Positions 1-31,929 of a stretch of DNA of 31,929 nt are shown here, piece by piece. Position numbers and translations under genes: made by a program. Position 1 is the stretch's first letter. Every line of letters starts with the position of its first letter. Source of the DNA: a virus. The DNA lies in IMG/VR virus record IMGVR_UViG_3300031841_000591, positions 1-31,929 of that record, one strand, 5' to 3'. The notes under the pieces are model-generated. The model did not search any database. It was not told where the DNA came from and worked only from the letters and a program-made list of their open reading frames with translations.

Positions 1-71
1 CATATTACTTTTCAAGAACTAATCGCAAGAGTGCTTACAAGGACTTGAACATAGATATGCACAAAAAGTGA
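1..71 (+). CDS. 3' end of small basic protein gene (partial)
   Basis: Only the last 22 codons are present, entering at the window edge and stopping with TGA at 69-71. The DNA is identical to 30169-30239, where the complete 52-residue gene is seen. The start therefore lies outside the window, or at the other end if the genome is circular. Function unknown. Confidence 0.6.
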   Translation, partial: YYFSRTNRKSAYKDLNIDMHKK

Positions 72-88
72 AAAACTTACGTTATATA
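61..88 (+). promoter_or_regulatory. Phage-type promoter, copy 1
   Basis: TACGTTATATA at 78-88 with ACAAA at 61-65, exactly 17 nt upstream, in phase with the other sites. The ATG of the ParB-domain gene follows 5 nt after the box (94). The sequence is shared with 30229-30256. It probably drives the ParB-glycosyltransferase-terminase operon. Confidence 0.7.
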
Positions 89-93
89 AAGAG

Positions 94-684
94 ATGGAAA
101 AAATAAATATACAGCAAGTAAAAGAAAACCCAGACAACCCTAGAAGCATCCAGAAGCATAAATTTACCAAACTGGTAAACAGCATAAAAGAATTTCCAGA
201 GATGTTAAAACTACGACCGATTGTAGTCGATGACAACAATGTGGTGCTAGGTGGCAATATGCGACTAAAAGCTAGTATTGAAGCTGGACTAACAGAGGTG
301 TGGATTGAAAAAGCTAGCGATCTGACACCAGAACAGCAAAAAGAGTTTATAATAAAAGACAATAGCAGTTTTGGAGACTGGGACTGGGATGTACTGGCTA
401 ATGAATGGGATACAGAAAAGCTAAACGACTGGGGGCTTGATTTACCAGTGTTAAATGAAAAAGCAGAGATTGAGGAGCAAGAGATAGAATTTAGCGAGTA
501 TTTAGGAGAAAGCCACAACTATGTGGTTTTGATGTTTGATAACGATATTGACTGGCTATCTGCACAAACACATTTTGAGTTAAAAAGTGTATATAGCAAA
601 AGACAGAATGGCAAACCTTGGAGCAAAGGCATTGGCAGAGTTGTAGATGGAGCTAAGTATTTAAAAAAGCTAAAGAGTGAATAA
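94..684 (+). CDS. ParB/Srx-domain protein with modification-cassette C-terminus
   Basis: The 196-residue protein has a ParB N-terminal (ParB/Srx-like) domain at about 1-95, with the signature NPDNPR near residue 13 and the family motif GGNMRLKA around 52-59. ParB domains of this sort are common in phages next to or fused to DNA-modifying enzymes, and here may act in DNA binding or nucleotide-dependent clamping. A second domain (about 135-196; HNYVVLMFDN, then KGIGRV) differs strongly from the right-end paralogue at 30261, while the N-domain is almost identical. The stop overlaps the GTG start of the next gene, so it is translated with the glycosyltransferases. No partition system is present, so a plasmid-like ParB role is unlikely. 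The exact biochemical role is not known. Confidence 0.75.
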   Translation: MEKINIQQVKENPDNPRSIQKHKFTKLVNSIKEFPEMLKLRPIVVDDNNVVLGGNMRLKASIEAGLTEVWIEKASDLTPEQQKEFIIKDNSSFGDWDWDVLANEWDTEKLNDWGLDLPVLNEKAEIEEQEIEFSEYLGESHNYVVLMFDNDIDWLSAQTHFELKSVYSKRQNGKPWSKGIGRVVDGAKYLKKLKSE

Positions 685-1393
685 CATTTACATACCATCG
701 TATAATAGAGCAGACCTAGTAAGGACTTACGAATACTTAGGCACTGGACATATAGTTGTACCTAAGTCGCAAGAGGCTCAATACAAAAAAAGGTATGGGA
801 AAGCTATTGTTACTATTGATGATAAAATGGATGGATCAGTAGCAAAGAAAAGGAATGCAGTACTTGACATAATAGAGAGAGAACAAAAAGATGCTTACGG
901 ATGGATCATTGACGATGACTTTTACAAGTTTAAAAGAAAAAAAGAAAACAAAGAGCTTACAGCAAATGAATGCTTAGAGCAACTAGAACGTATTTATATA
1001 ATGGCTAAAGATATGGATGCAAAATACGGAGGAGTTGATTATAGCGAAGACAATATGAAGCTCAAAGATATGGCACCATTTAGTTTAACAAAACCTATAT
1101 TTGGAATGTGCCTTGTGAAGGCAAACGATGGCATTAGATATGATACTAGACTTAGAGTGAATGAGGACGTTGATTTCTGGGTGCAGAAGCTTAACAAAGG
1201 CAGACGCATAATAAAAGATAACCAGTACGTTGGTTTATTTTATGGAGAGGACGGAGGCAAGGACAGTGTGATAAAATATAACACAGCAGACAGATTAAAC
1301 TATGCAAGGTCAATAAATAACAAATGGGGCTATAAAGCAATGGTTTGGAACAAAAAAAGGTTTGAATTTAAACACCCTATCAACGGAGTATGA
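677..1393 (+). CDS. GT-A-like glycosyltransferase, TET-associated (TAGT)-like, 1
   Basis: The 238-residue protein starts at GTG 677, overlapping the ParB gene by 8 nt. Visible hallmarks are an N-terminal strand with IYIPSYNRA, a KKRNAVLD helix, a GWIIDDDFY segment (DDD as the metal/nucleotide-sugar motif of GT-A folds), and an NEDVDFWVQ segment near 173-181 matching the acceptor-side acidic motif. This pattern fits the glycosyltransferases described in phages beside TET/JBP dioxygenases and thought to glycosylate modified DNA bases. No dioxygenase or base-synthesis gene is seen, so the acceptor is unknown. Glycosylation of a virion protein remains possible. It is present only in the left cassette. 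The family assignment is from memory of motifs, not a search. Confidence 0.6.
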   Translation: MNNIYIPSYNRADLVRTYEYLGTGHIVVPKSQEAQYKKRYGKAIVTIDDKMDGSVAKKRNAVLDIIEREQKDAYGWIIDDDFYKFKRKKENKELTANECLEQLERIYIMAKDMDAKYGGVDYSEDNMKLKDMAPFSLTKPIFGMCLVKANDGIRYDTRLRVNEDVDFWVQKLNKGRRIIKDNQYVGLFYGEDGGKDSVIKYNTADRLNYARSINNKWGYKAMVWNKKRFEFKHPINGV

Positions 1394-2124
1394 AAATATA
1401 CGCGCCTAGTTACAAAAGATCAAAGGGAGTAAAGACACATAAAATACTACCAGAAGTTATATACTGTGTGCATCAGTTTGAAGCAGAACAATATAAAGAC
1501 TTTAACATTGAGATTTTACCAGATGATATTAAGGGAAACATAGCAAGAGTGCGAAACTATATAAAAGATAACTTAATTAAAGACGAGGGGCTGATTATAG
1601 ATGATGACATTGAGAGTATAAAGCGATGGGATATTAAAGACGATAAACCATACACAAAAGACATAGAGTTGCAAGAGTTTATTGAACAAGGGTTTAATAT
1701 GTGCAAAGAGAGTGGAGCAAAGCTCTGGGGTGTTAACATTGTAGGCGACAAAGGATCATACAGAGAATATACACCGATCAGCTTTACTAATTGGATCAGT
1801 GGCAGTTTTATGGGGTTTGTAAATAACCAGTGCAAGTTTGATGAAAGGCTACCATTAAAAGAAGACCTTGACTTTTGTTTACAGAATTTTAATCAATACA
1901 GAAAAGTACTTAGATTTAATTATGTTTTTTTACAGAAAAGAGATCACGGAAACAAAGGGGGCTGTGCTGATTATAGAACAATAGAAAAGGAAAAGGAGCA
2001 ATTAAAGTTATTACAAAAAAAATGGGGTACAAAGATTGTAAAGATGGACACAACACAAAAGGGCAAAAAAATAAAAACGTTTGATATTAACCCAGTATTA
2101 AGCGTACCAATCAAAGGGGTTTAA
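1390..2124 (+). CDS. GT-A-like glycosyltransferase, TAGT-like, 2
   Basis: The 244-residue protein has its ATG overlapping the stop of the previous gene (ATGA). Motifs: KIYAPSYKRSKG at the N-terminus, RVRNYIKDN, GLIIDDDIES (DDD), FDERLPLKEDLDF in the middle, and a C-terminal GGCADYRT followed by KKWGTKIVK. The last motifs are shared with the right-end glycosyltransferase at 30860 (GGCVSYRT, KKWGRKIVK) but not with gene 677. This one is therefore the closer relative of the right-end enzyme, and 677 is the additional member. Probable nucleotide-sugar-dependent transfer onto DNA or a virion component; the substrate is not visible. It ends 1 nt before the TerS start codon. Confidence 0.6.
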   Translation: MKIYAPSYKRSKGVKTHKILPEVIYCVHQFEAEQYKDFNIEILPDDIKGNIARVRNYIKDNLIKDEGLIIDDDIESIKRWDIKDDKPYTKDIELQEFIEQGFNMCKESGAKLWGVNIVGDKGSYREYTPISFTNWISGSFMGFVNNQCKFDERLPLKEDLDFCLQNFNQYRKVLRFNYVFLQKRDHGNKGGCADYRTIEKEKEQLKLLQKKWGTKIVKMDTTQKGKKIKTFDINPVLSVPIKGV

Positions 2125-2125
2125 A

Positions 2126-2476
2126 ATGGACAAATTGGACACACAAAAAAAGACAGCACTAGATGCACTGGAAAAGTCGCTAGGAGTTGTTACGACAGCT
2201 TGTAAGAGCATAGGACTAGCAAGGAGTACGTTCTACGAGTGGTTAAAAGATGACAGCTTTAAACAAGCCGTAAGTGAGATACAAGAGGTTGCTATTGATT
2301 TTGCCGAAAGTCAATTACACAAACAAATAGCAGATGGCAACACAAGTGCTACTATTTTCTATTTAAAGACCAAAGGAAAAAAGAGAGGCTTTGTAGAGAG
2401 ACAAGAAATATCTGCACCAGATGGAAAAGAGTTTACAGTTGAGATAATTGACCGAACAGTTGAATCTGAGGACTAA
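2126..2476 (+). CDS. terS: Terminase small subunit
   Basis: The 116-residue protein has an N-terminal helix-turn-helix (about 20-42, GVVTTACKSIGLARSTFYEW) typical of small terminases, then a helical segment and a C-terminal part with FYLKTKGKKRGF before an acidic tail. It recognises phage DNA for packaging and delivers it to the large subunit, whose gene overlaps its 3' end by 29 nt. It differs from the copy at 31578 at only four residues (9, 10, 13, 50). Start: ATG 2126, directly after the glycosyltransferase stop. Its link with an exchangeable glycosyltransferase cassette is unusual. Confidence 0.85.
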   Translation: MDKLDTQKKTALDALEKSLGVVTTACKSIGLARSTFYEWLKDDSFKQAVSEIQEVAIDFAESQLHKQIADGNTSATIFYLKTKGKKRGFVERQEISAPDGKEFTVEIIDRTVESED

Positions 2477-3617
2477 TGTAGTATTTAAACATTTACAGAA
2501 CTCAGACAAGCGAATTGTTATTGAGCAAGGGGGCACTCGCTCTGGAAAGACCTACAACATTCTTATTTGGATCGTATTTGACTATTGCCAAAAGCATAGC
2601 AATAAGACTATAACTATATGCCGCAAAACCTTTCCTAGTTTGCGAGCAACAGTTATGAGAGATTTTTTTGAGATATTAAAAGAGTATAACTTATACACAG
2701 AGGAGAAACATAACAAATCTAGTGGAGAGTATTATTTAAATGGAAACTTAGTTGAGTTTATATCACTCCAGCAACCTAGCAGAGTGAGAGGGCGTAAAAG
2801 AGACTTGCTGTACATCAATGAAGCAAACGAGTTGTTTTATGAGGACTACCAGCAGTTGATGTTTAGAACGAGTTACAGAACAATCATTGACTACAACCCT
2901 AGTGACGAGTTTCACTGGATATACGAAAAGGTCAAAACAAGAGACGATGCTGATTTTTTTGTAACTACATATATGGACAATCCGTTTTTGGATCAGTCGT
3001 TAATCAATGAAATAACGAGGTTAAAAGAGATTGATGAAAACTACTGGCAGATATATGGAATGGGGCAAGTAGGTAAAAGCAAAGCAATCATATTTACATT
3101 TACAGAGTGTGATAAGATACCAGAGGGTGCAAAGTTTGTTTCGTATGGTATGGACTTCGGCTACACAAATGATAGTACAAGTTTGATCGGTACTTACTTA
3201 CTAGGCGATAATATGTACATTAAAGAGTTGCTATATAGAACTGGAATGACAAACAGAGATATACATAACGAATTTGTTACATTAGGACTAAATAGGAGAG
3301 ACGAGATATTTGCCGACAGTGCAGAGCCGAAAAGTATTGAGGAGCTATATAGGATGGGCTGGAACATTAAACCAACTGCAAAGGGTGCAGATAGTATTAA
3401 CATCGGCATTGATATGATAAAAAGATACAAGGTGCATATTACAAGAGACAGCTTGAATACAATCAAAGAATTTAAAAACTACAAATGGGTTGAGGATAAG
3501 AACGGAAACATACTGAATAAACCAGTTGATCTCTTTAATCACAGCATTGACGCAGTGAGATACTCAATATACAATAAACTAAGCAAACCTAACTTCGGAA
3601 AGTATGCAGTTAGATAA
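2448..3617 (+). CDS. terL: Terminase large subunit (ATPase and nuclease)
   Basis: The 389-residue motor protein packages DNA into proheads. The N-terminal ATPase has Walker A GGTRSGKT at 28-35 and a Walker B-like DLLYINEAN at 119-127. The C-terminal RNase H-like nuclease has acidic residues D236 (GMDFGYTND), D290 (FADSAEPKS) and D368 (FNHSIDAVRY). The length is slightly short but normal for phages of this kind. The only start that preserves the N-terminus is TTG at 2448, inside the terS gene, suggesting translational coupling. The gene ends just before a phage-type promoter that starts the tail block. Confidence 0.95.
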   Translation: MTEQLNLRTNVVFKHLQNSDKRIVIEQGGTRSGKTYNILIWIVFDYCQKHSNKTITICRKTFPSLRATVMRDFFEILKEYNLYTEEKHNKSSGEYYLNGNLVEFISLQQPSRVRGRKRDLLYINEANELFYEDYQQLMFRTSYRTIIDYNPSDEFHWIYEKVKTRDDADFFVTTYMDNPFLDQSLINEITRLKEIDENYWQIYGMGQVGKSKAIIFTFTECDKIPEGAKFVSYGMDFGYTNDSTSLIGTYLLGDNMYIKELLYRTGMTNRDIHNEFVTLGLNRRDEIFADSAEPKSIEELYRMGWNIKPTAKGADSINIGIDMIKRYKVHITRDSLNTIKEFKNYKWVEDKNGNILNKPVDLFNHSIDAVRYSIYNKLSKPNFGKYAVR

Positions 3618-3619
3618 CA

Positions 3620-3645
3620 CAAAAACATAAAACATACGTTATATA
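3620..3645 (+). promoter_or_regulatory. Phage-type promoter, copy 2 (tail operon)
   Basis: TACGTTATATA at 3635-3645, 3 nt before ATG 3649. The upstream CAAA lies at 3620-3623, one base closer to the box than in the other five sites. It sits in the 31-nt gap after terL. Confidence 0.7.
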
Positions 3646-3648
3646 AAT

Positions 3649-4293
3649 ATGAAGCTAAAAGTACTAGTACCAACGACATTGGCAGATATTAAGCTAAGAG
3701 AATATCAAAAATTTATGAGAGTATTTGGAGGAGACGAAGAGTACGACGATTACTACTCTGGCTTAAAGTTTCTGGAGATATTTTGCAATGTGCCATATAA
3801 CGAAGCGTTGCAGATAAAAATTAAAGATTTACAACAAGCAGTCGGCAAGATCAATAAAGCTCTAACTGAAAAGCCAAGTTTAATAAATAGGTTTACACTG
3901 GGCGATACAGAGTTTGGGTTTATACCCCAGTTAGACGAGATGACATTCGGAGAGTACGTTGATGTAGATAGCAACATTACGGACTGGGATAATATGCACA
4001 AAGCTATGGCTGTGTTATATAGACCAGTTACCAATAAAAGAAAAAACAAGTACGAGATAGAAAAGTACAGAGGAGATAACTATTACGAAGCTATGTTAGA
4101 TATGCCAATGAGTGTTGTAATGAGTTCACTGCTTTTTTTTTACAATTTAGAGAGCGAATTGCTACAAGTTACGATACGCTCTTTGACCACGGAGAGCAAA
4201 AAGCTGATTTCGACATTGGAGCCAGCTTCGGAGCAAAGTGGGGATGGTACCATAGCATCTATGCACTCGCAAAAGGGAACATCAGAAACTTAG
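3649..4293 (+). CDS. Tail assembly chaperone, short product
   Basis: The 214-residue protein starts at the ATG just after the promoter. Its body contains FGFIPQLDEMTFGEYVD, then DWDNMHKAMAVLYRPV, a pattern I associate with the first tail-chaperone product of Bacteroidetes phages. It probably binds the tape measure during tail assembly (role of lambda gpG). The last 30 or so residues after ESKK look low in conservation and read as the normal, unshifted end. An open -1 frame overlaps the 3' part and runs on to 4397 with convincing protein character, so this gene very probably makes two products. It is unusually far (over 4 kb) from the tape measure. Confidence 0.7.
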   Translation: MKLKVLVPTTLADIKLREYQKFMRVFGGDEEYDDYYSGLKFLEIFCNVPYNEALQIKIKDLQQAVGKINKALTEKPSLINRFTLGDTEFGFIPQLDEMTFGEYVDVDSNITDWDNMHKAMAVLYRPVTNKRKNKYEIEKYRGDNYYEAMLDMPMSVVMSSLLFFYNLESELLQVTIRSLTTESKKLISTLEPASEQSGDGTIASMHSQKGTSET

Positions 4294-4397
4294 AAAAGGT
4301 AACAGAGGAGAACGTACATAATTGCTTGACGATATTAATGTATGAAAGTGAAAAGAACAAACTTGAGATGCAACGAATAAAAATGAAACAAAAATGA
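3649..4397 (+). CDS. Tail assembly chaperone, -1 frameshift fusion product
   Basis: Joining the first frame to the -1 frame gives a 249-residue protein whatever slip site is used. The -1 extension, read by hand from the codons, includes FGAKWGWYHSIYALAKG, then CLTILMYESEKNK, and ends with a lysine-rich stretch and TGA at 4395-4397. It has no good start codon of its own, so it only makes sense as a fusion, as in the lambda gpG/gpGT pair. The overlap of its stop with ATG 4394 of the next gene (ATGA) supports this frame being translated. Confidence 0.7.
4133..4203 (+). other. Candidate -1 frameshift slip sites
   Basis: There are two candidates. A run of nine T at 4133-4141 is read CTT TTT TTT TAC. 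The heptamer C AAA AAG at 4197-4203 is read AGC AAA AAG CTG. Slipping back one base at either leads into the frame ending at 4397. The zero frame still looks protein-like between the sites, which favours the second. Confidence 0.5.
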
Positions 4398-4864
4398 GCA
4401 ACAGAGGAGCAAGAGCATTTTTTTTAGTAACAGATACGATTAGAGACACTTTGTTACTAGACGAAGATATTAATACAGTAACCTACGGAGATTTGACAGA
4501 GGTTAATTTGAACAAGCAAGATATTTTTCCTTTGGCTCATTTGATCTTAAACCAAGTTACACACAGCGAGAGAGTGCTGACTTTCAATGTAAGCATTTTA
4601 TTTATGGATGTAGTAAACCAAGTGAAAAGAAAAGACGAAGACATATTTGTGGGAAACAATAACGAGCATTTTACTTTAAATACTATGCTAGCAGTAGCTA
4701 ATAGATTTATAGGAAAGTTTAGAGGAGGTACATTGTACCAAGACCAGTACCAAGTCGAAGCTGATCCAACGCTAGAGCCATTTTTTGACAGATTTGAGAA
4801 CAAGCTGGTAGGATGGGCTATGACTATGGACATAATTGTAAGTAACGATATATACATATGCTAA
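4394..4864 (+). CDS. Tail terminator/completion-like protein
   Basis: The 156-residue protein contains GDLTEVNLNKQDIFPL, then LTFNVSILFMDVV, and near the end LEPFFDRFENKLVGWAMTMD. This alternating strand pattern I recognise from tail-completion or terminator proteins next to gp10-like genes in flavobacterial phages. It would cap the tail tube at the head-proximal end. ATG 4394 overlaps the stop of the frameshifted chaperone; its own stop overlaps ATG 4858 of the gp10-like gene. The family is assigned by context and pattern only. Confidence 0.55.
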   Translation: MSNRGARAFFLVTDTIRDTLLLDEDINTVTYGDLTEVNLNKQDIFPLAHLILNQVTHSERVLTFNVSILFMDVVNQVKRKDEDIFVGNNNEHFTLNTMLAVANRFIGKFRGGTLYQDQYQVEADPTLEPFFDRFENKLVGWAMTMDIIVSNDIYIC

Positions 4865-5415
4865 AGAATCTGCGTAAAGAACTAGATGGCTTTGCCTTGA
4901 ATGTAATTGCATCGGCTAAGGGAGAGCTCCAGTCACAAGGTAAAGTGAGCTCTGGTAGGCTTAAAAATAGCTTAGAGTATGAAATAACAGAAGACAAGGG
5001 AGAAGTTGATCTAAGCTTTTACGGAGAGGACTATGCGATGTTTGTTGACAAAGGGGTGCAAGGTGCAAACCCCAGTGGGATGCCAGAGGGTGCGATTGCT
5101 AGGTATAACAAAGCACCTATGAGCCCATACAGATTTGGTACTGGAAGTGGTAAAAAGGGATTGAGAGGTGGTATAAATAAATGGCTAACTCAAAAAGGTA
5201 TAAAAGGAGTGCGAGATGACAAAGGCAGATTTCTACCTCGCAAGTCTATGATATTTTTAATGAGCAGAAGTGTTTACTTGACTGGTATGCGACCTAGCTT
5301 CTTTTTTACTAAACCATTCGAGAGATACAGAAAAGGATTGACAAACAAGTTGATGAATGCGTATGGTATTGACATCAAACAAGAACTAGACAAGGAGATT
5401 AAAAATGGCAGATAA
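4858..5415 (+). CDS. HK97 gp10-like neck/tail-completion protein
   Basis: The 185-residue protein has an amphipathic N-terminal helix followed by VSSGRLKNSLEYEI, FYGEDYAMFVDKGVQG and a C-terminal PSFFFTKPFERYRKGL. The order RLxxSLxYE...YAxFVDxG...RPFFxKPF is the usual layout of HK97-gp10-like proteins, which sit at the head-tail junction or tail tip. It overlaps the next gene (5405) by 11 nt. The long basic loop GSGKKGLRGGINKWLTQKG is typical of the Bacteroidetes branch. Confidence 0.65.
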   Translation: MLKNLRKELDGFALNVIASAKGELQSQGKVSSGRLKNSLEYEITEDKGEVDLSFYGEDYAMFVDKGVQGANPSGMPEGAIARYNKAPMSPYRFGTGSGKKGLRGGINKWLTQKGIKGVRDDKGRFLPRKSMIFLMSRSVYLTGMRPSFFFTKPFERYRKGLTNKLMNAYGIDIKQELDKEIKNGR

Positions 5416-6559
5416 AATAAATGTAAGGAGCCCATTTTATGTAAAAGCAGAAGACAGTCTTTTGGCAACTGCTACGCTAAGATTATACATATACACTGGT
5501 GCACAGCTTAGTACACCTACAACAAATGAGTTGAGGTACACATTAAACAAATCTACAATAGGCAGCAATACTTATATTGTGTTTGAAATTAGCGAATTGA
5601 TAAGAGACTACCTAGACATAGAATTTGACGGAGAGTACGATAGCCAGTGCGTTTGGGTTACAACAGAGATGCTAGAGTTTCAGTCAAACGGTAACATTAT
5701 AGGAAGTCCAGTTTCAACAGACTATGTAGCTCTTGACGGCTATGGATATTTTGAGGAGGGTACAAACCCAGAACTTTCTAGAGGTTTGCTAATGACTAAC
5801 AATACGATATTGAGATTAAATTACGATAACGTAAGAATACCAGTATTTGCAGAAGACACAAACTCAGTTTCATTTTTTTACAAAGGAGAGGAAAAGCGTA
5901 CTCAGTCAATATCATATACAGCAAACACAAATAGTGTGATTGACTATATTACGTTGAGTGGACTTGATAACAATGACACATACAGAGAGAGAGTTATTAA
6001 TGATGGAGGTACATTAGAGGACAGTGTTTGTTTAAAAGAGTTTCAATACAGCTTTGATATTGGAGAGGTTGACAAGGTAATTATAAATACAGACAATGGC
6101 ATAGAGGTTATTAAGATAATTACGATAAACGAATGTAAGTACACACCCTACAAAGTTACTTTTGTAAACAAGTACGGAGCGTTGCAAGACTTGTGGTTTT
6201 TTAAGAAGTCAACAGAAACTACAAGTGTGAGATCAAATACATACAAAGCGTCTATTTTCGATCAGAGCACATTAGAGTATAAAACACACAAACATCAACA
6301 GCAGTCGTATATGACACAAGGCAAGGACGTTATTGTGATGAATACTGGCTTTGTGAATGATGACTTTAACTCTGTTATGGAGGAGCTATTATTGAGTGAG
6401 CAAGTATGGTATTCTGTGATTACAGAAACAGAGGAGAGAATTGTACCAGTAACACCTTTGACTAAGTCGGTTACATATAAGACGAGTTTGAATGATATGC
6501 TCGCTAGTTATACAGTACAGTTTGAGCATTCGTTTGATAAAATTAACAATGTAAGATAG
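5405..6559 (+). CDS. Tail structural protein, unknown role
   Basis: The 384-residue protein, mostly predicted strands, begins NVRSPFYVKAED and contains a repeated immunoglobulin-like feel (LRLYIYTGAQ, FEISELIRDYLDIEFDG, YGYFEEGTNPELSRGLLM). Proteins of this type stand between gp10-like and large distal-tail genes in flavobacterial phages. No enzymatic motif is visible. The stop TAG overlaps the GTG start of the next gene. It is probably part of the tail tip or baseplate. Confidence 0.5.
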   Translation: MADKINVRSPFYVKAEDSLLATATLRLYIYTGAQLSTPTTNELRYTLNKSTIGSNTYIVFEISELIRDYLDIEFDGEYDSQCVWVTTEMLEFQSNGNIIGSPVSTDYVALDGYGYFEEGTNPELSRGLLMTNNTILRLNYDNVRIPVFAEDTNSVSFFYKGEEKRTQSISYTANTNSVIDYITLSGLDNNDTYRERVINDGGTLEDSVCLKEFQYSFDIGEVDKVIINTDNGIEVIKIITINECKYTPYKVTFVNKYGALQDLWFFKKSTETTSVRSNTYKASIFDQSTLEYKTHKHQQQSYMTQGKDVIVMNTGFVNDDFNSVMEELLLSEQVWYSVITETEERIVPVTPLTKSVTYKTSLNDMLASYTVQFEHSFDKINNVR

Positions 6560-8724
6560 TGCAGAGCATACAGTTATATATCGGCAATGAGAGGGTTGAG
6601 TTGTTTGATGACGAGAGCATCAGTTTGACACAGACAATCCAGAATGTAAGAGACATAGGCTCGATCTTTACTGATTTTAGCCAGTCGTTTAGTGTACCAG
6701 CTAGTAAGACAAACAACAAGATATTCAAGCACTATTACAATTATGATATTGACCCAACAACTGGGTTTAATGCTAATGACCTAGTGAGTGCGACAATCGA
6801 ACTGAATTACAGAACTTTTAGAAAAGGCTTTATTGGTTTGGATGGTACACAGATGAAAGACAACAAAGCGTATGCGTACAAGATTACATTTTTCGGAGAG
6901 ACAATAGATTTAAAAAACAAGTTAAAAGAAACTAAGCTAAGTACAGTTTTTCAAGGAGTAAATACATACGACCATTCATATAATGTATCAAACGTAAAAA
7001 CTGGATTGGAAACTTCTTTGTCTAGTGGTGCAGTGAGATACCCTTTAATTTCACACACAGAGAGACTTTTTTTTAATAGTGGTATAACAACAGCAAATGA
7101 TAGAAACTTACATTATGACGAGAATGGAGGGGGCAGTGGCTCGCATAACCACGGAGTAAGATACACAGACCTAAAACCAGCTATTAAACTAACAAAAATA
7201 ATTGAGGAGATAGAGAACTATGCTAACATCGAGTTTACCAAAACAGCAGCAGATGATTTTTTCAATACAACAGTAGCACCTAGCAACAGTGTATTTGATA
7301 GTTTATATTTGTGGCTAAGTAGAGTAAAAGGTGCACTAGGTTTGAATGTTACTGGTTCGGCAGAAGTCAATATGCCTATCACAGATATTGATACTTCAAA
7401 TGCAAACCCTAGTCAATGGGATCCAGAATCACAAGGGCTACAATCAACCACCTCTCCTTACTCTAGAATAATAAACGGTGTTTGGCGCGTTAGACCAACG
7501 TTGGTATATTTTGGCAATGGGCATATATATAATGCACAATTTACTATTGATAGCACATCACAGTACACAATTTTAATAGAAGATGTAACTGCAACACCTA
7601 CAACTCTAGCTAGTTTTACTGGCACTGGACAAAATACAATACAAGCCAGTATAGGTAGCTCAAATATCTTTGGCGAGATACGAGACATACGTTTTAGAGT
7701 TACAAGCACAGATGCTAGTATAACTTTCAACCCAACAATAACATTAAGATATACTCGCTTTCCCGGCTACAATCAACAATCTCAAAATTTTCTATCAACT
7801 ATTACTGGCTCAGACATACAGCCAAACGGAGCAGTTACCGATATTGTGATTTCAGACCAAATGCCAGATATCAAAGTAATTGATTTTTTGACTGGTTTGT
7901 TTAAGATGTTTAACCTAACAGCTTATGTACAAAATGATGGAAAAATAAAAGTAACTACTCTAGATGACTTTTATGATGCTGGTAATGAGTATGATATTAG
8001 CGAGTTTGTTGACTCTACTGAAAGCGAGATTGATTTTGCAATACCATACCAAGAGATAGCTTTTAGATTTCAAGAGCCAAACACTTTTCTAGCTGTAAAT
8101 TTCAAAGAGTTATTTAACAAAACATTTGGAAACTTAGAAAACACAACTACAGAAAGTCCAGATGTACAAACAACAAACAGAGGTAACAAATATGTAGTAC
8201 AGTTGCCTTTTGGTAAGATGATGTACGAAAGACTAAATAACATTAGCACTAGCAGTCAAACTGAAATAGCTTACGGATATTGTGTAGACAAAGACCAAAA
8301 CCCTACTAACATCAAGCCATTAATTCTAAACATCACAAACGAGACTGGTTTACCATATGACGAGAGATTAAGTTTTTACAATGGCACATCGACTGGTACT
8401 GCTGCTAGACTTTCATCTTACAATAGACCATCAAATACATATAGCACAGCACAAAGTTTACATTTTGGAGAGGAGGTAGACGAGTACTTTGGTTTTGCAG
8501 AAGACGATAGCTTATTTGAGAACTACTACAAGAATTATATAGTTGATACATTTAATTCTCAAAGGAGACTTACAAAAGTATCAGCATATTTACCACTAAG
8601 GATATTGTTAAACTATACTTTGGCAGATCGGTTTATTATCAATGGCAGAAGTTTTAGAATTAACAGCATAAAAACAAACCTAAAAAGTGGCAAGAGCGAA
8701 CTAGAATTATTAAACGAAGTATGA
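6559..8724 (+). CDS. Large distal tail/baseplate protein
   Basis: The 721-residue protein starts at GTG 6559, overlapping the previous stop. The N-terminal part carries FTDFSQSFSVPASKTNN and KIFKHYYNYDID, then a segment ending KITFFGETIDLKNKL. I associate this N-terminus with a large tail protein widespread in Bacteroidetes phages. The middle (about 270-420) is serine/threonine-rich and strand-like, possibly a carbohydrate-binding or receptor-facing insert. The C-terminal third has GLFKMFNLTAYVQNDGKIKV, resembling gp27-like hub modules. It likely forms part of the tail tip that contacts the cell surface; the host receptor is unknown. Confidence 0.55.
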   Translation: MQSIQLYIGNERVELFDDESISLTQTIQNVRDIGSIFTDFSQSFSVPASKTNNKIFKHYYNYDIDPTTGFNANDLVSATIELNYRTFRKGFIGLDGTQMKDNKAYAYKITFFGETIDLKNKLKETKLSTVFQGVNTYDHSYNVSNVKTGLETSLSSGAVRYPLISHTERLFFNSGITTANDRNLHYDENGGGSGSHNHGVRYTDLKPAIKLTKIIEEIENYANIEFTKTAADDFFNTTVAPSNSVFDSLYLWLSRVKGALGLNVTGSAEVNMPITDIDTSNANPSQWDPESQGLQSTTSPYSRIINGVWRVRPTLVYFGNGHIYNAQFTIDSTSQYTILIEDVTATPTTLASFTGTGQNTIQASIGSSNIFGEIRDIRFRVTSTDASITFNPTITLRYTRFPGYNQQSQNFLSTITGSDIQPNGAVTDIVISDQMPDIKVIDFLTGLFKMFNLTAYVQNDGKIKVTTLDDFYDAGNEYDISEFVDSTESEIDFAIPYQEIAFRFQEPNTFLAVNFKELFNKTFGNLENTTTESPDVQTTNRGNKYVVQLPFGKMMYERLNNISTSSQTEIAYGYCVDKDQNPTNIKPLILNITNETGLPYDERLSFYNGTSTGTAARLSSYNRPSNTYSTAQSLHFGEEVDEYFGFAEDDSLFENYYKNYIVDTFNSQRRLTKVSAYLPLRILLNYTLADRFIINGRSFRINSIKTNLKSGKSELELLNEV

Positions 8725-8870
8725 TAGCGAACATATTGGAGATGCTGTATAAGGCAAACGGAGAGACAGAGAACATACAAATTGCGCAAGGTAAGTATAA
8801 ACTACCGTCAAGCATAAAAGAGGGCTTTAAACAGATTAAAAATGAGTTACAATGGCAAAAGAAAAACTAG
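8721..8870 (+). CDS. Small helical protein between tail genes
   Basis: A 49-residue ORF starting at ATG 8721, overlapping the stop of the large tail gene and running 19 nt into the tape measure gene. It reads IQIAQGKYKLPSSIKEGFK in its middle. The overlaps at both ends favour real translation. Function unknown; perhaps a tail assembly helper. Confidence 0.5.
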   Translation: MIANILEMLYKANGETENIQIAQGKYKLPSSIKEGFKQIKNELQWQKKN

Positions 8871-10363
8871 AGTACGATGTAAAACTCAACGTAAAAGGCG
8901 CAACTGCCGAAGCTAAAGAGTTTAAAAAAAGAATCGGAGAGCTCAACGAGGAGGTTGACAAAAATATGGATGGGATGCAAGCCCTAGATACCTTAACTGG
9001 TGGCTATGCATCAAAGGTCAAAGATGCTAGAGACCAGATTAGCGGAGGGATCAAGTTTGTAAAAGCATTTACTAAGACATTTAAAGGTTTAAAAACAGCT
9101 ATTATAGCGACTGGTATTGGTGCTCTAGTGATTTCAATAGGTTTACTTATTGCGTACTGGGATAAAATAAAAGATTTTGTTACTGGAACAAGCAGAAAAC
9201 TAGAGGAGCAAAACGAAATTCTAGAACAAAATACACAAGAGCTAGATGCACAAGCAAGTATTTTAGAAAAGCAAAGAAAAATACTAGAGTTACAAGGCAA
9301 GAGTACTAAAGAGATTACAGAACAAATAAAATTACAGCGACAAGAACAATTAGAAAACAACAAGTTGCTGATTGAAAACTTAAAGGCGCAAATTTTAATA
9401 CAAGAAAAGGAGGTTGCCAGTACTAGACGCAGAAAAAAACGCAAAGAGGCACAAGAGGAGCTAAACGAGTTACAGAATAAACTCAATGCTGCTATTCAAA
9501 GTCAGCTAGATATTGAAACAGAGATACTAGAAACAGAAGCAGAAGCTAAAGAAAATAGGAAACAAGCTATATTGGATGCAATACTTCTGGATGACGAGAT
9601 GAAGCAATTTGCTAAGGATAGCTGGGCAGAGACTTTAGCAGAGATCGGAGAAGCAAGTGCAATGAGCTTTATGGATGCCTTTGCTGAAAAAGTGCAAGAA
9701 GAGGAGTTTGACCCTAATGCAGTTTTATTTTTAGATGAAGACTTAATGGATCTGGAAGACCCAGATAGCCCACTAGGAGCGAGTTTGGCTGCTAATGATA
9801 GATATGTGAATGAAATTGCAAGGCAACAGACTGTTATTGATGAAGCAAAAAAGAATACGTTTGACAATGTATTGGCTTTGACAAATGCCGAGACAGCTCT
9901 AGGTAAAGCAGCGATAATTGCAAAGAATGTTATGGCTGCAAAAGAGATGATAATTGAAGCTAAGAAAACATTAGCATTCTCAAAGAGTGCAGTTGCTAAC
10001 TCATTGACAGCAGTTGCAGAGGGTACAGCCAAAACAGCAAAAATTGGTTTTCCACAAAATATACCTATGCTTATTGCGTATGCTGCACAAGCAGTGGGAA
10101 TTATAGGTGCAGTAAAAAGCGCAGTGAAAAGTGGTGGAGGATCAGTACCAGTGCCAGATGTTGCTTCTGTAACACAAAGAGGTGCACCAGCAGAAAGCCA
10201 AAGTCCAGCGTTTAATATAGTTGGTGCGACTGGAAGCAATCAAATTGCAGAAGCAATAGCTGGACAAAATAGTCAACCGATAAAAACATACGTTGTAGCT
10301 GGAGATGTAACAACAGCACAAGAGATGGAGAGAAAAACAGTACAAGGTGCTAGTTTAGGATAA
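8852..10363 (+). CDS. Tape measure protein (short)
   Basis: The 503-residue protein has the organisation of a tape measure: basic, helical N-terminus; hydrophobic segment at about 82-104 (AIIATGIGALVISIGLLIAYW); long coiled coil about 115-240 rich in Glu, Lys and Gln; an Ala-rich helical part; and a second hydrophobic stretch near 400-425 (PMLIAYAAQAVGIIGAVK). It would set tail length and may help DNA cross the cell envelope. At about 500 residues it implies a short siphovirus tail. It is followed directly by a phage-type promoter and has no chaperone gene immediately upstream, which is unusual. Confidence 0.7.
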   Translation: MAKEKLEYDVKLNVKGATAEAKEFKKRIGELNEEVDKNMDGMQALDTLTGGYASKVKDARDQISGGIKFVKAFTKTFKGLKTAIIATGIGALVISIGLLIAYWDKIKDFVTGTSRKLEEQNEILEQNTQELDAQASILEKQRKILELQGKSTKEITEQIKLQRQEQLENNKLLIENLKAQILIQEKEVASTRRRKKRKEAQEELNELQNKLNAAIQSQLDIETEILETEAEAKENRKQAILDAILLDDEMKQFAKDSWAETLAEIGEASAMSFMDAFAEKVQEEEFDPNAVLFLDEDLMDLEDPDSPLGASLAANDRYVNEIARQQTVIDEAKKNTFDNVLALTNAETALGKAAIIAKNVMAAKEMIIEAKKTLAFSKSAVANSLTAVAEGTAKTAKIGFPQNIPMLIAYAAQAVGIIGAVKSAVKSGGGSVPVPDVASVTQRGAPAESQSPAFNIVGATGSNQIAEAIAGQNSQPIKTYVVAGDVTTAQEMERKTVQGASLG

Positions 10364-10391
10364 GCAAAAAAAATGATTTATACGTTATATA
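10364..10391 (+). promoter_or_regulatory. Phage-type promoter, copy 3 (protease/head operon)
   Basis: TACGTTATATA at 10381-10391 with GCAAA at 10364-10368, exactly 17 nt upstream. ATG 10395 follows after 3 nt. It lies in the 31-nt gap after the tape measure stop. Confidence 0.7.
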
Positions 10392-10394
10392 GAT

Positions 10395-11297
10395 ATGCGA
10401 ATAGTTGAATTAATAATTGACGAGGAGGATCTTTACTCTGGTATTGATGCAGTGAGCATTGTAGAGAGACCAGCAATAGAACGCAATTTTGTTGCACTCA
10501 ACGAACAAAAGGAGTACAAGTTTCAAAAGATAGATGACGACAAAAGGTTGCTAATGGGACCACTGTTAATACCTAACAAAACCATATACAGAAAAGATGG
10601 CGATGAGGAGTATTACATTTACTTTAATAGAAACACAGTACGAAAAGCTGGAGAGTTGTATTTAATGAGAGGCAACCAGAACAATGCAACATTTGAGCAT
10701 ATGGTAGAGGTTGAGGGCTTGTCGCTAGTTGAGAGTTGGTTTATAGAGGACAAAGAAAATGACAAGTCAAACAGCTATGGAATGGACTTACCACTAGGCA
10801 CTTGGATGGGTACAATGAAAGTCAACAATGAGGAGATATGGCAAGATTTTGTAAAGACTGGTAAAGTAATGGGCTTTTCTATTGAAGGCTACTTTGCAGA
10901 AAAGATAAACAGACCACAAGAGAACATACAAGAGGAGTTGAGTGCTGCACAGAGATTGCTAAGAATTAAGCAGACTATTATAGAATTGGAAAGTTACACA
11001 GACTACCCACAAGGAGCAACAAGCAATGCAAAGAAAGCTCTGGAATGGGCAGACAAAAATGGATGGGGTGGCTGTGGCACAGCAGTTGGCAAACAGAGAG
11101 CTAATCAGTTAGCTAAAAGAGAAGCTATTACAAGAGATACTATTGCTAGGATGGCATCATTCAAAAGACATCAGAAAAATAAAGATGTACCTTACTCGGA
11201 GGGGTGCGGTGGTTTGATGTGGGATGCTTGGGGTGGCACATCTGGTATTGAATGGGCTATCAATAAACTCAAAGAGATAGATGGCAAAAAGGACTGA
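10395..11297 (+). CDS. XkdF-like prohead protease with C-terminal module
   Basis: The 300-residue protein begins VELIIDEEDLYSGIDAVSIV and ERPAIERNFVAL, then LLMGPLLIPNKTIYRK, FEHMVEVEGLSLVESW and GTWMGTMKVNNEEIW...KTGKVMGFSIEGYF. This is the pattern of XkdF-like phage serine proteases (Peptidase_S78_2), with the His of FEHM and Ser of LVESW as likely catalytic residues. The protease part covers about 1-175. A separate C-terminal module (about 198-298) starts SYTDYPQGATSNAKKALEW and ends near LMWDAWGGTSGIEWA; it recurs in phage head proteins, role unknown. It matures the prohead by cleaving scaffold and capsid. It is separated from the capsid gene by five or six small genes. Confidence 0.75.
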   Translation: MRIVELIIDEEDLYSGIDAVSIVERPAIERNFVALNEQKEYKFQKIDDDKRLLMGPLLIPNKTIYRKDGDEEYYIYFNRNTVRKAGELYLMRGNQNNATFEHMVEVEGLSLVESWFIEDKENDKSNSYGMDLPLGTWMGTMKVNNEEIWQDFVKTGKVMGFSIEGYFAEKINRPQENIQEELSAAQRLLRIKQTIIELESYTDYPQGATSNAKKALEWADKNGWGGCGTAVGKQRANQLAKREAITRDTIARMASFKRHQKNKDVPYSEGCGGLMWDAWGGTSGIEWAINKLKEIDGKKD

Positions 11298-11415
11298 TTA
11301 CATAAAAGTACTTAAACCAAAAGTGCGTAGAAAAGGCGTACACTCAAAAACAAAGTGCAGTAGTTTAAAGGGATCAAAGAATTACAAAAAAAAATATAGA
11401 GGGCAAGGCAGATGA
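11281..11415 (+). CDS. Small very basic protein
   Basis: A 44-residue ORF starting inside the 3' end of the protease gene, ending with an ATGA overlap with the next ORF. It is rich in Lys and Arg, with VHSKTKCSSLKGSKNYKKK and a C-terminal YRGQGR. I recognise this tiny lysine-rich ORF type from marine phage genomes, always next to head genes. It could bind DNA or the capsid interior, but no function is known. Confidence 0.55.
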   Translation: MAKRTDYIKVLKPKVRRKGVHSKTKCSSLKGSKNYKKKYRGQGR

Positions 11416-11564
11416 AAGATGAATTTAAAACCCCTAGTCGTACAAGTCCAAAGGGTGGCAAAAGAGGTTGCTTGTGTTGGGATACTAATACTTACAAAAA
11501 AGAGTGTTGCGATGGCTCAATAAGAGCACAAGGAATTGGCTCAATAAATAGGCAGTCAAACTGA
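11412..11564 (+). CDS. Small cysteine-containing protein
   Basis: A 50-residue ORF with the pattern RGCLCWDTNTYKKECCDG followed by SIRAQGIGSINR. The cysteines (CxC...CC) could hold a metal or form disulphides. The CLC...CCDG...AQGIG pattern is familiar from flavobacterial phages and prophages. It overlaps the upstream basic ORF by 4 nt and is followed by a promoter, so it closes the protease operon. Function unknown. Confidence 0.55.
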   Translation: MKDEFKTPSRTSPKGGKRGCLCWDTNTYKKECCDGSIRAQGIGSINRQSN

Positions 11565-11568
11565 AAAT

Positions 11569-11596
11569 GCAAATTTTTTAAGCTCTACGTTATATA
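11569..11596 (+). promoter_or_regulatory. Phage-type promoter, copy 4 (scaffold/capsid operon)
   Basis: TACGTTATATA at 11586-11596 and GCAAA at 11569-11573, exactly 17 nt upstream; ATG 11600 follows after 3 nt. It would drive the three coiled-coil genes, scaffold and major capsid gene up to the terminator at 14547. Confidence 0.7.
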
Positions 11597-11599
11597 CAT

Positions 11600-12046
11600 A
11601 TGAGCAGAAGTGTAGTTTTTAGTCGGCTATTCAGTACACCACCTAAGCAAGTTGATCTATCAGCAGTTGGAGATATTGAAAGTGCATCACAATCGCTTAG
11701 AGAGCTTGATTTAAACGAGATAGTAAATACTATTGAAAGAAGCTCAAACGAGCTTAGAACACAGTTAAATGAAGTCAAAGAAGCTGCTAGTCAACTCATA
11801 AAAGACTACGAACAAGCAGACAGCATAATTTCACAACACAGCGATTTGAGTAGAGACTTAGAAAATGCTTTGCAAGGGTTTGATGACTTAGCAAGTGAGC
11901 TAGGGGTTGATCCAAATAGCAATGACACTTATACAAAAGCAGATGAACTTTACAATGAAGCTGAAAGCGACAGAACAGAGTTAGTATCTTTTACTAATGA
12001 GGTTTATGATTTATACGAATTAGCACAACAACTTAACCGATTGTAA
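11600..12046 (+). CDS. Coiled-coil virion/assembly protein, paralogue 1 of 3
   Basis: The 148-residue protein is acidic and almost wholly helical. A short N-terminal segment (SRSVVFSRLFSTPPK) is followed by heptad-like repeats at about 30-100, then LASELGVDP at 97-105 and another helix. The LGVDP turn recurs in paralogue 3 and, weaker, in paralogue 2. Placed between prohead protease and scaffold, it may be a scaffold partner, internal head protein or neck component. No enzymatic motif. Its stop overlaps the start of paralogue 2. Confidence 0.6.
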   Translation: MSRSVVFSRLFSTPPKQVDLSAVGDIESASQSLRELDLNEIVNTIERSSNELRTQLNEVKEAASQLIKDYEQADSIISQHSDLSRDLENALQGFDDLASELGVDPNSNDTYTKADELYNEAESDRTELVSFTNEVYDLYELAQQLNRL

Positions 12047-12477
12047 TGGAAAAAAAAGTAAGCAACATACTTAAAAAAGTACAAGAAAATAGTAAGCAAA
12101 AATTTGCTAGCGATAAAAAATTAATGCTATCAAAAGTGGATGAATACCAAAAGGCATTAGAAAATGCAGATAGTAAATACAGATTTTTAGAAATTGCTAT
12201 TGAAACAGTTGAAAAATTGGGCAGAGAGATATATGCATTGAGAGATGATTTAAAGTACGAAGTTGATTTACATAGTGATGCTTACGAGGAGGCTATTGAT
12301 GCTCAAAGTCAACTCAATAACATAATGCTAGAAATTGAAGACTATGCTGCAACATTAGGAATCAATGACAGAGATTTTATGCCAGATTATAGTAAAGCAG
12401 TTGATTTAGTTGAGAGAGAATTTACACCTAACGATGGCTTAAGTTTAGATACACAAATAATTTTAGATAGCTTATAA
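12046..12477 (+). CDS. Coiled-coil virion/assembly protein, paralogue 2 of 3
   Basis: The 143-residue helical protein has N-terminus MEKKVSNILKKVQ, close to MENKVNKILS of the third paralogue, a long heptad region (about 30-95), then AATLGIND at 101-108 in the place of the LGVDP turn. It starts with a TAATGG overlap after paralogue 1 and hands over to paralogue 3 in the same way. This is the most divergent of the three. Role unknown; assembly or internal virion protein by context. Confidence 0.6.
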   Translation: MEKKVSNILKKVQENSKQKFASDKKLMLSKVDEYQKALENADSKYRFLEIAIETVEKLGREIYALRDDLKYEVDLHSDAYEEAIDAQSQLNNIMLEIEDYAATLGINDRDFMPDYSKAVDLVEREFTPNDGLSLDTQIILDSL

Positions 12478-12947
12478 TGGAAAACAAAGTAAATAAGATA
12501 CTAAGCAGTATTGCACCGACAAGGAGAGAAAAGTTAAAAGAACATAAAAAATTGCAACTTTCAATATCTGACAATGTAGATAGTGCTTACCGAGAGCTAT
12601 CTGGCTCTTTTCAAGAAGCAAGAAATTTGATTGAAGATGCAGCTGGTGTTTATGATGATTGGATGAGAGCAACAAATGATGTGGCAAACCTTAGCCAAGA
12701 CATTATTGAGTTAAATGATAGAATTGAGGAGACTGGCGATATAATTTTTTTACAAAACAATTTACAAGAGAGTTTAGACAAATACAATCGTTTAGCAGAT
12801 GAGCTAGGGGTTGACCCATCAGACAATGTAATGGCTGCAAGTGATTTACTAGAAGACTTACAAGCGTTAGATTTTGAAAAATGGCTATATAGCGAGGGTG
12901 GGCGAATAAATGATGCTGCCAGTGTAGCCAAGAAATTTTTACCATAA
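12477..12947 (+). CDS. Coiled-coil virion/assembly protein, paralogue 3 of 3
   Basis: The 156-residue protein has an N-terminal basic stretch (PTRREKLKEHKKLQ), a coiled coil at about 35-105, the motif LADELGVDP at 106-114, and a tail ending in DAASVAKKFLP. Matching start motif (with paralogue 2) and LGVDP motif (with paralogue 1) show the three genes arose by tandem duplication and divergence. Translationally coupled to the gene before. Function unknown. Confidence 0.6.
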   Translation: MENKVNKILSSIAPTRREKLKEHKKLQLSISDNVDSAYRELSGSFQEARNLIEDAAGVYDDWMRATNDVANLSQDIIELNDRIEETGDIIFLQNNLQESLDKYNRLADELGVDPSDNVMAASDLLEDLQALDFEKWLYSEGGRINDAASVAKKFLP

Positions 12948-12959
12948 TATAATTTGAAT

Positions 12960-13574
12960 ATGAAAGCGACAGATATGTTATCACAGATCAAGACCTTGCT
13001 AAACATCAATGTTAGCTTGGCACAACAAACGCTGGACAATGGCACAGTGATCGAGGCAGAGAGCTTTGAAGCTGGGCAGTCGGTGTTTATTGTTACAGAG
13101 GACGAAAAAGTTGCTCTACCAATCGGAGAGTATGCTTTGGAGGATGGCAAGACATTAGTTGTTGAGGAGGAGGGCGTAATTGCTGCGATCCAAGATGGCG
13201 AAGTTGAAGCCGAAGACGAAGAGGTTGAAGCCGAAGATGATGCTAAAGAGGAAAAACTCGAGGAGCAAGTCGAGGTTGAAGTACCAGATGAAATTGCCGA
13301 GATTGCACCAGCAGTTGAGGAGATAGTCGAAGCAGTAGTCGAAGTAATGGGCCCAGTAATTGAGGAAGTAAAAGCCGAAGTTGAGGAGCTTAAAAAACGA
13401 ATGAACTACGAAGAGGACAAAGAAAAGAAAAAAGAGGAGATGGCTAAACAAACACCAGCTCGTAAAAAAATAAAACACAACCCAGAGGGCGGTAAGTCAA
13501 AGGCAGCCCAAGTGTTTTACTCGCAAAATAAAGCAACAAGCGTCTTTGACAAAGTATTACAAAAATTACAATAA
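12960..13574 (+). CDS. Scaffold-like acidic protein
   Basis: A 204-residue protein from ATG 12960 (a TTG six bases earlier is in frame but less likely). The N-terminal 70 residues form a small domain (VSLAQQTLDNGTVIEAESF, IGEYALEDGKTLVV). Residues about 80-150 are very rich in Glu/Asp/Val with the short repeat EVEAEDEE. The C-terminus is basic (ARKKIKHNPEGGK) and ends in a helix. This acidic-helical plus basic-tail layout directly upstream of the capsid gene fits an internal scaffold removed by the protease at 10395. Alternatively it is a permanent inner-capsid protein. Confidence 0.6.
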   Translation: MKATDMLSQIKTLLNINVSLAQQTLDNGTVIEAESFEAGQSVFIVTEDEKVALPIGEYALEDGKTLVVEEEGVIAAIQDGEVEAEDEEVEAEDDAKEEKLEEQVEVEVPDEIAEIAPAVEEIVEAVVEVMGPVIEEVKAEVEELKKRMNYEEDKEKKKEEMAKQTPARKKIKHNPEGGKSKAAQVFYSQNKATSVFDKVLQKLQ

Positions 13575-13581
13575 ATAAATT

Positions 13582-14523
13582 ATGGCAACTACAACAAGTA
13601 TTACAACAACGTATGCTGGAGAGTTTGCTGGCAAGTACATTAGTGCTGCCCTACTTTCTGGTGCTACAATCGAAAACGGAGGGATTGAAGTAAAACCCAA
13701 CGTTAAGTACAAAGAGGTCGTTAAGAAATTGGCTACTGACGCTATTGTCAAGGATGCTACTTGCGACTTTACAGATACATCAACTGTTACACTCACAGAG
13801 AGAATTTTGCAACCAGAAGAGTTCCAAGTGAACTTAGAATTGTGCAAAAAAGATTTTCGCTCTGACTGGGAAGCGGTACAAATGGGCTATTCAGCTTATG
13901 ACAACCTACCTCCAGCATTTAGCGATTTCTTAATTGCGCACGTTGCAGCAAAAGTAGCAGAGAAGACAGAGCAAACAATCTGGAGTGGTGTTAACGCTAC
14001 TGAAGGAGAGTTTGATGGACTAACTACATTGATGGCTGCTGATGGCGATGTTAATGATGTATCTACAACTGCTACGTCTTTTACTTCTGCAAACATTATA
14101 GATGAAATTGGCAAATTGGTTGATACACTACCTTCGGCTGTATATGGTAAAGATGATCTGCACCTATACTTACCAACTGGTGCTTTCCAAAAATATGTTA
14201 GAGCTCTAGGTGGCTTTGCTTCTGGAGGACTAGGTGCAAACGGTGTTGATGGCAAAGGATCACTTTGGTATGGCAACCAAGCACTAAGCTTTGAGGGGAT
14301 ACCAGTATTTATGGCACCCGGTATGCCAGCTGATCATATGGTAGGAGCTCAAAAGAGCAATCTATACTTCGGCACTGGCTTACTTGCGGATCACAATGAA
14401 GTGAAGCTTTTAGATATGGGCGAGCTTGACGGATCGCAAAATGTGAGAGTAATTATGCGTTATACTGCTGGTGTACAATATGGCATCGGATCAGACGTTG
14501 CACTTTACACATTGGCATCGTAA
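13582..14523 (+). CDS. Major capsid protein
   Basis: The 313-residue protein resembles major capsid proteins of flavobacterial phages: N-terminal TTSITTTYAGEFAGKYISAA, a mid region with SDWEAVQMGYSAYDNLPP, HVAAKVAEKTEQTIWSG and the C-terminal ALSFEGIPVFMAPGMP and AGVQYGIGSDVALYTLA. The order fits an HK97-like fold (N-arm, E-loop, P- and A-domains). It lies after the scaffold and before a strong terminator, and its codon use looks more regular than its neighbours, as expected for a highly expressed gene. No long N-terminal delta domain is present, consistent with a separate scaffold. Confidence 0.85.
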   Translation: MATTTSITTTYAGEFAGKYISAALLSGATIENGGIEVKPNVKYKEVVKKLATDAIVKDATCDFTDTSTVTLTERILQPEEFQVNLELCKKDFRSDWEAVQMGYSAYDNLPPAFSDFLIAHVAAKVAEKTEQTIWSGVNATEGEFDGLTTLMAADGDVNDVSTTATSFTSANIIDEIGKLVDTLPSAVYGKDDLHLYLPTGAFQKYVRALGGFASGGLGANGVDGKGSLWYGNQALSFEGIPVFMAPGMPADHMVGAQKSNLYFGTGLLADHNEVKLLDMGELDGSQNVRVIMRYTAGVQYGIGSDVALYTLAS

Positions 14524-14546
14524 TAAAAATAGAAGTTTAACTAATT

Positions 14547-14583
14547 AGGGTGGGTAAGCCAACGAGCCTACCTACCCTTTTTT
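14547..14583 (+). terminator. Rho-independent terminator after capsid gene
   Basis: A 10-bp stem pairs 14547-14556 with 14569-14578 (one G-U pair), with a 12-nt loop, and runs into T 14578-14583. It ends the capsid transcript and probably sets high capsid mRNA relative to the tail-tube gene downstream. Confidence 0.75.
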
Positions 14584-14596
14584 AATATATAAAAAT

Positions 14597-15118
14597 ATGG
14601 CTTGTACAGCATTAGCAAGTGGACGATCACTCGCTTGCAAAGAAAACGTTGGAGGGATTAAAACAATCTACTTCGCAGCTTTTGGATCGCTAGGCGATAT
14701 ATCAGTTGACTCAGACGACAGTACAGTTACAGCATTTGCTGGATCACCAACTTGGTACCAGTGGGATGTAAAGGGAGCTAATAGTTTAGAGCAAACTATC
14801 ACAGCGAGCCGAGATAATGGTACTGTATTTTATGATCAAATTGTGACTGCTGTTTTTACTAAACTAGGAGCAGATACACAAGAGGAATTACTAAAAATAA
14901 TTGGAGGGCGACCACATATTGTAGTCGAGGACTATAACGACAACAAATTGCTTGTGGGTGCTTACAATGGAGTTGATGTAAACGGAGGCTCGATAGGTAC
15001 TGGCGCAGCAATGGGCGATCTATCTGGTTACTCATTAACTTTACAAGGGATGGAGAAATTACCAGCATTTTTTGTTACTGCAACTGTAACTGGAGATGCA
15101 ACAAAGATTACACCCTAA
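14597..15118 (+). CDS. Major tail tube-like protein
   Basis: The 173-residue protein starts MACTALASGRSLACKENVGG and contains TWYQWDVKGANSLEQTIT, then GGRPHIVVEDYNDN and GTGAAMGDLSGYSLTLQGME. I recognise this pattern from abundant structural proteins of Bacteroidetes siphophages, usually taken as tail tube. A sandwich of strands ending in LPAFFV fits. It stands alone between two terminators, so it depends on readthrough of the capsid terminator or an unseen promoter. A capsid decoration protein is an alternative, given its place beside the capsid gene. Confidence 0.55.
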   Translation: MACTALASGRSLACKENVGGIKTIYFAAFGSLGDISVDSDDSTVTAFAGSPTWYQWDVKGANSLEQTITASRDNGTVFYDQIVTAVFTKLGADTQEELLKIIGGRPHIVVEDYNDNKLLVGAYNGVDVNGGSIGTGAAMGDLSGYSLTLQGMEKLPAFFVTATVTGDATKITP

Positions 15119-15139
15119 TTAATTATTGCTCAATAAGAG

Positions 15140-15167
15140 GGGGTGGCTTCGGCTACCCTTTTTTTTT
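15140..15167 (+). terminator. Rho-independent terminator with UUCG loop
   Basis: The stem pairs 15141-15147 with 15152-15158 (one G-U) around the stable tetraloop TTCG (15148-15151), followed by nine T (15159-15167). It ends the tail-tube transcript; the GCAAA of the next promoter begins at the very next base. Confidence 0.85.
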
Positions 15168-15195
15168 GCAAAAAACTTAAAAGTTACGTTATATA
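15168..15195 (+). promoter_or_regulatory. Phage-type promoter, copy 5 (portal/fibre/lysis operon)
   Basis: GCAAA at 15168-15172 and TACGTTATATA at 15185-15195. Here the ATG (15212) is 16 nt downstream, whereas the others leave 3-5 nt, so the transcript has a slightly longer leader. It would drive portal to holin genes. Confidence 0.7.
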
Positions 15196-15211
15196 AGTAA
15201 GAGACTTTTAT

Positions 15212-15628
15212 ATGAAAGTATTAACAACGAGTAGCGAGCCACAAGTATTAAAAATTATACCAAGTGTATATGTAACTACTGGCACATTAAAAATAGTTGA
15301 CGACCAGACATTAGAGGAGCAAGTACTTAATCCAACATACAGCACAGATAATGACTACCAAGTAATAACAGCAGTTTTTAATTTAACAGAGGGGCATTAT
15401 TACGATTTCTACAAAACACTGGACTTTAACATCTGGAACCAGAACAACGAGAATTGGCAATTAAATACAAGGCAGTGGGATGAAGAACAAAAAAGTGAAG
15501 ATTTGAACATTGACAAGATATTTTGTACAGATCAAACTATCGACCAGCAAAACCAAGACTACTACAATATAAACGAAGACGAGTACGTTACAGAAGATAC
15601 TTTTGACAACGACTATATAGTGATATGA
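15212..15628 (+). CDS. Small structural protein, adaptor-like
   Basis: The 138-residue strand-rich protein contains YQVITAVFNLTEGHYYDF in the middle, then DKIFCTDQTIDQQNQDYYNI and an acidic C-terminus ending DYIVI. Proteins of this type, with the KIFCTxQ motif, occur next to portal genes in flavobacterial phages. It probably belongs to neck or head vertex. Stop and portal ATG overlap (ATGA). Confidence 0.5.
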   Translation: MKVLTTSSEPQVLKIIPSVYVTTGTLKIVDDQTLEEQVLNPTYSTDNDYQVITAVFNLTEGHYYDFYKTLDFNIWNQNNENWQLNTRQWDEEQKSEDLNIDKIFCTDQTIDQQNQDYYNINEDEYVTEDTFDNDYIVI

Positions 15629-17604
15629 GCAACAAGAAACAAATAAAAAAACCAAAGGGTGCAGTTCGGTTTGTGGACTTAGCTAGTTATACAACACCAG
15701 AAGTCAAAGAGCAAAAAAACAGAGACTGGGTTGAGTATGGAGCAGATAACAATTATTTTCAGTACTTGATTGATCGGTACAATGGAAGTCCAACTAACAA
15801 CGCTGCAATCAATGGCATATCGCAAATGATATATGGGCGAGGTATTGATGCAACGGACAGCAGTTTAAAGCCAGAGCAATATGCAATGATGCGCAGACTA
15901 TTGAGCGATAGTTGTGTTATGAAGTTGGCAAACGATTTAAAGCTTTTCGGTCAAGCTGCTATTCAAGTGATTTACAATGCAGAGAGATCGGCTATTGTAG
16001 AGGCAGACCATTTTCCAGTTGAAACATTAAGACCAGAAAAGTGTAACGAGGATGGAGAGATAGAGGCGTATTACTATACTGGAGACTGGAGTGAATTAAA
16101 ACCAAGTGAACAGCCAGAACGCATACCAGCTTTTGGACATAGTGAAGAGGGACTAGAGATATTATACATAAAACCTTACAGAGCTGGCTTCCACTATTTT
16201 AGTCCAGTCGACTACCAAGGTGGTTTACAATATGCTGAACTGGAGGAGGAAGTCGGTAACTACCACCTAAACAACATTATGAATGGATTAGCACCTAGTA
16301 TGCTAATCAGCTTTAATAATGGAGTACCAGACGAGGAGATGCAAGAACAGATCGAGCAAAAGATAAAGCAGAAGTTCGGTGGCTCGTCAAATGCTGGGAG
16401 ATTTATACTTGCTTTTAATGATAGCAGAGAGAATGAGGCTAGTATTGAGCCAGTACAATTATCGGATGCTCACAACCAGTATCAGTTTTTGAGCGAGGAG
16501 TGTATGAGCAAAGTGATGGTTAGCCATAGAATTATCAGCCCACTGCTTTTAGGGATCAAAGACAAGAGTGGCTTAGGTAACAACGCAGATGAATTAAAGA
16601 CAGCTAGCATCTTAATGGATAATACGGTCATCCGACCTTTTCAACAGTTGCTAATCAATGCTTTTGAGCAGATTTTAGCGTACAATGAGGTTTATTTGAG
16701 ATTGTATTTTAGAACATTACAACCATTGGAGTTTGTTGATCTGGAAAATGCAGTTACAAAAGAACAAGTTGAGGAGGAAACTGGACAGAAATTAAGTTTA
16801 CAAGCAGATACTCTGGTAATTGATGGCAGATTAGCGTATGCAACTAAAGAAGCAGCAGAAAAAGCTGCGGAGGATATTGGTTGCGAGGGGCATCATATTC
16901 ATAATGTAGATGGCACAGACTGGTTTATGCCTTGTGAGGAGCATAATTTAAAAGCACCTTGCTGGGATGGCTATGAGCAGATCGGCACAAAGATAGTAGA
17001 TGGCAGAGAAGTGCCTAATTGTGTGCCACTGGAAGATGCGCAGAAGCTTAGAGAAGCTGTTTACGAGGCTTTAACTGGCTTGGAGGATGAAGACCTAAGC
17101 GACTATGAGTTAATTGACGAGAGACCAGCTAATGAGTTTGATGATATATTACACAAAGAACTGAATTTAGCAAGTGTAGTGTCTAGCAGTCCACAGAAAA
17201 AAAGTGAACAAGACACTTTATTGTTTAAAGTGAGATACAAATATGCACAAGTCGGTACAACTTCAACAGCTAATAGCAGAGATTTCTGTAAAATGATGAT
17301 GGGTGCTAGCAAGGTATATCGCAAAGAGGACTTAGATAAACAAAGTACTGACAATGAGCAGTTTGCACCTAAAGGATCAAGCAGTTACAATATCTGGTTA
17401 TACAAGGGAGGAGTTAATTGCAGACACTATTGGATGCGACAAGTGTACATTCGCAAGGATAACAAAAAAATAACAGTAACAGAAGCAAAGGAAAAGATCA
17501 GAAAACTAGACCCTAGTTTACGAAAAGAAGCAGAGTTTCCTACTAATGAGCCAGAGGTGGCACAAATAGCTTCTGCAAAAAATAACTATTGGAGAAAAAA
17601 CTAG
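15625..17604 (+). CDS. Portal protein with fused C-terminal modules
   Basis: The 659-residue protein has a portal core at about 1-390: N-terminal RFVDLASYTTPEV, DWVEYGADNNYFQYL, GISQMIYGRGID, the stem/wing region FILAFNDSRENEAS, VSHRIISPLLLGIKDKSGLG and the C-terminal helix FEQILAYNEVY. A second region, about 390-475, has GHHIHNVDGTDWFMPCEEHN and CWDGYEQIGTKIVDGREVPN, a His/Cys-rich module. The last part (about 510-659) contains RYKYAQ, FCKMMMGASKVYRKEDL, SYNIWLYKGGVNCRHYWMR and may be a morphogenesis-type module. Portals alone are usually 400-500 residues, so the extra 250 is a fusion. The portal forms the DNA entry ring at the head vertex. Confidence 0.75.
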   Translation: MSNKKQIKKPKGAVRFVDLASYTTPEVKEQKNRDWVEYGADNNYFQYLIDRYNGSPTNNAAINGISQMIYGRGIDATDSSLKPEQYAMMRRLLSDSCVMKLANDLKLFGQAAIQVIYNAERSAIVEADHFPVETLRPEKCNEDGEIEAYYYTGDWSELKPSEQPERIPAFGHSEEGLEILYIKPYRAGFHYFSPVDYQGGLQYAELEEEVGNYHLNNIMNGLAPSMLISFNNGVPDEEMQEQIEQKIKQKFGGSSNAGRFILAFNDSRENEASIEPVQLSDAHNQYQFLSEECMSKVMVSHRIISPLLLGIKDKSGLGNNADELKTASILMDNTVIRPFQQLLINAFEQILAYNEVYLRLYFRTLQPLEFVDLENAVTKEQVEEETGQKLSLQADTLVIDGRLAYATKEAAEKAAEDIGCEGHHIHNVDGTDWFMPCEEHNLKAPCWDGYEQIGTKIVDGREVPNCVPLEDAQKLREAVYEALTGLEDEDLSDYELIDERPANEFDDILHKELNLASVVSSSPQKKSEQDTLLFKVRYKYAQVGTTSTANSRDFCKMMMGASKVYRKEDLDKQSTDNEQFAPKGSSSYNIWLYKGGVNCRHYWMRQVYIRKDNKKITVTEAKEKIRKLDPSLRKEAEFPTNEPEVAQIASAKNNYWRKN

Positions 17605-18108
17605 ATGGCAACAGCATTATTTATTAAGAGAGAGGACTTAGTACGCAATAGCATACTGGATGGCAACGTTGACACAAGCAAATTTATTCAGTTTATCAAA
17701 ATTGCTCAACAGATGCACATACAGAACTATCTAGGCACAAAGTTATATGACAAGATTAGTACGGATATATTGAACAGCAATTTAACTGGAGACTATTTGG
17801 AGTTGGTAAACGAGTACATACAACCTATGCTTATACATTTTGCAATGGTTGACTATTTACCCTTTGCTAGTTTCGAGGTTAAAAATGGGGGTGTATTTAA
17901 GCACAGAAGCGAGAATAGTGATACACCGACTAAAGACGAGATTGACTTTCTAGTGCAAAAGCACAGAAATTTTGCAGAGTTTTATACTAGGAGATTTATT
18001 GACCATATGAGTTTCAATGCGAGCAGTAAGTTTCCAGAGTATTATACGAATAGCAATGATGATATGAACCCAGATTACGATGCAAGCTTTGTAGGATGGG
18101 TGCTGTAA
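17605..18108 (+). CDS. Head-tail connector protein
   Basis: The 167-residue helical protein starts immediately after the portal stop. Motifs: FIKREDLVRNSILDGNVD, QMHIQNYLGTKLYDKI, then a tail with KFPEYYTNSNDD. The helical repeat layout fits head-tail connectors of the gp6/DUF6712 type found after portals in Bacteroidetes phages. It would form the adaptor ring under the portal. Confidence 0.65.
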   Translation: MATALFIKREDLVRNSILDGNVDTSKFIQFIKIAQQMHIQNYLGTKLYDKISTDILNSNLTGDYLELVNEYIQPMLIHFAMVDYLPFASFEVKNGGVFKHRSENSDTPTKDEIDFLVQKHRNFAEFYTRRFIDHMSFNASSKFPEYYTNSNDDMNPDYDASFVGWVL

Positions 18109-18194
18109 ATTACAACATTAAAAAAAGTAACCTAAAAAAGTTACTTGCGTATTTAAGCAAAACAAAAAAGGTTACAGAAAAAAGTAAAAAATGA
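18096..18194 (+). CDS. Very small basic ORF
   Basis: A 32-residue ORF starting inside the 3' end of the connector gene. Lysine-rich (NIKKSNLKKLLAYLSKTKK). The 4-nt overlap with the next small ORF supports translation, but the size leaves doubt. No function can be given. Confidence 0.35.
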   Translation: MGAVNYNIKKSNLKKLLAYLSKTKKVTEKSKK

Positions 18195-18295
18195 CAATAA
18201 CAAGTGGATGGGGTACAATTTATTGCTCAACTTGGTGGGGCAACGATAGTAATAAGCAAACGATACAAGACGTAATAGATGCAGTATGCTCTTAA
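18191..18295 (+). CDS. Small ORF upstream of tail fibre
   Basis: A 34-residue ORF, MTITSGWGTIYCSTWWGND followed by a short helix. The Trp/Gly-rich start recalls small proteins found just ahead of fibre genes in other flavobacterial phages. ATGA overlap with the preceding ORF. Function unknown. Confidence 0.4.
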   Translation: MTITSGWGTIYCSTWWGNDSNKQTIQDVIDAVCS

Positions 18296-18306
18296 ATTTT
18301 TAAAAA

Positions 18307-20202
18307 ATGGGACAAAGTTTAACTAATAAGAACATAAAAGATACCTACAAAGGGTTACTGAAAACAGCAGACAACAACGAGATCACATCGGAGGTGCAAA
18401 TCAGCGATGGAGATGGTAATGATACTGGGGTTTATTTAAACACAGATGGATCAGTCAAAGCTACTGGCACAGTTTCTTTTGGAGAGCTAAAAGATAGCGG
18501 AGAGGATATTACTGTAACTAAGTTTGTAGATGAAGCAGATGGCATTGGTAACAATGATAATGACACAACCATCCCAACTAGTGCTGCTGTAAAAGATTAC
18601 GTTGACACAAATGTAACAGCGCAAGACTTAGATTTTGAGGGTGACACTGGTACTGGTGCAGTCGATCTGGATAGCCAGTTGCTGGATATTGCTGGAGGCA
18701 CTGGCATAACAACTAGCGCAGCAGACCAGACATTAACTATTGATATTGATAGTACAGTTGCTACTTTGAGTGATAGTCAAACACTAACTAACAAATCAAT
18801 AGATTTAACAAACAACACAATTTCTGGAACAACAGCAGAGTTCAATAGTGCTTTAAGCGATAATGATTTTGCTACATTGGCTGGATCAGAAACACTGACA
18901 AATAAAAGTATTGATGCAGATAATAATACAATATCAAACCTCGAAACAGATAACTTAAAAGCTGGAGTTTTAGATACTGACCTCAGTAGCGTTTCAGCAA
19001 GTGATGATACACTAGCAAGTGCTAAGGCAATTAAAACATATGTAGATACACAAATAACTGCGGAGGACTTAGACTTTTCTGGAAACACTGGGACTGGATC
19101 GGTTGACTTAGATACTCAAACTTTTGCTATTACTGGTACTGGTATTGCAACAACAACAGCAGCCAACCAAGGTTTAGCAGTAGATGTACCAGCTACTAAT
19201 TTAAGCAATACTCCAGCATCTACTACACTTGAAGTAGAAAGCTCGACTGGTAACAACACTACGCTACCAGCAGCAACTACTTCTCTTGCTGGTGTTATGA
19301 CTGGTGCTGACAAAACAAAACTAGATGGCATAGAAGCTGGAGCAGAGGTCAACGTAGTTACAAGCGTTAATACAGAAACTGGAGATGTAGTTTTAGACAC
19401 AAATGATGTAAGCGAGGGTACAAGCAATCTTTACTACACTGATACTAGAGCAGATGCAAGAGTTAATTTACAAACTGGTGCAAATTTAGATTTGTCACAA
19501 AAAAGCACTAGTGATCTAAGTGAGGGCACAAACCTTTATTACACAGAGGCAAGAGTTTCTGCTAATACAGATGTAGCTGCAAATACATTAAAAGTTGGCA
19601 TTACTACTCAACAAGCTGCTGACATTCAAACAAACAATGCTAAGGTGTCAAATGTAACAACTAACCTTGATACAACAGAGACTGGTACAAGTGTTACAGT
19701 TACCTCAAGTGATGGAACAGATGGCGTAATAAATGCTGCTACTACAATAGTAGCTGGAGTTATGACCTCGGCAGATAAAATTAAGCTAGATGGTATTGCA
19801 ACTGGTGCGACTGCAAATGCTGGTACAGTTACAGAGGTAACAGTTGGCACTGGACTAGATGTTGCAAATGGCACTACAACACCCAACGTAACGTTAGACC
19901 TTACTGAAATAACAGTAGGTGCTGGTTTAGATACAACAACAACTGGAATTAGCTTAGACCTATCGGAGTTTACAGATATGACTGCCGATATGATAGAAAC
20001 AGACGAGTTTATTGTACTCGACGGAGGAGCAGAGAGACGAAAAGCAATTAATGAAGTAAAGTCTACTCTATTTAGCAACAATGATTTATACAAAGTGATA
20101 GGGGTAGCAACAGACCACTCTAGCAGAGTACTATCAGACAGTGGTACATCAGAGGGTGCTACAAGCATTATGCAAAATTTTGAAATTTTAATAAATAACT
20201 AA
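18307..20202 (+). CDS. Tail fibre protein with long repeats
   Basis: The 631-residue protein is Thr/Asp/Gly-rich with many internal repeats: LTNKSID (twice), the pair AQDLDFEGDTGTG and AEDLDFSGNTGTG, SLAGVMTGADKTKLDGI and IVAGVMTSADKIKLDGI, and NLYYTDTRADARV with NLYYTEARV. These are classic tail-fibre repeats that fold as trimeric beta structures. The N-terminus (about 1-60) likely anchors to the tail. It ends with a short C-terminal domain (SSRVLSDSGTSEGATSIM). It mediates host contact, with the LamG-like protein downstream as the probable tip. Confidence 0.75.
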   Translation: MGQSLTNKNIKDTYKGLLKTADNNEITSEVQISDGDGNDTGVYLNTDGSVKATGTVSFGELKDSGEDITVTKFVDEADGIGNNDNDTTIPTSAAVKDYVDTNVTAQDLDFEGDTGTGAVDLDSQLLDIAGGTGITTSAADQTLTIDIDSTVATLSDSQTLTNKSIDLTNNTISGTTAEFNSALSDNDFATLAGSETLTNKSIDADNNTISNLETDNLKAGVLDTDLSSVSASDDTLASAKAIKTYVDTQITAEDLDFSGNTGTGSVDLDTQTFAITGTGIATTTAANQGLAVDVPATNLSNTPASTTLEVESSTGNNTTLPAATTSLAGVMTGADKTKLDGIEAGAEVNVVTSVNTETGDVVLDTNDVSEGTSNLYYTDTRADARVNLQTGANLDLSQKSTSDLSEGTNLYYTEARVSANTDVAANTLKVGITTQQAADIQTNNAKVSNVTTNLDTTETGTSVTVTSSDGTDGVINAATTIVAGVMTSADKIKLDGIATGATANAGTVTEVTVGTGLDVANGTTTPNVTLDLTEITVGAGLDTTTTGISLDLSEFTDMTADMIETDEFIVLDGGAERRKAINEVKSTLFSNNDLYKVIGVATDHSSRVLSDSGTSEGATSIMQNFEILINN

Positions 20203-20206
20203 AAAA

Positions 20207-21457
20207 ATGAGTTTATACGATAAAGCAAGCATAGCGATGATACCGAGTGGCTACAAAGCGAGTACACTTTACTCTGTTATGCCAGCAAACGGAAACGGAG
20301 ACTTTTCACACATTAGAGGTAATACAGATGCTACTAGAGTAAACAAAGACGGACTAATTGAGAACGTAACTAGCAATATACCTAGATTAGACTACCCATT
20401 GACAAATGGACTAGCCGGAGATTGTCCGAATTTGCTTGTAGAACCAAGCAGAACAAACGATATGGAGAGAACAGAGGAGTTTGACAATGCATATTGGACA
20501 AAGTACAATTCATCAGTATCAGCAAATCAAGCCATTGCTCCAGACGGAAATTTAACTGCTGACAAGTTAATTGAAAATACAGTAAACAGTCAGCACGAGT
20601 TAGGCAAAGCTTTTAGTTTTACATCTGGCACCACATATGCAGTTTCTGTTTTTGCTAAGTCTAGCGAAAGAAACTTACAAATAAGAGGAGGTAATACAGC
20701 TACATTTCCAGCATTAGTTAACTTTGACCTTGAATTTGGAGTACTTAGTGCTAGTCAAGGAGAAGGATATATTGAGGACTATGGCAATGGTTGGTTTAGA
20801 TGTACCGTAGTAGCAACGGCATCTGCAACAGCAGCAACAAATATAAACTTCAGACTAGTAAACGGCAGTATATCAACATATGCTGGAGACGGAAGTAGCA
20901 GTGTTTTTCTTTGGGGTGCTCAAAGAGAAGTAGGCAATTACAAAACATCATATATACCTTGGGATGGCTCTGGAAGTACAACTCGCTCTAACGATGCTTA
21001 CTATGATTCTGGAACAACAGCTGATTTTAACGACAGCGAAGGAGTTTTATTTGCAGAGATGGCTGCTCTAGGTACAGACGGAGTTACAAAAAGATTATCA
21101 GTATCAAGCAGTGGCACTAGCACAGATTATGTAATACGAATTGAGTTTAGACCAACTGTAAACCAGATATATGGCGTAATTTTTGTAAACCCTAGCAACG
21201 TAGCAACGCTAACACATACAGTATCTGACTGGACACAGATGAATAAAGTAGCTGTGAAATATAAAGACAACGATTTTGCTATGTGGATAAATGGAGTTGA
21301 AGTTTCAACAGACTCGCAAGGTAGTACTGGGACTGGCTTAGGTACACTTCGTTTAGACAGCGGAAGTGGTGGCAATAGTTGGAATGGCAACCTTAAACAA
21401 TTAATCTATTTTAATGAGGCACTTACAGACACCGAACTACAAACTTTAACAAGTTAA
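20207..21457 (+). CDS. LamG/concanavalin-like receptor-binding protein
   Basis: The 416-residue protein starts 4 nt after the fibre gene. An N-terminal region with SGYKASTLYSVMPANGNGDF and PNLLVEPSRTNDM is followed by two jelly-roll-like halves; the second contains DWTQMNKVAVKYKDNDFAMW and ends with LKQLIYFNEALTDTELQTL, a pattern typical of LamG/concanavalin-type lectin domains. Likely a glycan-binding tip that recognises host surface sugars. Cleavage of polysaccharide cannot be excluded but no catalytic motif is visible. Confidence 0.6.
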   Translation: MSLYDKASIAMIPSGYKASTLYSVMPANGNGDFSHIRGNTDATRVNKDGLIENVTSNIPRLDYPLTNGLAGDCPNLLVEPSRTNDMERTEEFDNAYWTKYNSSVSANQAIAPDGNLTADKLIENTVNSQHELGKAFSFTSGTTYAVSVFAKSSERNLQIRGGNTATFPALVNFDLEFGVLSASQGEGYIEDYGNGWFRCTVVATASATAATNINFRLVNGSISTYAGDGSSSVFLWGAQREVGNYKTSYIPWDGSGSTTRSNDAYYDSGTTADFNDSEGVLFAEMAALGTDGVTKRLSVSSSGTSTDYVIRIEFRPTVNQIYGVIFVNPSNVATLTHTVSDWTQMNKVAVKYKDNDFAMWINGVEVSTDSQGSTGTGLGTLRLDSGSGGNSWNGNLKQLIYFNEALTDTELQTLTS

Positions 21458-21460
21458 AAA

Positions 21461-21805
21461 ATGGGATATATATTTAAAAAATATGAGTTTGACTCACAAG
21501 AACAAGCAGAGGAAAAAATAGCAGCTCTACCTCACAATACAGATGATGAAGGTAACAAGTGGCTTGAAGCAAGACATACTATTGTAAAGCTAGGTTATTT
21601 ATGGATTACGGAGCCGACAGTTGAATATGAGAGAGATGGAGAAGACATTACTGAAACAGTTACAGAGGGTGTAGCATCTGACAAATACTCTGTTGATGTA
21701 CTATGGGAAGAACTAGACGAAAGTCCGTATGGCTGGAAAAGTTATGAAGTTAACCCAGAGGGCAATGGTGTACACACTTTTGCTGGCTGGACTTTTAATA
21801 GTTAA
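21461..21805 (+). CDS. Fibre-associated protein, unknown
   Basis: The 114-residue protein follows the lectin gene by 3 nt. Sequence includes EQAEEKIAALPHNTDD, YLWITEPTVEYERDG and VDVLWEELDESPYGWKSY, with a C-terminal GNGVHTFAGWTFNS. It resembles small tail-fibre accessory or chaperone proteins in position only. No confident function. Confidence 0.45.
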   Translation: MGYIFKKYEFDSQEQAEEKIAALPHNTDDEGNKWLEARHTIVKLGYLWITEPTVEYERDGEDITETVTEGVASDKYSVDVLWEELDESPYGWKSYEVNPEGNGVHTFAGWTFNS

Positions 21806-21807
21806 AA

Positions 21808-21966
21808 ATGGACACTGGCTCAATGAAAATATACGCAATCAATTTGTCAGCAATGACAATAACCAGCTTGAATGCTGTTGAGGATACATTGAAAATAATG
21901 CTACTGGTAGTAACTATTGGATATACTATACAGAAGTGGTGGGAATTAAGAAACAAGAATGACTAG
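21808..21966 (+). CDS. Small membrane protein, holin candidate
   Basis: A 52-residue ORF with one hydrophobic segment (IMLLVVTIGYTIQKWWEL at about 31-48) preceded by a polar N-terminus (SAMTITSLNAVEDTLK). Its stop overlaps the next gene start. Single-span membrane proteins directly before an amidase are candidates for a holin or antiholin. The call rests on position and topology. Confidence 0.45.
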   Translation: MDTGSMKIYAINLSAMTITSLNAVEDTLKIMLLVVTIGYTIQKWWELRNKND

Positions 21967-22318
21967 AGACAAAGAGCTTAGGGGATATTTAGGTGCTGGC
22001 ATTATCTTTTTTTTGGTAATGGGGTTGCTGTTGTTTTTGGCTTTTTATGAAATACCAGAAACGAATAACGATATTTTTAAAGTGATTGTTGGGATGCTGG
22101 TCGGATCGCTAAGCGTAGTGATCTATACGTTTATTGGAAAAAACCCAGAGGAGGTTGCTGACTTACAAGCTAGGAGCCAGAGTTTAGAAACAAAAGTCAA
22201 GCAGTTAGTTGATGAAAAGGACAACATTGAGAGTTTGTTGAGAGATTTGCAGAGTAGTGTAATTGACAAGCTATCAGTTACTGGGCAGAACTTTAAATAC
22301 AAAGAATGCGAAAAATAA
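21959..22318 (+). CDS. Two-span membrane protein with coiled coil (spanin/holin-like)
   Basis: The 119-residue protein has two hydrophobic segments, at about 12-30 (AGIIFFLVMGLLLFLAF) and about 40-60 (VIVGMLVGSLSVVIYTFIG), followed by a soluble heptad region (about 65-105, SLETKVKQLVDEKDNIES). It precedes and overlaps the amidase by 13 nt. The layout fits a holin with a regulatory coiled coil or a spanin-type protein. I cannot choose between them. Confidence 0.5.
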   Translation: MTRDKELRGYLGAGIIFFLVMGLLLFLAFYEIPETNNDIFKVIVGMLVGSLSVVIYTFIGKNPEEVADLQARSQSLETKVKQLVDEKDNIESLLRDLQSSVIDKLSVTGQNFKYKECEK

Positions 22319-22725
22319 ACAAGATCATAATACATTGCACTGCAACTCCAGAGGGCAGAGAGGTTGACATTGACGAAGTACGGAGATGGCATACGGAGGA
22401 GCGAGGATGGAGCGATGTAGGCTATCATTTTTTAATTAAATTAGATGGTACGGTTGAGGAGGGCAGACCAGTAGAGAGAACTGGTGCTCATACAAAAGGA
22501 GAGAACTGGGATAGCATCGGAGTGGCATACGTTGGAGGTTTAGATAAAAAAGGAGCTTGGCTAGATACTAGAACAGATGCACAAAAGGATGCACTTGTTG
22601 ATTTGTTATGCGAATTAAAAGATACTTACGGAGGTGTGATATATGGACACCGAGATTTCAGCAGTAAAGCTTGCCCTAGTTTTGATGCTAAAAAAGAATA
22701 TGAAAACATAAGTCACAGATTTTGA
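22306..22725 (+). CDS. N-acetylmuramoyl-L-alanine amidase (T7 lysozyme-like endolysin)
   Basis: The 139-residue Amidase_2-family enzyme cleaves the lactyl-amide bond of peptidoglycan for host lysis. Visible motifs: IIIHCTATP with zinc ligand H10, WSDVGYHFLI with Y40, and YGHRDFSSKACPSFDA with H115, K121 and C123, matching the H/H/C zinc site and Tyr/Lys of T7 lysozyme. H62 in TGAHTKG is also conserved. No separate cell-wall domain and no signal peptide, so it needs the neighbouring holin-like proteins to reach the wall. T7 lysozyme also regulates RNA polymerase; nothing here suggests that. Confidence 0.9.
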   Translation: MRKINKIIIHCTATPEGREVDIDEVRRWHTEERGWSDVGYHFLIKLDGTVEEGRPVERTGAHTKGENWDSIGVAYVGGLDKKGAWLDTRTDAQKDALVDLLCELKDTYGGVIYGHRDFSSKACPSFDAKKEYENISHRF

Positions 22726-22727
22726 GA

Positions 22728-22862
22728 ATGTTTAGCATAATATCGCTTTTTCCAACTGCATTTATATTTGGTTTTAGTTATTACCCAGCTAGAGACGAAT
22801 ATAAGTACGAAGAGATTAATTTGTACTTAGGTGTTATACATTTACAATACCGTTGGGGATGA
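22728..22862 (+). CDS. Small ORF with hydrophobic N-terminus
   Basis: A 44-residue ORF, MFSIISLFPTAFIFGFSYY then charged residues and a C-terminal QYRWG. The N-terminal part could be a membrane anchor or signal peptide. It overlaps the next gene by ATGA at 22859-22862. Small secreted or lysis accessory protein by context; function unknown. Confidence 0.45.
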   Translation: MFSIISLFPTAFIFGFSYYPARDEYKYEEINLYLGVIHLQYRWG

Positions 22863-23314
22863 GCAAGAAAAAATTTAAGGAAACTAAGGTCGGCAAATTT
22901 TTAGTAGGCGAAAAAGGTTTGTTTACTAATTTAGCAGAAGTAGTACCAGACAAGGGGTTTTTAGGGGTTTTAAAGAACTTAATTTTAAAAGATGACAATA
23001 TACCCCCACCAGACAAAGAAACTGCATTACAGTTGCTTAAAATGGACGAGATTGAGCTTCTGGAGGTTACAAAGCGTTGGCAAAGTGATATGACTAGCGA
23101 TAGTTGGTTAAGCAAAAATACAAGGCCATTGGTATTGATGTTTTTAACGTTTATGACTTGCTTATTTGTGATCTTAGATAGCACTGGCAGAGAGTTCAGT
23201 ATTGAGCAAGAGTGGATTGAATTGCTAAAAACCTTATTAACAACGGTTTATGTGGCTTACTTTGGTAGCAGAGGGTTTGAAAAATACAAAAAAATTAGTG
23301 CGAGTACTAAATAA
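22859..23314 (+). CDS. 3TM holin-like protein
   Basis: A 151-residue protein from ATG 22859 (overlapping the previous stop; an in-frame TTG at 22853 is less likely). The N-terminal half is soluble and basic; then TSDSWLSKNTRPLVLMFLTF, a hydrophobic span (LMFLTFMTCLFVILD), and a second one at LLKTLLTTVYVAYFGSRGF with a basic tail. The Trp...RP...span pattern is typical of the 3TM holin family known from gene transfer agents and phages. It likely forms the membrane lesion for endolysin release. It is the last late gene before an intergenic regulatory region. Confidence 0.6.
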   Translation: MSKKKFKETKVGKFLVGEKGLFTNLAEVVPDKGFLGVLKNLILKDDNIPPPDKETALQLLKMDEIELLEVTKRWQSDMTSDSWLSKNTRPLVLMFLTFMTCLFVILDSTGREFSIEQEWIELLKTLLTTVYVAYFGSRGFEKYKKISASTK

Positions 23315-23383
23315 GTACTATATTGTACTTAATTTATATATATATATATTAATAACTAAGTAACTAAAGTACTTAATAAGTAC
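23303..23383 (+). promoter_or_regulatory. GTAC palindrome cluster with AT-rich core
   Basis: Two near-identical 16-mers, AGTACTAAATAAGTAC (23303-23318) and AGTACTTAATAAGTAC (23368-23383), flank a T/A alternating core. The second contains a perfect 15-base palindrome with a central A. A third element, AAGTAC-TATATT-GTACTT, lies at 23314-23331. It sits at the junction of late and early blocks, so an operator or replication origin is possible; no -7 box is seen in it. Confidence 0.5.
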
Positions 23384-23395
23384 CCCAGAGGATAA

Positions 23396-23638
23396 ATGAT
23401 AAACGAAATTGAGATGCAAGATAGAATAGACAAAATACTTGCTTACAAAACAGTATCTGACAAGGAAAAGATCGACAGACTTTTGTTTATGGATGCAGAC
23501 CAGTACACAAATCTAGGTATTGAGAGTACTAAAACTGCAAAGGAGAACACAAAAAAGAACTCCAGACGTATATACAGAGCGATAAAAACCATAAACGATG
23601 ATATGGGCAGTCGGTTTTTGAGGTTGATGGACAAGTGA
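23396..23638 (+). CDS. Small helical charged protein
   Basis: The 80-residue protein is rich in Lys, Asp and Glu, with helices around EMQDRIDKILAYKTVSDKEK and ENTKKNSRRIYRAIKTIND. It is the first gene after the GTAC palindromes. Possibly a regulator binding there, but no clear helix-turn-helix is visible. Unknown function. Confidence 0.5.
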   Translation: MINEIEMQDRIDKILAYKTVSDKEKIDRLLFMDADQYTNLGIESTKTAKENTKKNSRRIYRAIKTINDDMGSRFLRLMDK

Positions 23639-23772
23639 GACAAGTTAAAAAACATACACAAGCACAGAGAATTGCTAATTTAGAAAAGGCAGTAACTAAT
23701 TTATACGTACTTTTAAGCAGTTTGACTAATGACAAGGAGCAAGATAGTAAAGAAACTGGACAAAGTATTTAG
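23635..23772 (+). CDS. Small coiled-coil ORF, GTG start
   Basis: A 45-residue ORF beginning at GTG 23635, overlapping the preceding stop by 4 nt, with a helix QRIANLEKAVTNLYVLLSSL in heptad phase. It overlaps the NinG-like gene start by 44 nt. Overlap style supports it; function unknown. Confidence 0.4.
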   Translation: MRQVKKHTQAQRIANLEKAVTNLYVLLSSLTNDKEQDSKETGQSI

Positions 23773-24124
23773 CCAGTACATTAGACTACGCAATGCAGAC
23801 AGTATGGGTATTGCAGAATGCGTTACTTGTGGCAAAAGAGACCACTGGAAAAAGCAGCAGTGTGGACATTTTCAGTCCAGAAAACATTACACAACGAGAT
23901 GGGATGAAGTTAATTGCCAAGTGCAGTGTGCTGGGTGCAATGTGTTTAAATACGGAGAGCAGTATAAGTTTGGCATATATTTAGATCAACATTTTGGAGA
24001 GGGTACAGCAGAAAGTTTGTTACAGAAGTCGAGACAGACTATTAAATATAGCAACATAGAATTGTTAGCTATGATTGAGAGATACGAATTTGAGATAAAA
24101 GAGTTGCACAGCAATAGAGAATAG
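23729..24124 (+). CDS. NinG/Rap-like recombination nuclease
   Basis: The 131-residue protein has a zinc-binding core: CVTC at 31-34, then QCGHFQSRKHYTTRW and QCAGCN around 44-71. This is the pattern of NinG (Rap) proteins, which cleave or stabilise recombination joints (Holliday/D-loop structures) in lambdoid phages. It is compact, the N-terminal helix and C-terminal helix giving the usual length. In context with SSB and an exonuclease it suggests phage-encoded recombination-dependent replication. It is the last gene before a GCAA-loop terminator. Confidence 0.8.
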   Translation: MTRSKIVKKLDKVFSQYIRLRNADSMGIAECVTCGKRDHWKKQQCGHFQSRKHYTTRWDEVNCQVQCAGCNVFKYGEQYKFGIYLDQHFGEGTAESLLQKSRQTIKYSNIELLAMIERYEFEIKELHSNRE

Positions 24125-24169
24125 TGTATTTTTGTACTTCTTTTTGTTAAGAGGTTTAAGTAATTAGCA

Positions 24170-24202
24170 AAGGGGGTTGAGCAATCAGCCCCTTTACTTT
24201 TT
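24170..24202 (+). terminator. Rho-independent terminator with GCAA loop
   Basis: The stem pairs 24170-24180 with 24185-24195 (with wobble pairs) around a GCAA tetraloop (24181-24184), followed by a T-rich tail to 24202. Its U-tract overlaps the -33 region of the host-type promoter for the next operon. Confidence 0.75.
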
Positions 24203-24231
24203 GGTGCATATGTAATTTAGTTGTATATTTG
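24200..24231 (+). promoter_or_regulatory. Host-type promoter for replication genes
   Basis: A Bacteroidetes sigma-A-like promoter: TTTG at 24200-24203 and the -7 box TATATTTG (TAnnTTTG) at 24224-24231, with 20 nt between. It lies 20 nt before the ATG at 24251, in a gene-free gap. It suggests early transcription by the host polymerase. Confidence 0.65.
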
Positions 24232-24250
24232 GGTAGCTAATTATTTATTT

Positions 24251-24385
24251 ATGAACACAGATTACTTAAAACAACGAGTAGAAGCTCTGGAGGCAGAAAA
24301 CAAAAAGCTATCTGGAGAGTTAGAGTTCTACAAAGCTCAAAATGAAATTCTAGAGCAAGAAATTAAGCAAATTCTTTTTATATAA
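24251..24385 (+). CDS. Small leucine-zipper-like protein
   Basis: A 44-residue ORF with a near-perfect heptad pattern (RVEALEAENKKLSGELEFY and ILEQEIKQIL). It is the first gene behind the host-type promoter and is joined to the SSB gene by a TAATG overlap. It could dimerise with a host or phage partner; early single-helix proteins can act on host processes, but that is speculation. Confidence 0.55.
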   Translation: MNTDYLKQRVEALEAENKKLSGELEFYKAQNEILEQEIKQILFI

Positions 24386-24741
24386 TGAAACAAGGTAAGA
24401 TACAATACATCGACCCTATCGGACAATGGAACGATATGGACAAATACAAGATTACTTTTGCAGATGGAGGACAATACTCTTTTTTGGCAAAAGGTAACTT
24501 CAAAGCTAACATCGGAGACGAGATAACTTACGAAGTAACTAATGAGCAATACAAAAGTGCTAAATTGGTACGAGAATATAGACCACAAAATAGTGGGATG
24601 AATGGATCAAGCAACAAAGATCAGTTGATTGTCAAACAGACTTGTATTAAAGCAGCATCGGATTTGCACTCACATAAACAAATAAGCGACCAAGAGGTCA
24701 TTAACACTGCGCAAGCATTTTACAATTGGATATATGGATAA
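24385..24741 (+). CDS. ssb: Single-stranded DNA-binding protein-like
   Basis: The 118-residue protein has an OB-fold-like first half (GKIQYIDPIGQWNDMDKYKI, FADGGQYSFLAKG, IGDEITYEV) and a second helical part (KDQLIVKQTCIKAASDL, NTAQAFYNWIY). This layout matches SSB-like proteins of phages. It protects ssDNA in replication and recombination. It lacks an acidic SSB tail of its own; the next gene product ends in such a tip. It overlaps the following gene by 8 nt. Confidence 0.65.
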   Translation: MKQGKIQYIDPIGQWNDMDKYKITFADGGQYSFLAKGNFKANIGDEITYEVTNEQYKSAKLVREYRPQNSGMNGSSNKDQLIVKQTCIKAASDLHSHKQISDQEVINTAQAFYNWIYG

Positions 24742-25018
24742 CAGAGTTTTAGTAAACGGACTTCGCCCAAAGTATGGCGAAAAGGATTTTGTACACTGCA
24801 CACTACAAATTAAAGTAGATGAATTGCAGCAATGGTTAAATGATCACAAGCAACACGCTTCACAATATGGTTTTATGTTTGTTGACATTATTAAGTCAAA
24901 GAACAAAGAGGGGGTGCTGTATGGCAGTTACTTCATTAAAGATAAAATAGAGGAGGTCAAGGCAAAAGATCATATGCCAGACAGAGTTGAGGTCAACGAG
25001 GATGGTTTACCATTTTAA
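24734..25018 (+). CDS. Small replication-associated protein with SSB-like tip
   Basis: A 94-residue protein with HCTLQIKVDELQQWLNDHK in the first half and GSYFIKDKIEEVKAK toward the end. The C-terminus is VEVNEDGLPF, resembling the acidic SSB tip (DDIPF in E. coli) that recruits replication proteins. It overlaps the SSB-like gene, so the pair may work as a split SSB: OB-fold in one, interaction tip in the other. Otherwise unrecognised. Confidence 0.5.
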   Translation: MDNRVLVNGLRPKYGEKDFVHCTLQIKVDELQQWLNDHKQHASQYGFMFVDIIKSKNKEGVLYGSYFIKDKIEEVKAKDHMPDRVEVNEDGLPF

Positions 25019-25041
25019 TTGATATTTTTGTTTAATTTTAT

Positions 25042-25067
25042 GGGGGGCAATAAGCCCCCTTTATTTT
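25042..25067 (+). terminator. Terminator or attenuator before helicase
   Basis: GGGGGGC at 25042-25048 pairs with GCCCCCT at 25054-25060 around a 5-nt loop, followed by a T-rich tail to 25067. The helicase ATG is only 6 nt further and no promoter is evident between, so it likely trims rather than ends transcription. Confidence 0.75.
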
Positions 25068-25073
25068 GACCAT

Positions 25074-25982
25074 ATGCTAATTAACTACCAAGAGACCTTA
25101 AAAACCATCAAGCAAATTCGTTCTGGAGATTATAAAGAGGGCGAAAAACTAGATATACCAGAAGTTGACGAGTACATAAGATTTAAACCAAGTAACCTCA
25201 ATGTTATTTTAGGACACGCTAACGTAGGGAAAACATCAATGATATTATTTTTAATGCTATGTTATACGTTAAAACATAAAAAGAGGTGGCTGGTTTATAG
25301 TTCAGAAAATGAGCCACACTCAATACTTAGGAAACTGATCGAGTATTTAATTGAAAAGCCAATAAATAAAGTTTCAGACAAAGAACTTGAATATGCGCAA
25401 AAATTCATATTTGACCATTTTAAAATTATAAGTAACGAGAAAAGTATTAATTACAAAGAGCTATTGGAGCTAGCGACAGCAGTCAAAAAAGCTTGGGACT
25501 ATGATGGCTTTTTTATTGATCCTTATAATAGTATAACAAAGGACCGAGAGATGCTTAAAAGTTTAGGAGGGCACGAGTACGATTATCAATGTACTACTGA
25601 TTTTAGAATTTTCTGCAAACATTGGAAAGTGAGCATTTGGTTAAACACTCACGCAAATACTGAAGCACAAAGGAAAAGACACAGACTAGGACATACATAC
25701 GAGGATATGCCGATACCACCGTTTAGTGCAGATGCAGAGGGAGGCTCGAAATTCGTTAACCGATGCGATGATTTCTTTGTGATCCATAGGTACACGCAAC
25801 ACCCAGCAGATTATATATATACTCATTTTATAGTTAGGAAAGTAAAAGAGATCGAAACTGGAGGGAGACCAACACCCTACGAGGAGCCGATAATGTTCAG
25901 ATCACTTGTCAACAATGTAGGTTATGCTATTAACAATGATAGCATTATCAAAACCTTAAAGCATACAGATTTGCCATTTTAA
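25074..25982 (+). CDS. DnaB-like replicative helicase (ATPase domain)
   Basis: The 302-residue RecA-like ATPase has Walker A GHANVGKTS at 47-55, a catalytic Glu in YSSENE (about 75-80), Walker B GFFIDPYN with D149, and a sensor-like NTHAN at 191-195. Only the motor domain is present; the usual N-terminal DnaB domain is missing. It probably unwinds the fork on the phage origin, with host primase and polymerase since none is encoded here. C-terminus KHTDLPF resembles an SSB tip. It starts directly after a terminator, hinting at an attenuated level. Confidence 0.8.
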   Translation: MLINYQETLKTIKQIRSGDYKEGEKLDIPEVDEYIRFKPSNLNVILGHANVGKTSMILFLMLCYTLKHKKRWLVYSSENEPHSILRKLIEYLIEKPINKVSDKELEYAQKFIFDHFKIISNEKSINYKELLELATAVKKAWDYDGFFIDPYNSITKDREMLKSLGGHEYDYQCTTDFRIFCKHWKVSIWLNTHANTEAQRKRHRLGHTYEDMPIPPFSADAEGGSKFVNRCDDFFVIHRYTQHPADYIYTHFIVRKVKEIETGGRPTPYEEPIMFRSLVNNVGYAINNDSIIKTLKHTDLPF

Positions 25983-26012
25983 AAATTACTAACTTGTGGC
26001 AAAACAAACAAA

Positions 26013-26594
26013 TTGTCACTCGAATTAATTTTTGATAAACACCAAACTTGGGTTGATATTGTGTGCAGTTTTGGTTGCAATCCAGACACAGCAGAAGACT
26101 TAACGCAAGAGATGTACATTAGAGTAGATCAGCACATTAAAAATGGCAAGGACTTTATGTATGATGATGAAATAAACTATTACTTTATTTATTTGATATT
26201 GCTAAATCTTTTCAGAGACTTAAAGAGAAAAGAAAAGGACATAAAATTAATCAGCATAGAGTATTTACCAGAGTTAGCAGACTTAGATACTATTGAAGTC
26301 AACGATGAACTTGTGTTTGAAAAGTGCCGAGCGATTGAGGAGTGGCTAAATGATAGTCGGTACAATAACCTTTTAAATGAGGGTACAAAAATTGATGAAT
26401 TTACAAGTGATAAAATGAATGCTTTTTACCTTAGAAACATATTTGAACAAGTGTTTGTAGGTGGCAAGAAGCTAATGCAGTTCAGTAGAGATACAAACAT
26501 AAGTTACTGGAGTTTGCGTAATACAGTCAAAGTGATAAAAAACGAAATAAAAAACAGATATGAAACTAGGAGACTTAGTAGCAACGATAACTAA
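26013..26594 (+). CDS. ECF-type sigma factor-like protein
   Basis: A 193-residue protein from TTG 26013 (no in-frame ATG upstream after the helicase stop). Region 2-like: TAEDLTQEMYIRVDQH at 26-41, then NYYFIYLILLNLFRDLKRKE, which matches the ECF sigma pattern (...NLFxDxxRRKxK). Region 4-like: DTNISYWSLRNTVKVIKNEI near 160-180 as helix-turn-helix. It is divergent but the two-part layout is right. It would direct host RNA polymerase to phage promoters. It is encoded in the block transcribed from host-type promoters, while the structural genes use the TACGTTATATA promoters, so it is the prime candidate for reading those. Confidence 0.65.
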   Translation: MSLELIFDKHQTWVDIVCSFGCNPDTAEDLTQEMYIRVDQHIKNGKDFMYDDEINYYFIYLILLNLFRDLKRKEKDIKLISIEYLPELADLDTIEVNDELVFEKCRAIEEWLNDSRYNNLLNEGTKIDEFTSDKMNAFYLRNIFEQVFVGGKKLMQFSRDTNISYWSLRNTVKVIKNEIKNRYETRRLSSNDN

Positions 26595-26706
26595 ATATAC
26601 TGGCATACACTGGATCGTAAAAAAGATCAGCAAATTACTTGGGGTTGATTGTGGGTGCGAGGAGAGGAGAGAGCAGTGGAACTCAATAAACTTTAAAAGA
26701 AAATGA
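26560..26706 (+). CDS. Small protein with CxC motif
   Basis: The 48-residue ORF overlaps the sigma gene 3' end by 35 nt. Contains GDLVATITKYTGIHWIVKK and GVDCGCEERR. The pattern TGI..VKK...DCGC..R is familiar from small hypothetical proteins of marine Bacteroidetes phages. The two cysteines could bind metal. ATGA overlap with the next ORF. Confidence 0.55.
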   Translation: MKLGDLVATITKYTGIHWIVKKISKLLGVDCGCEERREQWNSINFKRK

Positions 26707-26909
26707 AAGCAAGCGATTTAAAGTGGTGGGAGCAGTTTAGAAAAAACAAAAGCACTAAATTACTTAGGAGTGAATTGGAGGAGATTGCAAGAATGCATAG
26801 TGAGTACTTTGAGCACAAGTACCACGTACCTTGTGGATGCAGTCCAAAAAAAATACAAAAATGGATTGATGACTTAAATGCTATTTATGACTTTAGAGGA
26901 AACGAATAA
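26703..26909 (+). CDS. Small protein with PCGC motif
   Basis: A 68-residue ORF with ARMHSEYFEHKYHVPCGCSP followed by KKIQKWIDDLNAIY. The HxPCxC pattern may hold metal. It forms a tight pair with the CxC-motif ORF just upstream. Related small ORFs are common in this phage group; function unknown. Confidence 0.5.
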   Translation: MKASDLKWWEQFRKNKSTKLLRSELEEIARMHSEYFEHKYHVPCGCSPKKIQKWIDDLNAIYDFRGNE

Positions 26910-27315
26910 ACTAGAGGAAGCAGTTGTATTTGCTTTGAACTTAGATGGCTGGGAGTTGTCGCACACTGGAGATGGCTTTGAGAGATATGATGCACAAGGA
27001 TTGACACCGAAAGGCAAAAAGTGCATAATTGAGATGAAGTTTAGAAACGAGTACTATGACATTAAGATTATCGAAAAAAAGAAGTACGATGCTTTAATGA
27101 GTTTACCAGATGATGTAGTCAAATTATACTTTGTGAGTGATCCAAAAGGGAATTACATATACTGGTTAAATGACTTAGATGATCTGGAGGAGGGTACGTT
27201 GTACTTACCATTGTACACTCACTGGGGCTCTGGTAAAAAGAAAACTACGCCAGTGTATTGGTTACCAGAAAACTTAGCTAGTCGCGTCGATCAAGTCAGC
27301 AATGAATTTAGCTAA
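26878..27315 (+). CDS. PD-(D/E)XK nuclease-like protein
   Basis: The 145-residue protein (an alternative start is ATG 26887) contains a candidate nuclease core: D38 in ERYDAQGL, then KKCIIEMKFRNEYYDIKII with E52 and K54 forming the E-x-K pair, followed by the helix EKKKYDALMSL. This could be a small Holliday junction resolvase or endonuclease for recombination or DNA repair. The C-terminal YTHWGSGKKKTTPVYWLPE is unlike any family I know. It overlaps the previous small ORF by 32 nt. Confidence 0.5.
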   Translation: MLFMTLEETNKLEEAVVFALNLDGWELSHTGDGFERYDAQGLTPKGKKCIIEMKFRNEYYDIKIIEKKKYDALMSLPDDVVKLYFVSDPKGNYIYWLNDLDDLEEGTLYLPLYTHWGSGKKKTTPVYWLPENLASRVDQVSNEFS

Positions 27316-27325
27316 TTATTAACGA

Positions 27326-27359
27326 TTTGTAAAAGTTATCGACTTTTTTTATATATTTG
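27326..27359 (+). promoter_or_regulatory. Host-type promoter, second
   Basis: -7 box TATATTTG at 27352-27359, with TTTG at 27326-27329, 22 nt apart (a little wide). It lies in a 63-nt gap before ATG 27379. It likely drives the microprotein/exonuclease operon. Confidence 0.5.
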
Positions 27360-27378
27360 AATATGCAATTACTTAAAT

Positions 27379-27690
27379 ATGTACGAAAAAGACAATAACG
27401 TACTCGACATTGAGGAGTTCGGATACTATGGAGAGTTCGAACTTGTGGCAAATACTTTACTCAAATGGAGTAGAGCGAAAGCTAATCACAAAGAGCTTGA
27501 CGATGTTATTAGGGCTTTTAGTCAAATTGGCATATATGTTAAAAATATGCAAGAGAGACAGAGGCAATATGACATACAGCTAAGTCGTTTTAGGGCTGAT
27601 AAACTTAGATCAGTTGAAAGGGCGAGGAGAGCTGAAGAGGAAAACGCTAATTTACTTAAAGAATTAAAAGAATGCAGAAAACTTATATGA
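27379..27690 (+). CDS. Coiled-coil protein, early operon
   Basis: The 103-residue protein contains FGYYGEFELVANTLLKWSRA, FSQIGIYVKNMQERQRQYDI and a C-terminal helix of Arg/Glu/Leu heptads (ERARRAEEENANLLKELKEC). It starts the second early operon and overlaps the next gene by ATGA. Related coiled-coil ORFs occur in flavobacterial phages. Function unknown. Confidence 0.55.
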   Translation: MYEKDNNVLDIEEFGYYGEFELVANTLLKWSRAKANHKELDDVIRAFSQIGIYVKNMQERQRQYDIQLSRFRADKLRSVERARRAEEENANLLKELKECRKLI

Positions 27691-27917
27691 CAGAGAGCAG
27701 ACTGGTTACAATAGACGAGGTTTGCTTATTTGTAGAATATGACTACATACCAGAGGAGCCGATGGTTATGTATTACCGAGATGGCTCTGGACACCCCGGC
27801 AGTGCTGCTGAGGTGCAAGTACTCAAAGCATATGCTGGAGAGGTTGATATATTTAATTTACTATCACAAGGTCAAATTGAGGACATTGAGATACAAATAC
27901 TTGAAAGCTATGACTAA
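27687..27917 (+). CDS. Small conserved phage protein
   Basis: The preferred start is ATG 27687, overlapping the preceding stop, giving 76 residues (an in-frame ATG at 27672 also exists). Contains VEYDYIPEEPMVMYYRDG then GSGHPGSAAEVQVLKAYAG. The PEEPMV.YY.DGSG.PGSA motif is one I have seen in many small phage ORFs. No function known. Confidence 0.55.
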   Translation: MTESRLVTIDEVCLFVEYDYIPEEPMVMYYRDGSGHPGSAAEVQVLKAYAGEVDIFNLLSQGQIEDIEIQILESYD

Positions 27918-28305
27918 GAAACAGATTAAAGAACTTACAGCAAAATTATACTGGAGACTTTTAGAAGACTACAACATAAGTGCTACAGATGATGAACTTG
28001 ATGATCTGGTTAATTCTAGCGATGAGCTAGACTTTTGTATTGTGCTAGATGGTAACGAGTATAGATTTATAGACGGCAAATTTATCTGGGATATATATGT
28101 AGAGGAGATACAACAAGTTACAGAAGAGTGCTACTTGGATGGTATGGATACTGACAAACTCTGGTGGATTGCTATCGACTGGGAAAAGACTGCAGAAAAT
28201 TGTTTAGATGCAGATGGCTATGGGCATCACTTTGCTAGTTATGATGGCGATGAGCTAGAGATAATGCTGAACGGAGATTTGTATTACTTTTTTAGAACAA
28301 ACTAA
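27910..28305 (+). CDS. Acidic small protein
   Basis: A 131-residue protein starting at ATG 27910 (a longer reading from 27739 would overlap the previous gene heavily and is rejected). Begins TKKQIKELTAKLYWRLLEDY and contains LWWIAIDWEKTAENCLDADG. Strongly acidic. The IDWEKTAENxxxD pattern recalls small phage proteins with antirestriction-like features, but I cannot confirm this. It overlaps the preceding stop. Confidence 0.5.
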   Translation: MTKKQIKELTAKLYWRLLEDYNISATDDELDDLVNSSDELDFCIVLDGNEYRFIDGKFIWDIYVEEIQQVTEECYLDGMDTDKLWWIAIDWEKTAENCLDADGYGHHFASYDGDELEIMLNGDLYYFFRTN

Positions 28306-28520
28306 TGGAAAAGGGAAAATACATATACGATATACACTCGCTGTCTGCAAGTGATGGCGAGCTGTATTTATGGTACGGACAAGATGACGAGTATGTAGTT
28401 TTTGATTGCGAGGAGATGTACAAAGACCTTGCAAACATTATAAGACTGGTTACAGAGCAGAATAAAGAGATGCAGCAGTATCACAAGGAGAGAATAATGA
28501 AAACAGTTACTAAGTTATGA
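28305..28520 (+). CDS. Small early protein
   Basis: A 71-residue protein, coupled by TAATGG to the gene before. It has YIYDIHSLSASDGELYLWYG then a helical C-terminus with HKERIMKTVTKL. Function unknown. The next ORF overlaps its stop. Confidence 0.5.
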   Translation: MEKGKYIYDIHSLSASDGELYLWYGQDDEYVVFDCEEMYKDLANIIRLVTEQNKEMQQYHKERIMKTVTKL

Positions 28521-28681
28521 AAGTAAGAATAGCAAACAAAGACTGGACAAGACTTTTGTCTGGGGTTTATGTAGGTGTTGCTGATTGTGGCAAGATCGAA
28601 GTATTAACAAACAGAGAGTTTAACAAACTTTATAGCCACAATTTGTGGTGGAGTAAAGTAAAAGAGAGGTACGGAATATGA
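28517..28681 (+). CDS. Small basic protein
   Basis: A 54-residue ORF starting in ATGA overlap. Sequence runs RIANKDWTRLLSGVYVGVAD, then LTNREFNKLYSHNLWWSKVK. Small, basic, with a Trp pair near the end. No similarity recognised. Confidence 0.5.
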   Translation: MKVRIANKDWTRLLSGVYVGVADCGKIEVLTNREFNKLYSHNLWWSKVKERYGI

Positions 28682-28764
28682 AAAAAATAGACTTGGCAGC
28701 AGTTGCGATTGCTGGGATGTTATTAATGATGATACTATATTTAGCAAGCAGATGGATTTACTAG
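28678..28764 (+). CDS. Membrane microprotein
   Basis: A 28-residue ORF: MKKIDLAAVAIAGMLLMMIL followed by YLASRWIY. Single hydrophobic span with basic ends, overlapping genes on both sides by a few bases. It could act on the host membrane. Confidence 0.4.
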   Translation: MKKIDLAAVAIAGMLLMMILYLASRWIY

Positions 28765-28868
28765 ACAAACGGATGAAATTTCTGGAGGAGAAGCTTCTGG
28801 AGATACTAAAAGAGATTAGAGAGATAAAAGAACTTAAACAGAAAGCAATTGAAAATAAAATTACTTAA
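28752..28868 (+). CDS. Coiled-coil microprotein
   Basis: A 38-residue ORF, nearly all one amphipathic helix (MDLLDKRMKFLEEKLLEILK and EIREIKELKQKAIEN). It overlaps the microprotein upstream and the exonuclease start downstream. Function unknown. Confidence 0.4.
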   Translation: MDLLDKRMKFLEEKLLEILKEIREIKELKQKAIENKIT

Positions 28869-29622
28869 CGGACAATTTGTAGATCAAGCAGAGATGATCT
28901 CAAAAATGAAATACGACGACTTTTACTACGGAGAGATGGGCACACTAGCTCATAGCAGCTCCAGTATAAAGCAGTTACTAGATAGCCCAAAAACATACAG
29001 ATACAATCAGCTGTATGGATCAGAGCAAAGTCAAGCAATGAGAGATGGCTGGTTGCTGCACTGCTTAATTTTAGAGCCAGAGAAGTTTGGAGAGCAAGAG
29101 TTTGTAGATGTGCAAAGCAAAAACACAAAGGCATACAGAGAAGCTAAACTCAACAATCCGAATGTATTTACGATAAAAGAAAAAAAGGCAGCAGAGAGAT
29201 TAGCAGATGCTTTATTGAGAAACGAACAAGCATTAAGTTTGATAGGCGATAGCGAATTTGAAGTACCAGCTCTGGGAGTTGTAGATGGCTATGCGTTTAG
29301 AGGGAAAGCAGATATACTAAAAAACAAGGGTGGCATTGTAGATATTAAAACGACTACCGATTGTAAGAACTTTGACAAGTCGGCTGCTAGATATTGGTAT
29401 TGTGTGCAAGTGTATATATATTGCGAGCTGTTTAATTGCAGTTACACTGACTTTAAGTTTTTAGTAATTGACAAGAACAATTTAGATATTGCGATAGCAG
29501 ATGTTAGCAAACCATTTTATGAATATGGCAGAGAGATGACCCAAAGAGGTTTAGCTATGTATGAAACATTTTTTGAGGAGGGAGCAGAGCTAGATCAGTA
29601 TATAGTCAAAATGACATTATGA
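28849..29622 (+). CDS. RecE/Exo8-like exonuclease (PD-(D/E)XK)
   Basis: A 257-residue enzyme starting at TTG 28849 within the preceding microprotein. Motifs: HCLILEPEKF at 71-80, RGKADIL with D155, IVDIKTT with D165 and K167, and YCVQVYIY with Q187, the usual order of RecE-type exonucleases (exonuclease VIII family). It degrades one strand to leave 3' ssDNA for annealing. With the SSB-like and NinG-like proteins it makes a plausible recombination set; a separate annealing protein (RecT or Erf) is not recognised, so one of the unknown early proteins may do that. Confidence 0.8.
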   Translation: MKIKLLNGQFVDQAEMISKMKYDDFYYGEMGTLAHSSSSIKQLLDSPKTYRYNQLYGSEQSQAMRDGWLLHCLILEPEKFGEQEFVDVQSKNTKAYREAKLNNPNVFTIKEKKAAERLADALLRNEQALSLIGDSEFEVPALGVVDGYAFRGKADILKNKGGIVDIKTTTDCKNFDKSAARYWYCVQVYIYCELFNCSYTDFKFLVIDKNNLDIAIADVSKPFYEYGREMTQRGLAMYETFFEEGAELDQYIVKMTL

Positions 29623-29699
29623 TTGAATTTTTAGAAACTATTTTAGCAATGATCGGTGCGTTTATTATTGGATGTGCTGTAGGAAACTATAACAGATGA
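29619..29699 (+). CDS. Membrane microprotein 2
   Basis: A 26-residue ORF, ILAMIGAFIIGCAVGNYNR at the end, a single hydrophobic span. It fits exactly between the exonuclease and DnaA-like gene with ATGA overlaps at both ends, which supports translation. Confidence 0.45.
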   Translation: MIEFLETILAMIGAFIIGCAVGNYNR

Positions 29700-30115
29700 A
29701 CAAGGAAAAGGAGATACGAGACTTAGTACAGATATACACTGGCATAGATGTTTTTCAAAAAGACAGAAAACAAACAACAGTAGATGCAAGGTGCTTATTT
29801 GATACTATATTGAGAGAGCATAGAAATTATAGTTACCAAGCTATTGCTGATGTTTACAAACTGAATGGCTTTAAAGATGCTAACCATACTTCGGTATTGC
29901 ATAGGGTTAATTTGTTTCCAGAGGTTTTGACTAGAAAAGAGCAGTACAGAGATTTGATGTTAGTGATAATGGAAACATCGCTAAGTAGTCGGCAGATTAG
30001 TAATTTAATGAAAAAAACATTACAGATAAAAACGCAGTCGCAATTAAAGAAAATACACAATTATTTAAATAAGGTTTTAGATGAAGTACAAGAGATGGAA
30101 AAAATGGAAGATTAA
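29696..30115 (+). CDS. DnaA domain IV-like DNA-binding protein
   Basis: The 139-residue protein carries VQIYTGIDVFQKDRKQTTVD at 11-30 and DANHTSVLHR at 61-70. This matches the DNA-binding domain IV of DnaA (basic loop plus the NHTSVLH signature). The AAA+ domain of DnaA is absent. It could bind the phage origin and recruit host machinery, compete with host DnaA at its boxes, or act as a transcription regulator. The C-terminal half is helical (KKTLQIKTQSQLKKIHNYL). It is the last full-size gene before the ParB/glycosyltransferase block. Confidence 0.7.
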   Translation: MNKEKEIRDLVQIYTGIDVFQKDRKQTTVDARCLFDTILREHRNYSYQAIADVYKLNGFKDANHTSVLHRVNLFPEVLTRKEQYRDLMLVIMETSLSSRQISNLMKKTLQIKTQSQLKKIHNYLNKVLDEVQEMEKMED

Positions 30116-30239
30116 GGAGCAAATTGATGCTAAAATAAAATTTGTACCTTTAGGCGAGAATGAGCAGACATATTACTTTTCAAGAACTAATCGCAAGAGT
30201 GCTTACAAGGACTTGAACATAGATATGCACAAAAAGTGA
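30081..30239 (+). CDS. Small basic protein (complete copy)
   Basis: A 52-residue ORF beginning MKYKRWKKWKIKEQ, overlapping the DnaA-like gene 3' end by 35 nt. Also contains QTYYFSRTNRKSAYKDLN. Its last 71 nt are identical to 1-71, so the left window edge cuts through this gene. The downstream promoter CAAA element lies within its final codons. Confidence 0.55.
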   Translation: MKYKRWKKWKIKEQIDAKIKFVPLGENEQTYYFSRTNRKSAYKDLNIDMHKK

Positions 30240-30256
30240 AAAACTTACGTTATATA
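30229..30256 (+). promoter_or_regulatory. Phage-type promoter, copy 6
   Basis: ACAAA at 30229-30233 and TACGTTATATA at 30246-30256, 4 nt before ATG 30261. It is identical to the promoter at 61-88 and drives the right-hand version of the ParB cassette. Confidence 0.7.
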
Positions 30257-30260
30257 AACA

Positions 30261-30860
30261 ATGGAATTAATTAATATCAAAGAGGTTAAAGAAAACCCAG
30301 ACAACCCTAGAAGCATCCAGAAGCATAAATTCAATAAGCTGGTAAACAGCATAAAAGAATTTCCAGAGATGCTAAAACTACGACCGATTGTAGTCGATGA
30401 CAACAATGTGGTGCTAGGTGGCAATATGCGACTAAAAGCTAGTATTGAAGCTGGACTTACAGAGGTGTGGATTGAAAAAGCTAGCGATCTGACACCAGAA
30501 CAGCAAAAGGAGTTTGTAATAAAAGACAATAGCAGTTTTGGAGACTGGGACTGGGATGTACTGGCTAATGAATGGGATACAGAAAAGCTAAACGACTGGG
30601 GGGTTGATCTGCCTATATTGAATGAGAAGTTGCAAGTTGAGAAGTATGCACAGCCAGAGATTGAAATTACAGAGGAGATACTGGAGGAGCATAACTATTT
30701 AGTTTTTACTTTTGATAACCAACTAGACTGGCAAGTAGCTAAGGAGATGTTTGACATAAAAACAGTGGCAAAGCCCGGCTATACAGATACCTATATGCAA
30801 AAGGGTGTGGGCAGAGTTAAAAAAGGCAGAGAACTGATTGATCTATTCAACAAGAAATAA
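30261..30860 (+). CDS. ParB/Srx-domain protein, right version
   Basis: A 199-residue protein. Residues about 8-115 are almost identical to the left protein (NPDNPRSIQKHKF, GGNMRLKASIEAG), while the first few residues and the C-terminal domain differ: here LEEHNYLVFTFDNQLDWQVA and KGVGRVKKG. The shared HNY(V/L)V...FDN...DW and KG(I/V)GRV positions show the C-domains are homologous but diverged, as if matched to a different glycosyltransferase. Probably links DNA binding to modification. Its stop overlaps the next ATG (TAATG). Confidence 0.75.
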   Translation: MELINIKEVKENPDNPRSIQKHKFNKLVNSIKEFPEMLKLRPIVVDDNNVVLGGNMRLKASIEAGLTEVWIEKASDLTPEQQKEFVIKDNSSFGDWDWDVLANEWDTEKLNDWGVDLPILNEKLQVEKYAQPEIEITEEILEEHNYLVFTFDNQLDWQVAKEMFDIKTVAKPGYTDTYMQKGVGRVKKGRELIDLFNKK

Positions 30861-31576
30861 TGGACTACAAGGTATATATACCCAGCAAAGGGAGAGCTGG
30901 CAAAGTAACTACTGACAAATTGTTTTTAGATAGTACTATTGTATGCCCAGAGAGTGAAGTAAAAGAGTACAAAAAGCATCACAAGAACGTTCTGGGGGTT
31001 GATGATAATGTAAAAGGGATCACAGCGACTAGAAACTGGATACTTGAAAACGTAGATGATGAATGGCAAGTACAAGTAGATGATGATGCACTTAGCTTTC
31101 ATATGTTTGAGAGAGGAAAAATGCAAACGTTTATAGACAAAGAGAGAATAAACAAGATAGTACAGAACCAGTTTGAATTATGCGATGGCTGGGGGTTAAA
31201 AGTATGGGGCTTTGCGTTGGCAGCAGATTATAAGTTTTACAGAGAGTATAGTCCATTCAGTACACAAGGAGTGATCGGAGCAAACATTATAGGGATCATA
31301 AAAAACCCATTAAGGTTTGACGAGAGACTAAAAGTAAAAGAAGACTACGATTATGCTATGCAACACATAGCAAAATATGGAGGTGCATTGAGAGCTATGA
31401 AATATGGCATTGATGTTATACACTTAACAAACGAGGGAGGATGTGTAAGCTATCGTACTAAGGAGGTGGAGATGGAAGCGTACTCTACTCTGTTAAAAAA
31501 ATGGGGGCGAAAAATAGTGAAGTTACAGAACAACAAAAACTTTGTTAAAATGAGGTCGCCGAGAAAAGGTATATAA
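30860..31576 (+). CDS. GT-A-like glycosyltransferase, TAGT-like, right version
   Basis: The 238-residue protein begins YKVYIPSKGRAGKVTTDK, then TATRNWILENV, WQVQVDDDAL (DDD metal motif), GWGLKVWGFALA, FDERLKVKEDYDY and GGCVSYRT, KKWGRKIVK near the end. It is closer to the gene at 1390 than to the one at 677. Probable nucleotide-sugar-dependent glycosylation; acceptor unknown. It stands alone, whereas the left block has two such genes. Confidence 0.6.
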   Translation: MDYKVYIPSKGRAGKVTTDKLFLDSTIVCPESEVKEYKKHHKNVLGVDDNVKGITATRNWILENVDDEWQVQVDDDALSFHMFERGKMQTFIDKERINKIVQNQFELCDGWGLKVWGFALAADYKFYREYSPFSTQGVIGANIIGIIKNPLRFDERLKVKEDYDYAMQHIAKYGGALRAMKYGIDVIHLTNEGGCVSYRTKEVEMEAYSTLLKKWGRKIVKLQNNKNFVKMRSPRKGI

Positions 31577-31577
31577 A

Positions 31578-31928
31578 TTGGACAAATTGGACACACAAAA
31601 AAGGGCAGCACTGGAAGCGCTGGAAAAGTCGCTAGGGGTGGTTACGACAGCTTGTAAGAGCATAGGACTAGCAAGGAGTACGTTCTACGAGTGGTTAAAA
31701 GATGACAGCTTTAAACAAGCCGTAAATGAAATACAAGAGGTGGCTATTGATTTTGCTGAAAGTCAATTACACAAACAAATAGCAGATGGCAATACAAGTG
31801 CTACTATTTTCTATTTAAAGACCAAAGGAAAAAAGAGGGGCTTTGTAGAGAGACAAGAAATATCTGCACCAGATGGAAAAGAGTTTACAGTTGAGATAAT
31901 TGACCGAACAGTTGAATCTGAGGACTAA
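31578..31928 (+). CDS. terS: Terminase small subunit, right version
   Basis: A 116-residue protein differing from the left copy only at residues 9, 10, 13 and 50. The HTH is identical. The start codon is TTG (31578), where the left copy has ATG; the reading frame is otherwise intact, so it is probably functional but may be translated less. Confidence 0.8.
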   Translation: MDKLDTQKRAALEALEKSLGVVTTACKSIGLARSTFYEWLKDDSFKQAVNEIQEVAIDFAESQLHKQIADGNTSATIFYLKTKGKKRGFVERQEISAPDGKEFTVEIIDRTVESED

Positions 31929-31929
31929 T
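31900..31929 (+). CDS. terL: Start of terminase large subunit (partial)
   Basis: The window ends ten codons into the reading frame that begins TTG at 31900, in the same relation to terS as at 2448. The sequence up to the edge is identical to the left copy, which shows that terL should follow here too if the genome is circular. Confidence 0.6.
   Translation, partial: MTEQLNLRTN

Follow-up and report, generated by a model that had tools for sequence, protein, structure and literature searches.

A divergent ECF-type sigma factor as putative reader of a uniform late promoter in a family of small phages that probably infect Bacteroidota

The sigma gene and its neighbourhood

The window analysed here is a whole virus record of 31,929 bases, in which nearly all genes lie on the + strand. 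At positions 26,013–26,594 (+ strand) it encodes a divergent ECF-type sigma factor of 193 amino acids, recognised from profile matches and a predicted fold; the TTG at which the gene starts is the sole ATG, GTG or TTG ahead of the conserved part of the open frame. A DnaB/RecA-like ATPase of the replicative helicase type (25,074–25,982, + strand) lies directly 5′ of the sigma gene in the window and in close relatives. This gene pair is directly preceded by a hairpin and a T-rich run (25,042–25,061, + strand), a possible attenuator, and a similar hairpin is found in relatives, L081 and L082 among them. The end of the sigma gene is overlapped by the start of a 48-amino-acid microprotein with a CGCxxR motif (MKLGDLVATITKYTGIHWIVKKISKLLGVDCGCEERREQWNSINFKRK; 26,560–26,706, + strand).

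The sigma gene is part of a presumed early block, which a terminator-like hairpin (24,170–24,195, + strand) sets off from the end of the late block. The initial annotation of this DNA placed the gene behind host-type promoters. Two intergenic, + strand sites in the early block speak for that claim: a promoter-like TTTG-N20-TATATTTG at 24,200–24,231, which heads the block leading to the sigma gene, and a second site at 27,326–27,359. Both are among five matches to TTTG-N15–24-TANNTTTG in the whole window, against 3.2 expected, a total that is not above chance; the claim is therefore weakly supported, and the sites are best described as host-type-like. A scan for sigma-70 promoters (TTGACA/TATAAT) found about as many sites as expected by chance and was discarded. 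Among relatives, TATCTTTG-like boxes recur before early genes. In L073, L038, L049, L074, L080 and L026, AATCACTAAAAAC stands just before early ATG codons, sometimes directly after a host-type TATCTTTG box, and is probably an early mRNA leader. The early block ends with a small protein (29,696–30,115) that has a helix-turn-helix like the C terminus of DnaA (Bac_DnaA_C, E = 5e-4) and possibly binds the replication origin.

Sequence and predicted fold of the sigma factor

Searches with the window protein alone gave weak matches, yet all of them point to sigma factors. Pfam Sigma70_r2 matched at E = 1.8e-4 and 21.7 bits, below its cut-off of 24 bits; NCBIfam TIGR02937 (sigma70-ECF) matched residues 20–182, also below cut-off (E = 2e-5); PHROG 1740 (sigma factor) matched at E = 0.0046, and SigE from the PDB matched by sequence at an E value of about 0.015. 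Both peptides that the initial annotation had quoted, TAEDLTQEMYIRVDQH and NLFRDLKRKE, are present in the protein. At the level of the family, 33 of the 36 aligned members match Sigma70_r2, far above any other Pfam family. The alignment retains a region 2 block (AEDxVQEMYIK ... NYYFxYVxLKNMYxDxxRK) and a strongly conserved C-terminal helix-turn-helix (SELSRxTxITYWSLRNTxKIIKxQI), the recognition helix of which, of the YWSLRNT or YYSLYN type, is kept in most of the family. No region 4 sequence profile matched the window protein; region 4 is assigned from the fold and from the coverage of TIGR02937 to residue 182.

An AlphaFold model built from the family alignment is of moderate confidence (mean pLDDT 74.6, pTM 0.44). 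It places region 2 at about residues 1–78 (26,013–26,246, + strand) and a region 4 helix-turn-helix at about residues 97–188, joined by a low-confidence linker at about residues 76–97 (pLDDT of less than 50 at residues 76–95). The top Foldseek matches in the PDB are sigma factors only, including SigE (E = 2.5e-4) and SigL (6e-4) of Mycobacterium tuberculosis and Escherichia coli sigmaE (1.5e-3), and matches in BFVD include annotated phage ECF sigma factors, for example from Cronobacter phage GAP52. In VIA-align, residues 1–78 superpose on region 2 of RpoE (5uxx) with Z 9.3 and an rmsd of 2.5, and residues 97–188 on region 4 of E. coli sigmaE, solved on −35 DNA (2h27), with Z 7.9 and an rmsd of 3.2 over 71 residues. 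We relied on these domain-level matches and set aside whole-chain superpositions (rmsd of more than 10), in which the large deviation probably reflects uncertainty over how the two domains sit relative to each other.

The region 2 and the region 4-like helix-turn-helix proposed in the initial annotation are thus both borne out. Structure prediction had been named beforehand as a check on that proposal; the model contains both folds and, among PDB entries, most closely resembles ECF sigma factors. The layout of two domains joined by a linker, in 193 residues, fits the size of ECF (group IV) sigma factors, about 160–200 amino acids. The protein is very probably a divergent, two-domain sigma factor of the ECF type.

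A uniform late promoter in the window

The sequence TACGTTATATA, hereafter the late box, occurs in six exact copies in the window, compared with 0.04 expected from shuffles. All six are on the + strand, directly 5′ of packaging or structural genes, and at all six a CAAA stands 13–14 nt 5′ of CGTTATA; as searched, CAAA-N12–15-CGTTATA is found six times against 0.14 expected. The initial annotation had described one uniform promoter on the structural blocks, and these counts agree with it.

The first late promoter (62–88, CAAA-N14-CGTTATA, box at 78–88) precedes a ParB-like/nuclease gene (94–684) in the packaging module. The second (3,620–3,645, CAAA-N13-CGTTATA, box at 3,635–3,645) lies between the large terminase gene (TerL) and the gene at 3,649–4,293. 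Further promoters stand before an XkdF-like head maturation protease gene at 10,395–11,297 (promoter 10,365–10,391, box at 10,381–10,391); before the run of genes from 11,600 that leads up to the likely capsid gene (11,570–11,596, box at 11,586–11,596); and before 15,212 and the portal gene at 15,625–17,604 (15,169–15,195, box at 15,185–15,195). An intrinsic terminator (GGGTGGC-TTCG-GCTACCC followed by T9; 15,141–15,167, + strand) ends immediately 5′ of this fifth promoter. The sixth (30,230–30,256, box at 30,246), before 30,261–30,860, is a copy of the first within an imperfect terminal repeat.

The ends of the window carry two such repeats of about 95% identity (1–441 with 30,169–30,608, and 2,113–2,477 with 31,565–31,929), which flank differing glycosyltransferase-like genes. 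This arrangement suggests that the contig ends join two variants of a single circular genome.

Distribution of the sigma family

Relatives were gathered from IMG/VR contigs through searches with the neighbouring ATPase and the large terminase. With phmmer, a sigma homologue was detected in about 40 loci on these contigs; a profile search found one in 37 of 48 whole records, and a profile scan of viral contigs recovered at least 523 sigma-related stretches. No match was found among isolate phages, either by tblastn with four family members against 50,697 phage records or by megablast of positions 1–24,999 of the window. In a scan of bacterial genomes, the only relative to appear lay on a contig of a Bacteroidia metagenome-assembled genome (L090). 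The sigma family is new, and it is absent from the 50,697 phage records. The host group is probably Bacteroidota, as suggested by the promoter signals, the one Bacteroidia relative and the TerL neighbours in Flavobacterium phages.

The microprotein accompanies the sigma gene closely. A CGCxxR protein of 44–55 amino acids is encoded within 1.5 kb downstream in 104 of the 112 loci with enough sequence (for example, L001, L081, L174 and L225), compared with none of the 35 divergent-sigma loci; it was not found in Flavobacterium phage FPSV-S2, which has a related TerL but no sigma gene, and it has no Pfam match. In one clade (L017, L033, L038, L053, L073 and others), the gene directly after sigma encodes another conserved protein, about 60 amino acids long (ERAxLLLNKY...CNYWNEV...EIKK), and in many loci of this clade the CGC microprotein is displaced further downstream.

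The late box across relatives

The late box emerged independently from a blind screen of 8-mers upstream of genes in 88 contigs, in which CGTTATAT and ACGTTATA were the top words (seen 56 and 66 times, with 1.1 and 1.5 expected). At the orthologous promoter after TerL, CGTTA is present in 87 of 88 phages of the window type and in 2 of 80 contigs of the lineage with a divergent sigma factor (Fisher P about 1e-44, a value that ignores shared descent); 79 of those 80 have TATATTT instead. The box tracks phages that bear this sigma family across diverse contigs, and it stands before no coding sequence of the sigma-less FPSV-S2. In all of these comparisons the contigs are related by descent and some were entered more than once, and the correlation between box and sigma factor is confounded by that shared descent. 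Enrichment of 8-mers per clade was dropped as evidence as it is confounded by orthologous intergenic regions; permutation counts and the orthologous-site comparison were used in its place.

Position within the genomes separates the box from the sigma gene itself. The interval between −8 and +3 kb of the sigma gene is poor in boxes: their density there is about 0.005 per kb (4 box-bearing gene starts in about 770 kb), about 25 times lower than further downstream, in the late modules (about 0.13 per kb; 71 in about 530 kb). A terminator hairpin lies just 5′ of 23 of 95 boxes, compared with 57 of 1,501 other gapped gene starts (P = 2e-11). Measured from the C of the box, the commonest spacing to the ATG is exactly 12 nt, seen for 60 of about 143 boxes (about 42%), and many other boxes stand 16–33 nt from the ATG.

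The CAAA element is present at 32 of 45 loci with a YWSLRNT-type recognition helix and at 5 of 20 with the YYSLYN type (P = 9e-4, ignoring descent and uneven across clades), which is suggestive of covariation between the −35-like element and the type of recognition helix (WR or YY).

In a sister lineage represented by L086 (398–880), L112, L124 and L156, the sigma-like protein can be recognised only weakly, chiefly by its helix-turn-helix (E about 1e-5). The post-TerL promoter of this lineage has the form AAACC...ATATATTT-N6-ATG in 79 of 80 contigs, so that a promoter switch alongside sigma divergence is possible. A search of this lineage for a further late box that clearly recurs left only the post-TerL site (CAAACC...ATATATTT) as clear, and one lone site does not establish a full promoter swap. 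The model of the sigma protein from this lineage is poor (pLDDT 60), and ECF sigma factors head its PDB matches at E values of about 0.08 or worse.

Proposed mechanism and alternatives

We propose that transcription begins with the early and replication genes, the sigma gene among them, and that the host primary holoenzyme probably carries it out. The phage sigma factor would then most likely bind the host RNA polymerase core and direct it to the bipartite late promoter, with region 4 reading CAAA as a −35-like element and region 2 reading CGTTATA as a −10-like element 13 or 14 nt away. As CAAA-N13/14-CGTTATA heads each packaging and structural transcription unit, sigma-loaded core would fire these operons. 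Many of the late mRNAs would be near-leaderless because the box most often lies exactly 12 nt before the ATG: transcription in phages phiEco32 and 7-11 starts 6–9 nt from the promoter element (PMC8948821) and, if this distance also applies when counted from the CGTTA core, transcripts from the 12-nt-spaced boxes should start at or within a few nt of the start codon.

An early-to-late sigma switch with the 26,013–26,594 protein as reader of the late promoters had been suggested in the initial annotation. It gains support from the blind motif screen, the difference at the post-TerL site, the depletion of boxes around the sigma gene and the terminators that abut boxes. Points that fit less well concern the promoter itself. 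The −35-like CAAA differs from the canonical ECF AAC, although the CGT of the −10 element is present, and the assignment of this box to this sigma factor is one that we infer. Spacing to the CGT in typical ECF promoters is longer than the 13–14 nt seen here.

The box also resembles a host signal, which raises the question of whether the host primary sigma factor reads it as a variant TANNTT −7 box, with the 26,013 protein serving as a helix-turn-helix activator. TACGTTAT partly resembles the host −7 consensus TANNTTTG, sharing TANNTT with it (PMC9723704), and the helix-turn-helix is the strongly conserved C-terminal part of the protein. An activator, however, would not need the N-terminal half, a recognisable sigma region 2 by both sequence and fold, and the window's six copies lack the TTTG end of the host signal, the conserved element being CAAA with no TTTG at −33; we regard this explanation as highly unlikely. 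Slightly less credible still is that the protein is a sigma factor but that the box is read by something else, such as another phage regulator or one of the host ECF sigma factors, which in flavobacteria include a class with a CGT −10 element (PMC9723704). Against such a reader, the box follows this sigma family across diverse contigs, and it is missing from the gene starts of FPSV-S2 and, for the most part, from the divergent-sigma lineage.

The sharp 12-nt spacing to the ATG in about 42% of boxes could reflect ribosome binding, and early genes in relatives have a conserved leader of their own, AATCACTAAAAAC; the late box might instead serve translation, or act as an operator, at the 5′ end of late genes. 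We give this very little credence, as the box has two parts, with CAAA fixed on its 5′ side, stands 16–33 nt from the ATG in many other cases, directly follows terminators and is confined to late modules. The smallest chance of all falls to a sigma-like decoy, or appropriator, that ties up the host RNA polymerase and thereby stops host transcription while having no promoters of its own. The divergence of the protein and its poorly modelled linker would suit such a role, but in most of the family region 4 still carries a conserved recognition helix, and there is a uniform promoter that looks like its cognate. The reading that we favour, and consider likely, is that an early-made, divergent ECF-type phage sigma factor directs the host core to CAAA-N13/14-CGTTATA late promoters, and the 26,013–26,594 protein is accordingly named here as the putative, and probable, reader of the late box.

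Comparison with known systems

The mechanism as proposed resembles that of phages 7-11 and phiEco32, in which phage sigma factors direct the host core to uniform late promoters (PMC8948821, PMC4281155, PMC4331800); the kind is thus already known, and the family is new. As in both of these phages, the sigma gene of the window lies outside the late block and the late genes stand behind uniform non-host promoters.

The closer parallel is with 7-11, for which the bipartite late promoters of the sigma factor SaPh711_gp47 have been shown biochemically (PMC8948821, PMC4331800). Both phages encode a divergent sigma factor with region 4 and have bipartite promoters 5′ of late genes; the 7-11 sigma gene likewise has a hairpin ahead of it (PMC8948821), as at 25,042–25,061, and the early genes of 7-11 are read from host promoters, to which the host-type-like sites of the window may correspond. 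Unlike the window phage, with its genome of about 32 kb and its CAAA-N13/14-CGTTATA promoter, 7-11 is a phiEco32-like Salmonella phage with the consensus GTAAtg-(16)-aCTA. Near-leaderless starts are predicted for the window phage, and the link seen between the two sigma factors is the shared sigma fold.

In phiEco32, the sigma factor gp36 serves middle and late transcription (PMC8948821, PMC4281155), and by our own comparison its promoter, tAATGTATAtA (tAATGTAtA), shares 8 of 11 positions with TACGTTATATA, possibly by coincidence. gp36 is reported to be without region 4 homology and its promoters without a −35 element, whereas the window sigma has a region 4 and a −35-like CAAA. What sets the family apart from 7-11 and phiEco32 overall is its promoter consensus, the size of its genomes, the probable host group and the prediction of leaderless starts.

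phiEco32 has a small co-regulator, gp79, and for the sigma-linked CGCxxR microprotein a role as co-regulator of the sigma factor is the obvious hypothesis. A tentative and rather doubtful extension is that a very large family of small uncultured phages shares three things: the two-domain sigma factor, a CAAA-N13/14-CGTTATA promoter of fixed form from which many late mRNAs arise leaderless, and a near-obligatory CGCxxR co-regulator, activator or inhibitor, acting in the manner of gp79 but unrelated to it.

Among bacterial ECF sigma factors, E. coli sigmaE and M. tuberculosis SigE, SigL and SigH share region 2 and region 4 with the window sigma and provide its best structural matches. Many ECF holoenzymes prefer CG just 5′ of the −10 element (PMC6372665), and the late box also has CG at this position. 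The window sigma differs in being a phage gene of very low identity, with no adjacent recognised anti-sigma factor and with CAAA in place of AAC and a shorter spacer. The initial annotation had pointed to the CGTTA in the late box and to the use of CGT by ECF −10 elements; the flavobacterial ECF promoter class SM6, which has a CGT box in its −10 region, agrees with this (PMC9723704), although SM6 belongs to host genes, its reader is not established and the comparison is confined to the CGT box. Leaderless mRNAs make up 5.5% in Flavobacterium psychrophilum (PMC9723704), whereas many late mRNAs of the window phage are predicted to be leaderless or nearly so.

Implications

The sigma factor and its putative promoter offer a sequence-level view of an early/late switch in a large group of uncultured phages that probably infect Bacteroidota, and the short, uniform promoter makes late operons callable in hundreds of contigs. 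The two also form a candidate orthogonal sigma/promoter pair for Bacteroidota, the promoter and translation signals of which are unusual, and the predicted near-leaderless late mRNAs would provide a natural test case for leaderless translation in these bacteria.
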